A stretch of DNA of 56,626 nt, from contig JAGPKU010000008.1 in NCBI GenBank assembly GCA_018053845.1, positions 1 through 56,626 of the forward strand, in the 5' to 3' direction. The translations under genes and the position numbers were made by a program. This stretch comes from Syntrophobacterales bacterium (GTDB lineage: Bacteria > Desulfobacterota > Syntrophia > Syntrophales > UBA2192). The notes under the pieces were generated by a model. It saw nothing but the letters and a program-made list of their open reading frames with translations, searched no databases and was not told the origin of the DNA. How positions within the stretch are numbered: position 1 is the first letter of the stretch; every line of letters starts with the position of its first letter. Shown piece by piece: positions 1 to 56,626 of this stretch.

Positions 1-1
1 G

Positions 2-184
2 TACCAACGGGTCATGGAGTCCGTGCACATCCCTCGGAAAACCAAACTCCAGCTCACGGCCCGGCTTCGTACCCTCAACCCCTTCGTGCTCCGGGAGGCC
101 ATGGAATGCAAACTTAAAAAAATCTTCAATCTCTGCTATAAGCGGACTCTCTCCCGTCAGCGACCTGAGCCCCCTCCTCGGTAA
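2..184 (+). CDS. C-terminal end of an unrecognised protein, possibly a transposase/integrase (partial)
   Basis: An open frame enters the window at base 2 and ends at a TAA at 182-184, giving about 60 C-terminal residues rich in Lys, Arg and Leu. The part containing LRTLNPFVLREAM followed by a basic helix resembles the tails of integrase-type transposases, where a leucine-rich helix precedes a basic end. No catalytic residue lies in the visible part, so the family call is a guess. The AT-rich bases just after the stop (185-210) contrast with the GC-rich surroundings and could be an element end. An ordinary gene end is equally possible. Confidence 0.4.
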   Translation, partial: YQRVMESVHIPRKTKLQLTARLRTLNPFVLREAMECKLKKIFNLCYKRTLSRQRPEPPPR

Positions 185-335
185 CATTTATTTATGAGGC
201 AACGGGCATTTCGGGCTGTAGGGAGGCGCGGGCGCTGAAGGCATTCGCCCCCCCCGCCTTCTTACCTTCTCCGGGAACGGTTTACTTGTCGCGGCGATCC
301 CTGCTATAGTGGCGCACAGGACGAAAGGAGATCCA

Positions 336-1505
336 ATGACCCTCCGCAAAGGGGACGTCGTCCCTGTGAACATCGAAACGGTCGCCTTCGGCGGCGATGG
401 GATCGGCCGCGTGGAGAACCTCGTCGTATTCGTGCCGTTCACCGCCGCGGGCGATGCGGCCGAAGTCGAGATCCGGGAAGCGAAGAAGCGCTTCCTGCGC
501 GGCCGGGTCAGGAAGCTGATCACCCCCTCGGCCGACCGGGCGGAGCCTCCCTGCCCGTATTTCCGGCGCTGCGGGGGCTGCCACTACCAGCACATCGACT
601 ACGCAAAGCAGGTGGAGATGAAGAGGCGCCAGGTCTCCGAGACCTTCACGCGCATCGGGAAGTTCGCGGACCCGCCCGTCGAGCCCGCCCTCGCTTCGCC
701 TGCGCCTTACGGGTACCGGGGCAAGGGCGAGTTCCACGTGGAGCGCTCCCGCGACGGGACAATCCGCATCGGGTTCATGGATGCGGGCGGCACGCGCCTC
801 GTCGACATCGAGCGCTGCGCGATCATGGAGGAGAGCATCAACGAGCAGCTCGCCTATCTGCGGCAACCCATGCATGCGCCGCCGCGCGTGGACCGTTATG
901 TCGTCTGGTCGCACACGGGCAAAAGCGAAGAAAAGCACGTCATCCGGATCGTGAAGGGCAAGGAGATCCTCGTTCCCTTGGAAGGGTTCTTTCAGGCCAA
1001 CACGACCCTCACGGACGGCCTCGTGGACACCGTCGTGGAGCTTGCCGACGCCGGTCCCGGGGATACGGTGCTCGACCTGTACTGCGGATCGGGCCTCTTT
1101 TCCCTGTTTCTGGCGCCGTCCTGCGCGAAGCTCACCGGCATCGAGATCGACGGCGAGGCCGTCGACTGCGCCCGCCTCAACATGGAGCGCCACGGGATCG
1201 GCAATGCCGTTTTCCATCACGGGGATGTAAGAGAAATCCTGGACAAGGAGTTCGGCGGGAAGAAGGGGGGCGTGAGCGCGGTCGTCCTCGATCCTCCGAG
1301 GGCGGGCTGCGAGAGGGAGGTGCTCGAGGGCCTCATCGGGCTCGGCCCCGCGAGGGTTGTCTACGTTTCCTGCGACCCGGCGACGCTGGCCCGAGACGCC
1401 CGCCTGCTCGTCGACGGCGGGTTCGATCTCGTCACCGTCAGGCCCGTGGACATGTTTCCGCAGACCAAGCACATCGAGTGCGTTTCCCTTTTCGTGAAGC
1501 GCTGA
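336..1505 (+). CDS. rlmD: 23S rRNA (uracil-C5)-methyltransferase, RlmD/RumA type
   Basis: SAM-dependent methyltransferase of 389 aa that should methylate a uridine C5 of 23S rRNA. An N-terminal TRAM-like beta domain (about residues 1-60) is followed by a C-x5-C-x2-C cysteine set (CPYFRRCGGC) and a later Cys in IERCAIM, which together fit the [4Fe-4S] cluster of RlmD. The SAM site is VLDLYCGSGLFS, followed by LDPPRAGC and the catalytic-cysteine motif YVSCDPATLARD. I chose the ATG at 336 because AAAGGAG lies 5 bases upstream; a GTG at 309 has no such site. It stands alone and ends at a bidirectional terminator. RlmCD or TrmA-like specificity cannot be excluded from sequence alone. Confidence 0.88.
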   Translation: MTLRKGDVVPVNIETVAFGGDGIGRVENLVVFVPFTAAGDAAEVEIREAKKRFLRGRVRKLITPSADRAEPPCPYFRRCGGCHYQHIDYAKQVEMKRRQVSETFTRIGKFADPPVEPALASPAPYGYRGKGEFHVERSRDGTIRIGFMDAGGTRLVDIERCAIMEESINEQLAYLRQPMHAPPRVDRYVVWSHTGKSEEKHVIRIVKGKEILVPLEGFFQANTTLTDGLVDTVVELADAGPGDTVLDLYCGSGLFSLFLAPSCAKLTGIEIDGEAVDCARLNMERHGIGNAVFHHGDVREILDKEFGGKKGGVSAVVLDPPRAGCEREVLEGLIGLGPARVVYVSCDPATLARDARLLVDGGFDLVTVRPVDMFPQTKHIECVSLFVKR

Positions 1506-1536
1506 ATTCGGGGGTATGAATGCGGTAAGACGGTGT

Positions 1537-1566
1537 AAAAAGGGGGCCGAGCAGGCCCCCCTTTTC
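1537..1566. terminator. Bidirectional rho-independent terminator
   Basis: A-rich tract, GGGGGCC, five-base loop, GGCCCCCC and then TTTT form a strong stem flanked by A on the left and T on the right. It lies between convergent genes (methyltransferase on +, outer-membrane protein on -) and can serve both. Confidence 0.8.
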
Positions 1567-1589
1567 CGTCGTCCGGGATGCAGGGTCTT

Positions 1590-2210
1590 CTAGAAGTGGA
1601 AATTCACACCGATGAGGAACATGTGGTTCTTGGATGTCGCATCCACACTTGGCTCGTCCCCCAATTCGTATTTGGCGGTGAAGTACCTGTACCCGATGTC
1701 GGCCGACCATTGCGGTGTGATCTCGAAATTCACTCCGGCCAGAATCTGCCACGCGAACGCATTGTCCGACTCGTCCACCGAACCTAAACCTGGTGCCGAT
1801 GCATTAAACTCACCCCAGGACCAGCCGATTCCGAAGCCAATATAAGGGTGAATTTTCCCCTCAGGATAACGCGCAATGATGTTGAGCATCAGGTTGCTGG
1901 CCTTGAAATCCCCATCGACGCCTGTCTCGTCGATATCCTGCTCGGACATGTAGACATACTCCAGCTCTGCTGCCAACCACTTGACCTGCGGGATGATGTA
2001 TCCGAATTTTGCTCCTATCGTCCAGCTATTGTCCAAACTGACGTCGACACTGCCTCCGTTTTCAAGTTCGAGGTCGTCGGGCATCACGTACCCGCCGAAG
2101 ACACCCACGTAAAACGGACCCTGCGGAGCCGCCGTCGCGGCCGGTGTCGCAGTTAAAACGAGCATTCCTGATATCAAAAGGACAAAGACGCAAGAAAACA
2201 CTTTTTTCAT
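1590..2210 (-). CDS. Outer-membrane beta-barrel protein (OmpA/OmpW-like porin family)
   Basis: 206 aa with a Sec signal peptide (Lys-Lys, a hydrophobic stretch, cleavage near ATAAPQG). The body is a run of amphipathic strands with alternating aromatic residues (YVGVFGGY, WLAAELEYVY, IHPYIGFGIGW, SADIGYRYF) and ends in FHF, the terminal aromatic typical of BAM-inserted barrels. This fits a small 8-stranded barrel. The start at 2210 has AGGAGG upstream, and a strong sigma-70-like promoter lies about 105 bases further up. Cargo or function cannot be told: surface-exposed adhesin-like and OmpW-like roles are both open. Confidence 0.8.
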   Translation of the reverse strand: MKKVFSCVFVLLISGMLVLTATPAATAAPQGPFYVGVFGGYVMPDDLELENGGSVDVSLDNSWTIGAKFGYIIPQVKWLAAELEYVYMSEQDIDETGVDGDFKASNLMLNIIARYPEGKIHPYIGFGIGWSWGEFNASAPGLGSVDESDNAFAWQILAGVNFEITPQWSADIGYRYFTAKYELGDEPSVDATSKNHMFLIGVNFHF

Positions 2211-2314
2211 AAAGCTTCCTCCTTTCGTAGACGATTGATAGTGATGAAACGGGTAAGGGTTTGATCGGGATTGATGCTTTGCCGAATGATGAAAAATACA
2301 TTTCCGACGCCTAG

Positions 2315-2343
2315 ATATTAGAAAGATTACCGCTTATTGTCAA
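2315..2343 (-). promoter_or_regulatory. Sigma-70-type promoter for the outer-membrane protein gene
   Basis: Reading the reverse strand, TTGACA (2343-2338) is followed by a 17-base spacer and TAATAT (2320-2315). This predicts transcription from about 2308 and a leader of roughly 100 bases before the ATG. It is one of the best sigma-70 matches in the window. Confidence 0.7.
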
Positions 2344-2467
2344 CCATTATTCTCCTGCCCCGACAGAGGTCTTTGCCGGAAAGGCAATCGCGGTCTTTAC
2401 AAACCGGCGCCGGGCCCCTATGATGTCGCCGGGCACAAACAGCCATTTTCCCCCTTGAGAGGATTCG

Positions 2468-3313
2468 GTGACGATGTACGCAACGCCAACGGATGCCGCA
2501 ACGGTCATGCTGCTGCGGCCCTGTCAGAACGCGGCGGTGACGGACATCGAGGTCCTCATGGTCCTGCGCAACCGAAAGAGCCGGTTCGTGCCGGGCTACC
2601 ACGTCTACCCGGGCGGCATCCTCGACGCCGAGGATTACGAGCCCGGCATCGAGCGTTTCTGCCGCGGGATCGACCGGGCTCGGGCCTCCGCGATCCTGCC
2701 CGACATGTCCCGCCCCGGGAAGGCCCTGGGCGCCTGGGTTGCGGGGATCCGGGAGAGCTTCGAGGAGGTGGGGATGCTGATCGCCCTTCGCAGGGACGGC
2801 TCCCCCGTGACAATCCGGACGGAGGAGGAGCGCGGGCGGTTCTGCGGCTACCGCCGGGCGCTCAACAGGGGAGAGATGAAGTTCCGTGAGATGCTCGAGC
2901 AGGAGGACCTGATCCTGCCCCTCGACCGCCTCCGCTACTTTTCGCACTGGATCACCCCCGAGCCCCTTCCTCTCCGCTATGACGTGCGGTTCTTCGTGGC
3001 CGAGGCCCCGGCCGACCAGGCCGTCATTCACGACGGCGTGGAGCTGACGGAGCATCTCTGGATGCGTCCGTCTGCGGCCCTCGAGCAATACGAAAAGGGC
3101 CGGATCAACATGGTCCTGCCCCAGATCATGACGCTCGTCGACGTCTCCCGGTTCAGGACCGTCGAGGAGGCCCTCGCCGCCGCGACGGACCGGGAGGTGC
3201 CCGCGAACCTCACGAAGATCCGGCGGATCGGGGGGGCGGACGTGGAGGTCATGCCCGACGGGAGCGTCTTCGAGCGCCGCCCGCCCGTTTATTCCTGGCC
3301 CGAGAAGGGATGA
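2468..3313 (+). CDS. Nudix hydrolase, NUDT19/CoA-diphosphatase-like
   Basis: 281 aa hydrolase of nucleoside-diphosphate-linked compounds. The Nudix box is degenerate at its first glycine but keeps the core REx2EExG as RESFEEVG. Upstream is YPGGILDAEDYE, and later comes a segment containing WITPEPLPLRYDVRFF, both resembling the eukaryotic NUDT19 and bacterial relatives that act on acyl-CoA or other large diphosphates. GTG at 2468 (or ATG two codons on, at 2474) follows a GAGAGG site. The substrate is unknown; cleavage of CoA derivatives would suit the acyl-CoA theme elsewhere in the window, but that is inference. Its stop lies 7 bases from the convergent lipoprotein gene. Confidence 0.8.
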   Translation: MTMYATPTDAATVMLLRPCQNAAVTDIEVLMVLRNRKSRFVPGYHVYPGGILDAEDYEPGIERFCRGIDRARASAILPDMSRPGKALGAWVAGIRESFEEVGMLIALRRDGSPVTIRTEEERGRFCGYRRALNRGEMKFREMLEQEDLILPLDRLRYFSHWITPEPLPLRYDVRFFVAEAPADQAVIHDGVELTEHLWMRPSAALEQYEKGRINMVLPQIMTLVDVSRFRTVEEALAAATDREVPANLTKIRRIGGADVEVMPDGSVFERRPPVYSWPEKG

Positions 3314-3320
3314 GACCGTC

Positions 3321-3878
3321 TCAATTCCCCGTCAGCCTGAAGGAGTCGAAAAACCGGTTTTGGTCCGCCGTCGATCGCGCCTCCTTCGGCGTCACCGACA
3401 CCACCTGGTATTGCCTCTTGTTCGCCAGGTAGATGCGGATCTGCAGGGCGAGCCTGCCGTCGGAGGACAGCACCTGCAGTTCCCGGCCCGGATGGCCGCC
3501 CAGCGAGACGGCGCGCTCGCCCAGCAGCGTCCCCCGGATGTTGCCCACGGCGCCGTCGCGCGCCGCATCGAGCAGCATCTCCCGGTCGCCCGATGCCATG
3601 AGGGCCTCGGGGTAGTCCCCGTAGACCACCATGTAGACCGTGCCGCCGCGGTCCGCCTCCACCGTGAAGAAATGCGCCTCGACCGGCCCGGCCTGGGTGT
3701 GGAAGGCCTGGCGCTTCTCGGTCGGCGTGCCCGGCATCGAGACCGAAAACCCGCCTTCCTTCGACTGGAAGTCCTTCCACGGCGACGATTCGCACCCGGC
3801 CAGCGCCGCCGCGAGTGCGATCAGCAGGGCGATTGCGGAGATGACCGCAAACCCGCATTTCTCCAGAGATGCGCGCAT
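3321..3878 (-). CDS. Exported lipoprotein of unknown function
   Basis: 185 aa. The N-terminus has a charged head (MRASLEK), a hydrophobic stretch and the lipobox LAGC, so the mature protein should start at a lipidated Cys near residue 29. The rest is a single soluble domain with motifs such as GGFSVSMPGTP and a C-terminal FFDSFRLTG. This 'F-x-V-x-x-P-G-x-P ... F-x-S-F' layout is shared by a broad group of uncharacterised exported bacterial proteins. It is the last gene of the TPM-nucleotidyltransferase-LemA unit, 44 bases behind lemA, so a role in the same envelope process is likely. The start at 3878 is set by the signal peptide. Confidence 0.75.
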   Translation of the reverse strand: MRASLEKCGFAVISAIALLIALAAALAGCESSPWKDFQSKEGGFSVSMPGTPTEKRQAFHTQAGPVEAHFFTVEADRGGTVYMVVYGDYPEALMASGDREMLLDAARDGAVGNIRGTLLGERAVSLGGHPGRELQVLSSDGRLALQIRIYLANKRQYQVVSVTPKEARSTADQNRFFDSFRLTGN

Positions 3879-3922
3879 GTTCCTGCCTTTTGCCTTCAGC
3901 CCCGGTCCCTGCGCCTCGTCCG

Positions 3923-4492
3923 TCAGAATTTGACCTGCGGGGCCGTCCTCGCCGCCGCCGGGGCCTCGAAGAAGGCCGCCGGGCCGAACCCGAAGATCCC
4001 CGCCAGGAGGTTGGCCGGGAAGCTGCGGATCTTCACGTTGTAGGACTGCACGGCCTCGTTGTAGCGCCGGCGCTCGACGGCGATGCGGTTCTCCGTGCCG
4101 GCGAGCTCGTCCTGCAGCTTGAGGAAATTCTGGTTGGACTTGAGCTCGGGATAGTTCTCCACGACGACGAGCAGGCGGCTCAGCGCCGAGGTGAGCTCGT
4201 TGTTGGCCTGGATCTTGTCCGGGATCGTCCCCGCCCCGCCCACTTTCGACCGCGCGTTGGTCACCTCGATGAAGACGTCCTTCTCCTGCTTGGCATAGCC
4301 CTTGACCGTCTCGACGAGGTTGGGGATCAGGTCGTAGCGGCGCTGGAGCTGGTTCTCCACCTGCGCCCACGACGACTTGACCTTCTCGTCGAGGGTGACG
4401 AAGTCGTTGTAGGTCCCCTTGACGAAGCCGTACAGCGAGACGGCGATGACGGCCGCCGCGGCCACTGCAATCCAGAGTCCTTTCTTTGCCAT
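3923..4492 (-). CDS. lemA: LemA family protein
   Basis: 189 aa. One N-terminal membrane anchor (about residues 5-24) is followed by the long helical LemA domain with its typical core (VENQLQRRYDLIPNLVETVKGYA, then YPELKSNQNFLKLQ). The C-terminal Phe/Ala-rich segment containing GIFGFGPAAFF is also usual. LemA proteins are membrane-anchored coiled helical proteins of unclear role that are often encoded beside TPM-domain proteins, as here. The start at 4492 has AGGAGG 6 bases away. The gene sits between the nucleotidyltransferase and the lipoprotein in the same reverse-strand unit. Confidence 0.95.
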   Translation of the reverse strand: MAKKGLWIAVAAAAVIAVSLYGFVKGTYNDFVTLDEKVKSSWAQVENQLQRRYDLIPNLVETVKGYAKQEKDVFIEVTNARSKVGGAGTIPDKIQANNELTSALSRLLVVVENYPELKSNQNFLKLQDELAGTENRIAVERRRYNEAVQSYNVKIRSFPANLLAGIFGFGPAAFFEAPAAARTAPQVKF

Positions 4493-4507
4493 AGGTCCTC
4501 CTGTTCG

Positions 4508-4553
4508 GGTCTGTTTCGTCTGATGGGTCTGTCTCGTCTGTTTTGTCCGATGA
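4508..4553. repeat. Short imperfect tandem repeat in the lemA leader
   Basis: Degenerate copies of a TCTGTYTCGTCTG unit lie in the gap between the nucleotidyltransferase gene and lemA. They look like low-complexity intergenic sequence; no function can be read from them. Confidence 0.5.
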
Positions 4554-4561
4554 TTTTGCTT

Positions 4562-5296
4562 TCACGGCATTATCAGGTTATCCACGATCGCGATCAGCCT
4601 TTGGATTTCGGCCGTGTAGGCCCGGAAGATACTCTTCAACTCCGCCAGGGGCAAGCCCTTTTTCCCCTCGCGCAGGTCGATGCAGTGCAGGAAGGGCGCC
4701 GTTTCGATCCCGAACTCGTCGGCCACCGCCGCCACGATCTCCCGCCTGCCCCGGGGCGCCTCCCGGCCCTTCAGGGCGAGCAGTGCGATGAAGAGGGACA
4801 GGAAGGCCGTGATCGATGCCGCCAGCAGTCCCCGCAGCTCCTGCGCCTTGTCCGCCGTCTCCAGGAAGCGGGTGCGCAGCAGCATCAGCTTGCCCTTGAG
4901 CTCCCGCTCGCACTGGAGCCGAAGGGCCCTGCCGTCGAAGACGAGCTGCGCGAGCACGTCCTCGCCGTGGACGACCTCGTAGTGCCGCTTCATGTTGAGC
5001 AACTCCACCGGGTAGACATCGAGGGAGGAGCCGATGAAGGCCATCGTCATGATCACGGGGGTTGCCACCGCCCTTTTCTTCCACTTCGAAACAAAGGGCA
5101 GGACCTTCTCGAGATCATCCGCCGCATTCTCGGCCGGCACCACGAGGAAATTGATGTCCGACTTGCCCGCGACGTAGTCCCCCCGTGCGCCGCTGCCGTA
5201 GAGGATGACGGACTGCAGCCGATCGCCGTAGATTCCCCTGAGATCTCCCACGAACTCGGGGAAGACCTCCTGCGGTGTCTTGGGTGCCTTCGCCAT
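4562..5296 (-). CDS. Nucleotidyltransferase-fold protein (Pol-beta superfamily), catalytic motif altered
   Basis: 244 aa. The N-terminal third has the nucleotidyltransferase signature GSGARGDYVAGKSDIN: GS, then about ten residues, then D-x-x. The usual second metal-binding Asp (D-x-D) is Asn here. A later SSLDVYPVEL could hold the third acidic residue. The remaining two thirds are helical with a hydrophobic stretch near FLSLFIALLALKG. I placed the start at the ATG at 5296, which follows CGGAGGAAAGG; a TTG six codons upstream overlaps that site. It lies between TPM and lemA genes. It may be a weakened or non-catalytic member, or one half of a toxin-antitoxin-like pair, though no partner is visible. 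Confidence 0.7.
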   Translation of the reverse strand: MAKAPKTPQEVFPEFVGDLRGIYGDRLQSVILYGSGARGDYVAGKSDINFLVVPAENAADDLEKVLPFVSKWKKRAVATPVIMTMAFIGSSLDVYPVELLNMKRHYEVVHGEDVLAQLVFDGRALRLQCERELKGKLMLLRTRFLETADKAQELRGLLAASITAFLSLFIALLALKGREAPRGRREIVAAVADEFGIETAPFLHCIDLREGKKGLPLAELKSIFRAYTAEIQRLIAIVDNLIMP

Positions 5297-5368
5297 GCAG
5301 CCTTTCCTCCGCAATCCCTTGTCTTTTCGTACTTTCCTGTCTTCTTAACCTCTCAACTTCCGTCTTTG

Positions 5369-6166
5369 TCAGAAGTCCCCCCCTGCCCCGCCGCCGCCGC
5401 TCATTCCGCCTCCGAACCCGCCGAATCCCCCGCCGAAGCCACCGAAGCCGCCGGAGGACCCCCCTCCCCAGCCGCCGCCGTAGTAGGTTCTCCCGTAGCG
5501 GCGGCCGCCGGACCCGTCGAAAAGGAGCATGGCCAGGATGTAACGTCCCGTCTCCGTGAAGAGGAGCAGCAGGGCCACGACGAAGAAGAGCAGCAGGGTG
5601 AAGGGGCTCACCGGCGTCCCTCCCGTCGGACGCGCGGGCTGCATCTGCGGCCGGCCCGTGAGCGTCACGCCGGCCTGGCGGGCGATCACGTCCGCCACGG
5701 CCGTCATGGCGTTGGAGAGGCCCTTGCCGTAATCGCCCTGCTTCAGATGCGGGATGACGTGCAGGCGGAGGATCTCGCCGACGACCCCGTCGGGCAGGAT
5801 GCCCTCGACGCCGTAGCCCGTCTCGATCCGAACCCGCCGCTCCTTGAGGGCGAGCAGGATCAGCACCCCCTTGTCCTCCCCCCGCCTGCCGATGCCCCAC
5901 GATTCGTAGAGCCGCGTTGCGTAATCGTCCGCCGACCTGTCCCCCACGGTGGGCACCGTGACCACGACGACGGCCGTCCCCGTCTTCTGCAGAACCTCGC
6001 GGGCGAGGTTCTCCATGGATTCGCGCTCGCCCGCCGGGATCACGCCTGCGAAGTCGTTCACGGCGCCGGCGGGACGGGGAAAGACCGGGTCCGCGCCGTC
6101 GAGCGGTCCCGCCGGGAGGGCGAGCACGAGCACCAGGAGAAGAGCTGTGGATAAACGTTTCATCAT
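5369..6166 (-). CDS. TPM-domain membrane protein (YgcG family)
   Basis: 265 aa. Signal peptide (residues 1-24), then the TPM domain (about 35-175, starting VNDFAGVIPAGE and including GIGRRGEDKGVLILLAL and RIETGYGVEG), a transmembrane helix (about 192-212), and a Gly/Phe-rich tail made of GGFGGFGGG repeats. The domain faces the periplasm. TPM proteins are linked with photosystem repair in plants and have an unknown envelope role in bacteria. This is the first gene of the unit with lemA, and it follows a good reverse-strand promoter at 6246-6274. Confidence 0.9.
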   Translation of the reverse strand: MMKRLSTALLLVLVLALPAGPLDGADPVFPRPAGAVNDFAGVIPAGERESMENLAREVLQKTGTAVVVVTVPTVGDRSADDYATRLYESWGIGRRGEDKGVLILLALKERRVRIETGYGVEGILPDGVVGEILRLHVIPHLKQGDYGKGLSNAMTAVADVIARQAGVTLTGRPQMQPARPTGGTPVSPFTLLLFFVVALLLLFTETGRYILAMLLFDGSGGRRYGRTYYGGGWGGGSSGGFGGFGGGFGGFGGGMSGGGGAGGDF

Positions 6167-6245
6167 GCGCGCCGGCGGTGTTTTCGAACCGCGGTGTCAG
6201 GGGTTTGTTGCACGGGGTCGGGATGCTGACGCCCGACCGAGACCC

Positions 6246-6274
6246 ATCCTACGCACGCTCGGCGACGAAGTCAA
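6246..6274 (-). promoter_or_regulatory. Sigma-70-type promoter of the TPM-lemA operon
   Basis: On the reverse strand TTGACT (6274-6269), a 17-base spacer and TAGGAT (6251-6246) precede the TPM gene by about 80 bases. No other candidate is seen upstream of this four-gene unit. Confidence 0.55.
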
Positions 6275-6337
6275 ACTTTTCCGCGCAATTCCGGGCGGAT
6301 AGAAAGGCCCGTTCCGGCCGTCTCCCCGGGGCTTTCT

Positions 6338-6353
6338 TGGCAAAGTATTTGCA
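6338..6353 (+). promoter_or_regulatory. Sigma-54 (-24/-12) promoter match upstream of the hybrid kinase
   Basis: TGGCAAAGTATTTGCA has the GG and GC doublets at the exact 12-base offset of sigma-54 promoters (consensus TGGCAC-N5-TTGCW). It would start transcription near 6364-6365, 20-60 bases before the kinase start. Confidence 0.6.
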
Positions 6354-6427
6354 CGCTTGCAGGTACCCCAGCCGCACCGTTTCCGATGTCCGATCCTCAC
6401 ACGAAACCGGTCTTCCCGGGAGAGCAG

Positions 6428-9172
6428 ATGGCCGTTGCCAGCAGGAAAACGAAACAGCAGCTGATCGAGGAAATCGAGGCGCTCCGGAAACAGCTCGACT
6501 CGCGCGAACCGACTCCCCGAACCGAACCCGCCGAATCGCGCCCGCTTTACGAGATCCTGGCCCAAAGCTCCCATGCCGGCGTCTACGTCATCCTCGACGG
6601 GCGCTTCGACTTTCTCAACGACAAGGCCGCCCTTCTCGCGGGGTACACCGCCGGCGAAATGATCGGCGTGCGAAGCATCGACATCGTCCACCCCGAGGAC
6701 CGGGAGGCGGTCCTCGAGCAGGCCGTCGCGATGCTCAAGGGGCACCGGTCGGTCCCCTACGAGTACCGCATCATCACGAAGGACGGGCAGATCCGCTGGA
6801 TCATGGAGACCGTCACGCCCATCGAGTACAGGGGAAGGCGGGCCGTCCTGGGCAACGCCATGGACATCACGGCCCAGAAGGAGCGAAGCCGGAGGCTCAA
6901 GGAGCTCGAGGCCCTGGAGGCCTCGATCCTCGACGCCATCCCGCACGCGGTGCTGGGGCTTGCGAAGCGCCACATCATCTTCGCCAACGACGCCGTCGAC
7001 GCCGTCTTCGGGTGGCGGCCCGAGGAACTCATCGGCAAGACGACCCGCATCCTCTACCGCAGCGACGAGGAATACGCAGACATCGGCAAGTTCCTCTACT
7101 CCACGCTGCGCCGGCAGCGCACCTGCAGCGCCGAGATCCCCTGCCGCCGCATGGACGGCCGCGAGATCGTCGTGCGGCTCCACGCCTCGCGCATCGGCGC
7201 AAGCCTCCGGGAGGGGCGGATCATCGCCGTCTACGAGGACATCACCCAGCGAAGGCGCAGCGAGAAGGCCCTGCGCGAGTCCGAGCGGTTCAACAAGGAG
7301 ATCATCTCCAGCGCCAACGAGGGGATTATCGTCTACGACCGCGAATTCCGCTTCATCGTCTGGAACCGCTTCATGGAGGAGCTGACGGGGCTTGCCGCCG
7401 ACGCCGTCCTGGGCGTGAGCGCCTTCGACGTGTTCCCCCACCTGCGGGACCAGGGCGTCGACCTCCTGCTGGACCGGGCCCTCGAGGGGGCCACCATCGC
7501 GGCGCCGGACCTCACCTACTACGTCCCCCAGAGCGGCAAGACGGGCTGGATCGCGGGCACCTACGCCCCCTACCGCAACTCCCGCGGCGAGATCGTCGGC
7601 GTCATCGCCATGGTCCACGACATCACGGAGCGCAAGCTCGCCGAGGAGGCCCTGCGCAAGAGCGAGGAGAACTTCCGCGCCATCTTCGAGACGGCCCCGG
7701 ACTGCATCTTCATCAAGGACCGCGCCCTGAAGTACGTGCTCGTCAACCCGAGCGTGGAGACGCTCTTCGGGAAGCCCGCCTCCGAGATCGTGGGGCTCTC
7801 CGACGGGGAGCTCTTCGGGGAGGAGGCCGAGCAGCGGACCCGCGAGATGGACTACCGCGTGCTCGACGGCGAGATGGTGGAGGTCGAGTACAGCGAGACG
7901 ATCAACGGGGTGCCCGTGACGCTGCACGTCGTGAAGGTTCCCATGTTCGACGACGCCGGCGTCATCAACGGCATCTGCGGCATCGCCCGCGATATCACGC
8001 AGACCCGCCAGCTCGAGGCGCAGCTGCTGCAGGCGCAGAAGATGGAGGCCATCGGCACCCTGGCCGGCGGGATCGCGCACGATTTCAACAACCTCCTGAT
8101 GGGTATCCAGGGCCACGTCTCGCTGATGCTCATGGACGTCACCCAGGAGCATCCCCACGCCGTCCACCTCACGGGGATCGAGGACATGATCCGCAGCGGC
8201 GCGACCCTGACGCGGCAGCTGCTGGGATTCGCCCGCGGCGGCAAGTACGAGGTCAAGCCCACGGATCTCAACGACCTGCTGCGCAGGTCCTCGGAGATGT
8301 TCGGCCGCACCAAGAAGGAGATCAAGATCACCCGGCGCGAGCAGGAGGGCCTCTGGGTCGTCGACGCGGACCGCGGGCAGATCGAGCAGGTCTTCCTCAA
8401 CATGTACGTCAACGCCTGGCAGGCCATGCCCGGCGGCGGCGAGCTGACCCTCGCGACGCAGAACATGATCCTCGACGAGCAGTACGTCAAGCCCCACAAG
8501 GCCAAGCCCGGCCGCTACGTGAGGATCTCCATCACCGACACCGGGATCGGCATGGACGAGGCGACCCGCCAGCGCGTCTTCGAGCCCTTCTTCACGACGA
8601 AGGGCAGGGGCCGCGGGACGGGCCTCGGGCTCGCGTCGGCCTACGGGATCATCCGCAACCACGGCGGCTTCATCACCCTGTACAGCGAGCGGGGCCACGG
8701 CACGACCTTCAACCTCTACCTGCCCGTCTCCTCGAGCGGGGCCGTCGCGGACGCCTCGCTGGACCGCCAGGTCGTGAGGGGAACCGAGACGATCCTCATC
8801 GTCGACGACGAGGACATCGTCCTGGACGTGGGCATCGAGGTGCTCAAGACGCTGGGCTACCGGGTGCTGGCGGCCCGCGGCGGGCGCGAGGCGATCGAGA
8901 TCTACCGGCAGAAGGCCGGCGAGATCGACATGGTGATCCTCGACATGATCATGCCCGAGATGGGCGGCGGGCGGGTGTTCGACGCGATGCAGGCCGTCAA
9001 CCCCTCGGTGAAGGTCCTCCTGGCGAGCGGCTACAGCCTCAACGGGCAGGCCGCACAAATCCTCTCTCGCGGCTGCGGCGGCTTCATCCAGAAGCCCTTC
9101 AGCATCATCGACCTCTCCAAAAAGATCCGCGAGATTCTCGACAAGCCGGAAGAGAAGCGCGCCGTGGCGTGA
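6428..9172 (+). CDS. Multi-PAS hybrid histidine kinase with C-terminal receiver
   Basis: 914 aa soluble sensor with no membrane segment. A short coiled coil (KTKQQLIEEIEALRKQL) leads into four PAS domains (about residues 40-165, 175-290, 295-410 and 420-540), some with PAC ends such as DITERK. The HisKA box GIAHDFNN has the phospho-acceptor His551, the ATP-binding domain has GTGLGLASAYG, and the receiver starts ILIVDDED with phospho-Asp839 and a late QKPF. The start at 6428 has GGGAG just upstream; an ATG at 6386 would add 14 residues but lacks a ribosome site. The DFNN-type kinase with its own receiver suggests an internal phosphorelay. The ligand and the output partner are not visible. The sigma-54 match upstream suggests regulated expression. 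Confidence 0.92.
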   Translation: MAVASRKTKQQLIEEIEALRKQLDSREPTPRTEPAESRPLYEILAQSSHAGVYVILDGRFDFLNDKAALLAGYTAGEMIGVRSIDIVHPEDREAVLEQAVAMLKGHRSVPYEYRIITKDGQIRWIMETVTPIEYRGRRAVLGNAMDITAQKERSRRLKELEALEASILDAIPHAVLGLAKRHIIFANDAVDAVFGWRPEELIGKTTRILYRSDEEYADIGKFLYSTLRRQRTCSAEIPCRRMDGREIVVRLHASRIGASLREGRIIAVYEDITQRRRSEKALRESERFNKEIISSANEGIIVYDREFRFIVWNRFMEELTGLAADAVLGVSAFDVFPHLRDQGVDLLLDRALEGATIAAPDLTYYVPQSGKTGWIAGTYAPYRNSRGEIVGVIAMVHDITERKLAEEALRKSEENFRAIFETAPDCIFIKDRALKYVLVNPSVETLFGKPASEIVGLSDGELFGEEAEQRTREMDYRVLDGEMVEVEYSETINGVPVTLHVVKVPMFDDAGVINGICGIARDITQTRQLEAQLLQAQKMEAIGTLAGGIAHDFNNLLMGIQGHVSLMLMDVTQEHPHAVHLTGIEDMIRSGATLTRQLLGFARGGKYEVKPTDLNDLLRRSSEMFGRTKKEIKITRREQEGLWVVDADRGQIEQVFLNMYVNAWQAMPGGGELTLATQNMILDEQYVKPHKAKPGRYVRISITDTGIGMDEATRQRVFEPFFTTKGRGRGTGLGLASAYGIIRNHGGFITLYSERGHGTTFNLYLPVSSSGAVADASLDRQVVRGTETILIVDDEDIVLDVGIEVLKTLGYRVLAARGGREAIEIYRQKAGEIDMVILDMIMPEMGGGRVFDAMQAVNPSVKVLLASGYSLNGQAAQILSRGCGGFIQKPFSIIDLSKKIREILDKPEEKRAVA

Positions 9173-9330
9173 CGGCGGTATCGGCGCCTTTCTCTCCTGA
9201 GGCGGATCGTGCTTTCCCGTTCGGCCGCGACAGATGGTCGTGACAAGCGGAAGCGAGGGGGATCGGAAGAGCGGAGAAGGACGAGTCCCTGAAGCTTTTG
9301 TTCGGGGCATCCCCCGCGGTTGATCCGGGA

Positions 9331-9642
9331 TCAGCTTCGAGGGGCCGCCGGCCTGAGGTGCGAGAACTCGTACTCCTTCTCCTGGACCTTGAAGACGATC
9401 TTTTCTTCCTCGTTTTCCAGCAGCTTGCCCTCGATCACCCGCTTGCAGCCGAAGTCGTAGAACGTGACCTGGTGGGTCGGCATGTCCTGCTCGGCCAGGT
9501 CCTTGAAGGAGGCCCTCTGCTCCTCCGGGCTGAGCTCCCGGACGGTGAGTTTCTGGGCCCGTTCCCTCGTTTCCCAGTCCTTCGTGCGGATGATGACCTT
9601 GTAGTTGGCGTGGAAAAGAATGGGCATCTTGATGTCCGTCAT
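9331..9642 (-). CDS. Small conserved-looking protein of unknown function
   Basis: 103 aa, not recognised. It is charged and soluble, with alternating strand-like segments (YKVIIRTKDWE, VTFYDFGCKRVIEGKLL, EEKIVFKVQEKEYEFSHL) that suggest a small beta-rich fold, and has one Cys. The AGGAGGG ribosome site 8 bases before the ATG supports it as a real gene. It is convergent with the hybrid kinase and has no operon partner. Confidence 0.65.
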   Translation of the reverse strand: MTDIKMPILFHANYKVIIRTKDWETRERAQKLTVRELSPEEQRASFKDLAEQDMPTHQVTFYDFGCKRVIEGKLLENEEEKIVFKVQEKEYEFSHLRPAAPRS

Positions 9643-9914
9643 CGGCGTCCCTCCTCGCGATCGATGAACTCCCTGCGCCCCTGCCTGAACGCCCGGCCGT
9701 GCGTCCCGACGCGGGGCGGAGACGGCCGCAGGCGACAGGCGCGAGGCGGAAAAGGCGAGCGTTCACCGGCCCTCGGCCGCTGTGCGCCGCACCCCATGGG
9801 GTGCCTTATCACGGCCGCTCCCGAAAATCCACTTCCGGGCCGTTATTTTGATTGTTTCGCACCCCCCGCTGTGCTACGCTCTTCGCACCCGCGAACACAA
9901 GGGGGATCCAGACC

Positions 9915-10130
9915 ATGGAACTCGGCGATTTTGTCCTCGTCACCCATCCCGGTCACCCGATGAAGGGGGCCCGGGGGAAGATCGTCGGCCGGCGCGGGGA
10001 ATACAGGGCTGACGATCCCTGGTTCCTCGTCTACCTGCCCAGCCGGATGCGGAGCTACCTGATCCCCGGGTCGGCCCTCGCGGTGGAAAAGGTCGGCCCC
10101 GAGGCGGAGAGGGATCTTCTGTACCAGTGA
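9915..10130 (+). CDS. Small protein with a KOW/SH3-like beta fold, unknown function
   Basis: 71 aa. GDFVLVTHPGHPMKGARGKI resembles the KOW-type turn (a strand, then G-x-x-G-K-I-V) found in nucleic-acid-associated SH3-like barrels. The rest (WFLVYLPSRMRSYLIPGSAL) is consistent with a five-strand mini-barrel. The ATG at 9915 lies behind a G-rich stretch that can pair with 16S rRNA. It stands alone and is followed by a strong terminator. The fold call is a motif impression only. Confidence 0.6.
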   Translation: MELGDFVLVTHPGHPMKGARGKIVGRRGEYRADDPWFLVYLPSRMRSYLIPGSALAVEKVGPEAERDLLYQ

Positions 10131-10173
10131 TCGACCGGAAAAAGGTTGGCCCGGCAGCCCGGGCGAGAACGAA

Positions 10174-10205
10174 GGGGGGGCGGTTCCCGGAACCGCCCCC
10201 TCTTT
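10174..10205. terminator. Rho-independent terminator between convergent genes
   Basis: GGGGGCGGTTCC, a 3-base loop and its complement, then TCTTT. It lies between the 71-aa gene (+) and the MtnA-like gene (-). Confidence 0.7.
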
Positions 10206-10208
10206 GCA

Positions 10209-11210
10209 TCACCCCTTTCGCGGCTCCACCCCTTTGGCCGTCACGATTCCCGTCACCAGCGCCGCCGGCGTGAGGTCGAAGGCCGGGTAGTAGCCCCTCA
10301 CGGCGGGCCCGCTGATCGGGACGCCCCGGAACTCGAGGACCTCCCTCGGGTCGCGCTCCTCGATCGGGATGTCTTCGCCGCGCAGCGTCTTTGCGTCCGG
10401 GCCCCCGTAGGCCAGGATGTAGAAGGGGATCCGGAAGTAATCCGCGCAGATGGCCAGCTGCAGCGTCCCGACCTTGTTGGCCACCGTCCCGTCCATGGCC
10501 ACCCGGTCGGCCGCCGCGAAGACCTTGCTCACCATCCCCCGGGACATGCAGTGGGCGGCCATGTTGTCCGTGATGAGCGTCGTGTCGATGCCCAGCTCGC
10601 TCACCGACCAGGCCGTGAGCCGGGCCCCCTGCAGGTAGGGCCGCGTCTCCGTGCAGAGCACCCGCACGTCCTTGCCCTGTCGGCGGGCCAGGCGCAGCAT
10701 GTACAGCAGGGCCGGCCCGGCGAAGCAGTGGGTGAGAATCCGGTCGCCGGAGCAAAGCAGCGTCTCGGCGTGGCGCCCCGTGTCCTCGGAGATCCGCCGC
10801 TGCGCATCGAGGGCCCTGCGCAGGGACGCGAGGATGATCTCGGAGGCCGGTGCGGAATCCCCGGCCTCCCCGATGCGGCGCATGAGCTTGCCGACGAGGG
10901 CCGCCAGGTGATGGCCCGTGGGCCGCGTCGCGATGAGCCGCTCGGCCGCTTTCCGCAGCGTCTCGTCGCCGCGGGACGCGCCGCTTCGCTCGACGGCACG
11001 CGCCGCCAGGTACAGGCCGAAGCCCGCCGTGATGGCGATGTCGCCCGCCCCCTGCACGGCCATCTCCTCGATCGCCCGGGCCACGGCCTCGTGGTCGCGG
11101 CAGGCCAGGCGGACGATCTCCCGGGGGAGCCTGCGCCGGTCGATGACGACGAGCACGTCGCCCTCGAGGAACACGTTGTCCTCGAGATCCATGAGCAGCG
11201 GCTTCTTCAT
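10209..11210 (-). CDS. MtnA/eIF2B-fold isomerase-like protein, divergent active site
   Basis: 333 aa, the usual length for S-methyl-5-thioribose-1-phosphate isomerase. The middle matches well: ILTHCFAGPALL with the catalytic-type Cys162, ETRPYLQGARLTAW, and LITDNMAA. Two landmarks deviate. The N-terminal loop normally RGAPAIG is QGAGDIA, and the NGD-x-ANKIGT segment carrying the catalytic Asp reads MDGTVANKVGT, which puts Thr in the Asp position unless the neighbouring Asp240 takes over. It may isomerise a related sugar phosphate rather than act in methionine salvage, and no other salvage gene is nearby. It may share an operon with the gene at 11249, whose coding region ends 38 bases upstream of this start. 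Confidence 0.75.
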   Translation of the reverse strand: MKKPLLMDLEDNVFLEGDVLVVIDRRRLPREIVRLACRDHEAVARAIEEMAVQGAGDIAITAGFGLYLAARAVERSGASRGDETLRKAAERLIATRPTGHHLAALVGKLMRRIGEAGDSAPASEIILASLRRALDAQRRISEDTGRHAETLLCSGDRILTHCFAGPALLYMLRLARRQGKDVRVLCTETRPYLQGARLTAWSVSELGIDTTLITDNMAAHCMSRGMVSKVFAAADRVAMDGTVANKVGTLQLAICADYFRIPFYILAYGGPDAKTLRGEDIPIEERDPREVLEFRGVPISGPAVRGYYPAFDLTPAALVTGIVTAKGVEPRKG

Positions 11211-11248
11211 CGGCGGTCCTGCCTGCGGGGGCCCGCTTCCGGATGCCC

Positions 11249-12007
11249 CTATTTCTTGTCGGGAATGCTGAACCGCCAGGCGCAGAACCACTCGTCGGGG
11301 TGCTTGTCGGGCGGGCAGCCGAGGCATTCCGTCTTGATGCGGGAATCGATCGTCTCCGCGAAGTGCCGGTATTCCACGAGACCCGCCGATTTGCAGGGGT
11401 AATCCTCGAGACCCTTGCGCTTGCGCGCAGACTGGACGCGGCAGTCGTTCATCTGGAAGATAATCGCGTTGGGGCCGTCGTCGATGATGGACTGCACGTT
11501 GATCCGGGCGTACATCCGGAACTGCAGGGCCACCTTCAGGCCCTCGATGCCCGCCTGCTCGGGCATGCCGAGGAACTCCTTGATGGACCACGCCTCGAAG
11601 GGGGAGAAGCGCGTCCACGTGGAGTCGTTGCAGCGCTTGGCGTCGAACATGTCGCGGGCCGACTCGACGCAGGTGAACCAGACGCCGTCGTTGGCCAGCC
11701 AGTTGATCCCCACGTTGTTCAGGATGTTGATCAGCTTGTCCTTGGGTGTTTCGGCCAGCACCTTCGGCACGCCGTCCTTCATCTCGAACCCCATCGTCTT
11801 GGCCAGGCGGTCCATCTGGATGTTGTAGCTGTTCTTGCGGACTTCGCGGAGAATGTCGAGGGCCTTGGGCATCCCCACCTGGTGTTCCGTCTCCATGAAC
11901 CACATGGTGTAGTGGACGATGACCCGGTGCAGGGCGTCGACGACGAAGCGGGCCAAGTCCTCCTGGCTGAGGTCCTCGGGCTTCTTCACATTCTTCAGAT
12001 CCGGCAT
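11249..12007 (-). CDS. Uncharacterised soluble protein with a cysteine-containing C-terminus (DUF6125-like)
   Basis: 252 aa, no membrane segment. The N-terminal half is helical (LARFVVDALHRVIVHYTMWF), followed by a WLANDGVWF motif and a C-terminal domain with Cys residues in NDCRVQSARKRKG, YPCKS and ECLGCPPDKHPDEWFC. The WLA-x-DGxWF motif and the Cys layout match a family of uncharacterised proteins common in Desulfobacterota that I recall as DUF6125; I cannot confirm that here. The cysteines could bind a metal. The start at 12007 has AAGGAGGGAG upstream, and the gene probably leads a two-gene unit with the MtnA-like gene. Confidence 0.7.
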   Translation of the reverse strand: MPDLKNVKKPEDLSQEDLARFVVDALHRVIVHYTMWFMETEHQVGMPKALDILREVRKNSYNIQMDRLAKTMGFEMKDGVPKVLAETPKDKLINILNNVGINWLANDGVWFTCVESARDMFDAKRCNDSTWTRFSPFEAWSIKEFLGMPEQAGIEGLKVALQFRMYARINVQSIIDDGPNAIIFQMNDCRVQSARKRKGLEDYPCKSAGLVEYRHFAETIDSRIKTECLGCPPDKHPDEWFCAWRFSIPDKK

Positions 12008-12309
12008 GGTTCTCCCTCCTTGTGGATATGATGCGATGATGACCGGCCCGCCGGCGGAGACCCTTTCCGCGACGGGAACCATGAAAGGCAGGCAACCGTC
12101 AATGACCCCGACCTGTCCATACACGAACGCCCGGGAAAAATCAACCGCATGAAACGCTCCGCGACACGTCCCCCCGCCCCCCACGAAACCCGGAGCACCA
12201 CGTTCGCCGGGCAGCGGGCGGCCGGGCTGCTGCCCGTGGAAAAATACGCTTGAAATTCTTTGAACATTGGTCTTAGGATGAGCCACAAAAAAACGGGAGG
12301 GACGGGACC
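12008..12309. other. Divergent intergenic region with one candidate promoter
   Basis: 302 bases separate the reverse-strand gene at 11249 from the C-GCAxxG-C-C gene. The only clear signal is a forward TTGAAA (12250-12255), 18-base spacer and TAGGAT (12274-12279) about 30 bases before the gene at 12310. No convincing reverse promoter, repeat or small gene was found. Confidence 0.5.
12250..12279 (+). promoter_or_regulatory. Candidate sigma-70 promoter for the C-GCAxxG-C-C gene
   Basis: TTGAAA, 18-base spacer, TAGGAT. It predicts a start about 23 bases before the ATG. The -10 is only a 4 of 6 match. Confidence 0.45.
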
Positions 12310-12888
12310 ATGACGAAAGAGGAGAAAATCGAGGCGATCCGGCAACGGGCAAGAAAGAACTTTTCCCTCGGGTACAACTGTGCCGAGTGTGTCACCGAGG
12401 CGGTCCTGACCGTGGTGGACACGGGGCTTCCGCCGGAGGTCAAGAAGGTGGCCACCGGGTTCGGCGGCGGTGTGGGCCTCTACGGCGACACCTGCGGTGC
12501 GCTCACGGGGGCCGTCATCGCCGTGGGGTGCGTCCACGGGCGCTCCAAGCTTCCCGAGGACCCCGATCCCAAGCAGGCTGTAAAGAAAGCCGCGGGTGAG
12601 CTCTATGGGAAACCGGGGCTCTACAGGCTCTTCAACCAGATTCCCAACAAGTTCCTGGAAAAATACGGCTGCACCTGCTGCCGCGATCTGACGACCAAGT
12701 GGCAGAGCAGCTGGCTGTGCAAGGAACACGCGCTCTATTGCAGGGAGATCATCACCGATGCGGCGGGCATGGCGGCGGAACTGATTATGACGGACCGCGA
12801 CGAGGCCGCCTCGAGGCCGTTCGGGAAGAATGTCGAGCACCTCGAGGAGACCGCGGCGGCCTGTGACCTTTCAGAAAAGGGAACCTGA
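12310..12888 (+). CDS. C-GCAxxG-C-C family redox-type protein
   Basis: 192 aa with the family's cysteine pattern: GYNCAECV near the N-terminus, then GLYGDTCGALTGAVIAVG, where CGALTG is the GCAxxG-type core. Later cysteines lie in YGCTCCRDL, WLCKEH and LYCREI. Members are small cytosolic proteins of anaerobes, thought to be redox-active or to bind a metal cluster; none of the biochemistry is visible here. The ATG at 12310 follows GGGAGGGACGGG. It is a single gene ending at a strong bidirectional terminator and faces the iron-transport gene. Confidence 0.85.
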   Translation: MTKEEKIEAIRQRARKNFSLGYNCAECVTEAVLTVVDTGLPPEVKKVATGFGGGVGLYGDTCGALTGAVIAVGCVHGRSKLPEDPDPKQAVKKAAGELYGKPGLYRLFNQIPNKFLEKYGCTCCRDLTTKWQSSWLCKEHALYCREIITDAAGMAAELIMTDRDEAASRPFGKNVEHLEETAAACDLSEKGT

Positions 12889-12930
12889 GGCTCGGCCGTG
12901 TCGTGAGCAGGTTGCTCACGGGATCCGATC

Positions 12931-12972
12931 AAGCGAAAAGCCCCGGGGCGATCGACCCGGGGCTTTTCGCTT
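12931..12972. terminator. Bidirectional rho-independent terminator
   Basis: AAGCGAAAAGCCCCGGG and its complement form a 17-base perfect stem with an 8-base loop. It lies between two convergent genes. Confidence 0.85.
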
Positions 12973-13086
12973 CTTCTGGCGTGTCCGGTCTCGTTGTCTG
13001 TCCTGATATCCGCAAAAAGAAGAAACCGTACGGGGAGCCACGGTCGTGCCCAAGATGGACAAGGCCGAAGACGGCCCGCGGGGAGA

Positions 13087-13968
13087 TCACAGGTCGATAT
13101 TGAAAAAAAAGCGGACGAGATAGCTCATCCCGAAGGTCAGCGCCGCAACCCCGAGACTGATGGCCGCCATTTCGGAGAACCGCTTCCGAAAGGGGATGTC
13201 CTGGGCGACGGAGACATAGCAGGTGAAAAGAAAGATCACCAGGAGGGCGTTGACCAGGGTGATCGCGAGGCTCAGATACGGGCTCTCCAGGATCAGATAG
13301 GGCAGGATCAGGAACAGGACCGTGAACAGGTACGTCACGCCCGTGTAAATCGCCGCCCGCAGGGGATGAAGCACCTCTCCCTCGGACTTGATGGAGAGGT
13401 ACTCCGAGGCGGCCATGGAAAAGGCCCCGGCAATCCCCGTGATCAGCCCGGCCAGGACGATGAGACGGATCTCCCCGAGCGCCAGGGTGAACCCCGCCAG
13501 GGCCCCGGTGAGCTCCACCAGGGCGTCGTTGAGCCCCAGGACGATGGAGCCGACATACTTGAGCTTCTCGTCGTCGATGATCCCGATGAGCTGCTCCTCG
13601 TGTTCGGCCTCCTCCCTCGAGATCCGGTCGAGGCCGCCGACGGCGCCCGAGAGGCCTTCGTAGGCCTCGGTCGCGCTGCTTTCCCCTCTTTCCATGAGCT
13701 TGAGCCCGAAGGTGAGACCCATGAACCGTGCGACGAGGTAGAAAAACCACACCTTGCGGCGATCCGGCGCCACGGACTCGCCCGTGATTTCCTCCAGGGC
13801 CAGGTAGTGGGCACGCTCGCAGTCCCCGATGGACTTCAGGACCCGGGCGTTGTGCTCATTCGCTGCCAGCCCTGCAAGCCGGTGATAGACGTGGTACTCG
13901 GTGATTTCGTCTCTCTGGGCTGCCAGGAGCCGCTGCCGGATATTGCCGTCGAGCGCCGTGGTGTTCAC
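13087..13968 (-). CDS. Iron/manganese transporter: ferritin-like domain fused to a VIT1/CCC1 membrane domain
   Basis: 293 aa. The N-terminal about 120 residues form a rubrerythrin/ferritin-like helical domain with candidate di-iron ligands in AQRDEITEYHVY, DCERAHYLALEEI and SREEAEHEEQL. The rest is a VIT1/CCC1 domain of about five membrane helices, including ALVELTGALAGF and GAFSMAASEYLS. This fusion is known from membrane-bound ferritin (MbfA-type) iron exporters. Iron efflux or sequestration is therefore likely, and uptake less so. The start is GTG at 13968 with AGGAGG 4 bases upstream. The gene diverges from a Fur-family regulator across 175 bases holding a Fur box. Confidence 0.9.
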   Translation of the reverse strand: MNTTALDGNIRQRLLAAQRDEITEYHVYHRLAGLAANEHNARVLKSIGDCERAHYLALEEITGESVAPDRRKVWFFYLVARFMGLTFGLKLMERGESSATEAYEGLSGAVGGLDRISREEAEHEEQLIGIIDDEKLKYVGSIVLGLNDALVELTGALAGFTLALGEIRLIVLAGLITGIAGAFSMAASEYLSIKSEGEVLHPLRAAIYTGVTYLFTVLFLILPYLILESPYLSLAITLVNALLVIFLFTCYVSVAQDIPFRKRFSEMAAISLGVAALTFGMSYLVRFFFNIDL

Positions 13969-14072
13969 CGTTCCTCCTCATCGATCCCTGTTGACGAGGT
14001 CCCTGTCGATTGCGGCACCGCGCGTCATGCCTGGGCGGTCCGGCAGGAAATCATCCTGTGAGACAAAAAAGC

Positions 14073-14101
14073 TTGACAGGTTCTCGAGGAGGGACTATAT
14101 T
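14073..14101 (+). promoter_or_regulatory. Sigma-70 promoter of the Fur-family regulator gene
   Basis: TTGACA, exact 17-base spacer, TATATT. It predicts a start near 14108, inside the Fur box. It is the strongest forward sigma-70 match in the window. Confidence 0.75.
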
Positions 14102-14106
14102 GCAAA

Positions 14107-14121
14107 TGAAAATGATTGTCA
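14107..14121. promoter_or_regulatory. Fur box
   Basis: TGAAAATGATTGTCA fits the 7-1-7 Fur consensus TGATAAT-N-ATTATCA with one mismatch per half. It overlaps the predicted start site of the regulator gene, so bound Fur would block that promoter. It could also act on the divergent transporter gene. Confidence 0.75.
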
Positions 14122-14143
14122 ATAACAAATCCGACGATTATGT

Positions 14144-14614
14144 ATGGCGGAAGATTTTGACAGGGGGCGCCACTGGTGCCATGGAAGGGTCAGGGGCTGC
14201 GGCTTCAGGATGACCCTGGGCCGTGAGGCCGTGTTGGACGTCCTGTCTCGTACGGATGCCCATTTGAGCGCCGAGGAGGTGTACTTGCAGGTCCACAAGA
14301 CCTACCCGGCCATCGGGCTGACCTCCGTGTACAGGACGTTGGACATGCTCGTCAACATCGGGCTCGTCTACAAGTTCGATTTCGGCGACGGACGCGCCCG
14401 CTTCGAGCTGGCCGAAGGCCCCAAGGGGAAGGATCATCATCACCACCTCGTCTGCACAGGCTGCGGCCGCATCGTCAACTACCGGGACTTCATCGACGAG
14501 GAGGTCGCCCTTCTGAAGAAAACCGAAGAGGGGCTCTCCAGGAAGTACAACTTCGTGATCACCAATCACCTCATCCAGTTCTACGGTCTGTGCGAGGGCT
14601 GCCGGAGGAAGTGA
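14144..14614 (+). CDS. Fur family metalloregulator
   Basis: 156 aa. A winged-helix DNA-binding domain (about residues 15-90, with LSAEEVYLQVHKTYPAIGLTSVYRTL split across it) is followed by a His-rich metal loop (KDHHHHLVC) and the dimerisation domain. Two CxxC pairs (Cys104/107 and Cys150/153) form the structural zinc site. An N-terminal extension with WCHGRVRGCGFRMT adds two Cys and is unusual against classical Fur. The start at 14144 has no clear ribosome site; a later ATG at 14210 would cut the extension. The Fur box at its own promoter suggests autoregulation. Fur, PerR and Zur types cannot be told apart by eye. Confidence 0.9.
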   Translation: MAEDFDRGRHWCHGRVRGCGFRMTLGREAVLDVLSRTDAHLSAEEVYLQVHKTYPAIGLTSVYRTLDMLVNIGLVYKFDFGDGRARFELAEGPKGKDHHHHLVCTGCGRIVNYRDFIDEEVALLKKTEEGLSRKYNFVITNHLIQFYGLCEGCRRK

Positions 14615-14671
14615 TTTTTTTTTGGGCTTTTTATGAAAATGGGTGTCATTAATATTTTGGAGGTTGCCATC

Positions 14672-14989
14672 ATGCCAGGATTTGACGGAACAGGACCGAG
14701 GGGCATGGGCCCCATGACGGGAGGCGGCAGGGGTTTCTGCGCGGCTCCCGGTGCAGCCAGGAGGACGCCGGCCGGGGGACGGGAGTTCTTCGGCTGGGGC
14801 TGCGGACGGGGTTGGCGCAATCAGTACTATGCCACGGGGCTTCCCCGATGGCAGCGCTGGGCCGCTTGGGTCACCCCGGCCTCGAGGGAGGATGAAAAAC
14901 AGGCGCTGAAAAGCGAAGCCGATTTTCTGCGGTCGAGGCTGAAGGCCCTCGAAGAGCGTCTGGCCGCGATGCAAGGCGAAAGTGAGTAG
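14672..14989 (+). CDS. DUF5320 domain protein
   Basis: 105 aa beginning MPGFDGTGPRGMGPMTGGG, the recognisable start of DUF5320 proteins. It has a Gly-rich, Cys-containing first half (RGFCAAPGAA, GWGCGRGW) and a C-terminal coiled coil (KSEADFLRSRLKALEERLAAM). The function is unknown, but such genes usually neighbour NifX-like and ferredoxin-MinD ATPase genes, as they do here. GGAGG lies 9 bases before the ATG at 14672. It follows the regulator by 57 bases, so it is probably co-transcribed. Confidence 0.85.
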   Translation: MPGFDGTGPRGMGPMTGGGRGFCAAPGAARRTPAGGREFFGWGCGRGWRNQYYATGLPRWQRWAAWVTPASREDEKQALKSEADFLRSRLKALEERLAAMQGESE

Positions 14990-15014
14990 CGGCAGATTGA
15001 ATCCGCCTGTCTGA

Positions 15015-15044
15015 GGGGAGGCCCCTCCGCGAAGGGGCCTCCCC
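15015..15044. promoter_or_regulatory. Strong GC hairpin between the DUF5320 and NifX-like genes
   Basis: GGGGAGGCCCCT, 6-base loop, AGGGGCCTCCCC: a perfect 12-bp stem with no T-run. It is more likely an mRNA-stabilising or processing element, or a Rho/attenuation site, than an intrinsic terminator. Confidence 0.55.
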
Positions 15045-15072
15045 ATCCCGCTTGAAAGGAGTGTCTCGAGAA

Positions 15073-15846
15073 ATGAAGATCGCCATCTCAACAGACGGCA
15101 ATTTCGTAGCCGCCCACTTCGGCCGTTGCCCGGCCTATACGCTGATCGACGTCGAAGACGGAAGGGTCACGGCCAGGGCAACGGTTCCGAACCCGGGCCA
15201 CCAGCCCGGTTTCATCCCCCGATTCCTTCACGAAAAGGGTGTCAACATGGTTTTGACCGGAGGGATGGGGCCCCGGGCGGAGGATATCTTTCAACAGCTG
15301 GGCATCAAGACCGTGCAGGGGGTGAGCGGGCCCGTCGATGATGTGATCCGGGCGTTCCTGGCCGGAACGCTCGAGGCCGGTCCGAGCGCCTGCGATCACC
15401 CCCACGGGGATCCTCACCATGACGCCCAGGCCGGGCGCGGGCAACCCGCGCAGCCGGCAGGGATCGGCGCGGCGGAAACGGGGACGGTCTGCGTCACGTC
15501 GGAGGGAAAGACCCTGGATTCGAACGTGGAGCCCCGGTTCGGCCGATGCCGTCATTTCCTCTTCGTGGACACGGCGACGATGCGCTTCGAGGCCGTCGAC
15601 AACGCCGCGGGCGGTGCCGCGGGCGGTGCCGGCATCCAGGCGGGCCAGCTGGTCGCATCCCGCGGCGCCAGGGCCGTCCTGACGGGAAACGTAGGTCCCA
15701 ACGCGTATCAGACCCTGCAGGCTGCCGGCATCGACATCTACACGGGGGCGTCCGGGACGGTTCGCGAGGCCGTGGAGAATTTCAAGAAAGGCGCCTACAG
15801 GAAGGCGGACAGTGCCACGGCCGGCGCAAAGTCGGGGATGCGATAG
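15073..15846 (+). CDS. Fused double NifX/NafY-like (dinitrogenase Fe-Mo cofactor biosynthesis) protein
   Basis: 257 aa made of two copies of the NifX/NafY-type fold. The first (about residues 1-108) starts MKIAISTDGNFVAAHFGRCP, and the second (about 140-245) includes LDSNVEPRFGRCRHFLFVD. Both have the AHFGRC/RFGRC turn and a GGMGP/GNVGP loop. The linker is rich in His, Asp and Gln (CDHPHGDPHHDAQ) and could bind metal. Stand-alone NifX-like proteins carry Fe-S or Fe-Mo cluster precursors. No nitrogenase gene is in the window, so a general Fe-S or metal-cluster carrier role is more likely. The start at 15073 is set by homology; the GGAG site is rather far. Confidence 0.85.
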   Translation: MKIAISTDGNFVAAHFGRCPAYTLIDVEDGRVTARATVPNPGHQPGFIPRFLHEKGVNMVLTGGMGPRAEDIFQQLGIKTVQGVSGPVDDVIRAFLAGTLEAGPSACDHPHGDPHHDAQAGRGQPAQPAGIGAAETGTVCVTSEGKTLDSNVEPRFGRCRHFLFVDTATMRFEAVDNAAGGAAGGAGIQAGQLVASRGARAVLTGNVGPNAYQTLQAAGIDIYTGASGTVREAVENFKKGAYRKADSATAGAKSGMR

Positions 15847-15865
15847 ACGGCACAGGAGGTCAGCC

Positions 15866-16129
15866 ATGCCGATTGGAAAAGGATCAGGACAGGGAGGCGG
15901 CCGCGGGACAGGCGGCGCAGGCCGCGCGGGCGGCGGAAGAGGCGGAGGGCACGGTGCAGGCGGAGGCGGAGGCCGCATGGGCGGCACCCGTGCAGGTGCC
16001 GGCCCCGGAGGAAACTGCCTGTGCCCGAACTGCGGGACGAAGGCTCCCCATACACCCGGCGTGCCCTGTTACACGGTGAAGTGTCCCGAGTGCGGGACAG
16101 CCATGGTGAGGGAACAGCCGCCATGGTGA
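15866..16129 (+). CDS. Gly-rich zinc-ribbon protein
   Basis: 87 aa. A Gly/Arg/Ala low-complexity N-terminal half (GGGRGTGG-type repeats) leads to a zinc-ribbon-like end with LCPNCGT and KCPECGT (two CxxC pairs), plus a Cys in GVPCYTV between them. AGGAGG stands before the ATG at 15866. The stop overlaps the next gene's start in ATGGTGA, indicating translational coupling with the first MinD-like ATPase. The function is unknown; a metal-handling or nucleic-acid-binding partner fits the neighbourhood. Confidence 0.8.
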   Translation: MPIGKGSGQGGGRGTGGAGRAGGGRGGGHGAGGGGGRMGGTRAGAGPGGNCLCPNCGTKAPHTPGVPCYTVKCPECGTAMVREQPPW

Positions 16130-17010
16130 TCGCCGTCGCAAGCGGAAAGGGCGGGACGGGCAAGACGACCGTGGCGGTCAACCTGGCCCGCGTGCTGGGG
16201 GATGTCCAGCTTCTCGACTGCGACGTGGAGGAGCCCAACGCCCATCTTTTCCTGAAGCCCGAGCTCACGGAGAAGACCCCGGCCCGGGTCATGGTGCCCG
16301 AGATCAATGAGGAGAAGTGCACCTACTGCGGGAAATGCGCGGAGGTCTGCGCCTTCAACGCGCTCGCCGTCATCCCCCCGAAGGCCGGACTCAAGGGCGG
16401 CGTTCTTGTCTTTCCGAATCTGTGCCACAGTTGCGGGGCCTGTTTCCTCCTTTGCCCGGAGGGTGCCGTCCGTGAGGTTCACCGGGAGATCGGCGCAGTC
16501 GAAGCAGGATGGGCTGGGGCCATCCGCTTCGTTCACGGCCGTCTGCATGTCGGCGAAGCCATGTCTCCCCCGCTGATCCGGCAGGTCAAGAAGCACATTG
16601 ACAGGACCCGGACGACCCTCATCGACGCGCCCCCGGGCACCTCGTGCCCGGTGATCAATGCCCTGGAAGGCAGTGACTACTGCCTGCTGGTGACGGAGCC
16701 GACCCCCTTCGGGCTCAACGACCTCATCCTTGCCGTCGAGGTCCTCCGGGTCATGGGGATCCCTCACGGGCTCGTCATCAACCGCTGCGACATCGGCGAT
16801 GACGGTGTGGAGTCCTATGCCAGGGACAACGGCATCCCGGTGCTGATGCGCATCCCCTTTGACCGGACGATCGCGGAGCTGTACTCCCGGGGGCTCAACA
16901 TCGTCGACCACAGCGAGGGCTACGCGAATCCATTCCGTGCCCTCTTCAAGGACATCGCGAATCATGCTGAAGCAAATCGTCATCATCAGCGGCAAGGGCG
17001 GCACGGGTAA
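16123..17010 (+). CDS. MinD/ParA-type ATPase with inserted 2x[4Fe-4S] ferredoxin domain (copy 1)
   Basis: 295 aa. The deviant Walker [11 protein letters not shown] (residues 7-16) is followed by an insertion of two CxxCxxCxxxC motifs (CTYCGKCAEVC and CHSCGACFLLC), then Walker B-like TLIDAPPGTSCPV and LVTEPTPFGL. The family is related to Mrp/Nbp35-type cluster carriers and is thought to handle Fe-S clusters or low-potential electrons with ATP use, but is biochemically poorly known. The start overlaps the zinc-ribbon gene by 7 bases, and its end overlaps the next ATPase gene by 47. Confidence 0.9.
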   Translation: MVIAVASGKGGTGKTTVAVNLARVLGDVQLLDCDVEEPNAHLFLKPELTEKTPARVMVPEINEEKCTYCGKCAEVCAFNALAVIPPKAGLKGGVLVFPNLCHSCGACFLLCPEGAVREVHREIGAVEAGWAGAIRFVHGRLHVGEAMSPPLIRQVKKHIDRTRTTLIDAPPGTSCPVINALEGSDYCLLVTEPTPFGLNDLILAVEVLRVMGIPHGLVINRCDIGDDGVESYARDNGIPVLMRIPFDRTIAELYSRGLNIVDHSEGYANPFRALFKDIANHAEANRHHQRQGRHG

Positions 17011-17854
17011 GACCGTCTTCACGGCGTCGCTTGCCGCCCTGGCGTCGAGGAAGGTCATGGTGGATTGCGACGTCGACGCGGCGGATCTGCACCTTCTGCT
17101 CAATCCCCGCATCGTCGAGACGCACGAATTCCGGGGAGGGAAAACGGCGCGCATCGACCCGGCCCTGTGTATCGGCTGCGGCAAGTGTGCCGAGTTGTGC
17201 CGTTTCGACGCGACCGAGGAGGGCGTCGACGCATTTTCCGTCGACCCCCTCGCCTGCGAGGGCTGCGGCCTTTGCGCCCGCATTTGTCCCGTCGACGCCG
17301 TCGTGATGGAGGAGCATCTCTCGGGTGAGTGGTATCGCTCGGAGACGGCCTACGGGCCTTTCGTCCACGCGAAACTGGGGATCGCCCAGGAGAATTCCGG
17401 CAAGCTCGTGGCCTGTATCCGGGAAGCGGCAAAAACGATTGCGCGATCGCTCGATCTGGATTACGTGATCATCGACGGTCCCCCGGGGATCGGCTGCCCC
17501 GTGCTGGCCTCGCTCACCGACACGGACCTTGCCGTCATCGTCACGGAGCCGAGCCTGTCGGGCATCCACGACGCGCGCCGCGTGATCGAACTGGCCCGGC
17601 ATTTCCGCATCCCCGCAGGCATCGTCATCAACAAGTGGGACATCAACCCGGAGCAGAGCCGGAATATCGAAGAACTGTGCTCGGAAGGGGTGAGCCTCCT
17701 GGGGCGTATTCCCTTCTCGAAGCAGGTGGCGGCATCCCTGATCAAGGCCAGGCCCTACGTCGAGACCGTGCAGGACGACGTCGCCGCCGCGATCCGCGCC
17801 GTCTGGGAAAAGATCGATTCCGAACCGGCGGGCAAGGATCGCCGGCCGTCATAG
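16964..17854 (+). CDS. MinD/ParA-type ATPase with inserted 2x[4Fe-4S] ferredoxin domain (copy 2)
   Basis: 296 aa paralogue of the preceding protein. It has Walker [11 protein letters not shown], two 4Fe-4S motifs ([11 protein letters not shown] and [11 protein letters not shown]), [10 protein letters not shown] and [14 protein letters not shown]. The two differ in sequence, so they probably form a heterodimer, as expected of paired genes of this family. The start at 16964 lies inside the end of copy 1 (47-base overlap), which suggests tightly coupled equimolar synthesis. It keeps the double-Lys signature of MinD ATPases. Confidence 0.9.
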
Positions 17855-17888
17855 GAAATCTCAGAAAGGAGTCAGACACCATCAACCC

Positions 17889-18707
17889 ATGAAACCGATC
17901 CAGATCCAAGAACCGAGGGACGAAGACAAGCAGCTCAAGGACCGGATGTCCCGGATCAAGCACAAGATCATCGTCATGAGCGGCAAGGGCGGGGTGGGGA
18001 AGACCTCGGTGGCCGTCAACCTGTCCTACACCCTGGCGAGGGCCGGCCGGGAGGTCGGCATTCTCGACATCGACCTCCACGGACCCAACATCGCCAAGAT
18101 GCTGGGCGTCGAGGGGCGGGGCCTCGTCGGGTCCGAAAACGGCATCGAGGCCGTTCGGGTGCTGCCCAACCTGAAGGCGGCCAGCATCGCCTTCGCGCTG
18201 CCCAGCGCGGACAACCCCATCGTGTGGCGCGGCCCCATGAAGGCCAACGCCATCCGTCAGTTTCTCGAGGAGGTGAACTGGGGCGAACTGGACTTCCTGA
18301 TCGTCGACTCGCCGCCCGGCACGGGCGACGAGCCGCTGAGCGCCTGCCAGCTCATCCCGAATGTCAGCGGGGCCGTGATCGTGACCACCCCCCAGGACGT
18401 CTCGATCGTCGACGCGCGCAAGAGCGTGTTCTTCGCCCGCCAGCTCAAGATCCCCGTTCTCGGGATCATCGAGAACATGAGCGGCTTCGTCTGCCCGCAC
18501 TGCGGCAAAGAGACGCCGATCTTCAAGAAGGGCGGCGGCGAGAAGGCCGCGAAGGACCTCGGCGTCCCCTTCCTGGGGCGGATCCCCTTCGAGCCGGATC
18601 TGGTCGAGATGGCCGACCGGGGGCTCCCTTTTGTCCAGTCCCAGAAGGACTCGCCGTCGGCGGCGGCATTTCAGGAGATCGTGAGGAAGATCGTGACCTC
18701 CCTCTGA
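17889..18707 (+). CDS. Mrp/NBP35-type Fe-S cluster carrier ATPase
   Basis: 272 aa. Walker [11 protein letters not shown] (residues 31-40), a switch region ([14 protein letters not shown]), [17 protein letters not shown], and a late CPHC motif that bridges an [4Fe-4S] cluster between two subunits in Mrp/Nbp35 dimers. It should load Fe-S clusters onto apo-proteins in the cytosol. It lacks the DUF59 domain of some longer Mrp proteins. It lies 34 bases behind the second ferredoxin-ATPase, so the block has three related ATPases in a row. The ribosome site AAAGGAG is distant (about 17 bases) from the chosen ATG. Confidence 0.93.
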
Positions 18708-18735
18708 GATGCTGTCGGATCAAAGGTGCGCAACC

Positions 18736-18975
18736 ATGCCGATTTACGAGTATCAATGCGGGAACTGCGGCGAGCTGTCGGAATTCCTGATCAACGGCAG
18801 CGGGCGGGATCAGCCGGTCACCTGCCGGATGTGCGACAGCGATGACATGAAGCGGGTCCTCTCTCGGAGCGTCGTCGGCCGAAGCCGGGGTCCATCGGGC
18901 GGTCGCACCTGTTGCGGACGGGACGAACGATGCGGTCGGCCGCCCTGCGGCGGGGAGGGCCGTTGCGATCGGTGA
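18736..18975 (+). CDS. FmdB-like zinc-ribbon protein
   Basis: 79 aa starting MPIYEYQCGNCG, the FmdB-type regulatory zinc-ribbon signature, with the second pair in CRMCDSDD. The C-terminal tail is extended, with extra cysteines (TCCGRDERCGRPPCGGEGRC) that could bind metal. AAAGGTG lies 8 bases upstream. It belongs to the same co-directional block. The function of the family is unclear despite its name. Confidence 0.85.
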   Translation: MPIYEYQCGNCGELSEFLINGSGRDQPVTCRMCDSDDMKRVLSRSVVGRSRGPSGGRTCCGRDERCGRPPCGGEGRCDR

Positions 18976-19088
18976 TCGAGGCGGGACCCTCGATGCCGTC
19001 CGACATCGCACAGGCCCGGTTGCTTTCATGGGCCGATTGTGCTTAAGGATGAGAACAAGCACGACCGGTCGGAAGGGTCCCTGTCTCG

Positions 19089-19526
19089 ATGGAACGTGAC
19101 GCGGAAACGATACGGGCGCTGCTGGAGATGCTCTTCCAGCGGACCGGCAGGCGCTACTCGGAGAAACTGATTAGGCTCGGGACGGACGCGACGAACAACC
19201 GCCGCATCGAAAAGCCCGACGGCTACGCGATGCTCACGGGCGAGTGCGGCGACACGGTGGAGTTCTTTCTCCGGGTGGCCGACGGGAAGATCGAGGATGC
19301 CGCCTTTACGATCGACGGCTGCATCTCCGCCTTCGCGTCGATGGCCGCCGCGGCCGAGATGGCGCGGGGCAGGACCCTGCGGGGCTGCCTGAACATCAAT
19401 CAGAGCGCCATCGCGGAGTATCTCGGCGGGATGCCCGAGGAGGACCGCCACTGCGCCCTGCTGGCGGCCCGGGCCCTCCAGAAGGCCCTGCGGGACTATG
19501 CCGTCGGGAAAACGCGGAAAGGCTGA
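19089..19526 (+). CDS. NifU/IscU-like Fe-S cluster scaffold
   Basis: 145 aa. The three scaffold cysteines are in place: GECGDT (Cys53, with the usual Asp two residues on), DGCISAFAS (Cys78) and RHCALLAARAL (Cys122). An additional Cys100 lies between them. It should assemble Fe-S clusters for delivery to targets. No IscS-type desulfurase gene is in the window. It follows the FmdB-like gene by 113 bases and is 7 bases from TrmO. Confidence 0.9.
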   Translation: MERDAETIRALLEMLFQRTGRRYSEKLIRLGTDATNNRRIEKPDGYAMLTGECGDTVEFFLRVADGKIEDAAFTIDGCISAFASMAAAAEMARGRTLRGCLNINQSAIAEYLGGMPEEDRHCALLAARALQKALRDYAVGKTRKG

Positions 19527-19533
19527 ACAGGCG

Positions 19534-20043
19534 ATGCAGGAGATCCGTTACCGGCCCATCGGGGTCATCCGCACCCCGTTTGCGTCCCCCGAAGGCGTTC
19601 CGATCCGGCCGGCGGCCGCGAAGGGCGTCGTGGGGAGGGTTGAACTGGATCCCGGGCTGGCGGATGGGTTGAAGGACCTCGACGGTTTTTCCCATGTCAT
19701 CCTGATTTACCATTTCCACACGGCCAAGCCGGCGATGCTGAGGGTGAAACCCTACATGGACAGTGTCGAGCGGGGGGTCTTCGCGACGAGAAGCCCCGCA
19801 CGAACCAACGCGATAGGGATCTCGGTCGTCCGCCTGCTCGGGGTCGAGAAGAACGCCCTCCGGGTCGAGAATGTCGACATCGTCGACGGCACCCCCCTGC
19901 TGGACATCAAGCCCTACGTCCCCCAGTTCGACGGGGCGGAGGACGTGAGGATCGGCTGGCTGCAGGACAACGTCGGAAAGCTCGATCACACCCGGGACGA
20001 CGGACGCTTCGGCGTGGAGACCGGATCCGTGAAATCCGAATGA
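19534..20043 (+). CDS. trmO: TrmO-like tRNA (N6-threonylcarbamoyladenosine-37) methyltransferase
   Basis: 169 aa of the single-domain beta-barrel TrmO (VirR/YaeB) family. It starts RYRPIGVIRTPF, then has GFSHVILIYHFH, FATRSPARTNAIGISVVRL and DIVDGTPLLDIKPYVPQFD, all hallmarks. The enzyme methylates t6A37 in tRNA using SAM. Its place between Fe-S genes is common in anaerobes, where this short form may have another substrate. The start at 19534 is chosen by homology; it lies 7 bases after the scaffold gene. Confidence 0.85.
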   Translation: MQEIRYRPIGVIRTPFASPEGVPIRPAAAKGVVGRVELDPGLADGLKDLDGFSHVILIYHFHTAKPAMLRVKPYMDSVERGVFATRSPARTNAIGISVVRLLGVEKNALRVENVDIVDGTPLLDIKPYVPQFDGAEDVRIGWLQDNVGKLDHTRDDGRFGVETGSVKSE

Positions 20044-20083
20044 CATCCAATGCTGGAATTCTACTGAGGAAGGGAGAGAGATC

Positions 20084-21109
20084 ATGTTCCACGAGGAAAG
20101 ATGTGACTTTTGCGGAGACTGCCTGGCGCGGTGCAAGTACCTGGACTTCGACAAGGAGAGCGGGTCGGCGGCGATGCGGAAGCTCGTTGCGGGCGAGAAG
20201 TCCGACTGGATCTACGACTGTGTGACCTGCATGGCCTGCGACGAGTACTGCCCGACGAATGCCCGGCCTTTCGATCTCATCATCAGGCGGATGGAGGAGG
20301 CGGGCGATTTCACCGACCCGAAGCTGCGCGCCGACATGGCGGAGCGGTTCAAGCCCGAGGGCGAACCGAAACCGGTCAAGCCCGCCGAGCGCGTCATGTC
20401 GATCTGTGTCATGCAGGGCAATATGCCCTGGGCCATCCAGGGGCAGATCTTCGAGACGATCCCCCTGCTCAAGGGGAAGCACTACTTCTGCAACGTTCTC
20501 TTTTCCCACATGGGCGACGAGTCGATCCTGCGGGAGCGCCTCCAGGGGATGATCGACAACCTGGCCAAGTCCGGTGCCAAGGAGATCGTCTTCCTGCACG
20601 ACGACTGCTACGCGGCCATCAAGGGCATCGCCCCCGAGCTGGGGATCAAGATCCCGTTCAAGCCGATCCACCTCTTCGAGCACCTCCGGGACGTCCTGAA
20701 GGAGAAGAAGGGGAGCCTGAAGAAGCTCGACATGAAGGTCGCCTACCAGCGGCCCTGCGCCTCGCGCTACACGCCCGAGAAGGACCCCGTCGTCGACGAG
20801 ATCTTCGAACTCGTCGGCGTGAAACGCATGAAGCGGCAGTACGAGGGCGAGGATGCCCTGTGCTGCGGCGTGGAGGTGGCGGGCCCGGGCCTCAAGCTCT
20901 TCCCCCGCGGAAAGAACTACGAGCCCTTCCGGGTGAAGAACGTCGAGGACGCGAAGGCCAGCGGGGCCGAGGCGATGGTGTACCTCTGCCCGATGTGCTT
21001 CACGATCCTCAACAAGAAGGTCCGCGAGGCGGGCATGAAGAACTACATGATCAGTGACCTCTGCCGCCTCGCCCTCGGCGAGGAGCTTCCGGCGGACAGG
21101 CCGCAGTGA
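20084..21109 (+). CDS. Fe-S oxidoreductase with 2x[4Fe-4S] and a CCG (HdrB/GlcF-type) domain
   Basis: 341 aa. Two N-terminal cluster motifs (CDFCGDCLARC and CVTCMACDEYC) are followed by a cysteine-rich CCG-type domain with RPCASR, ALCCGVEVAG and LCPMCF. The earlier would-be CCG repeat is reduced to HDDCYAAI. Proteins of this kind (HdrB/D, GlcF, LutA-like) pass electrons between Fe-S carriers, flavoproteins and thiol-disulfide couples. No catalytic flavoprotein is adjacent, so it may serve the peroxiredoxin that follows or an unlinked partner. AAGGGAGAGAG lies before the ATG. Confidence 0.88.
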   Translation: MFHEERCDFCGDCLARCKYLDFDKESGSAAMRKLVAGEKSDWIYDCVTCMACDEYCPTNARPFDLIIRRMEEAGDFTDPKLRADMAERFKPEGEPKPVKPAERVMSICVMQGNMPWAIQGQIFETIPLLKGKHYFCNVLFSHMGDESILRERLQGMIDNLAKSGAKEIVFLHDDCYAAIKGIAPELGIKIPFKPIHLFEHLRDVLKEKKGSLKKLDMKVAYQRPCASRYTPEKDPVVDEIFELVGVKRMKRQYEGEDALCCGVEVAGPGLKLFPRGKNYEPFRVKNVEDAKASGAEAMVYLCPMCFTILNKKVREAGMKNYMISDLCRLALGEELPADRPQ

Positions 21110-21140
21110 TCCCCGGAGACGGCCGGGGATGACAAGTCCC

Positions 21141-21169
21141 TTGCGGAGCGCGGCCCGGCCGTCTAGAAT
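21141..21169 (+). promoter_or_regulatory. Candidate promoter for the selenoprotein peroxiredoxin
   Basis: TTGCGG, 17-base spacer, TAGAAT (5 of 6). A start near 21176 would give a short leader to the TTG at 21199 behind AAAGGAGGT, which supports the longer form of the protein. Confidence 0.5.
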
Positions 21170-21198
21170 ACATCATCTGAAGAAAGGAGGTGGACCCA

Positions 21199-21927
21199 TT
21201 GGTCGAAGAGGAAATCAAGGCAGGCTGTGCGAGGCCGACAGGGGGGCTCGTCGGCGAGGAGCCTCCAGGGGATCAACCAACTGAAGCGACGGAGCCTAAA
21301 AAGGAGGTGAGGTCCATGATCATGATCGGCAGGAAGGCGCCCGATTTCATGGCGCCGGGGTATTTCCAGGGCAAGTTCATCAACGTACATCTCTCGGACT
21401 ACCTGGGCAAATGGGTGCTTCTCTGCTTCTACCCGGGGGATTTCACCTTCGTCTGAGCAACGGAGATATCGGCGGTCGCCGATCGATACGCGGAATTCGA
21501 GAAACTCGGGGTCCAGGTGCTCACGATGAGCATCGACAGCGTCTTCGTCCACAAGATGTGGGTGGACCACGAGATCTCCAAGATGGTCAAGAAGGGGGTC
21601 GTTCCCTACCCGATGCTCTCCGACGTGGGGGGCAAGGTGGGGACGGCCTACGGCGTCTTTGATGACATGGCCGGGGTGGAGACCCGCGGCCGCTTCATCA
21701 TCGACCCCGACGGGGTGATCCAGGGCTACGAGGTGCTGACCCCGCCGGTGGGGCGAAACGTCTCGGAGAGCATTCGCCAGGTGCAGGCCTTCCAGCACGT
21801 GCGCAACAGCGGCGGAACGGAGGCCACTCCCTCCGGCTGGCGTCCCGGAAAGCTCACGCTCAAACCGGGGCCCGACCTGGTCGGCAACGTCTGGAAAGTG
21901 TGGAAGACCGAGATGGAACGGGATTGA
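21199..21927 (+). CDS. Selenocysteine-containing peroxiredoxin (in-frame UGA at the peroxidatic position)
   Basis: 242 aa if the TGA at 21454-21456 is read as selenocysteine (residue 86). The frame runs [19 protein letters not shown], exactly where AhpC/Prx proteins have the peroxidatic Cys, and stays open and well conserved to 21927 ([27 protein letters not shown]). A bacterial SECIS-like hairpin follows the UGA. The protein should reduce hydroperoxides in the cytosol. Two starts are possible: TTG 21199 (after AAAGGAGGT, adding a segment with CARPTGG) or ATG 21316 (after AAAAAGGAGGTG), which would make Sec residue 47. I favour the longer because a promoter lies just upstream. Sequencing error or pseudogene is unlikely given the exact site. 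Confidence 0.9.
21454..21483 (+). promoter_or_regulatory. Selenocysteine UGA and SECIS-like hairpin
   Basis: After the UGA, ATCGGC-GGTC-GCCGAT (21468-21483) forms a 6-bp stem with a GGUC loop. The loop lies 18-21 bases past the UGA, the distance needed for SelB recognition, and has the G-U core seen in the E. coli fdhF loop. Confidence 0.75.
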
Positions 21928-21953
21928 AGGACAGGAAAACGGAAGGAGCAAGG

Positions 21954-21985
21954 GAAGAGGCGGGCACCCCCCGCCTCTTTTTTTT
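21954..21985 (+). terminator. Rho-independent terminator after the peroxiredoxin
   Basis: GAAGAGGCGGG, 4-base loop, CCCGCCTCT then a run of eight T. It closes the 14-22 kb block. Confidence 0.9.
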
Positions 21986-22014
21986 GCGCTTTTATGCCCG
22001 GGAAACGGAACGGG

Positions 22015-22353
22015 TCAGGTATCGAGCCGGCCGATCCTTCTGCCGAAGAGGATTACGGAAAGGACGACCATTCCCAGGCCCAGCACGTTGATGACATCGC
22101 CCTCGTCCAGACACCCGATGGCCCAGCCGCCCGAGAACTTCGACAGCCACACATAGCCCATCCACAGGGTCGACAGCTCCGCCAGCTCCGAAAATCCCGC
22201 CTGCCATCTCGGCATGACAAAGACATCCAGCAGCTGTTTACCCGCCCCGATGCCGAGGCAAAGATGAAGGAGATTGCGGACATCTCGACGAAGGAAGCCA
22301 TGAATCCAACCGCAAAATGTGATCGGGTCACCAAGCCGGAAACTGATCAGCAA
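22015..22353 (-). CDS. Possible small membrane protein, unrecognised
   Basis: An open frame of up to 112 codons. The downstream half (from the Met at 22215) has GC-rich third positions like a real gene and ends with a membrane-like helix (VINVLGLGMVVLSVILFG) before a basic tail. The upstream part has weaker coding character, and the only start at the far end is TTG without a ribosome site. It could be a small membrane protein starting at 22215, a frameshifted remnant, or chance. A forward frame through 22227-22434 also looks partly coding, so the patch may be decayed. Confidence 0.3.
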   Translation of the reverse strand: MLISFRLGDPITFCGWIHGFLRRDVRNLLHLCLGIGAGKQLLDVFVMPRWQAGFSELAELSTLWMGYVWLSKFSGGWAIGCLDEGDVINVLGLGMVVLSVILFGRRIGRLDT

Positions 22354-22727
22354 TCGAGGTTACGGGAATTGGTTAAACGGTTTCCGATGAAGTCTGCCCT
22401 GGAGAATGCACAACCGGAAGTAAACCTGTCCTAAGAGTAACAATGGCTACTTCTTTGTCAAGCCTGAATTGCCCGGTCCGTATTGCCATTTCGGCCCGAG
22501 CCAAAACGGCATAGTAACCGTATAGTATCTGGATTATTGGACTTTTCGAGAAACTGTTCCGGAATGGGGCGTCCCCCGCATCTGACCCGGAGAGGCCCTC
22601 CGCGCCTGGTCGATTTTCAATAGCTTGAATTCATTTGATTATTTACGATTGGCTGCACGGCGGCCACGTGGTATCGTCCGTGCTCGGGAGGCGGACAGTG
22701 ACGAAACGAGTGTGTCCGAGGGACCTG
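22354..22727. other. Lower-GC intergenic stretch before the pilin gene
   Basis: About 370 bases with clearly lower GC than neighbours. It holds the tail of a forward open frame ending at 22434, a 14-base sequence GCCAAAACGGCATA at 22500-22513 repeated upstream of the LamG lipoprotein gene, and no recognisable gene or promoter. Confidence 0.4.
22500..22542 (+). repeat. Upstream element shared with 24207 (copy 1)
   Basis: GCCAAAACGGCATA followed by an AT-rich stretch with GGATTAT. The same 14-mer and a GGATTAT follow-on occur at 24207. Each copy lies about 220 bases upstream of a gene start (pilin or LamG lipoprotein). Confidence 0.45.
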
Positions 22728-23114
22728 ATGGACCTGTTTTCCCAAATAGTCCGGCGCCGCAGCCAGGGGGGCTTCACCCTGATCGAGCTGATCGCCGTTC
22801 TCGTCATCATCGGGGTCATCAGCGCCGTGGCTGCGCCGAAATTCATGGGCCTCAAGGCGGAGGCCGAAAACAGGGCCGCCATGCAGGCCGTTGCGGAGGC
22901 GAAAAACAGGCTCACGAACCAGTACGCCATCCGGCTGATGACCCCGGAGGCCGACGCGAACGATCTGAACGGCATCATTGCCTCCGTCAGCACCGATGCG
23001 GGCGATTACAGGTTGAGCTTTGCCGTGGCGGGAAGCGAGGTGGAGATCACCGCAACGGGCGTCCAGGAGAGAGGTGTCCTCGGGCAGGCCAGGGGAACAT
23101 GGAGGAACCGGTGA
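22728..23114 (+). CDS. Type IV pilin-like protein (prepilin)
   Basis: 128 aa. A short basic leader MDLFSQIVRRRSQGG precedes FTLIELIAVLVIIGVISAV, the type III signal cleaved by PilD-type peptidase between Gly and Phe, with Glu5 of the mature protein present. The C-terminal domain is small, about 75 residues, with no disulfide pair. It may be a minor pilin, pseudopilin or short e-pilin-like subunit; the aromatic content is too low to argue for conductivity. GAGGGA sits before the ATG at 22728. No other pilus gene is near; the next gene is an HD-GYP protein. Confidence 0.85.
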   Translation: MDLFSQIVRRRSQGGFTLIELIAVLVIIGVISAVAAPKFMGLKAEAENRAAMQAVAEAKNRLTNQYAIRLMTPEADANDLNGIIASVSTDAGDYRLSFAVAGSEVEITATGVQERGVLGQARGTWRNR

Positions 23115-23178
23115 GCGCGGGATCGGTCGCTTTTCCCGGGTTCCGCCGGCCGACCGTATCGCATCCGGAGAGTGTTGT

Positions 23179-24150
23179 ATGGAACAGTCAGTCCCCGTAA
23201 GTGAACTGAAAGTCGGGATGCAGGTGACCATTCCGGGGTCGTGGTTCAGGCACCCCTTTATCCGAAGCCGCTTCATCCTCAGCTCGCAGCGGGACATCGA
23301 GAAGATGAAACACTGGGGGGTCAAGCAGGTGAGCGTGGCGCTCGCCCGAAGCGATCTTTCCCGGGGCATCGTCGAAGAGGCCTGCCCTGTTGAGCCCGTG
23401 ACCGGGGACATCCCTGTTCCGAAACTCCAGGAGACCCTGCACGACAGCGGTGTCGCCCCCGACTGCAGGGCCGCCGCGGTAAAGGCCTGTTCGACGATGA
23501 TCATGCAGCGGCTCATGGAGAGCACCCCCGACGAGGAGTCGATCCGCGAGGCCAAGGAAGGGTTCTACGAGGTGATCGACTGCATCTTGGAAGTGGACCA
23601 CCTGAGCCGCTACCTTCTCGCCATCCGGGATTATGACGCGTACACCTACACCCACTCTGTCAACGTGGGGGTCCTGTCCCTTCTGGTCGCCCGGAAATAC
23701 TTCGGCCGGTCGGACCGCCACGACCTGCGCGAACTGGGCATCGGGTTTTTCCTCCATGACCTGGGAAAGACCCGGATCAACCCCGGGGTGATCATGAAGG
23801 AAGGCCTGCTGGACGACGAGGAGCTGACGGAGATGCGCAGGCACCCCCTCTACGGGTTCGACATTCTCAAGGAGACGAATCAGCTGACCACCGAGTGCAA
23901 GCTCATCGTGCTCGAGCATCACGAGCGGGAGGACGGGCGGGGTTATCCCTATGGGCTCTACGGGGGCGAGATTCATGTCTATGCGCGCATCTGCGCCCTG
24001 GCGGACATGTACGACGCCCTGACCTCGGATCGGCCCTACCGGCCGAAGATGACCCCGTTTGGTGCCCTGAACCTCATCAAGGGCAGGCTCGCCGACAAGA
24101 CCCAGAAGGAGCTCTTCGAGAATCTCGTCACGGTCCTCGGACAGAACTGA
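23179..24150 (+). CDS. HD-GYP domain protein (probable c-di-GMP phosphodiesterase)
   Basis: 323 aa. An N-terminal DUF3391-like segment (about residues 1-60, VSELKVGMQVT) precedes the HD-GYP domain. The metal motif is HDLGK (His193-Asp194) with upstream YTHSVNVG, then EHHEREDGRGYP (Gly255-Tyr256-Pro257) and ALADMYDALTSDRPYR. All metal-binding and GYP residues are present, so hydrolysis of cyclic di-GMP is likely. It follows the pilin gene by 64 bases and may tune pilus function or surface behaviour. No receiver domain is attached. GGAG lies about 8 bases before the ATG. Confidence 0.92.
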   Translation: MEQSVPVSELKVGMQVTIPGSWFRHPFIRSRFILSSQRDIEKMKHWGVKQVSVALARSDLSRGIVEEACPVEPVTGDIPVPKLQETLHDSGVAPDCRAAAVKACSTMIMQRLMESTPDEESIREAKEGFYEVIDCILEVDHLSRYLLAIRDYDAYTYTHSVNVGVLSLLVARKYFGRSDRHDLRELGIGFFLHDLGKTRINPGVIMKEGLLDDEELTEMRRHPLYGFDILKETNQLTTECKLIVLEHHEREDGRGYPYGLYGGEIHVYARICALADMYDALTSDRPYRPKMTPFGALNLIKGRLADKTQKELFENLVTVLGQN

Positions 24151-24206
24151 CCGACCTTCTCTTCTCCCCCTGCTCTGCCGTTTCACCGGTATCCAATCTA
24201 TCTCTG

Positions 24207-24251
24207 CGCCAAAACGGCATATCCGATTCAATATCTTGAAATAATTGGATT
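24207..24251 (+). repeat. Upstream element shared with 22500 (copy 2)
   Basis: Second copy of GCCAAAACGGCATA with an AT-rich tail including GGATTAT, about 220 bases before the LamG lipoprotein gene. Confidence 0.45.
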
Positions 24252-24430
24252 ATGGTGATGTCCGCGGCCTCAATGGATGTGTTCAGGTGCCGCCGGACGG
24301 GCCGGTCCCGGCCCGCCTGTTTTAGATAAAGCATTGATATCTAATGATATTGTTCTTTATGGCCCTCTCGGCATTCCTCGTGCTCCTGGGGTGGTCGCAA
24401 GGAAAACGGGATATCGACATGGAGGAAGCC

Positions 24431-25429
24431 ATGAAGACATGCAAACCGATCATCGTCGTGCTGATCCTTCTCATGCTCGGATGCTCGGGTTCGGGCAGCC
24501 CGCCGACCATTGCCTCAGAGAAGGCAGAGCCGGTCGTCCTGAGCAGCGATACCTCCCTCGCCTCGGCGATCGGCGACGTGCAGGGCCAGTCACTGGTCAA
24601 CATCCCCTTCGGCACGACCGTCGATGTACTCGAGGCCGCGATCGTGGTCGCGCCGGGTGCGCGGTTTGAGATCTGCGAGGCCGACGGGCGGACGAGGGCG
24701 GCAAGGCTGACCGCAAGCTCCCTGATTGTCGTGACTGCCGAGGACGGCACAAAGGCCTCCTACAGGGTGGCTGTCCTGCCCGACCCGGCCATCGTGGCGG
24801 AGTGGATCGGCTTCACCGCCGAGAGCCGCCAGTATGTGATTGCCGACGCCCCGGCTGTCGAAGGCTACAAGGGGAACATGAATGCCCTGCTTTTCGACGG
24901 CGACCCCGCGACGCTCGATTACGTGATCGCCCCCGACCGCGACGAGCTGACCCTCCGGAAAAACGGCACCGTCGAGGTCCTGCTCCGCGTGGACGGCATT
25001 CACCCCTATGCCGGCATCGTGCACAAGGGTGAGCGAAGGGACTTCGGCGACGAGGCCTGGGGACTGCAGCTGTGGTATCGCGAGGGCTCCCATGCGAGGC
25101 TGCTCTTCATGATCACCGGCGACGACGGCCGATGGATCGGCGTCTATGGCAGCTTCGATCTCAAGCCCGGGCAGTGGTACCACGTCGTCGCAACCTGGGA
25201 CGAGACGACGCTTCGCCTCTATGTAAACGGGGTGCTGGACGACGAGACGCCCAACACGACGGGCGGGGTGCGCGACACGGCCGGCAGCCTGATCATCGGC
25301 GCGCAGCTTGCCGAGAAGTACAACGCGGGGTACGGAAACCTCGGGTGGGACGGCGTCATCGACCGGGTCATCATCCGCAGCGACACGCTGAGCGCCGAGC
25401 AGATCCAGGCCCGGTACGACAGCCTGTAA
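24431..25429 (+). CDS. LamG-domain lipoprotein
   Basis: 332 aa. The signal ends with lipobox MLGC, giving a lipidated Cys at about residue 18. The first part (about 30-125) resembles repeat-type beta-sandwich modules that end in VVTAEDGTKASYRVAV. The C-terminal 200 residues form a LamG/concanavalin-like jelly roll with TVEVLLRVDG, LQLWYREG and the signature QWYHVVATWDETTLRLYVNG. It is likely surface-exposed and sugar- or adhesion-related. GGAGG lies before the ATG at 24431; an in-frame ATG at 24419 would bury that site. It shares an upstream element with the pilin gene. Confidence 0.8.
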   Translation: MKTCKPIIVVLILLMLGCSGSGSPPTIASEKAEPVVLSSDTSLASAIGDVQGQSLVNIPFGTTVDVLEAAIVVAPGARFEICEADGRTRAARLTASSLIVVTAEDGTKASYRVAVLPDPAIVAEWIGFTAESRQYVIADAPAVEGYKGNMNALLFDGDPATLDYVIAPDRDELTLRKNGTVEVLLRVDGIHPYAGIVHKGERRDFGDEAWGLQLWYREGSHARLLFMITGDDGRWIGVYGSFDLKPGQWYHVVATWDETTLRLYVNGVLDDETPNTTGGVRDTAGSLIIGAQLAEKYNAGYGNLGWDGVIDRVIIRSDTLSAEQIQARYDSL

Positions 25430-25730
25430 GGAACAGGCATCGAAGCAATCGGGGACATGCTTCCAGCCGGACGATGGGAAGAAGAATCCAATTTCGGCCG
25501 GCGGCACGCCCGATGCTCCCCAGCATCGCGATCCCGGAGTTCACCGGGTACCGCAGGCGGGGATTATCGGGTTCATCCCTGTCGGCAGGCAAAGGCGCCC
25601 CCGGATGAACGACCGCCGGGCGCCGATTTTTTTGTGATTTTGCGGGACGAAAGGGTTATAATCGCCGCAGGCCGGCAGAGGCCTCAGGGCGGTGACGGCC
25701 CGTTGCAGAAACCCGGCCCGGGGGTCCGAG
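25430..25730. other. Intergenic region with terminator and promoter
   Basis: 301 bases without a gene. It contains the terminator of the LamG gene (25594-25633) and a TATAAT at 25657-25662 as a -10 for the M24 gene; the -35 is poor (TTGTGA at 19 bases). Nothing else is visible. Confidence 0.5.
25594..25633 (+). terminator. Rho-independent terminator
   Basis: GGCGCCC, 17-base loop that can pair partly (CCGG...CCGG), GGGCGCC, then GATTTTTTT. Confidence 0.75.
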
Positions 25731-26924
25731 ATGAACGATGCGCCGACGAGGGAAACCGACCACCGGATCAGGGCCCTGCAGGCGCGCCTGGCTGAGGCGA
25801 AAATCGACACCGCCCTGCTCATCTACTCCCGCGACATCCTCTACTATACGGGAACGGCCCAGCCGGCCTGCCTTGCCGTCACGCCCGACGATTACACCCT
25901 CTTTGTGAGAAGCGGATTCGACATGGCCGTGCAGGACGTCTTCATCGGGCGGGAGAAGCTCGCCGAAGAGAGGCGCCTCGAGAAGATCCTCGACGGCCTG
26001 CAGAACCGCCTCAAAGCAAAGCCCGCACGCATCGGCACCGAGCTCGACATCCTGACGGCGGAGCAGTTCGAGTCCCTCCGGCAGGCCTGCCCCGGCATTG
26101 AGTTCGTCAACATCTCCGCCGTCACCCTGGCGCAGCGCAAGGCGAAGGAGCAAGGCGAAATCGAGAGATTGCGCCGGGCCTGCGAGGCCGTCCACGCGGG
26201 CCACGGGGCGGTTCTGTCCACCCTGCGCGAGGGGGTCACGGAACTCGAGCTGGCCGCCGCCGTCGAAAACGCCCACCGCCTCGCAGGGCACGAGGGGATC
26301 TTCTTCATCCGGAAGCCCGACTTCTTCATGAGCAGCGGGCCCATCGGCGCCGGGCCCAACCTCTCGAGAATCAGCGGCGTCGTTTACACCATCACGGGCG
26401 TGGGCCTGAGCCCCGCCGTGCCCGCAGGCCCCTCCCGGAGGGCCATCGGCCGGGGCGAGACTGTCGTCGTCGACATCCCCACCCTCGTCGACGGCTACCA
26501 TGCCGACCAGACGAGGACCTACTGCCTCGGCGAAGCAGGCAAGGCCATCCATGCGCTCTATGACGACCTCCAGGCCGTCGCCGACCATCTCATCGGCTCC
26601 ATCCGGCCGGGGATGACGGGCAGGGATGTCTACCGCATGGCACGGCGGAAGGCCGACGACCTGGGACGGTCCAGGGAGTTCATGTCCTTCGGCGGTGGCA
26701 AGGCCTCCCGTATCCTCGGCCACGGGATCGGCCTGGAGCTCAACGAGCCCCCGATCCTTTCCGAGCACGACGCCTCTTCCATCCCGGAGGGCTGTGTCGT
26801 CGCCCTCGACATGCACATGATGACGGAGGGAGGCAGCGTCGTCAAACTTGAGGACATGGTCCTCGTCGGCAGAGGGGGCAACGAGATCCTGACCAGGACT
26901 CCCCGGCGGCTCTTCGAGGTCTGA
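25731..26924 (+). CDS. M24 family peptidase/creatinase-like protein, one ligand altered
   Basis: 397 aa of the aminopeptidase P/prolidase fold: N-terminal creatinase-N domain (about 1-140) and C-terminal pita-bread domain. Metal ligands seen: VVVDIPTLVDGYHADQTRT (Asp pair), GHGIGLELNEPP (His) and KLEDMVLV (Glu). The usual Glu in ALEP-type motifs is Asp here (VVALDMHMM), so activity may be altered. It belongs with the paralogue at 31227, and the two flank the mutase cassette. Substrate unknown: a proline dipeptide or an unrelated amide. Confidence 0.82.
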   Translation: MNDAPTRETDHRIRALQARLAEAKIDTALLIYSRDILYYTGTAQPACLAVTPDDYTLFVRSGFDMAVQDVFIGREKLAEERRLEKILDGLQNRLKAKPARIGTELDILTAEQFESLRQACPGIEFVNISAVTLAQRKAKEQGEIERLRRACEAVHAGHGAVLSTLREGVTELELAAAVENAHRLAGHEGIFFIRKPDFFMSSGPIGAGPNLSRISGVVYTITGVGLSPAVPAGPSRRAIGRGETVVVDIPTLVDGYHADQTRTYCLGEAGKAIHALYDDLQAVADHLIGSIRPGMTGRDVYRMARRKADDLGRSREFMSFGGGKASRILGHGIGLELNEPPILSEHDASSIPEGCVVALDMHMMTEGGSVVKLEDMVLVGRGGNEILTRTPRRLFEV

Positions 26925-27029
26925 TCCGCATCGCCGAATCGAGGCCCGTTCGCCCGGGCGGAACCCCTCTTGTAACCCCGATTCCCCATCCTGACGCCTC
27001 GAGAGGCTCCATGCCCTGAAAGGCCCATC

Positions 27030-27110
27030 ATACGGGCAAAATCGCCGTATTTTCGCTTGACAAAACAGGGGATTTTGTATACGGGAACGATTGGGTCTAT
27101 ATTATACGGG
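27030..27110. promoter_or_regulatory. Operator-like repeats and promoter before the mutase cassette
   Basis: ATACGGG occurs at 27030, 27079 and 27104, and its complement CCGTAT at 27045-27050 makes an inverted pair with the first. A promoter TTGTAT (27075-27080), 17-base spacer, TATATT (27098-27103) runs through them, so two repeats overlap the -35 and the start site. A second -35-like TTGACA stands at 27057. Regulator binding is an inference. Confidence 0.45.
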
Positions 27111-27188
27111 TTCGTCAGGGTTTATAACGTTTCAAGGAGTGTATATGGCTTAAATCTTTAAAAATTCACGGACAAGGAGGGAGGAAAC

Positions 27189-28877
27189 GTGTATTTCGCA
27201 AAAGAAGTTCTCGAGTCGTCCAGCAGGATGCGGCAGCGCTGGGAGGACGAGGTCAAGAAACTCGTCTCCAAGTGGCCCGACCAGAAGCCGGAGGCCCAGT
27301 GGTCGACGGTTTCCGATCTTCCCATCAAACGTCTCTACACCCCCGAAGACATCAAGGACATGGATTTCGAGCGGGACATCGGCTACCCCGGGCAGTATCC
27401 CTATCTCCGGGGCAACCAGGTCACGGGCTATCGCGGCAAGTACTGGACCTTCCGCATGTTCTCGGGCATGGGGGATGCGGCCACCACGAACGCCCGGTGG
27501 CATCTGCTCCTGAAGGAGGGCCAGACGGGCCTCAGCACGGCCTTCGACTTCCCCACCCTCATGGGCTATGACACCGACTCCCCGAAGGCCCGAGGCGAGT
27601 GCGGCAAATGCGGCGTGGCCATCGACACCCTTGAAGACTTCCTCGTCCTCACCAAGGGCATCCCCCTGGACAAGATCACGACCTCCATGACGATCAACCC
27701 GCCGGCGACGGCTCTGTGGGCCATGTACTGCGCCGCGGCCGAGCTGCAGGGCATCCCCCTGACCAAGATCGGCGGCACGATCCAGAACGACATGCTCAAG
27801 GAGTTCATCGCCCAGAAGACCCTGATGTGCCCGCCCGAGCCTTCCGTGAAGCTCATCAGCGACACCGTCGAGTTCGGCACCCTGAAGGTTCCCAAATGGA
27901 ACACGATCTCGATCTCGGGCTACCACATCCGCGAGGCGGGCTCCACGGCCGTCCAGGAACTGGCCTTCACGCTGCGCGACGGCATGGAGTACGTGGAGGA
28001 CGTGATCCGTCGGAAGAAGCTCGACGTCGACGCCTTCGCCCCGAGGCTCTCCTTCTTCTTCAACTCCCACATCGACTTCTTCGAGGAGATCTGCAAGATG
28101 AGGGCGGCCCGCCGCATCTGGGCCAAGGCCATGAAGGAGAGGTACAAAGCCAAGGACGAGCGCTCCTGGTGGATGCGCTTCCACACGCAGACGGCGGGCT
28201 GCTCGCTCACCGCCCAGCAGCCCTACAACAACGTCGTCCGCACCGCGACGGAGGCCCTGGCGGCCGTTCTCGGCGGGACCCAGTCGCTGCACACCAACTC
28301 GCTCGACGAGGTGTGGTGCCTGCCCTCCGACTTCGCCGTCCAGATCGCCCTGCGCACCCAGCAGCTCATCGCCGAGGAGACGGGCGCGGCCAACACGATC
28401 GACCCGCTGGCCGGCTCCTACTTCGTCGAGGCGCTCACCAACGAGATGGAAAAGCAGGCCTGGGAATACATCCACAAGATCGACGACATGGGCGGCATGG
28501 TCGCGGCCATCGAGAAGGGATTCCCTCAGCTCGAAATCTCCGATGCGGCCTACAAGTTCCAGCGCCAGATCGATGCCGGCGAGAAGATCATGGTCGGCGT
28601 CAACAAGTACGTCTCCCAGGAAAAGGAGTCCATCCCCTTCCTCGAGATCGACGACAAGGTCGAGACCGAGCAGATCGAACGGCTCAACGCCGTGAGGCGC
28701 AAGCGCGACGGCAAGGCCGTCAAGAAGTGCCTCGACGACCTCAGGCAGGCCTGCAAGAAGGGCGAGAACGTCATGCCCTACTGCATCGAGGCCGTCAAGG
28801 CCCTGTGCTCCGTGCAGGAGATCTGCGACGTCTACCGCGAGGTCTACGGCGAATACCGCGATCCGGGACTCTACTAG
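27189..28877 (+). CDS. icmA: Coenzyme-B12 acyl-CoA mutase large subunit, isobutyryl-CoA-mutase type
   Basis: 562 aa TIM-barrel subunit; the B12-binding domain is a separate gene, as in IcmA/IcmB. Family motifs include LSTAFDFPTLMGYD, GTIQNDMLKE, SGYHIREAG (His246), FHTQTAGCSLTAQQPYNNV and GGTQSLHTNS. Methylmalonyl-CoA mutase has Tyr (RQYAG) and Arg (FMVRNT) to hold the substrate carboxylate. Here the first is Phe91 (RMFSG) and the second Gln209 (FIAQKT), the pattern of isobutyryl-CoA mutase. It should isomerise butyryl-CoA and isobutyryl-CoA. Start is GTG at 27189 after AAGGAGGGAGG. A methylmalonyl-type role is less likely but not excluded. Confidence 0.87.
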   Translation: MYFAKEVLESSSRMRQRWEDEVKKLVSKWPDQKPEAQWSTVSDLPIKRLYTPEDIKDMDFERDIGYPGQYPYLRGNQVTGYRGKYWTFRMFSGMGDAATTNARWHLLLKEGQTGLSTAFDFPTLMGYDTDSPKARGECGKCGVAIDTLEDFLVLTKGIPLDKITTSMTINPPATALWAMYCAAAELQGIPLTKIGGTIQNDMLKEFIAQKTLMCPPEPSVKLISDTVEFGTLKVPKWNTISISGYHIREAGSTAVQELAFTLRDGMEYVEDVIRRKKLDVDAFAPRLSFFFNSHIDFFEEICKMRAARRIWAKAMKERYKAKDERSWWMRFHTQTAGCSLTAQQPYNNVVRTATEALAAVLGGTQSLHTNSLDEVWCLPSDFAVQIALRTQQLIAEETGAANTIDPLAGSYFVEALTNEMEKQAWEYIHKIDDMGGMVAAIEKGFPQLEISDAAYKFQRQIDAGEKIMVGVNKYVSQEKESIPFLEIDDKVETEQIERLNAVRRKRDGKAVKKCLDDLRQACKKGENVMPYCIEAVKALCSVQEICDVYREVYGEYRDPGLY

Positions 28878-28895
28878 GAAGGAGGGGACACGACA

Positions 28896-29300
28896 ATGGC
28901 AGAGAGAAAACTGCGAGTGATGGTTGCCAAGCCGGGTCTCGACGGGCACGACCGCGGCGCCAGGGTGCTGGCCCGCTGCTTCCGCGATGCCGGCTACGAG
29001 GTGATTTACACGGGCTGCCACCAGACGCCCGAGCAGATCGTGTCGGCGGTGATCCAGGAAGACGTGGACCTGCTGGGGCTGAGCTGCCTCTCCGGGGCCC
29101 ACCGCTACCTCTATCCCGCGGTCACGAAGCTCATGAAGGAAAAGGGCGTCGATGACGTCACCGTCATCGGCGGCGGGATCATCCCCGACCAGGACTTCCA
29201 GATTCTGTACGACGCAGGCCTGAAAGCGATCTTCACGCCCGGCGCGACGCTGGAGTCGATCATCAACTGGATCAACACCAACGTGAAGCCGAGAAACTAG
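28896..29300 (+). CDS. icmB: Cobalamin-binding (small) subunit of the acyl-CoA mutase
   Basis: 134 aa Rossmann-type B12 domain. The base-off signature is DGHDRG (Asp16-x-His18-x-x-Gly21), then SCLSGAH and GGGIIPDQD, which line the cobalt lower face and the nucleotide tail. It lies 18 bases after the large subunit, and together they form the mutase. The length matches stand-alone small subunits. Start ATG after GGAGG. Confidence 0.9.
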
Positions 29301-29315
29301 GTAAGGACATCCGGA

Positions 29316-30287
<972 letters not shown>

Positions 30288-30313
30288 TCGAGGCCGTTAA
30301 CTGATGGATTGAC

Positions 30314-30351
30314 AGCCCGGGACGGTCGGATACCGGCCTCCCGGGCTTTTT
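30314..30351 (+). terminator. Rho-independent terminator after meaB
   Basis: AGCCCGGGA, loop, TCCCGGGCT then TTTT. It would separate the mutase cassette from the adenosyltransferase gene. Confidence 0.75.
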
Positions 30352-30370
30352 CATCTGAATTTCCTCAGAA

Positions 30371-30408
30371 ACTCCCCCTTTAGCAAAGGGGGACACAGGG
30401 GGATTTTC
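30371..30408. repeat. Dispersed intergenic repeat CCCCCTTT...AAAGGGGGA...AGGGGGATTT (copy 1)
   Basis: Palindromic half CCCCCTTTAGCAAAGGGGG followed by ACACAGGGGGATTTT. Related copies lie at 31153 and 33201. Such elements are common non-coding repeats in bacterial genomes and here sit between meaB and the adenosyltransferase gene. Confidence 0.7.
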
Positions 30409-30443
30409 TTCTTTCCCCTGAACCCTGTCTTCCGGAGGCCACC

Positions 30444-31001
30444 ATGACCAAGGACCCCATCGAAGAAACCCTCGCCAAGTACAACCGCGGCCTGATCATG
30501 GTCTTTACGGGCGACGGGAAGGGCAAGACCACGGCGGCCCTCGGGCAGGCCCTCCGCGCCATCGGCCACGGCAAAAAAGTACTGATCATCCAGTTCATGA
30601 AGGGCCGCAAGTACGGCGAGGTCCTCTGCGCCGAGCAGTGCCTGCCCAACCTCACGGTGCGCCTCTGCGGTCTCGACAGCTTTGTCATGCGGGGAAATCC
30701 CGCGCCCGTGGACGTCGAGCTTGCCCGGCAGGGTCTCGATCTCGCGCGCAACGCCATCCTCTCCGACGAATACGACATGGTCATCCTCGACGAGATCAAC
30801 GTGGCCATGGACTTCGGCCTCGTCCCCGTCGAGAGCGTCGTCTCCATGCTCAAGCACAAGCCCGCCGGCGTCGATGTCATCCTCACGGGCCGCTATGCCC
30901 CGAAGGCGATCATCGACCTGGCCGACACGGTGAGCGAGGTCAAGGAGGTCAAGCACCATTACTCGCAGGGCATCAAGGAACGGGCCGGCATCGAATTTTA
31001 A
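30444..31001 (+). CDS. cobO: Cob(I)yrinic acid a,c-diamide adenosyltransferase (CobO/BtuR type)
   Basis: 185 aa with the P-loop GDGKGKTTAA (residues 23-32), IQFMKGRKYGE, and VILDEINVAMDFGL, followed by a C-terminal tail ending VKHHYSQGIKERAGIEF. The enzyme transfers adenosyl from ATP to cob(I)alamin to make coenzyme B12, the cofactor of the adjacent mutase. ATG at 30444 follows GGAGGCC. Its location strongly suggests local cofactor supply rather than de novo B12 synthesis; no other cobalamin gene is in the window. Confidence 0.92.
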   Translation: MTKDPIEETLAKYNRGLIMVFTGDGKGKTTAALGQALRAIGHGKKVLIIQFMKGRKYGEVLCAEQCLPNLTVRLCGLDSFVMRGNPAPVDVELARQGLDLARNAILSDEYDMVILDEINVAMDFGLVPVESVVSMLKHKPAGVDVILTGRYAPKAIIDLADTVSEVKEVKHHYSQGIKERAGIEF

Positions 31002-31013
31002 CTTTGCAGATAC

Positions 31014-31052
31014 CCTCTCCCCTCGCGGGAGAGGGTTGGGTGAGGGGAAATA
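31014..31052. repeat. Dispersed repeat: CCTCTCCCC...GGGAGAGGGTTGGGTGAGGGG
   Basis: Inverted pair CTCTCCC/GGGAGAG with a trailing TTGGGTGAGGGG. A partial copy occurs at 53675. A familiar dispersed bacterial repeat type. Confidence 0.65.
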
Positions 31053-31152
31053 ATCCTCTTCCTCACGACCTCCCCCGTTGCCGCCCAGATCCGCTTCGCG
31101 GGGCGGCTCGGTAAGGAACGAACCGGGACGGTTGCGCACCCTGACGGGATGC

Positions 31153-31187
31153 GCCCCCGGTCGCAAAGGGGGATGCAGGGGGATTTT
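31153..31187. repeat. Dispersed intergenic repeat (copy 2)
   Basis: GCAAAGGGGGATGCAGGGGGATTTT lies within a longer unit; related to the 30371 copy with the left arm degenerate. Located 40 bases before the M24 gene. Confidence 0.65.
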
Positions 31188-31226
31188 CGTCATCTCCCTG
31201 AAATTGATACCCTGCCTGGGGGGCAT

Positions 31227-32411
31227 ATGCAGAGAACTCCGAAGGAGGAACTCGACCGCCGAATCAAGGCCCTGCAGGCGCGTCTGCCCGCGGCGAAGAT
31301 CGACGGGGCGCTCATCGCCCAGAACGCCGATCTTTTCTATTTCACCGGCACCGTCCCCCAGGGCTGGCTTTTCGTGCCCGCTGACGGGCACCCCATCCTC
31401 TTTATCCGCAAGAACCCCAACCGTGTCCGCTCGGAGACCCCCCTAGAGCACCTTTTCAACGCGCGCAGCCCCCGCGAGCTTGCGAGCGTACTGGCAGACA
31501 AGGGCTACAAGAAGGTCAAGCGCCTGGGGATGGAGCTGGATGTCTTGCCCTTCAACCAGTACGCCCGCTACCTGGAGGCCCTGCAGCCGGGGGAGATCGT
31601 CGATGTGACGCCCATGATCCAGGGAATCCGGTCCGTCAAGTCCCCCTTTGAGATCGCGATCGTCCGCCAGGCGGCGAAGATGGGCGATTACATGATGCGA
31701 GTGGCCCGAGAGTCGCTCCGGGAAGGCATGACGGAGCTCGAGCTTTCGGCCCGCATCGAGATGGCCGCCCGCGCGAGGGGCCACCAGGGATACGTCCGGA
31801 TGCGGGGTTTCAATGCGGAATGCTACTGGGGGCCCGTTGTCTCCGGTGCCGCCGCCGCCGATCCCGCCTTCGTGGACACGACGGAGGGCGGCCACGGCGC
31901 AAGCCTCGCCCTTCCCGCAGGCGCGGGCCACAGGCTCATCGGGCGCAACGAGCCCGTGATCGTCGACATGGCCGCCACCGTCGGGGGCTACAACGCCGAT
32001 ATCACGCGCACCTTCTCGCTGGGCCGGCTTCCCGAGAAGCTGGAGAGCGCCTACCGCGAGTCCCTGGAGATCCTCCAGGCCCTGGCCGGGGACATCCACC
32101 CCGGTGTCGCCGTGAGCGAGCTCTACCTGAAGGCGGAGAGGCTTGCGGACAAGAAAAAACTGCTGCCGCACTTCATGGGTTTCGGAAACGACAAGGCCGG
32201 CTTCTGCGGCCACGGCCTCGGCCTGGAGCTGGACGAGCCGCCGGTCATCTCGCCGAACAGCAAGTCGGTCCTCATGCCCGGCAATGTCATCGCCCTGGAG
32301 CCGAAGTTCACCTTCCCCGGCGAAGGTGTCGTGGGGGTGGAGGACGTCTTCCTGGTTACCGAAAACGGCGGCGAGAAACTGACGAAGAGCGGCTACGGAG
32401 TGAAAATATAG
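31227..32411 (+). CDS. M24 family Xaa-Pro peptidase-like protein
   Basis: 394 aa aminopeptidase P-fold protein with all five metal ligands visible: VIVDMAATVGGYNADITRT (two Asp), GHGLGLELDEPP (His), ALEPKF (Glu) and GVVGVEDVFLV (Glu). N-terminal creatinase-N domain starts LDRRIKALQARLPAAKIDG, almost the same layout as the paralogue at 25731. It is the catalytically more complete of the two. The role could be peptide trimming of proline-containing substrates. ATG at 31227 after GGGGGG. Confidence 0.87.
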   Translation: MQRTPKEELDRRIKALQARLPAAKIDGALIAQNADLFYFTGTVPQGWLFVPADGHPILFIRKNPNRVRSETPLEHLFNARSPRELASVLADKGYKKVKRLGMELDVLPFNQYARYLEALQPGEIVDVTPMIQGIRSVKSPFEIAIVRQAAKMGDYMMRVARESLREGMTELELSARIEMAARARGHQGYVRMRGFNAECYWGPVVSGAAAADPAFVDTTEGGHGASLALPAGAGHRLIGRNEPVIVDMAATVGGYNADITRTFSLGRLPEKLESAYRESLEILQALAGDIHPGVAVSELYLKAERLADKKKLLPHFMGFGNDKAGFCGHGLGLELDEPPVISPNSKSVLMPGNVIALEPKFTFPGEGVVGVEDVFLVTENGGEKLTKSGYGVKI

Positions 32412-32442
32412 GATTCAGGGTCCATATTTGAAAGGACGCCAT

Positions 32443-33048
32443 TTGAAGCAGCCATCAAAGAAACCAGCGAACCAGCCCGTGAGAAAACCGGCGCCGAGCC
32501 TCGGGAAGGTCATCGACACCCTCAAGAAGAAGGGTGCCTCGGAGGTCCGGGTCATCAAGGCCGCCGACGTCATCGTCGACGAGCGCGTGCGCCTCAAGTG
32601 CCAGGTCCCCATCTGCGACTCCTACGGCAAGAACCTCATGTGCCCTCCCTACCTGCCGTCCGTGATGGACTTCCGGGATGCCCTCGCCCGCTATGACAGG
32701 GCTCTGCTCGTGCAGCTGAGCGTGCCCCTCCACAGGAAAGCAAAGGGCAGGACCAAGGCCGTCTTCGACCCCGCGAGGGTGCTGCACGAGCTCATCAACC
32801 TTGGCGAGCGCCTCTGCTTCGAGGCAGGCTACCGCTTCGCCACGGGCCTCATCGGGGGATGCTGCAGGCTGTGCGAAGTCTGCATCGTCATGGAGCCCGA
32901 GGGCCACTGCCGCCACCCCTTCCGGGCCAGGCCCTCCATGGAGGCCATGGGCATCGACGTCATCGGAACGCTGGAAAACGTCGGCCTGCCCCTGCTGCGC
33001 TTTCCCGTGCAGGACAAGGTCGTGTGGACGGGATTGATCCTGCTCTAG
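32443..33048 (+). CDS. DUF2284-type cysteine-rich metal-binding protein
   Basis: 201 aa. Cysteines cluster in KCQVPICDSYGKNLMCPPYLPS and GGCCRLCEVCIVMEPEGHC, the pattern of DUF2284 proteins found mainly in anaerobes, probably binding one or two Fe-S clusters. The start is unclear: TTG at 32443 after AAAGGA, or TTG five codons earlier at 32428. It begins 32 bases behind the M24 gene. Function unknown. Confidence 0.78.
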   Translation: MKQPSKKPANQPVRKPAPSLGKVIDTLKKKGASEVRVIKAADVIVDERVRLKCQVPICDSYGKNLMCPPYLPSVMDFRDALARYDRALLVQLSVPLHRKAKGRTKAVFDPARVLHELINLGERLCFEAGYRFATGLIGGCCRLCEVCIVMEPEGHCRHPFRARPSMEAMGIDVIGTLENVGLPLLRFPVQDKVVWTGLILL

Positions 33049-33383
33049 CAGGATCAGGCGGCAGGTGACAGGTAGCAGGTGACAGGAGAAGAGAGTCATT
33101 GCGAGCAACAGACCCCGATTTCGTTCGGGGTTATCGATGGAAGAAACAGCCTCCGCAAAATCCTCCCCAGCCCTCCTTTTTCAAAGGAAGGAGTCTAAAA
33201 TCTTCCCCCTTTGAAAAAGGGGGAACGAGGGGGATTTAGTTCGACCGATTCGGGCTGTTTCTTAGGAGCTCTTCGACAGGCTCAGAGCGTGGCACCGTTA
33301 TATATTTTTCAGACACTCTCCCGGTCGGAATACAAGAGACAAACGAAAAGAACGAAATAAACGATATTGAAAGGAGAAAGACC
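33049..33383. other. Repeat-filled intergenic region
   Basis: 335 bases holding a short tandem of GCAGGTGACAG (33061 onward), two CCCCCTTT/AAAGGGGG-type units (33163-33239) and an inverted-repeat fragment with TTCGACAGGCTCAG (33270-33283). No gene; promoter for the 64-aa gene not obvious. Confidence 0.6.
33163..33239. repeat. Dispersed intergenic repeat, two adjacent units (copy 3)
   Basis: A CCTCCTTTTTCAAAGGAAGG unit is followed by CCCCCTTTGAAAAAGGGGG and AACGAGGGGGATTT. It is the fullest of the three copies near the mutase and M24 genes. Confidence 0.7.
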
Positions 33384-33578
33384 ATGGCAGTTCTGAAAGA
33401 AGGCGGCATCCCCATCGGGCGTTTCATGATCGTCAACAAGACCGACGGCCTCACCAAGGACGACCTCGTCATCGAGGCCAACGGCCAGTACCAGATCCAG
33501 GAAAAGCCCGACGCGTTCCTGATCAAGAATGCGGAGTGCTGCAAGAGCATTATGGTGAAGGTAACAAAGAAGGATTAA
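33384..33578 (+). CDS. Small 64-aa protein, unrecognised
   Basis: 64 aa (MAVLKEGGIPIGRFMIVNKT ... ECCKSIMVKVTKKD). It has a GAAAGGAG ribosome site 7 bases before the ATG and coding-like codon use, so it is probably real. Cys-Cys near the C-terminus. No function is known. It precedes the DegS-like gene by 79 bases. Confidence 0.6.
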   Translation: MAVLKEGGIPIGRFMIVNKTDGLTKDDLVIEANGQYQIQEKPDAFLIKNAECCKSIMVKVTKKD

Positions 33579-33657
33579 GCGGAGATAAAAAAAGCAAGAC
33601 CGACCCCCGAGTGCCTCGGAATGTCAATAATCAGGCCTGACCCGGAGGTTTGTGAGC

Positions 33658-34785
33658 ATGAAGCGTTCTGCCATTCTCACCCGTCTGATCTGGCTTGCCC
33701 TCATCGCGGCGGCGGTCTTTTACCTGTGGCGCGAGGTGCCTTGGGTCGGCCGGCTCTTCCAGTCCGAAAAGGCGGCCGCCCCGCGCACCGTGGCGGCGCG
33801 GGGGGACCTGGCCGCCGACGAGAAGGCCACGATCGAGCTCTTCGAGAGGTCCAGGGAGTCCGTCGTCTTCATCACGACGAGCCAGCAGGTCCGGGACTTC
33901 TGGACGCGCAACATCTTCACCGTCCCGCGGGGCACGGGGTCGGGGTTCGTCTGGGACGACAGGGGGCACATCGTTACCAACTTCCACGTCGTCGCGGGTG
34001 CCTCGGAGGCCCGCGTGCGCCTGGCCGACGGCCGCGACTACAAGGCGGCCCTGGTAGGGGCGAGCCGATCCCACGACCTGGCGGTGCTGCTCATCGGGGT
34101 CGGCTTCAAGGCGCCTGCGCCGGTCCCCCTGGGGACGAGCCACGACCTGAAGGTAGGCCAGAAGGTCTTCGCCATCGGCAACCCCTTCGGCCTGGACTGG
34201 ACGCTTACGACGGGCATCGTGTCGGCCCTGGACCGGTCGCTGGCGGCGGAGAACGGGGTCACCATCGAGCACCTCATCCAGACGGATGCCGCCATCAACC
34301 CGGGAAACTCCGGCGGGCCGCTGCTGGATTCCGCGGGGCGCCTGATCGGCATCAACACGGCCATCTACAGCCCCTCGGGCGCCAGCGCCGGGATCGGATT
34401 CGCCGTGCCCGTGGACACCGTCAACCGCGTCGTGCCCCAGCTCATCGCCAGGGGGAAGTACATCCGGCCCGCCCTGGGCATCGAGGTCGACGAGGGGATC
34501 AACCGGATCGCCACGGCCCAACTCGGCGTGTCGGGGGTACTGGTCCTGAGGGTGGCCCCAGGCTCGGCCGCCGAGAAGGCGGGATTACAGGGTGCCCGCC
34601 GCACCGCCGACGGGGGCCTCATCCCGGGCGACATCATCACCGCCGTCGAGGGGCAGGCCGTCGAAAACGTCGGCAAGCTCTATGCCCGCCTGGACGACTT
34701 CAAGGTGGGCGACACCGTGAGGCTCACCGTGATCCGGGAGGGGGCCAAGCGGGAGGTCGCCGTGACGCTGCAGGCGGGAAGCTGA
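33658..34785 (+). CDS. DegS/DegQ-type periplasmic serine protease with PDZ domain
   Basis: 375 aa. An N-terminal membrane anchor (residues 8-24) is followed by a trypsin-like domain with the complete triad: His110 (TNFHVVAG), Asp140 (SHDLAVLL) and Ser218 (GNSGGPLL). One PDZ domain covers about residues 275-370 (GLIPGDIITAVEGQAVENV). The architecture fits DegS or a short DegQ in envelope stress or quality control. The ATG at 33658 follows GGAGGT; a GTG six bases upstream is closer to that site. No anti-sigma partner is visible. Confidence 0.9.
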   Translation: MKRSAILTRLIWLALIAAAVFYLWREVPWVGRLFQSEKAAAPRTVAARGDLAADEKATIELFERSRESVVFITTSQQVRDFWTRNIFTVPRGTGSGFVWDDRGHIVTNFHVVAGASEARVRLADGRDYKAALVGASRSHDLAVLLIGVGFKAPAPVPLGTSHDLKVGQKVFAIGNPFGLDWTLTTGIVSALDRSLAAENGVTIEHLIQTDAAINPGNSGGPLLDSAGRLIGINTAIYSPSGASAGIGFAVPVDTVNRVVPQLIARGKYIRPALGIEVDEGINRIATAQLGVSGVLVLRVAPGSAAEKAGLQGARRTADGGLIPGDIITAVEGQAVENVGKLYARLDDFKVGDTVRLTVIREGAKREVAVTLQAGS

Positions 34786-34840
34786 GAGAGGTGATCGGCA
34801 GGAGGGCGAAAACGAGCCGGCCCCGAAGGAGGAGAGGACG

Positions 34841-35335
34841 ATGCCGGACAAGGCCATCCAGGACCACTATCCCGACGAGTTTGCGCACTGCTACGGCTGC
34901 GGGCGGCTCAATCCGGAGGGATTGCGGATCAAGAGCTACTGGGACGGCGAAGAGTGCGTCTGCCACTACGTGCCGGAGCCGTGTCACTCGGGCGGTGTTC
35001 CCGGATTCGCCTACGGGGGCCTGATCGCCTCCCTGATCGATTGCCACGGCGCCGCGACGGCATCGGCGGCAAAATTGCGCGCAGAGGGGTTTTCCCTCGG
35101 GGAAAAGCCGCTTGCGCGCTTTGTCGCGGCATCCCTGAAAGTGGACTATCTGAGGCCGACGCCGCTCGGGGAGACCCTGGAGCTGAGGGCCAGGGTCATG
35201 GAGATCCAGGATCGGAAAGTCACGGTCCGCGTGACCCTGTCCGCGGGCGGCAAACTTTGCGCGACAGGCGAGGAGCTTTTCATCCAGCTCCAGCAGTGGT
35301 CCGTCCAGACCGGATACCCGAAACCGATAGACTGA
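34841..35335 (+). CDS. PaaI-type hotdog-fold thioesterase
   Basis: 164 aa. The N-terminal CYGCGRLNPEGLRI motif and the hotdog helix GGVPGFAYGGLIASLIDCHGAATA mark a family of acyl-CoA thioesterases. AAGGAGGAGAGG stands before the ATG. The substrate is unknown; in this genome context acyl-CoA or aromatic-CoA release is plausible. It is followed by a cupin gene after 54 bases. Confidence 0.85.
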   Translation: MPDKAIQDHYPDEFAHCYGCGRLNPEGLRIKSYWDGEECVCHYVPEPCHSGGVPGFAYGGLIASLIDCHGAATASAAKLRAEGFSLGEKPLARFVAASLKVDYLRPTPLGETLELRARVMEIQDRKVTVRVTLSAGGKLCATGEELFIQLQQWSVQTGYPKPID

Positions 35336-35389
35336 CCGGCCTCGAACGCACCGGATGAAAGGGATCACGGCTTCCAGGGAGGAACTCGC

Positions 35390-35719
35390 ATGCAGATGAC
35401 GGACATCCCCTTCGGGACGACGGACTGGTCGGCGGTGGAGGCGACGGAACACAGGGGTGAGGCGGGGGTCGCCACCTGGCGCACCCGCACCTTCGGGGGT
35501 ATCCGCGTGCGCATGGTCGAGTACTCGCCGGGCTATCGTGCCGATCACTGGTGCAGCAAGGGGCACATCCTGCTGTGCCTCGAGGGGGAGCTGCACACGG
35601 AGCTGGCCGACGGCCGCGTGTTCGTCCTCGGGCCGGGCATGAGCTACCAGGTGGCCGACGACGCCGAGCCGCACCGCTCGTCCACCGCCACGGGCGCCAG
35701 GCTCTTCATCGTCGATTGA
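35390..35719 (+). CDS. DHCW-motif cupin-fold protein
   Basis: 109 aa with YRADHWCSKGHILLCLEG, the DHCW-type cupin variant, and the later beta-turn LGPGMSYQVADDAEPH. The two His plus Cys may bind a metal. Single-domain cupins of this type are uncharacterised. The first Met (35390) or third (35396) could be the start. Confidence 0.78.
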   Translation: MQMTDIPFGTTDWSAVEATEHRGEAGVATWRTRTFGGIRVRMVEYSPGYRADHWCSKGHILLCLEGELHTELADGRVFVLGPGMSYQVADDAEPHRSSTATGARLFIVD

Positions 35720-36011
35720 TCAGTCTCCATGGGTCATCGGATCGGCCCCGGCACCCGGGAAGACGCGGCAAGTCTCGTGGGGACCATCCGCGGGGCCTGC
35801 CGGATCTGCTTTGCGCACCGCCCGACGCGCGTGACCGACGCCCTCGGGAAACAGCGGGTTGCAGCCCGGGGAGCGCTGGAAAAAGGCGGCCCGTTGTGAT
35901 AGATACCCTCAGAAACGTGAGGGCCGACGGGGCCCGGGAAGCCCCTCCCGGCCGATACCCGCCCCGGGATCTCCGGAGTCTCAATACCATTTCCGCGGAG
36001 GAAAAGAACCC

Positions 36012-36989
36012 ATGAAACGATTGCTCACCTTTTTCTGCATCCTGATGATCGTGTTTGCCTTTTCGACCCCGGCCCCGGCGGCCAAGGTCGTGCTGAAGCT
36101 CGGCCACATCGCCGAGCCCTCCAACCCCTACGGCCAGGGCGCCGACTACTTCGCTAAGCTGGTCGCCCAGAAATCCAAGGGGGAAATCGAGGTCAAGGTG
36201 TTCCCGTCGTCGCAGCTCGGCGCGCAGAAGGAACTCATCGAGGGCTGCATCTACGGCACCCTCGACATGACGCTGACGAGCACGGCCGAACTGGGCACCT
36301 TCCAGCCGCAGATGGCCCTCTTCGACATGCCCTTCCTGTTCAAGGACCGCAAGCACGCCTTCGCCGCGCTCGACACGGTGGGCATGGACCTGGCCAAGGC
36401 GCTCGAGCCCAAGGGTCTCAAGATGCTGGGCTACATGGAAAACGGCATCCGCCACCTGACCAACAACGTGCGCGAGGTCAAGACGCCCGCCGACATGAAG
36501 GGCCTCAAGATCCGCGTCATGAACAACAAGGTCTACATCGAGATGATGAAGGCCCTCGGGGCCTCCCCCACCCCCATGGCGTTCTCCGAGCTCTACTCCG
36601 CTATGCAGCAGGGCACCGTCGACGGGCAGGAGAACCCCAGCGCCCACATCTACACGAAGCGCTTCTTCGAGGTCCAGAAGTACGCCTCCCTGACGGGACA
36701 TGCCTACGCGCCGGAGCCCATGCTCATCTCCATGATCACGTGGAACAAGCTCACGCCCCAGCAGCAGGCCATCATCCAGCAGGCGGCCAACGAATCCATC
36801 GCCTGGCAGCGCAAGCTGGCCGAGAGGGAGGACGAGGAGTTCTGGAAGAAGATCAGGGCGACGGGCAAGATGAAGGTCACCACGGTGGACCGCAAGCTCT
36901 TCGTCGAGGCCACGAAGGACGTCTACAAGAAGCTCGCCCCCACCGTCGGCCAGGCCAACATCGACAGGGTGAGAGCCCTGGAAAAGTAA
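36012..36989 (+). CDS. dctP: TRAP transporter solute-binding protein (DctP)
   Basis: 325 aa with a signal peptide (cleavage near PAPAAKVV), then the DctP fold. Hallmarks are LGHIAEPSNPYGQGADYFA, the substrate-carboxylate arginine in GLKIRVMNNKVY, and the helix DGQENP. It captures an organic acid in the periplasm for DctQM. Start at the ATG at 36012; GGAGG 11 bases earlier. It is separated from dctQ by a strong hairpin. The substrate cannot be read from sequence. Confidence 0.93.
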   Translation: MKRLLTFFCILMIVFAFSTPAPAAKVVLKLGHIAEPSNPYGQGADYFAKLVAQKSKGEIEVKVFPSSQLGAQKELIEGCIYGTLDMTLTSTAELGTFQPQMALFDMPFLFKDRKHAFAALDTVGMDLAKALEPKGLKMLGYMENGIRHLTNNVREVKTPADMKGLKIRVMNNKVYIEMMKALGASPTPMAFSELYSAMQQGTVDGQENPSAHIYTKRFFEVQKYASLTGHAYAPEPMLISMITWNKLTPQQQAIIQQAANESIAWQRKLAEREDEEFWKKIRATGKMKVTTVDRKLFVEATKDVYKKLAPTVGQANIDRVRALEK

Positions 36990-37006
36990 CCGCCAACCCG
37001 TTCGTG

Positions 37007-37034
37007 CGAGGCCCGGGCTTCGGCCCGGGCCTCG
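37007..37034 (+). promoter_or_regulatory. Perfect GC hairpin between dctP and dctQ
   Basis: CGAGGCCCGGGC, TTCG loop, GCCCGGGCCTCG: a 12-bp perfect stem with a C(UUCG)G tetraloop and no T-run. Probably stabilises or separates the dctP mRNA from dctQM, allowing more binding protein than membrane subunits. Confidence 0.75.
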
Positions 37035-37052
37035 ATTCGAGGAGACCCGGCC

Positions 37053-37547
37053 ATGCTGGAGAGGCTGTTCAAGGGGCTGCGATCGGTCCTGTACTGGTTT
37101 TCGGTCGCGGCTATGTCGGTCATGCTCGTCGTCATCTTCGCGCAGGTGATCAGCCGTTACGTCTTCAACTGGACGCCCGAGTGGTCCGAGGAGCTGGCCC
37201 GCTACCTTTTCGTCTGGGTGACCTTTATCGGCTCGGCCCTCATCATGGGTGAGTCGGGCCACCTCGCCGTGCAGTTCGTGCCCAACCACTTCAAGGGCAC
37301 GGCCGTCGGGAAGGCCCTGGAGGTCCTGATCAACCTCTGCGGATACGTCTTCATCTTCATCCTGTTCTTCCAGGGGGCCAAGATGACCCGGGTCATGACC
37401 TTCCAGATCTCGCCGGGCATGGAGATCCCCATGAGCTGGGTCTATGCCGTGATCCCGCTGAGCAGCGCGCTGATGCTGCTGTACCTCGTCAAGGACACGG
37501 TGCGGATCGTCAAGGGATTTTCCGGCCCGGGCGGGGAGGGGCGGTAG
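37053..37547 (+). CDS. dctQ: TRAP transporter small permease (DctQ)
   Basis: 164 aa with four membrane helices and the family motif TPEWSEELARYLFVWVTFIG. The ATG at 37053 follows GGAG. It couples DctP to DctM in the sodium-driven uptake of organic acids. Confidence 0.92.
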   Translation: MLERLFKGLRSVLYWFSVAAMSVMLVVIFAQVISRYVFNWTPEWSEELARYLFVWVTFIGSALIMGESGHLAVQFVPNHFKGTAVGKALEVLINLCGYVFIFILFFQGAKMTRVMTFQISPGMEIPMSWVYAVIPLSSALMLLYLVKDTVRIVKGFSGPGGEGR

Positions 37548-37553
37548 ACCGGC

Positions 37554-38831
37554 ATGGAATACGTCCTCATCGGCCTGTTTCTGCTCCTGACGGCGCTCGG
37601 CGTGCCCGTGGCGTTTTCCCTGTGCCTGTCGGCCGCGACGATCATCTTCTTCTTCATGGACCGCCCCCTCGTCATGGTCTCCCAGATGATGTTCTCGGGC
37701 ATCGACTCCTTCTCGTTCATGGCGGTGCCCTTTTTCATGCTCGCCGGCGCCTTCATGTCGGCGGGGGGGGTGACCTCGCGGCTGGTCAGCTTCTCCCAGG
37801 CCCTCGTCGGGGCCTTCACGGGGGGGCTTGCGCAGACCGTGTCCGTGGCCGGCATGTTCTTCGCCGCCATCTCGGGCTCCTCGGCCGCAACCACGGCCGC
37901 CCTCGGCAGCACCATGATCGGCGAGCTGGAGAAAAAGGGCTACGACCGCGACTGGGCTACCGGCATCGTCGCCTCGAGCGGCACCGTGGGCATCGTCATC
38001 CCGCCCTCGATCACCATGGTCGTCTACGGCGCCATCGCCGACACCTCGATCGGCGATCTGTTCATCGGCGGCTTCATCCCCGGCATCATGATGGGCCTCT
38101 CCATGATGGCCGTGAGCTGGTACTTCGCCCGGAAGCGGGGCCTCGCGGGGGAGGGGGCCTTCTCGTTCGGCGCCGTCCTCACGTCGTTCAAGGACTCCTT
38201 CTTCGCTTTGATGACGCCGGTCATCATCATCGGCGGCATCTACGGCGGCATCTTCACCCCCACGGAGGCGGCGGCCGTCGCCGCGGTCTACGGGATCTTC
38301 GTCGGCCTGTTCGTCTACAAGGAACTCAAGCTCAGGGATTTCCCCCAGATCATCTTCCAGGCCGTCATCGGCACCACGGTCATCATGTTCCTCGTGGGGG
38401 CCGCCACGGTCTTCGGCTGGCTCATCACCAACCTGCAGATCCCGCACCAGGTGGCGAAGTTCGTCGTCTCCGTGACGACATCGCCCCTGCTGTTCCTCTT
38501 TGCGATGAACATCCTGCTGCTCGTTGCCGGCACCATGGTCAACGCCTCGGCGGCGGTCGTGATCCTGACCCCGATTTTCCTGCCCGTGGCCAGGACCCTG
38601 GGCATCGACCCCCTGTTTTTCGGCGTGCTCATGGTCGTCAACCTGGCCATCGGCTGCATCACGCCGCCGGTGGGCCTGGACCTCTTCGTGGCAAGCGCCA
38701 TCTCCAAGGTGCCCATCGAGCGTGTCATGAAGGCGTGCCTTCCTTACCTGTATTCCCTGCTCGCGGTGCTGGTCACCCTGACCGTCTTCCCGTGGTTCAT
38801 CACCGTGCTGCCTTCTTTGCTTGCGCGGTGA
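37554..38831 (+). CDS. dctM: TRAP transporter large permease (DctM)
   Basis: 425 aa with about 12 membrane helices. Family motifs present: GVPVAFSLCLS near the N-terminus, FAAISGSSAATTAALGS, GIVIPPS and TPTEAAAVA. It forms the transport channel of the TRAP system. It begins 6 bases after dctQ. The set is complete (PQM) and has no regulator gene next to it. Confidence 0.94.
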   Translation: MEYVLIGLFLLLTALGVPVAFSLCLSAATIIFFFMDRPLVMVSQMMFSGIDSFSFMAVPFFMLAGAFMSAGGVTSRLVSFSQALVGAFTGGLAQTVSVAGMFFAAISGSSAATTAALGSTMIGELEKKGYDRDWATGIVASSGTVGIVIPPSITMVVYGAIADTSIGDLFIGGFIPGIMMGLSMMAVSWYFARKRGLAGEGAFSFGAVLTSFKDSFFALMTPVIIIGGIYGGIFTPTEAAAVAAVYGIFVGLFVYKELKLRDFPQIIFQAVIGTTVIMFLVGAATVFGWLITNLQIPHQVAKFVVSVTTSPLLFLFAMNILLLVAGTMVNASAAVVILTPIFLPVARTLGIDPLFFGVLMVVNLAIGCITPPVGLDLFVASAISKVPIERVMKACLPYLYSLLAVLVTLTVFPWFITVLPSLLAR

Positions 38832-38897
38832 AACGGGGATGACGGCCGGGGGAGGGAGGTTGTGGAGCGGGGCGCGGCGCTTCGGCCGCCGAAGGCC

Positions 38898-38926
38898 TTG
38901 ACAGGAAACGCTCGTTTCGATAGAAA
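38898..38926 (+). promoter_or_regulatory. Candidate promoter of the ECF S-component gene
   Basis: TTGACA, 17-base spacer, TAGAAA, about 40 bases before the ATG. The -10 is a 4 of 6 match. Confidence 0.45.
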
Positions 38927-38967
38927 CAACATTACTTCCCAGCCGCTTTCAGTGAAAGGAGATGACC

Positions 38968-39501
38968 ATGGCGATTGCAGCCAGTCCTGCCTTCGGCGCC
39001 GCCGCCAGACCGCTCTCGGTCAGGGAGGCCCGCTTCTATCTCTACACGGCGCTGTTCGTTGCGGGCAATGTCGTCTTTCCCGCCCTGTGCCACCTCGTGC
39101 CGGGCGGGGGTCCGATGCTGCTGCCCATCTACTTTTTCACCCTGATCGCCGCCTGGCGGTTCGGCCTGGCGGCAGGGCTCGCCACGGCGGTGCTCTCTCC
39201 CCTTGCCAACCACGTACTCACCGGGATGCCCCCCCAGGCCATGCTCGCGGTCATCCTCGCCAAGTCCGTGCTCCTGGCCGTCATCGCCTCCGTCCTTGCC
39301 CGCCGATTCGGCTTGTCCTTCGTCGCCGTTGCGATGGCCGTCCTGGGCTACCAGCTTGCGGGCGGGATGGTCGAGTGGCTCCTGGCCGGGTCCCTGTCGG
39401 CGGCGCTTGCCGACTTCCGGATCGGGCTGCCCGGCATCGCCCTGCAGATTTTCGGCGGGTACGCCGCCCTGCGGTTCATGGATCGTCCAGGAACACCTTA
39501 G
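38968..39501 (+). CDS. ECF-transporter S-component-like membrane protein
   Basis: 177 aa with about five or six membrane helices. MLLPIYFFTLIAAWRFGLAAG and the loop LSPLANHVLTGMPP fit vitamin-uptake S components (fold shared by PanT, FolT and similar). The A/T-type ATPase genes are not adjacent, as is common for group II systems. AAAGGAG lies upstream of ATG 38968; another ATG at 38962 is closer. Substrate unknown. Confidence 0.75.
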   Translation: MAIAASPAFGAAARPLSVREARFYLYTALFVAGNVVFPALCHLVPGGGPMLLPIYFFTLIAAWRFGLAAGLATAVLSPLANHVLTGMPPQAMLAVILAKSVLLAVIASVLARRFGLSFVAVAMAVLGYQLAGGMVEWLLAGSLSAALADFRIGLPGIALQIFGGYAALRFMDRPGTP

Positions 39502-39652
39502 TAGTCTTCGCATCGTGCAGCCAGGTCGGGCTGCGGGGAGATCTGTGAGGGGATCGAGGGGATAGCCGGCGGACGTCCAGGCGAAATGGGAGGCGAGGGC
39601 CCGAGGCTGACCGGTGTGACCGGGGAAGGCCGGCCTCGGACCCCCCGAAAGA

Positions 39653-40012
39653 TCAGTTGGGGACGTTCACGTGCAGGGTGCCGTAGAACCAGCCCGCGCG
39701 CTCCGCTCCGCCCTTGTCGGTGTATGCAACCAGAAGGGTGAAGGGCCGGCCGTTGCAGGCTGCGCCGCTGATCTCCAGGACCGTCACCTGCTCACCCGCC
39801 TTCACCTCGGCGATCTTCACGGTCATGTGCCGGTCGGCATAGACAGGGCTGTTCCTCTCGACCCTGGCCTTGAACGGCAGCGAGGTGTTCGCGGCGGCGC
39901 TCGAAAACGAAACGTTCCGCGGCTGAAAATCCTGTCCCTTCGCAGGCAGGGAGAATGCCCACATGTAGGCCAGGAGACAGAACAGCACGAAAAGCATCTT
40001 GATCATCTTCAT
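39653..40012 (-). CDS. Small exported protein with SH3-like C-terminus
   Basis: 119 aa. Signal peptide MKMIKMLFVLFCLLAYMWAFSLPA, then a mature domain of strands with RNSPVYADRHMTVKIAEVKAGEQVTVLE, which resembles bacterial SH3 repeats, and Trp-rich end AERAGWFYGTL. Start at 40012 by signal peptide; the ribosome site is weak (GAGGG). It diverges from the 504-aa exported protein gene. Function unknown. Confidence 0.68.
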   Translation of the reverse strand: MKMIKMLFVLFCLLAYMWAFSLPAKGQDFQPRNVSFSSAAANTSLPFKARVERNSPVYADRHMTVKIAEVKAGEQVTVLEISGAACNGRPFTLLVAYTDKGGAERAGWFYGTLHVNVPN

Positions 40013-40235
40013 CTTTCGGCCCTCACGTTTTTGATCGTTGCGTCCTTCTGCATTGACCTCGTTCCTTGTTGTCTTCCGGGGAGAGCATCGGCCGTGCCGC
40101 GGGGGCGGCACAGCAAAATGCCTTTTGAAATCAAGTCATTGCCCTGCATTTCCCCTCTGAGAGGCCTCTGTCGTGAAGGATCCTTCGCTGTTCCATAACG
40201 GCCTGTCGTTTCCAATATCCTTTTTTTTCGAACGG

Positions 40236-40264
40236 TTGCGTGAAATGTGCTGAACTGGGATAGT
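40236..40264 (+). promoter_or_regulatory. Weak candidate promoter for the 504-aa exported protein
   Basis: TTGCGT, 17-base spacer, GATAGT about 31 bases before the ATG. Confidence 0.3.
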
Positions 40265-40294
40265 CCGCCGAGATGACGCCGAAAGGGGGCCGCC

Positions 40295-41809
40295 ATGCAC
40301 ATTCGGACAAATGCATGCCGCACGCTGTGTATTGCCGTCCTGATCCTGTTCGGGGCGGCGTTCACACCGGGCACCGGCATGGCCCAGACAAGCAGGGGCG
40401 CGCGGGCCGCGGCGCCGGCACTCGGGATGCAGAAGGTCGTCACGGACAAGGCCTCCTTCGTCCTCTACGTGCCGAAGGGGTGGAAGGTGAAGGAATCCGC
40501 CGAAGGGCTGTCCCTCCTGGTCACCGCGTCGGACCCCGCGGGGCGGTCCGCCGTGTTTTTCTCCATCGGTGGGGCCCTGGAGGGCGAAAACGCATCGGGC
40601 CTGGCGAAGCGTGAAGCGGCAAAGCTCGGCCGCGCGGCAGGGGACCTCGAAATCCGAAGCGCCTTTGCCTCCCGGGACGGCTCGACGCTTGTCTTCGACG
40701 GCAACTACTCGCCTCCGAAGAAGGGCAAAACCGAGTTCCGGTCGTGGGTGACCCTGCGGGGCGCCGAGGCGACCTGTGCCCGCATCGAGGCCCCGGCGGG
40801 ACAGCTCGCTGCGATGCGGCCCTCGCTGCTCACCGTTCTTTCCAACATCCGTGTCATGAAGGGTGCCGTCGCCCCGGCGTCGGCAACGGCTGCGCCCGTG
40901 AGGGTACAGCTCACGCCTTACCGCCTGAGGGACGGCTCGGCCTCCTTCCTGATCCCCCAGGGGTGGCAGTGCCAGGACCACGGAAAAGGGATCTTCATCG
41001 CCGGGGACCCCGCCGGCTACTCCTTCATCTCGGGAAACGTCGAGATGGTGACCCCCCAGATGCGGGTCAACCACCCGAGCATCCTCGTCTCGCCCTACCT
41101 CGCCCCGAACCAGGCCTGGCACTTCATCACGGCGCGCTACGGGTTGGCCTCGAACATGCGCTACGAAAAGGTGATCCCGCGCTCCGATGTGGCGCGGCAG
41201 ATGGGTCAGGTCTACACGGCAGGCCCTGTCACCGTCGAGGAGCTCATCTACACCTTCACGAGCAGGGAGGGACGGGCGACCCGCGGATACACCTTCGGCA
41301 TTTCCTTCGGCTCGCGTCTCGGGACCAACTGGAGCTTCCGCCACCTGACCGTGACGGCCCCGACAGAGCGCTTCGGTCCCTGGGCCGGCCATTTCGCCCA
41401 GATGCTCGGTTCCTACAGGATCAACGAGCGCTGGGCGTCGGACTATATCGCCCAGGGGGCCCGCAGGCTGCGCGAGATGCAGCAGCAGACCTCGGCCATG
41501 GTGACCCGCAATGCCCAGGAGATCCGGCAGATGATGCAGGCCGCCTACGACGAGCGGCAGAAGAGCATGGACTACATCGACTACCAGCGAACCGGCTACA
41601 TCCGGGGCCAGCAGGACTGGATCTCCTCGATGGAAGGGGGCACCGTCTACCGCAGCGACAGCTGGGGCACGAAGAACACGACGACGGGCGAATATTGGGA
41701 GGGCAAGCCCTACGACTACGTCCACTTCGAGGGGAAAAACCCCAAGTACAGCGAGCAGATGCAGCCCGTCGACACCCGTGCCCTCTGGGAGCGCCACATC
41801 CGCCGGTGA
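40295..41809 (+). CDS. Large exported protein with a duplicated domain, unrecognised
   Basis: 504 aa. Signal peptide (residues 1-30, cleavage near GMAQT), then two related segments: about 45-190 (KASFVLYVPKGWKV) and about 208-380 (GSASFLIPQGWQC), each starting with a 'S-F-x-x-x-x-P-x-G-W' strand as in PsbP/Mog1-like folds. The C-terminal 130 residues are helical, rich in Gln and Arg (REMQQQTSAMVTRNAQEIRQMM), and end in a Tyr-rich part. ATG at 40295 has GGGGG about 8 bases upstream. Function unknown; periplasmic. Confidence 0.72.
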   Translation: MHIRTNACRTLCIAVLILFGAAFTPGTGMAQTSRGARAAAPALGMQKVVTDKASFVLYVPKGWKVKESAEGLSLLVTASDPAGRSAVFFSIGGALEGENASGLAKREAAKLGRAAGDLEIRSAFASRDGSTLVFDGNYSPPKKGKTEFRSWVTLRGAEATCARIEAPAGQLAAMRPSLLTVLSNIRVMKGAVAPASATAAPVRVQLTPYRLRDGSASFLIPQGWQCQDHGKGIFIAGDPAGYSFISGNVEMVTPQMRVNHPSILVSPYLAPNQAWHFITARYGLASNMRYEKVIPRSDVARQMGQVYTAGPVTVEELIYTFTSREGRATRGYTFGISFGSRLGTNWSFRHLTVTAPTERFGPWAGHFAQMLGSYRINERWASDYIAQGARRLREMQQQTSAMVTRNAQEIRQMMQAAYDERQKSMDYIDYQRTGYIRGQQDWISSMEGGTVYRSDSWGTKNTTTGEYWEGKPYDYVHFEGKNPKYSEQMQPVDTRALWERHIRR

Positions 41810-41936
41810 AAGAGCGCCCGCAACGTGCAGGGCCTGCGGCCCGCGTCATCTCCCACGGGGAAAAAAACAGTTTTCCTCTGTCTTCCATGTGTGCTAAACA
41901 TCGATGATTTCATTCATTCTGGGAGGTGTCTCGGCA

Positions 41937-43142
41937 ATGACTCGTTCGCTTTTTCCGTTGATCCTCTGCGTGCTTTTCGTCGTCGCGGGTTCAGGGTTTT
42001 CGGCGGCCCAGGTCGCCCAACCGCCCGGCCCGAAGAAGGACCAGCCGGCACCGACGATTACGGTACCCAAGGCGAAGCCCGGCCAGGGCCCGCAAGCCGG
42101 ACCGGCCACCCCCGGGGCGGTTGCCCCCAAGGTCAGCTGCTTCGACGAGGCGGCGTACGGCCGTGCGAAGAGGCAGGACAAGAACCTCGCGGGGGCGCAG
42201 CTCTGCGGGGCCGACCTCAAGAGGGTCAATCTGGAGGGGGCCGACCTGAAAGGGGCGAACCTCACGGGCGCCGATCTCGGCGACGCCAGGCTCTGGAAAG
42301 CGGACCTGCGGGGAGCTGCGCTGTCGCGGGCGAACCTCGCCGGCGCAACCCTTTCCGATTCCAATCTGGAAGGTGCCAGGCTCGACGGGGCCAATCTCCG
42401 AGGTGCCCGTATGTCGAGCGTGAATCTCAGGGGCGCCGATCTCTCGAGGGCCGATCTCGAGGGGGCGTACCTCAACGAGGCGGACCTGACCGGCGCCAGC
42501 CTGGAACGGGCCGTCCTCAAAAGTGCCGAGGCCCTGTCGGCGAGATTCGTCTCGGCCAACCTGCGTTACGCCAAACTTGATTTCGTAAACGTCAAAGGCG
42601 ACCGATACGGGCGTCGGGCGGACTTTGCCGGGGCCAACCTCGGCGAGGCAATGCTCAGGCAGGCACAGCTCGAGCATGCAAACCTGCAGGGTGCCGACAT
42701 GACCCGCGCGGACTTCACCGGCGCGAGGCTCGAAAAGGCCAATGCGAGAAAGGCGAAGGCCCTGCGGGCCGTTTTCACCGAGACCCGCCTACCCGGGGCG
42801 GACTTCCAGGAGGCAGAACTGAACGAGACCCGGTTCCAGGGCGCCGACCTCTCGTCGGCGGACCTGCAGTTTGCACAGCTCAACCGGGCGAACCTCTCGG
42901 GCGCCAACCTCGCGGGGGCGATGCTGAACAAGGCCGTCCTGGTCGAAGCCGATCTGGGCGGAGCGGACCTCTCGGACGCGCATGCCTACAGCACCAACTT
43001 CAGGGGTGCCCACCTGGCCGGTGCGAACTTTCGGAACGCCTCGCCCTTCCGGGCCATCGTCGATCTGCGCTGGAAGGAGTACCTGAAGACGCAGAAGCTC
43101 GGCTCGGACAAGATGTTCGGCAGCATCGTTTGGGCACAGTGA
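41937..43142 (+). CDS. Exported pentapeptide-repeat protein
   Basis: 401 aa. Signal peptide (cleavage near GFSAAQ), a Pro/Lys-rich spacer, then about 300 residues of A-D/N-L-x-x pentapeptide repeats (for example GADLKGANLTGADL) that form a right-handed quadrilateral beta-helix. Export is unusual but known for such proteins. ATG at 41937 follows GGGAGGTG; an upstream ATG at 41904 lacks a site. Ends with WKEYLKTQKLG. Function unknown. Confidence 0.88.
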   Translation: MTRSLFPLILCVLFVVAGSGFSAAQVAQPPGPKKDQPAPTITVPKAKPGQGPQAGPATPGAVAPKVSCFDEAAYGRAKRQDKNLAGAQLCGADLKRVNLEGADLKGANLTGADLGDARLWKADLRGAALSRANLAGATLSDSNLEGARLDGANLRGARMSSVNLRGADLSRADLEGAYLNEADLTGASLERAVLKSAEALSARFVSANLRYAKLDFVNVKGDRYGRRADFAGANLGEAMLRQAQLEHANLQGADMTRADFTGARLEKANARKAKALRAVFTETRLPGADFQEAELNETRFQGADLSSADLQFAQLNRANLSGANLAGAMLNKAVLVEADLGGADLSDAHAYSTNFRGAHLAGANFRNASPFRAIVDLRWKEYLKTQKLGSDKMFGSIVWAQ

Positions 43143-43238
43143 CGGGGCGCGAGAGCGTGCTGGATCGGCGCACATCCCGGGAAGGAGGGACCTATGCCTT
43201 GACGGGGGTCACCCTCGAAATCAAGGGGAGATGAAGGC

Positions 43239-43676
43239 ATGAAACAACGACATCCCAGCGATCCGAACTTCGAAGCCCGCATCCGATCCAGCTTCGATCA
43301 ACAGGGGGTCATGAAGACCATCGGCGCCACCCTGGCCCATATCAGCCCCGGGGAGGTGCGGATCGAGCTTCCCTGGAGCGAGGCCGTCACCCAGCAGCAC
43401 GGGTTCGTCCATGCGGGGATCCTCAGCACAATCGCCGACAATGCCTGCGGCTATGCCGCCTACACCCTCATGCCGGTGAATTCGGAGGTGCTGGGTGTGG
43501 AGAACAAGATCAACTTCCTGGCCCCGGCGAAGGGGGAACGGTTCGTCTCGATCGGCCGGGTGATCAAGGCGGGGCGCACGCTGACGGTCTGCTCGGGCGA
43601 GGTCTGGGCTTGCGACGGAGGCAAGGAGACGCTCGTGGCGGTCATGCAGACGACCATGATGGCCTTGGTGAAGTGA
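43239..43676 (+). CDS. PaaI-type hotdog thioesterase
   Basis: 145 aa with the PaaI helix motif HAGILSTIADNACGYAA and a classic N-terminal strand (GEVRIELPWSEAVTQQHGFVHAG). It should hydrolyse acyl-CoAs. GGGGAGATG lies before the ATG. It stands alone, apart from the lone receiver gene which converges on it. Distinct from the 34841 thioesterase, which lacks this motif order. Confidence 0.9.
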   Translation: MKQRHPSDPNFEARIRSSFDQQGVMKTIGATLAHISPGEVRIELPWSEAVTQQHGFVHAGILSTIADNACGYAAYTLMPVNSEVLGVENKINFLAPAKGERFVSIGRVIKAGRTLTVCSGEVWACDGGKETLVAVMQTTMMALVK

Positions 43677-43696
43677 GTCCGTAGGAACACCGGCGG

Positions 43697-44116
43697 CTAG
43701 AGCCGCTGCAGGAGGGGCTCGATCTCCGCGGCCTTCCTGGGGTTGGCCTTCAGGTAGAGATCGAGCAGGGTCCGGCTGATCTCCTTGGGGTTGAGCGGCT
43801 TGACCAGGTAGCCCTGCACCCCGTAACGGGCGCACGTCGCCACGTCGTCCCGGTGGGAGGACAGCGACGAGACGATGATGGTGGTCGCAAGGTCCTTCCG
43901 GACCTCTCGGATATTCTGCAGGACCTCCTGGCCGCTCATGACGGGCATCATGAGGTCGAGCAGGACGATGTCGGGCTTCCAGTTGCCGTAGATCTCGAGG
44001 GCCTCGAACCCGTTGACGGCAAATTGCTTGGCGAAGACCGTCTCCGAGATGTAGGTGTCGTAGAATTTCCGGCTGAAGCTGTTGTCTTCCGCGATCAGGA
44101 TTTTCAGCTTGTCCAT
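43697..44116 (-). CDS. Stand-alone response-regulator receiver
   Basis: 139 aa single receiver domain: LIAEDNSFSR (acidic pair), phospho-Asp54 (VLLDLMMP), and the switch Lys in YLVKPLNP. No output domain, so it acts by protein contact, for example in phosphorelay or chemotaxis. It has a consensus sigma-54 promoter at 44158-44173 on its own strand, about 30 bases before the start. The hybrid kinase at 6428 and the GAF/PAS kinase at 44852 are the in-window candidates for phosphodonor. Confidence 0.9.
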   Translation of the reverse strand: MDKLKILIAEDNSFSRKFYDTYISETVFAKQFAVNGFEALEIYGNWKPDIVLLDLMMPVMSGQEVLQNIREVRKDLATTIIVSSLSSHRDDVATCARYGVQGYLVKPLNPKEISRTLLDLYLKANPRKAAEIEPLLQRL

Positions 44117-44157
44117 GACACCGGGCCGCGCAAATGGGAAGTGATGCCCGATAAGTG

Positions 44158-44173
44158 AGCAAACATCGTGCCA
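44158..44173 (-). promoter_or_regulatory. Consensus sigma-54 promoter of the receiver gene
   Basis: Reverse strand reads TGGCACGATGTTTGCT, a full match to TGGCACG-N4-TTGCW with correct GG/GC offset. Predicted start near 44147, about 30 bases before the ATG. Confidence 0.8.
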
Positions 44174-44238
44174 TGGGCACCGCACGGCGGATTTACGCAT
44201 AAATGGATAATATCCGTCGCATTTCCTGTTTTTTTGTT

Positions 44239-44244
44239 TATAAT
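44239..44244 (+). promoter_or_regulatory. Candidate -10 box (TATAAT) of the bacterioferritin gene
   Basis: TATAAT 44 bases upstream of the bfr ATG, with T-run before it; the -35 region is poor (GTCGCA). Confidence 0.4.
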
Positions 44245-44287
44245 GGAGCGTCAATTCCACCCATCATCTTCGTGAAGGAGGAACGAT

Positions 44288-44755
44288 ATGAAAGGAAATC
44301 CCAAGCTGATCGCAACCCTGAACGATCTTCTCGCAGACGAACTGACCGCCATCAACCAGTACATGGTCCACTCCGAGATGGCCCACAACTGGGGCTATGA
44401 GAAGCTCCACCAGCACTTCGAGAAACGGGCCATCGACGAGATGAAGCACGCCGAGACCCTCATCGGACGCATCCTCTTCCTCGAGGGGACGCCCACGGTG
44501 AGCAAGTACAACAAGATGATGATCGGCGCCGACGTGCCCAAGCAACTGGCCGGCGACCGCGGCCTCGAGATGGGCGCCATCAAGTCCTACAACGATGCCA
44601 TCATCCTCGCCGGCGAGGTCAAAGACTTCGCAACGCGCGAAATCCTCGAGAAGATCCTCAAGGACGAAGACCGGCACATCGACCAGATCGAGGAGCTGCA
44701 GGACCAGATCCAGCAGATGAGCCTCCAGATCTTCCTTACCACCCAGGTGGGGTGA
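44288..44755 (+). CDS. bfr: Bacterioferritin
   Basis: 155 aa four-helix ferritin subunit. Di-iron ligands include Glu18, Glu51, His54, with later EDRHIDQIEE; heme-ligand Met52 is present (DEMKHAE). It should store iron as a 24-mer with intersubunit heme. GAAGGAGG lies before the ATG. The gene is flanked by an AT-rich promoter region and a strong terminator. No Fur box is obvious upstream. Confidence 0.95.
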   Translation: MKGNPKLIATLNDLLADELTAINQYMVHSEMAHNWGYEKLHQHFEKRAIDEMKHAETLIGRILFLEGTPTVSKYNKMMIGADVPKQLAGDRGLEMGAIKSYNDAIILAGEVKDFATREILEKILKDEDRHIDQIEELQDQIQQMSLQIFLTTQVG

Positions 44756-44784
44756 TCCGGTAGCTTCCGCAACAGGGACATTCG

Positions 44785-44818
44785 AAACCCCGCTTTCCGG
44801 AAAGAGGCGGGGTTTTTT
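44785..44818 (+). terminator. Rho-independent terminator after bfr
   Basis: AAACCCCGC, loop, GCGGGGTTTTTT. Confidence 0.85.
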
Positions 44819-44851
44819 GTTTTGCGCCGCCGCGGCGGCGGGATTCATGCC

Positions 44852-46455
44852 ATGGGTGCACAGGTCAAGGAGCTGGAGGCAAAGAACCGAACCATCGCCG
44901 CAATCTTCCGGCTGTCGACCCTGCTGACGCAGCAGGTCGGCCTCGACGAGATCCTGCGCTCCATCCTGGAGAGTGCCGAGAGGGAACTCGGCTTTTCCGC
45001 CTCCTGTCTCTTTCTCATCAACGAGGACCGGGAGCACCTCGATTGCCGGATGGTCCGGGGATTCGGCGAGGAGAACGAGAGGCGGGCCTACCGCAAGCCC
45101 TTCCACCTCGAGCGGCACGACTGCATCGAGACGCGGGTCGTCAAGAGCGGCGAGGTCGTCCACTATGCCGATTCCCACGGCGATGCCCGCGCGACCGACA
45201 TCGACCGCCGCATCACGGAGAAACTCAAGCGGGGCAGCATCGTCTACGCCCCGCTGACCGTGAAGGGCAAGATCATCGGCTGCATGGGCGTTAACCGTCC
45301 CCGCGACGGGGCCCGGATCTCGGAATCGGAGATCGAGGCCTTCACCATCTTCGCCAACCAGGCCAGCATCGTCATTGAGAACAGCCGCTTCCACGAACAG
45401 CTCATGGCGGAGCGCAATCTCAACAAGAGCATCCTGGAAAGCTCGCCCAGCGGTATCCTCACGGTGGACCGCATGGGGACGATCACCGCCGTCAACGGCG
45501 AGGCGGCGCGCATCCTCGGCGTGGACCCGGCCGGGATCCTCGGGGAGCGGGCGGAAAAGGCCCTCCGCGGCCACCCGGGCCTTCGGGTCTTCGCGGATCT
45601 GCTGTGCGATCCCGTCAGCGGGACCAAAGAGTTCGTCACCGCCGGTCGCGACGGCCGGCAACTCTCGGTGGAGGTCACCGTGTCGCCGCTGAAGGACGAC
45701 GGCGGCCGCGAAGCGGGCACCCTGTACTTCTTCAAGGACCAGACGGAGAAGAAACGGATCGGCGAGCAGATCCAGCGGATGGGGAAACTCGCCGCGGTGG
45801 GGCAGCTGGCCGCGGGCATCTCCCACGAGATCCGAAACCCCATGATGGGGATCGCCGCGACGATGGAGCTGGTGAGCGACGGTCTCGAGCCGGACCACCC
45901 GCAACGGGGGCTGCTGGCGAAATCCATGGAGGAGATCGGGCGGATCGACAACATCATCGGCGAGCTGCTGAACCTCGCCCAGCCCCGGGAGATGTACCCG
46001 GAGCCCGCCGACGTCAATCGCCTGATCGCCGACGTGGCCGACTTCCTCTCCGGCCTTTGCCGCAAAAAGCGGATCGAACTCCGCCTGGAGTGCAGCCCGC
46101 AGGCGACTCCCGTCTCGATGGACTGCAAGGCGATGCGCGAGGTCGTCATCAACGTCGCCCTGAACGCCATCCAGTCCATGAAGGAGGCTGGCCGCCTGAC
46201 GATCCGCACGGCGTCGGTGGACGGCGGCAGCGTGCGGATCACCGTCGAGGACACGGGGGAGGGGATTCCGCCGGAGATCCGCGACCGGATCTTCGACCCC
46301 TTCTTCACGACGCGGCCCGACGGCACGGGCCTGGGCCTCTCCAACTGCCACCGGATCGTGGAGGCCCACGAAGGGTCGATCTTCATCGAGGACGGCCCCG
46401 AGGGGGGCACGCGGGTGCAGGTCCTGCTGCCGGTCGCGGGGAGCAAGGCAAGCCC

Positions 46456-46459
<4 letters not shown>
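44852..46459 (+). CDS. GAF-PAS histidine kinase, partner of the downstream sigma-54 activator
   Basis: 535 aa soluble kinase. GAF domain (about residues 25-190, with two Cys in CLFLINEDREHLDC), PAS (about 195-305), HisKA with phospho-acceptor His325 (GISHEIRNP), ATPase domain with GTGLGLSNC (about 480). It resembles NtrB/AtoS-type sensor kinases. Its stop overlaps the start of the activator gene in ATGA, so both are made together. Start ATG 44852 lacks a strong ribosome site. Confidence 0.92.
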
Positions 46460-47856
<1,397 letters not shown>

Positions 47857-47862
<6 letters not shown>

Positions 47863-48096
47863 GCAGACCGAACAGGCTGTTAAGATTCTTTAACGCGAAT
47901 TCGTGATTTCTCTTTCCATCGGTTGTTCACTTCAACGTCTTCCGTCACCGAAACCATCCGGATGACGATGGGCAAACTCGTCCCAAGATGCTGATATCCG
48001 TAAACTTCCGGTACGCAAGACGCACCGTGCGCCGCCTGCGCCTTTACCCGTCTCGAGGCGGTTCGAACAGGCCGCTTGCCTGGCACCGCCTTTGCT
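47857..48096 (+). promoter_or_regulatory. Sigma-54 promoter region of the butyrate-type operon with inverted-repeat sites
   Basis: TGGCACCGCCTTTGCT at 48081-48096 is a close sigma-54 match with GG/GC offset 12, about 115 bases before the first gene. Upstream are TGTTAAG at 47857 and 47878 (21 bases apart, the first overlapping the activator's stop codon), and GTTAA-N6-TTAAC at 47879-47894, which could bind the activator about 190 bases upstream. The whole gap 47863-48210 (348 bases) contains no gene. Confidence 0.6.
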
Positions 48097-48210
48097 CATA
48101 GAAGCGTCGATGCTACGTGAAGGGGTTCGCTCGTGCGGGGAGATTTGCCGGGGTGCCCCGCGCGGGCGACGGACCCGGCAGACTGAACCCCTGATGGAGG
48201 GAGACTGCTC

Positions 48211-48852
48211 GTGATGAGGGTGCTTGGAATCCACTCGAGCCCGATCAAGAACGGAAACACGGCCTGGCTTCTCGACTATGCCCTCCAGGAGGCCAAAAAA
48301 ACCGGAGAGGTCGCAACGGAAGCCTCGGCCCTGAGCGGCCTGGCCATCGCGGATTGCCGGCACTGCAACTGGTGCATGGCGAAGCAGACGCCCGACAGGC
48401 TCTGCGCGATCGAGGATGACGCCTCCCCCATCCTGCAAAAGATACGCGATTGCGACGTCCTGGTCCTCGCCTCGCCGGTTTACTTTTCCAGGCTCTCCGG
48501 GACGATGGCCTGCCTCATCGACCGGACGCGCTGTTTCACCTTCGGGAAAAACGGCCACCTCGCCCTCAAGGGCAAGGTGGGAGTCGCCCTGGCCGTCGGC
48601 TGGTGCCGCAACCTCGGGATGGAAACGACCCTGGCAAGCCTCCACGGGGCCTTCCTCGTCCACGAGATGCTTGCGCCTTCCTGCCATGCCGCGGGGGCCC
48701 TTTACGGCGCGGGCGTCGTCTCGGGGCAACGGGACGAGAGCTTCGCCTACAAGAGAGAAAAGCTTGGCGTCAAGGACGACAGGGAGGGGCTCCGTTCGAC
48801 GTCCTTGCTTGTCCGCGAGGCCATCCGCGCGGCCGGGACCCGCGGGAGATGA
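48211..48852 (+). CDS. NADPH-dependent FMN reductase / flavodoxin-like protein
   Basis: 213 aa flavodoxin-like fold with HSSPIKNGNTAWLL (FMN phosphate loop) and CRHCNWC, a CxxC-type cysteine set also seen in iron-sulfur flavoproteins. ASPVYFSRLSGTM binds FMN. It is first in the operon after the sigma-54 promoter and could pass electrons from, or to, the acyl-CoA dehydrogenase. GTG 48211 or ATG 48214 behind GGAGGGAG. Confidence 0.85.
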   Translation: MMRVLGIHSSPIKNGNTAWLLDYALQEAKKTGEVATEASALSGLAIADCRHCNWCMAKQTPDRLCAIEDDASPILQKIRDCDVLVLASPVYFSRLSGTMACLIDRTRCFTFGKNGHLALKGKVGVALAVGWCRNLGMETTLASLHGAFLVHEMLAPSCHAAGALYGAGVVSGQRDESFAYKREKLGVKDDREGLRSTSLLVREAIRAAGTRGR

Positions 48853-48883
48853 CCGACATTTCATTCCCGGAAGGGTGAATCGC

Positions 48884-50023
48884 ATGGATTTCAGGCTGAC
48901 CGAGAAACAGGAGCTCATCCGCAAAAACATCCGCGAGTTCGCCGAGAAGCACATCGAGCCCATCGCCGCGGAGATCGACGAGAACAGTCGCCACCCTGTG
49001 GAGCTGTTCCGCAAGCTCGGCGAGGGGGGCTGGATGGGGATCCCCCTGCCCGCGGAGTACGGCGGCGCCGGCGCCGATTTTCTCACCCACGCCCTCGTCG
49101 TGGAAGAGGTCGCCCGGGCCTGCTCCTCGACGGGGTTCACCGTGTCGTTTCACGCGGGCATCATCGGCACGACGCTGGCCGCCAACGGGACAGCGGAACA
49201 GAAGGAGAAATATCTTCCCCCCCTGGCCAGGGGCGAGCACATGGGGGCTTTCTGCCTGACGGAGCCCCAGGCCGGCACCGACGTCATGGCCGTCACGACG
49301 ACTGCCGTGCGCGACGGGGACGGGTACGTGATCGACGGGACGAAGACCTTCGTCTCCAACGGGCCGCTTGCCGACCTGTACATCCTGTTCTGCTGGACGG
49401 ACCGCTCGGCGGGGCGCAAGGGCATGAGCGCCTTCATCGTCCCGAAGGGGGCGCCGGGGCTCGTGCCGGGCAAGCACTTCGACAAGATGGGGATGCGGTC
49501 GTCCCAGACCTCGGAAGTCGTGTTCCGGAAGTGCCGCATCCCCGCGGAAAACCTGTTGGGCGCACAGGGCGCGGGCCTCCCCATGGCCATGACGGGGTTC
49601 GATCACGGCCGAATCGGGATCGCCGCCCAGGCCGTGGGCATGATCCAGGCGGCCCTCGACGAGTCCATCCGGTACTCGAAGGAGAGGGTCCAGATGGGAA
49701 ACCCCATCGCCCGCCACCAGGCGATTGCGTGGATGATCGCCGACATGGCGACGGACCTCTCCGCGGCGCGGCTCCTGACGCGCAATGCGGCCTCGCTGAA
49801 GGACATGGGCCTGCCCTTCGGCCGGGAGGCCGCAATGGCCAAGCTCTTCGCGACGGAGAAGACCATGCACCACGCCGTCAAGGCGGTCCAGGTTCACGGA
49901 GGCTACGGCTACATCAAGGGCGCGAAGGTGGAGCGGCTGATGCGGGACGCCAAGATCGCCGAGATCTACGAGGGCACCTCCGAGGCCCAGCGGATGGTGA
50001 TCTCCGCAAGCGTCCTGCGGTAA
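48884..50023 (+). CDS. Acyl-CoA dehydrogenase
   Basis: 379 aa flavoenzyme. Standard motifs: AFCLTEPQAGTD, GTKTFVSNG, MGMRSSQTSEVVF, GYGYIKG and the catalytic-Glu loop EIYEGTSEAQ near the C-terminus. It oxidises a short- or branched-chain acyl-CoA to its enoyl form with FAD. Its place before two Ptb-like genes and butyrate kinase points to butyryl- or isobutyryl-CoA. No electron-transfer flavoprotein gene is beside it. ATG at 48884 after GGAAGGG. Confidence 0.93.
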   Translation: MDFRLTEKQELIRKNIREFAEKHIEPIAAEIDENSRHPVELFRKLGEGGWMGIPLPAEYGGAGADFLTHALVVEEVARACSSTGFTVSFHAGIIGTTLAANGTAEQKEKYLPPLARGEHMGAFCLTEPQAGTDVMAVTTTAVRDGDGYVIDGTKTFVSNGPLADLYILFCWTDRSAGRKGMSAFIVPKGAPGLVPGKHFDKMGMRSSQTSEVVFRKCRIPAENLLGAQGAGLPMAMTGFDHGRIGIAAQAVGMIQAALDESIRYSKERVQMGNPIARHQAIAWMIADMATDLSAARLLTRNAASLKDMGLPFGREAAMAKLFATEKTMHHAVKAVQVHGGYGYIKGAKVERLMRDAKIAEIYEGTSEAQRMVISASVLR

Positions 50024-50076
50024 GGAAAGGCTACAGGCTGCAGGCCCCAGGCAGTACTCCCTTTTGTAAACCCTGG

Positions 50077-50103
50077 ACCCGATACCCGAAACCCGCTACC
50101 CCG
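50077..50103. repeat. Short heptad repeat ACCCGNN x4
   Basis: Tandem ACCCGAT, ACCCGAA, ACCCGCT, ACCC in the 98-base gap between the dehydrogenase and the first Ptb-like gene. Low-complexity intergenic sequence, no function apparent. Confidence 0.5.
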
Positions 50104-50121
50104 TTGTTCAGGGAGGTTGAG

Positions 50122-51051
50122 ATGATCCGATCGTTTGCGGACATGGACAGGCTGGCATCGCTGAAGGGGCCGAAGCGGCTCGTGGTGCTGGCGCCCGAGG
50201 ACGAGGAGTTCATGCTGGCCGTCCGGGAGAGCGCCGCGAAGGGCTACACCCGGCCGGTGCTCATCGGCGACCGCGAGAAGATGGAGCGGCTGGCCGACCA
50301 GGTGCAGTATGACATCAGCGAGGCGGAAAAGATCCACGAGACGAACCGCCAGGCCATCGCCGATCTCGGGATCCGCATGCTCTTTTCCGGCGAGGTTGAC
50401 ATCGCCGGCAAGGGTCAGATCCCGACGGCCTACATCTACCGCGCCATCATCCGCGAGGAGGCCAAGGCGGGCAAGGGGAAGGTCGTGAGCGTCATCTCGA
50501 TGTGGGACATCGAGGGTCTCGAGCATCTCACCTGCTTCACCGACACCGGGGTGAACATCACGCCCGACTTCCGGGTCAAGGCCGAGATCGTGCGCAACGC
50601 CGTCTTTCTTTTTCACCTGCTGGGCTACCCGAGGCCGAAGATCTGCGTGCTCTCGGGCAAGCGGGAGGTGAACGGCGACATCCCCTCGTACCGGGACTTC
50701 CTCGCGCTGAAGAAAGCCGCGGCCGCGGGCGAGCTCGGGGTCTGCGAGGTGATGGAAGCGACGTCCTTCATCGACATCTTTTCGCCGGGGAAGGCGGACT
50801 TCAGCCTGGCCGGCACGGATATCGGCAAGGCGGACTTCCCCCACATCATGCTCGTCCCGAACCTCGCCACGGGCAACATCCTCGTGAAGCTCGACTTCGC
50901 CCTGAAGAACGTCAGGCGGCGCTCCCTCGTCATGAGTTCCCGGGGCCCCGTCATCATCCCCTCGCGGTCGGACTTCCGGGACTCCATCCTCGGCGAGATC
51001 GCCGCCGGGGTCACCGTGGCCGAGCGGATCAAGGGAGGTGCCGCATCATGA
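50122..51051 (+). CDS. Phosphate acyltransferase, Ptb-like (copy 1)
   Basis: 309 aa of the PTA/PTB fold: LVVLAPEDEEFMLAVRE, RPVLIGDREKM, a C-terminal DIGKADFPHIMLVPNLATGNI and SRGPVIIPSRSDFRDSIL. These interconvert an acyl-CoA and an acyl phosphate. Sequence differs from copy 2. GGGAGGTTGAG stands before the ATG. Its stop overlaps the start of copy 2 in ATGATGA. Butyryl or isobutyryl specificity cannot be read out. Confidence 0.87.
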   Translation: MIRSFADMDRLASLKGPKRLVVLAPEDEEFMLAVRESAAKGYTRPVLIGDREKMERLADQVQYDISEAEKIHETNRQAIADLGIRMLFSGEVDIAGKGQIPTAYIYRAIIREEAKAGKGKVVSVISMWDIEGLEHLTCFTDTGVNITPDFRVKAEIVRNAVFLFHLLGYPRPKICVLSGKREVNGDIPSYRDFLALKKAAAAGELGVCEVMEATSFIDIFSPGKADFSLAGTDIGKADFPHIMLVPNLATGNILVKLDFALKNVRRRSLVMSSRGPVIIPSRSDFRDSILGEIAAGVTVAERIKGGAAS

Positions 51052-51953
51052 TGACAAGCTTCGACCAGATCCGGAAGGGGGCCTCGGCAAAGGGCAAAAA
51101 GCGGCTCGTCGTCGCACCGGTCACGGCCGCAACGGACCTCTCCACCCTCTCGGCCGCCATGGCGGAGGGCCTTGTCTTTCCCGTTCTCGTCGGCGACGGC
51201 AAGGCCGCCGCGTCGTGGCTCGGCCGGGAGAAGATCCCGGCGGCTCACCTCGAGGTGATCGACGAGCCCGATGGGGGGAAGGCCCTTGCCCTGGCGATCG
51301 ACATGGTGAAGAAGGAGGCGGCGGAGATCCTCATGCGGGGAGATATGGCCCCGGGTCCATTCCTCGGGGCCGTGCTGGACAGGGAGAAAGGCCTCCTGAA
51401 GGAGAGGGTGGCAAGCGTCGTCTCCGTCTTCGACCCGCCGGGAGTGAACCGTGTGACCATGGCGACGGACACCTACGTGAACAGCTTCCCCACGATCGTC
51501 GAGAAGGTGACGATCACGGAGAACGTGATCCGGCTGGCCGGCGTGCTGGGGTTTTCCTCGCCGAAGATCGCGGCGCTCTCCGCCATCGAACAGGTCAACC
51601 CCGCCATCCCCTCGACGATGGACGCGGCGATCCTCTCGAAGATGGCCGAGCGAAGGCAGTTCGGCGACGTCACCCTCGAGGGGCCGTTGGACATCGACTG
51701 CGCCGTGAGCCGCAGGGCCGCAACCCGCAAGGGGGTGCACAGCGCCGTCACGGGGCAGGGGGATATCTACCTCATGCCCAACGTCGAGGCGGGGCTTCTC
51801 ATGGCCGAGCTGTCCGTCTTCATCGGGAAGACACCCATGGCCTGTGCTCTCATGGGGGTGAGCCGCCCCGTCGTGCTGAGCCTGCCCTTCGTCCCGGCCG
51901 AAAACCGCCTGACGGAGATTGCCCTTGCCGTGGTGCTTTGCGGGAGGTTGTAG
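51048..51953 (+). CDS. ptb: Phosphate butyryltransferase-like protein (copy 2)
   Basis: 301 aa PTA/PTB family with KRLVVAPVTAATDLSTLSAA, AEILMRGDMAPGPFLGAVLDRE, SFPTIVEKV and LMPNVEAGLLMAELS, closer to classic Ptb than copy 1. It overlaps copy 1 by 4 bases and stands 3 bases from buk. The pair with butyrate kinase would convert an acyl-CoA into acid plus ATP, or in reverse activate the acid. Two different Ptb-like subunits in tandem may form a heteromer or have different chain preference. Confidence 0.9.
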   Translation: MMTSFDQIRKGASAKGKKRLVVAPVTAATDLSTLSAAMAEGLVFPVLVGDGKAAASWLGREKIPAAHLEVIDEPDGGKALALAIDMVKKEAAEILMRGDMAPGPFLGAVLDREKGLLKERVASVVSVFDPPGVNRVTMATDTYVNSFPTIVEKVTITENVIRLAGVLGFSSPKIAALSAIEQVNPAIPSTMDAAILSKMAERRQFGDVTLEGPLDIDCAVSRRAATRKGVHSAVTGQGDIYLMPNVEAGLLMAELSVFIGKTPMACALMGVSRPVVLSLPFVPAENRLTEIALAVVLCGRL

Positions 51954-51956
51954 ACC

Positions 51957-53027
51957 ATGGAAAAGACGCGACACATCCTTGCCGTCAACGTGGGCTCCAC
52001 GACCACCAAGGTGGCCTTTTATCGCGACAGGGAGCGCCTCGTGCAGGAATCGATCTCCTACAGCGCAGCTGACCTGGCGGGGTTCAAGGACCTCCGTGAA
52101 CAGCTTCCGCTGCGAGAGGCCGGCCTGCGGGCGTTCATCGAGAAGAACCGGATCGACATGGGCAAGGTCGATCTCGTCATCAGCCGCGGCGGCCTCGGCC
52201 GTCCAGGGCCTGCCGGCGCCTATACCATCGACGAGGCCATGTGCGAGGACCTCATGGAGGGCCGATACGGCAAGCACCCCTCGGCCCTGGGGCCGTCGAT
52301 GGCGATGGGGCTCGCGCGGCAGTACGGCATGCCCGCCGTCGTGATCGACCCGCCGAGCACCGACGAGTTTTCGCCCCTGGCGCGTGTGTCGGGCCTGCCC
52401 GAGATCGAGCGCAAGAGCGCCTTCCACGCCCTCAACCAGAAGGCCGCCGCCCGCCGGGCGGCCGCCGCGATGAAGAAGCGATACGAGGAGGTCAACCTCG
52501 TCGTCGCCCACCTGGGCGGCGGCATCACCATCGGGGCCCACTGCCGGGGGCGGGTGATCGACTGCACCCACGGGCTCAACGAGGGGCCTTTCTCGCCGGA
52601 GAGGGCCGGGGCCCTGCCGACGCAGGATCTGCTCGACCTGGCCGGCCGGATGAACCCGAAGGATCTGTCAAAGCGGCTCGTGGGGCAGGGAGGGCTTGCG
52701 GCTTACCTGGGGACAAACGACGCCGTCAAGGTCGAGGTGGCCGTGAAGAAGGGCGACGCGAGGGCCGAGTTGATCTACCGGGCCATGGCCTACCAGGTCG
52801 CCAAGGACATCGGTGCCATGGCGGCCGTCCTGGCGGGCGAGGTTGACGGCGTCGTCCTGACGGGAGGGCTTGCCCACTCGGAGATGCTCACCGGGTGGGT
52901 CCGGCAGCAGGTGCAGTTCATCGCTCCCGTCTGCGTCTTCCCGGGGGAGGACGAGATGGAGGCCATGGCCGAGGGTGCCCTGCGGATCCTCCGGGGGGAG
53001 GAAAGGCCGCGCGCCTATCGGCCTTGA
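51957..53027 (+). CDS. buk: Butyrate kinase
   Basis: 356 aa ASKHA-family kinase with NVGSTTTKVAFYRD (phosphate 1), VAHLGGGITIGAHCRGRVID (phosphate 2 and connect) and VLTGGLAHSEM (adenosine). It makes ATP from butyryl-phosphate and ADP, or the reverse. With Ptb it closes the acyl-CoA to acid route. Branched-chain (isobutyrate) use is common in this family. ATG at 51957 follows GGGAGGTTG. Confidence 0.93.
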   Translation: MEKTRHILAVNVGSTTTKVAFYRDRERLVQESISYSAADLAGFKDLREQLPLREAGLRAFIEKNRIDMGKVDLVISRGGLGRPGPAGAYTIDEAMCEDLMEGRYGKHPSALGPSMAMGLARQYGMPAVVIDPPSTDEFSPLARVSGLPEIERKSAFHALNQKAAARRAAAAMKKRYEEVNLVVAHLGGGITIGAHCRGRVIDCTHGLNEGPFSPERAGALPTQDLLDLAGRMNPKDLSKRLVGQGGLAAYLGTNDAVKVEVAVKKGDARAELIYRAMAYQVAKDIGAMAAVLAGEVDGVVLTGGLAHSEMLTGWVRQQVQFIAPVCVFPGEDEMEAMAEGALRILRGEERPRAYRP

Positions 53028-53069
53028 GTGGCGAAGACCGATGCCCCTCGACGGCCGGCGCACTCCGCC

Positions 53070-53507
53070 TCAGCTTTGCTTGACCAGGACGATGCCGATC
53101 ACCGTCAGGACGATCCCCAGGATCCGCTGGGGGGTCGCCGCCTCGCCGAGGACGAGGATCCCTAGGGCGGCCGTCAGGATCGGGTACGAGGCGGTGATGG
53201 GGACCACCTGCGAGATCATCCCGCTGCGCAGCACGTAGAAGTAGGTCCACATGGCCAGGAGCCCCGCCATGACTCCCGTGGCGGCGAAAATGGCGTAGTT
53301 CTTCACCGAGACCCTCGCCAGTTCCTGGATGCGGCCCGTGGCGAGCAGAAAGACGGCCAGGAGGATCACCACGGCGGCGCTGCGGATGAAGACGCCGATG
53401 GCCGGGTCGACCTCCCTCAGCCCGATCTTTTCCAGCAGGGGTGTTGTCCCCCAGAGGATCATCGTGACGACGAGAAGGCCGATGTTCACCAGTTCGGCGT
53501 GGGTCAT
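53070..53507 (-). CDS. EamA-type small multidrug/metabolite transporter-like protein
   Basis: 145 aa with about five membrane helices. One EamA domain with GTTPLLEKIGLR, the late PITASYPILTAALGILVLGE and a TPQRILGIVLTVIGIVLV helix. Half-size EamA proteins work as dimers. Start at 53507 after AAGGAGA. It converges on butyrate kinase. Substrate unknown. Confidence 0.82.
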   Translation of the reverse strand: MTHAELVNIGLLVVTMILWGTTPLLEKIGLREVDPAIGVFIRSAAVVILLAVFLLATGRIQELARVSVKNYAIFAATGVMAGLLAMWTYFYVLRSGMISQVVPITASYPILTAALGILVLGEAATPQRILGIVLTVIGIVLVKQS

Positions 53508-53674
53508 GTCCTGATCTCCTTGATGTGAATCTGCCTGCAAATCCTTCCATAGCCTTTTTCGCCCGCACCGGCAAGAGGGGCCTTTAGGCCCGATCCCGAC
53601 CCGCCCCAGATGAGGGTTTAATAATCGCCGCCATTGTGCTACACCATCGTCACGCAACTTCCCTTCCGTAATTT

Positions 53675-53763
53675 CCCTCTCCCTCGACGGGAGAGCCCTT
53701 CGATAGACTCTGGGCCGTGAGTCCATCGAACGGGGTCAGGGTGAGTGTGAAAAGAGGGGAAAC
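53675..53763. repeat. Dispersed repeat fragment (inverted-repeat type) before the flavodoxin-like gene
   Basis: CCCTCTCCCTCGACGGGAGAG-type arms and a CCTTCGATAGACTC...CATCGAACGGGG unit related to the 31014 and 33262 elements. It ends 20 bases before the flavodoxin-like gene. Confidence 0.55.
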
Positions 53764-53781
53764 GGGACGGCACGCAGCGCC

Positions 53782-54381
53782 ATGGCAAAGAAGATCATCG
53801 CAATCACCGGGAGCTACCGCAAGGGCGGTATCGTCGAACGTACCGTTGACGCCGTCCTGCAGGCCGCAGCCGAACAAGGGGCCGAGACGGAGACGATCCG
53901 CCTCATGGATCACCCTCTCGAGTTCTGCCTCAACTGCCGCAAGTGCACCCAGGAGGCAGGGCCGAATAGAAGGGCCTGCGTACACGACGACGAAATGGCG
54001 GATATCCTCGACCGCATCGAGGCAGCCGACGGCGTCGTGCTGGCTTCGCCCGTCAATTTCTTCGGCGTAACGGCGGTGATGCAGCGTTTCATCGAGCGGC
54101 TTGTCTGCTACGCGTACTGGCCGTGGGGAAAGCCGGGGCCCGCCCTGCGGGTGAAGGACCGGGGCCTCAAGGCCGTGCTCGTCACCTCGAGCGCCATGCC
54201 CGCCGCCATGGGGCGCATGTTCACCCGCTCGATCGCGAGCCTGAAGCGGGCCGCGCAGACCCTGGGCGCCAAAACGCTGGGCACGCTGTTTGTCGGCACG
54301 GCTGCCCTGCACGAGAGGCAGGAGCTGCCGCAGGCTATTCTGGACAAGGCGCGGAAACTGGGACACGAACTGGCGAGTTAA
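53782..54381 (+). CDS. Flavodoxin-like NAD(P)H-dependent reductase
   Basis: 199 aa. GSYRKGGIVERTVD is the FMN phosphate loop, followed by CLNCRKC (iron-sulfur-flavoprotein-type cysteines) and ASPVNFFGVTAVM. It is a paralogue of the 48211 reductase. ATG at 53782. It begins a likely pair with the MBL-fold gene, 24 bases on. Substrate unknown. Confidence 0.85.
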   Translation: MAKKIIAITGSYRKGGIVERTVDAVLQAAAEQGAETETIRLMDHPLEFCLNCRKCTQEAGPNRRACVHDDEMADILDRIEAADGVVLASPVNFFGVTAVMQRFIERLVCYAYWPWGKPGPALRVKDRGLKAVLVTSSAMPAAMGRMFTRSIASLKRAAQTLGAKTLGTLFVGTAALHERQELPQAILDKARKLGHELAS

Positions 54382-54405
54382 CGATCTGACTTCGGAGCCA
54401 TCGCC

Positions 54406-55374
54406 TTGATCGAAAAAATCCTGCCCGACCTCTTCCGCATCACCCTGCCCATGCCCTTCCGCCTGCGCCACGTGCACGTCTACGCCCTGCTGCACGACGG
54501 CAAGGTGGCCCTCTTCGACACGGGCATGAACATCCCCGAGACTTACAGGGTGCTCGACGAGGAGCTGGCCACCCTCGGGAAGACGACGAAGGACATCGAC
54601 CATATCTTCCTGACCCACTTCCACGCCGATCACTGCGGGATCGCGGGGAGGCTGCAGGAAATCTCGGGAGCCGCGGTTTATCTCTCGCAATCCGACGAGA
54701 TGCGCCTGCAGTACAACAGTCGCCACGAGGAGTTGGTCGAGCGGGCCCGCAATTTCTTCCTGCCGCAGGGCCTGCCGCAGAAGGCCATGGACAACCTGGC
54801 GAAGCTGATGGCGGTCTTCCGCAAGGCCACGGTCCCCTTCCGGGTGGACCGCCGGCTCTCACCCGGCGACTCGTTTTCGCTGGGCGGGCGGACGGTAGAG
54901 GTCATCGCCGCCCCGGGCCACACGGCCGGGCAGATGTGCTTCTACTTGCCCGGCGAAGGAATCCTGCTGGCGGGCGATCACATCCTGCCTGACATCACGC
55001 CCAACCTGAGCCCCGACATCTTCCGGCTCGAGTACCGTCCGCTGAGCAGCTTCCTCGAGTCCCTCGGCGCCATCCGCGACCTGCCCGTCCGGATGGTATA
55101 CCCAGCACATGGCGATGCCTACCCCGACCTGGCAAGGCGCGTCGACGAGATCCGCGAGCACCACGCCGAGCGGACGCAGCTCATCGTCGAGGCCCTGCAG
55201 GGGAAGGAAAAGACGGCATTCGAGGTTTCCGGCGACATCTTCGGGGAGGACCTGCCCGAGTTCGACCAGTTCCTCGCCCTCAACGAGACCTACGTGCACA
55301 TCGTGGAGCTCGTGGATAGGGGCGAGGTCCGGGCCGTCGAGCGCGGCGGTCTGGTCCGGTATCACCCCGTGTGA
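54406..55374 (+). CDS. Metallo-beta-lactamase-fold hydrolase
   Basis: 322 aa with THFHADHCG (HxHxDH), GHTAGQMC and AGDHIL, plus a C-terminal winged-helix-like region, as in SoxH/glyoxalase-II-like and RNase-like MBL proteins. TTG start at 54406 with GGAG upstream; an ATG start is not near. Zinc hydrolase, substrate unknown. Confidence 0.87.
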   Translation: MIEKILPDLFRITLPMPFRLRHVHVYALLHDGKVALFDTGMNIPETYRVLDEELATLGKTTKDIDHIFLTHFHADHCGIAGRLQEISGAAVYLSQSDEMRLQYNSRHEELVERARNFFLPQGLPQKAMDNLAKLMAVFRKATVPFRVDRRLSPGDSFSLGGRTVEVIAAPGHTAGQMCFYLPGEGILLAGDHILPDITPNLSPDIFRLEYRPLSSFLESLGAIRDLPVRMVYPAHGDAYPDLARRVDEIREHHAERTQLIVEALQGKEKTAFEVSGDIFGEDLPEFDQFLALNETYVHIVELVDRGEVRAVERGGLVRYHPV

Positions 55375-55394
55375 CCGAAAAGGACGGGCTGCAC

Positions 55395-55434
55395 AAAAAA
55401 CCGGCAGGGCCATAGTCGACCCTGCCGGTTTCGT
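55395..55434. terminator. Bidirectional rho-independent terminator
   Basis: AAACCGGCAGGG, loop, CCCTGCCGGTTT between the convergent MBL and lipoprotein genes. Confidence 0.8.
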
Positions 55435-55451
55435 CTTGCCTGCGACCCTGT

Positions 55452-55643
55452 TTACTCGGATTCTTTCTTTTCGGTCTTCTTGGAGCCGTCCTTCGTGACG
55501 GGGTTTTGCAGCGAGTAACCCGACTCCTTGGCCTTGTAGCCCCCGTAGGCTCCCGCCCCCGCCGCCGCAGCGTACCAGCAGCCCGACAGGGCGGGGAAGA
55601 CAAAGAGCAGCAAGGCATAAGCAACGAGCTTTCTGGCGGTCAT
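55452..55643 (-). CDS. Small lipoprotein
   Basis: 63 aa: MTARKLVAYALLLFVFPALSGC gives a lipobox LSGC, then a Gly/Ala/Tyr segment and a Lys/Glu-rich tail. Start at 55643 with GGGAGGTG upstream. Function unknown. Confidence 0.7.
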   Translation of the reverse strand: MTARKLVAYALLLFVFPALSGCWYAAAAGAGAYGGYKAKESGYSLQNPVTKDGSKKTEKKESE

Positions 55644-55768
55644 GAAACACCTCCCGGTGCTTGAGTCGGCCCCGGTGAAGGATCCCCGGCGGCCCATGTT
55701 CTATATCGCGCTCTGCGACCCCGAACTTTAGCGCCGGGGAGCCGCCTCCCCGTCTGCCTTGCGCAGGC

Positions 55769-56107
55769 CTACTTCACCTCCTCGATCTTCACCACGTTCT
55801 CGTACATCGAGAGGATCGGGATCCGCCAGCCGTATTTCCAAATCTTGACCTGCTTGCCTTTCAGCCGGATGGCGTCGTTCTGGATATTGCCCGAGTCGAA
55901 CTTGAAGCGGTACTTGGCGTCGAAGTTGGCCAGGGGCCTGTACTCGGTGGCGATCATAAACTTGCCGTCCACCATGGCCATCTGGGCATCGGTGATCGTC
56001 GTGACGACCGTGTCGGAGATGAAGTAGCTGTACAGCGGGACCACGATGCAGAGAAGCACGACGGCCACAATCCCTTTGAACTTCGCGCTCTTCACGAACT
56101 CGATCAT
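55769..56107 (-). CDS. DUF1523-like membrane protein
   Basis: 112 aa with one N-terminal membrane helix (FKGIVAVVLLCIVVPLYSYF) and a globular end with FKFDSGNIQNDA and YGWRIPILSMYENV, matching the DUF1523 pattern as I recall it. Function unknown. It lies 22 bases downstream of the cyclophilin gene. Confidence 0.72.
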   Translation of the reverse strand: MIEFVKSAKFKGIVAVVLLCIVVPLYSYFISDTVVTTITDAQMAMVDGKFMIATEYRPLANFDAKYRFKFDSGNIQNDAIRLKGKQVKIWKYGWRIPILSMYENVVKIEEVK

Positions 56108-56129
56108 ACCCGACTCCTGTTTCGGCCGG

Positions 56130-56615
56130 CTACGCCTCTGCGATGGCCAGCTTCACCATCCTGTCGCCCTGCCGGATCGCGTTGACCACGTCCATCCCCT
56201 CGACGACCTTGCCGAAGACCGTGTGCTTGCCGTCCAGGTGGGGCTGGGGCGAGTGAGTGATGAAGAACTGGCTGCCGTTGGTGTTGGGTCCCGCATTGGC
56301 CATGGAGATGAACCCCGTGCCGTGCTTCAAGGGGTTCCCTTTGCATTCATCCTCGAAGGAGTATCCGGGGCCGCCGCGGCCCGTCCCCGTGGGGTCGCCC
56401 CCCTGGATGACGAAGTCGTCGATCACCCGGTGGAACACGACGCCGTCGTAAAAGCCTTCGCGGGCCAGGAAGACGAAGTTGTTCACCGTCTTGGGGGCGT
56501 GCTGGGGGTAGAGTTCCAGGACGATGGCGCCCTTCGTCGTCTCCAGCGTCACCCGGTAATTTTTCTTCGCGTCGATCTGCATCGCCGGCGGCGTCCGCCA
56601 TTGCTTCGGTGCCAT
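56130..56615 (-). CDS. Peptidyl-prolyl cis-trans isomerase, cyclophilin type
   Basis: 161 aa cytoplasmic cyclophilin: [40 protein letters not shown] and [14 protein letters not shown] are the family core, with active-site Arg in FHRV. No signal peptide. Start at 56615, 12 bases from the window end, so its ribosome site is only partly seen. Confidence 0.95.
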
Positions 56616-56626
56616 GGATAAGTCTC

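Follow-up and report, generated by a model that had tools for sequence, protein, structure and literature searches.

The gene at positions 21199–21927 on the plus strand of the window (the whole 56,626-nucleotide stretch of DNA that was analysed) is almost certainly prxU, predicted to encode a SelB-dependent selenocysteine (Sec) peroxiredoxin of the AhpC/Prx1 fold. In this main respect it is ordinary, being a member of the known PrxU family and an ordinary selenoprotein for its phylum. Conservation among relatives further suggests that (i) an internal start codon is used, so that the gene probably makes two nested proteins, both containing Sec, and (ii) Cys10 may be a relocated resolving Cys for the selenenic acid formed at Sec86, a proposal that we regard as evenly balanced. 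We found no earlier description of the conserved second start or of the likely exchange of resolving Cys, each of which we infer to hold across the family.

The reading frame opens with TTG, which is preceded by GGAGG at a distance of 8 nt, and runs through a TGA at codon 86 to a terminal TGA; it is otherwise open to either side of codon 86. The basic features of the gene are:

21199–21927, plus strand: prxU long form, with TTG start, Sec at codon 86, and 242 residues plus stop.
21185–21191, plus strand: Shine–Dalgarno (SD) sequence AGGAGGT of the upstream start, from sequence; an upstream-start SD is present in 94% of relatives.
21454–21456, plus strand: UGA read as Sec at the peroxidatic position (Sec86), from the frame and the conserved TGA of relatives.

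The product matches the Pfam families AhpC-TSA (2e-37) and 1-cysPrx_C, aligns to solved 2-Cys peroxiredoxins with an E-value of about 1e-49, and its model superimposes on 5zte with a Foldseek TMt of 0.87. Both the AhpC/Prx1 fold and the PxxxTxxC/U active site are present. The open frame and the alignment to solved 2-Cys enzymes bear out the first-pass annotation, which had placed the TGA at the peroxidatic Cys codon of an otherwise intact peroxiredoxin.

That annotation had also proposed an alignment to PrxU-type proteins, and the product indeed matches NCBIfam NF040737 (peroxi_PrxU) over the whole model (positions 2–233 of 233) with 407.1 bits, where the curated cut-off is 270. Because the model takes in the CARPTGG extension, the N-terminally extended form is the standard one, and its description as less familiar was mistaken; a CARPTGG-type extension together with the TGA was found in every one of the best 80 loci of a named-genome scan, among them those of the cultured hosts Desulfosarcina widdelii (L239) and Desulfatibacillum alkenivorans (L235). 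As judged by record titles, mostly of metagenome-assembled genomes and therefore to be read with caution, these 80 loci belong to Desulfobacterota and relatives, Nitrospirota, Spirochaetota, Calditrichota, Fibrobacterota, Cloacimonadota, Chloroflexota and others. Within the phylum, the NF040737 cut-off is passed in 130 of 395 genomes, nearly all with one in-frame TGA. The same genome also holds a distant Cys-type peroxiredoxin (L157; G000:C65:5866-6459) with the motifs FTCVCPTE and PCGW, whose related group has Sec forms as well.

Sec peroxiredoxins are known in anaerobic bacteria, as the first-pass annotation stated, and date back to 2001–2006. A Sec-peroxiredoxin with a TxxU site was catalogued in 2006 in Syntrophus, Syntrophobacter, Geobacter metallireducens and Anaeromyxobacter (PMC1794560), TxxU Sec-peroxiredoxins appear again in a 2026 review (PMC13188914), and the enzyme of Eubacterium acidaminophilum goes back to Sohling 2001, as cited in PMC8533274. 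In the parts of these texts that were covered, we found mention of neither a second start nor an N-terminal resolving Cys. The internal start and the missing canonical resolving Cys were likewise both absent from the first-pass annotation.

Two features bear on how the selenenic acid would be resolved:

21226–21246, plus strand: CARPTGG motif with the invariant Cys10, a candidate resolving Cys; Cys is found in 168 of 168 relatives.
21823–21840, plus strand: ATPSGW in place of the typical resolving-Cys motif VCPxxW, from alignment.

Judged from its codons, the N-terminal extension is translated, since Cys10 is kept in all 168 relatives while its codon varies (TGT in 92, TGC in 76) and the third positions around it are free; the 168 sequences were picked by Cys10, so that the invariance arises partly by selection, which leaves the codon freedom unaffected. 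Residues 1–37 are predicted to be disordered in the model, and the disorder stops just before Met40.

Typical AhpC/Prx1 enzymes achieve resolution through the Cys of a C-terminal VCPxxW motif. In this PrxU, the C-terminal resolving Cys (VCP motif), by which a typical 2-Cys AhpC/Prx1 enzyme is recognized, is absent, the ATPSGW segment standing at its position. Among 148 homologues, the canonical resolving Cys is missing in 101 of the 107 N-extended members as against 22 of the 41 non-extended ones, in a tally in which MCVRPG starts were not counted as N-terminal Cys; six N-extended members hold both the N-terminal and the canonical Cys. The 19 remaining non-extended members have the canonical Cys, and many of the 22 without it carry another Cys in the C-terminal region. 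Two members nested in the extended clade (L108 and L109) carry a stop codon in place of the extension, begin at the internal ATG with its former SD, and show a CPAGW motif. With the extension lost and the canonical resolving Cys present, they represent a natural reversal.

The near-complete lack of the canonical Cys in extended members and its presence in the lineage that lost the extension suggest that Cys10 acts as the resolver. The association between Cys10 and the canonical Cys involves few independent changes, and tree-based independent pairs gave too few informative contrasts. We weighed the reading that the N-terminal Cys is not the resolver of Sec86 but serves as a docking or modification site, with Cys76 or an external thiol resolving the selenenic acid instead. 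Cys76 tracks the extension, occurring in 105 of 107 extended members as against 10 of the 41 others, which favors such a role; yet L108 and L109 retain Cys76 and nevertheless carry the canonical Cys, so Cys76 probably does not suffice as a resolving Cys. External resolution does exist in the family, since four non-extended members lack every one of the tabulated Cys. Against this reading stands the invariance of Cys10 in the 168 extended members, on a flexible tether. We judge this reading to fall just short of an even chance. For Cys10 as the resolver, we found no clear precedent: among the titles and abstracts listed in a search of mostly open literature, none clearly described an AhpC/Prx1 enzyme whose resolving Cys is N-terminal.

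The second start is defined by two features inside the coding sequence:

21301–21308, plus strand: internal SD AAGGAGGT; such an SD is found in 96% of genes as against 25–32% of synonymous recodings.
21316–21318, plus strand: internal ATG (Met40), at which the short form is proposed to begin; its GGAGG precedes it, ending at a distance of 8 nt, and non-extended relatives have their start codon at this position.

With almost no exceptions, the codons preceding Met40 read AAGGAGG(T) in extended members. We scored an internal SD as GGAGG or AGGAG within 18 nt of Met40 and used synonymous recoding with each gene's own codons as the null. By this measure, the SD is present in 96% of 106 genes of the phylum set, compared with 32% in the synonymous null and 10% at other internal Met codons of the same genes. 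In the 72 named loci analysed, which share overlapping lineages with the phylum set and are thus not fully independent of it, the value is again 96%, compared with 25% in the null. Anti-SD duplex energies average −11.8 kcal/mol at the internal start, which makes its SD as strong as that of the upstream start (−11.7 kcal/mol). In eight genes, the GGAGG before Met40 sits in another codon frame, which indicates that the nucleotides themselves are kept; the internal SD and start codon within the frame thus carry a signature of selection at the nucleotide level.

An alternative is that PrxU is made as the long form only, and that the internal GGAGG is either a relic of the start used before the extension arose or a translational pause site. 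Since non-extended relatives start at the codon equivalent to Met40, an inherited SD would be expected initially, and lysine and glutamate codons partly generate the motif, as the 32% in the null reflects. A relic ought to decay, however, whereas the motif persists in 96% of relatives with protein identities down to 56%, including those in which it occupies another codon frame; pausing, for its part, leaves the constant ATG and spacing unexplained. Based on these observations, we consider production of the long form only to be rather unlikely, and favor use of both starts. A search of mostly open literature returned no paper on an internal start in such a gene.

Decoding of the UGA as Sec is supported by the Sec machinery of the genome, by relatives with TGA at the same codon and by a covarying hairpin:

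21468–21483, plus strand: SECIS hairpin with a 6-bp stem and GGUC loop (21474–21477); it has comparative support and is not significant alone.

The first-pass annotation had proposed a search for selA, selB, selC and selD, and all four are present in the genome (96.6% complete), selC being a tRNA-Sec with a UCA anticodon. The selD gene (L011; G000:C63:1316-2239, minus strand) scores above its cut-off, has an in-frame TGA and reads GAGUACK, and is thus a selenoprotein gene too, as is common for selD in this phylum.

The hairpin, AUCGGC-GGUC-GCCGAU, has the position and shape that the first-pass annotation gave it, its loop comprising bases +18 to +21 past the UGA. A single sequence lends it no support, because its folding energy is no better than that of shuffled sequences (z = +0.83). 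An Rfam scan over the whole window returned zero family matches. Comparison of relatives, by contrast, strongly supports a SECIS hairpin that is conserved and covarying family-wide. Under a criterion requiring a G to open the apical loop and the loop to start 14–26 nt after the UGA, the hairpin is found in 94% of 191 distinct UGA-containing homologues, in 32% of synonymous recodings, and in none of 12 Cys homologues. Across the 191 homologues, complementarity in the six stem pairs reaches 96%, compared with 28–35% when they are slid. Because the homologues are related, they do not count as separate events, yet this relatedness is equally present in both controls, slid and synonymous. Covariation occurs at synonymous third positions, with UA, GC, CG and AU at pair 12–27 and GC, AU, CG and UA at pair 15–24. 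The apical loop is AGUU in 112 homologues and GGUC in 74; its outer bases occupy two synonymous sites and covary. One N-extended member with Cys replacing Sec (L093) lacks the hairpin, as do the other Cys homologues. Among other frames in the window, no candidate for a TGA with a hairpin was convincing by eye.

Although the assembly is a draft of 162 contigs, the idea that the TGA is a true stop, a sequencing error or the mark of a decaying gene, leaving an 85-residue fragment, can be dismissed as wildly improbable, given the same TGA across many genomes with conservation on either side, the covarying hairpin and the Sec machinery. Conservation rules out both sequencing error and a pseudogene, the former because the TGA recurs in another genome of the genus and in a named locus with 94% identity.

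The surroundings of prxU were inspected at 103 loci, where no conserved single partner gene was found. By names assigned by eye, the neighbours include FAD/NADH oxidase-like (12), PrxQ-like (9), ferritin-like (6), KatG (5), Fur/PerR-like (5) and Hcp-like (5) genes. The flanks of loci L160–L239 often contain peroxide-stress-like genes (NADH oxidase-like, PrxQ-like, KatG, Fur/PerR-like and ferritin-like), again by eye. In the window, translations read by eye show a run of Mrp/NubP-like ATPases with ferredoxin motifs 5′ of prxU (15052–21109), and a Cys-rich HdrB-like Fe-S protein at 20084–21109.

We propose that Sec86 would reduce peroxides and thereby become a selenenic acid. Cys10 of the long form, on its disordered N-terminal tether, would replace the lost C-terminal resolving Cys and form a selenenylsulfide with Sec86, to be opened by a thioredoxin-like reductant. 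The second ribosome-binding site, just 5′ of Met40, would yield the short form without Cys10, which would depend for its resolution on an external thiol or on a long-form partner within the oligomer. Taken as a whole, this would make prxU, across several phyla, a conserved dual-start selenoprotein gene in which the relative use of the two starts determines what proportion of the subunits in an oligomer resolve themselves and what proportion are resolved externally and possibly signal; the sequences hint at this complete picture, which we put forward tentatively, at somewhat less than even odds. If the dual start is true, it would be a widely conserved instance of a single bacterial gene giving two enzyme forms that differ by one redox Cys. 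If the Cys swap is true, the resolving residue would lie at the N-terminus, a location that we did not find described for the AhpC/Prx1 class.

The proposed pair of products has a parallel in the N-terminal proteoform pairs of Salmonella (Ribo-RET; PMC11005335), which likewise are two nested products of in-frame initiation; those were seen by ribosome profiling, whereas the PrxU pair is deduced from conservation alone, and in a selenoprotein. The catalogued Sec-peroxiredoxins of Deltaproteobacteria, Clostridia and E. acidaminophilum share with it Sec at the peroxidatic site and the T-x-x-U motif. The likeness to NF040737 is full-length, including the N-terminal extension, and reveals no protein difference; being a protein model, it includes neither the conserved start inside the gene nor the covariation of the SECIS hairpin. 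Its annotation is that of a thioredoxin-dependent peroxiredoxin, an activity that is predicted for this PrxU. Finally, typical 2-Cys AhpC/Prx1 enzymes (5zte, human Prx2) have the same fold and active site as PrxU, which differs from them in having Sec for the peroxidatic Cys and no C-terminal resolving Cys.
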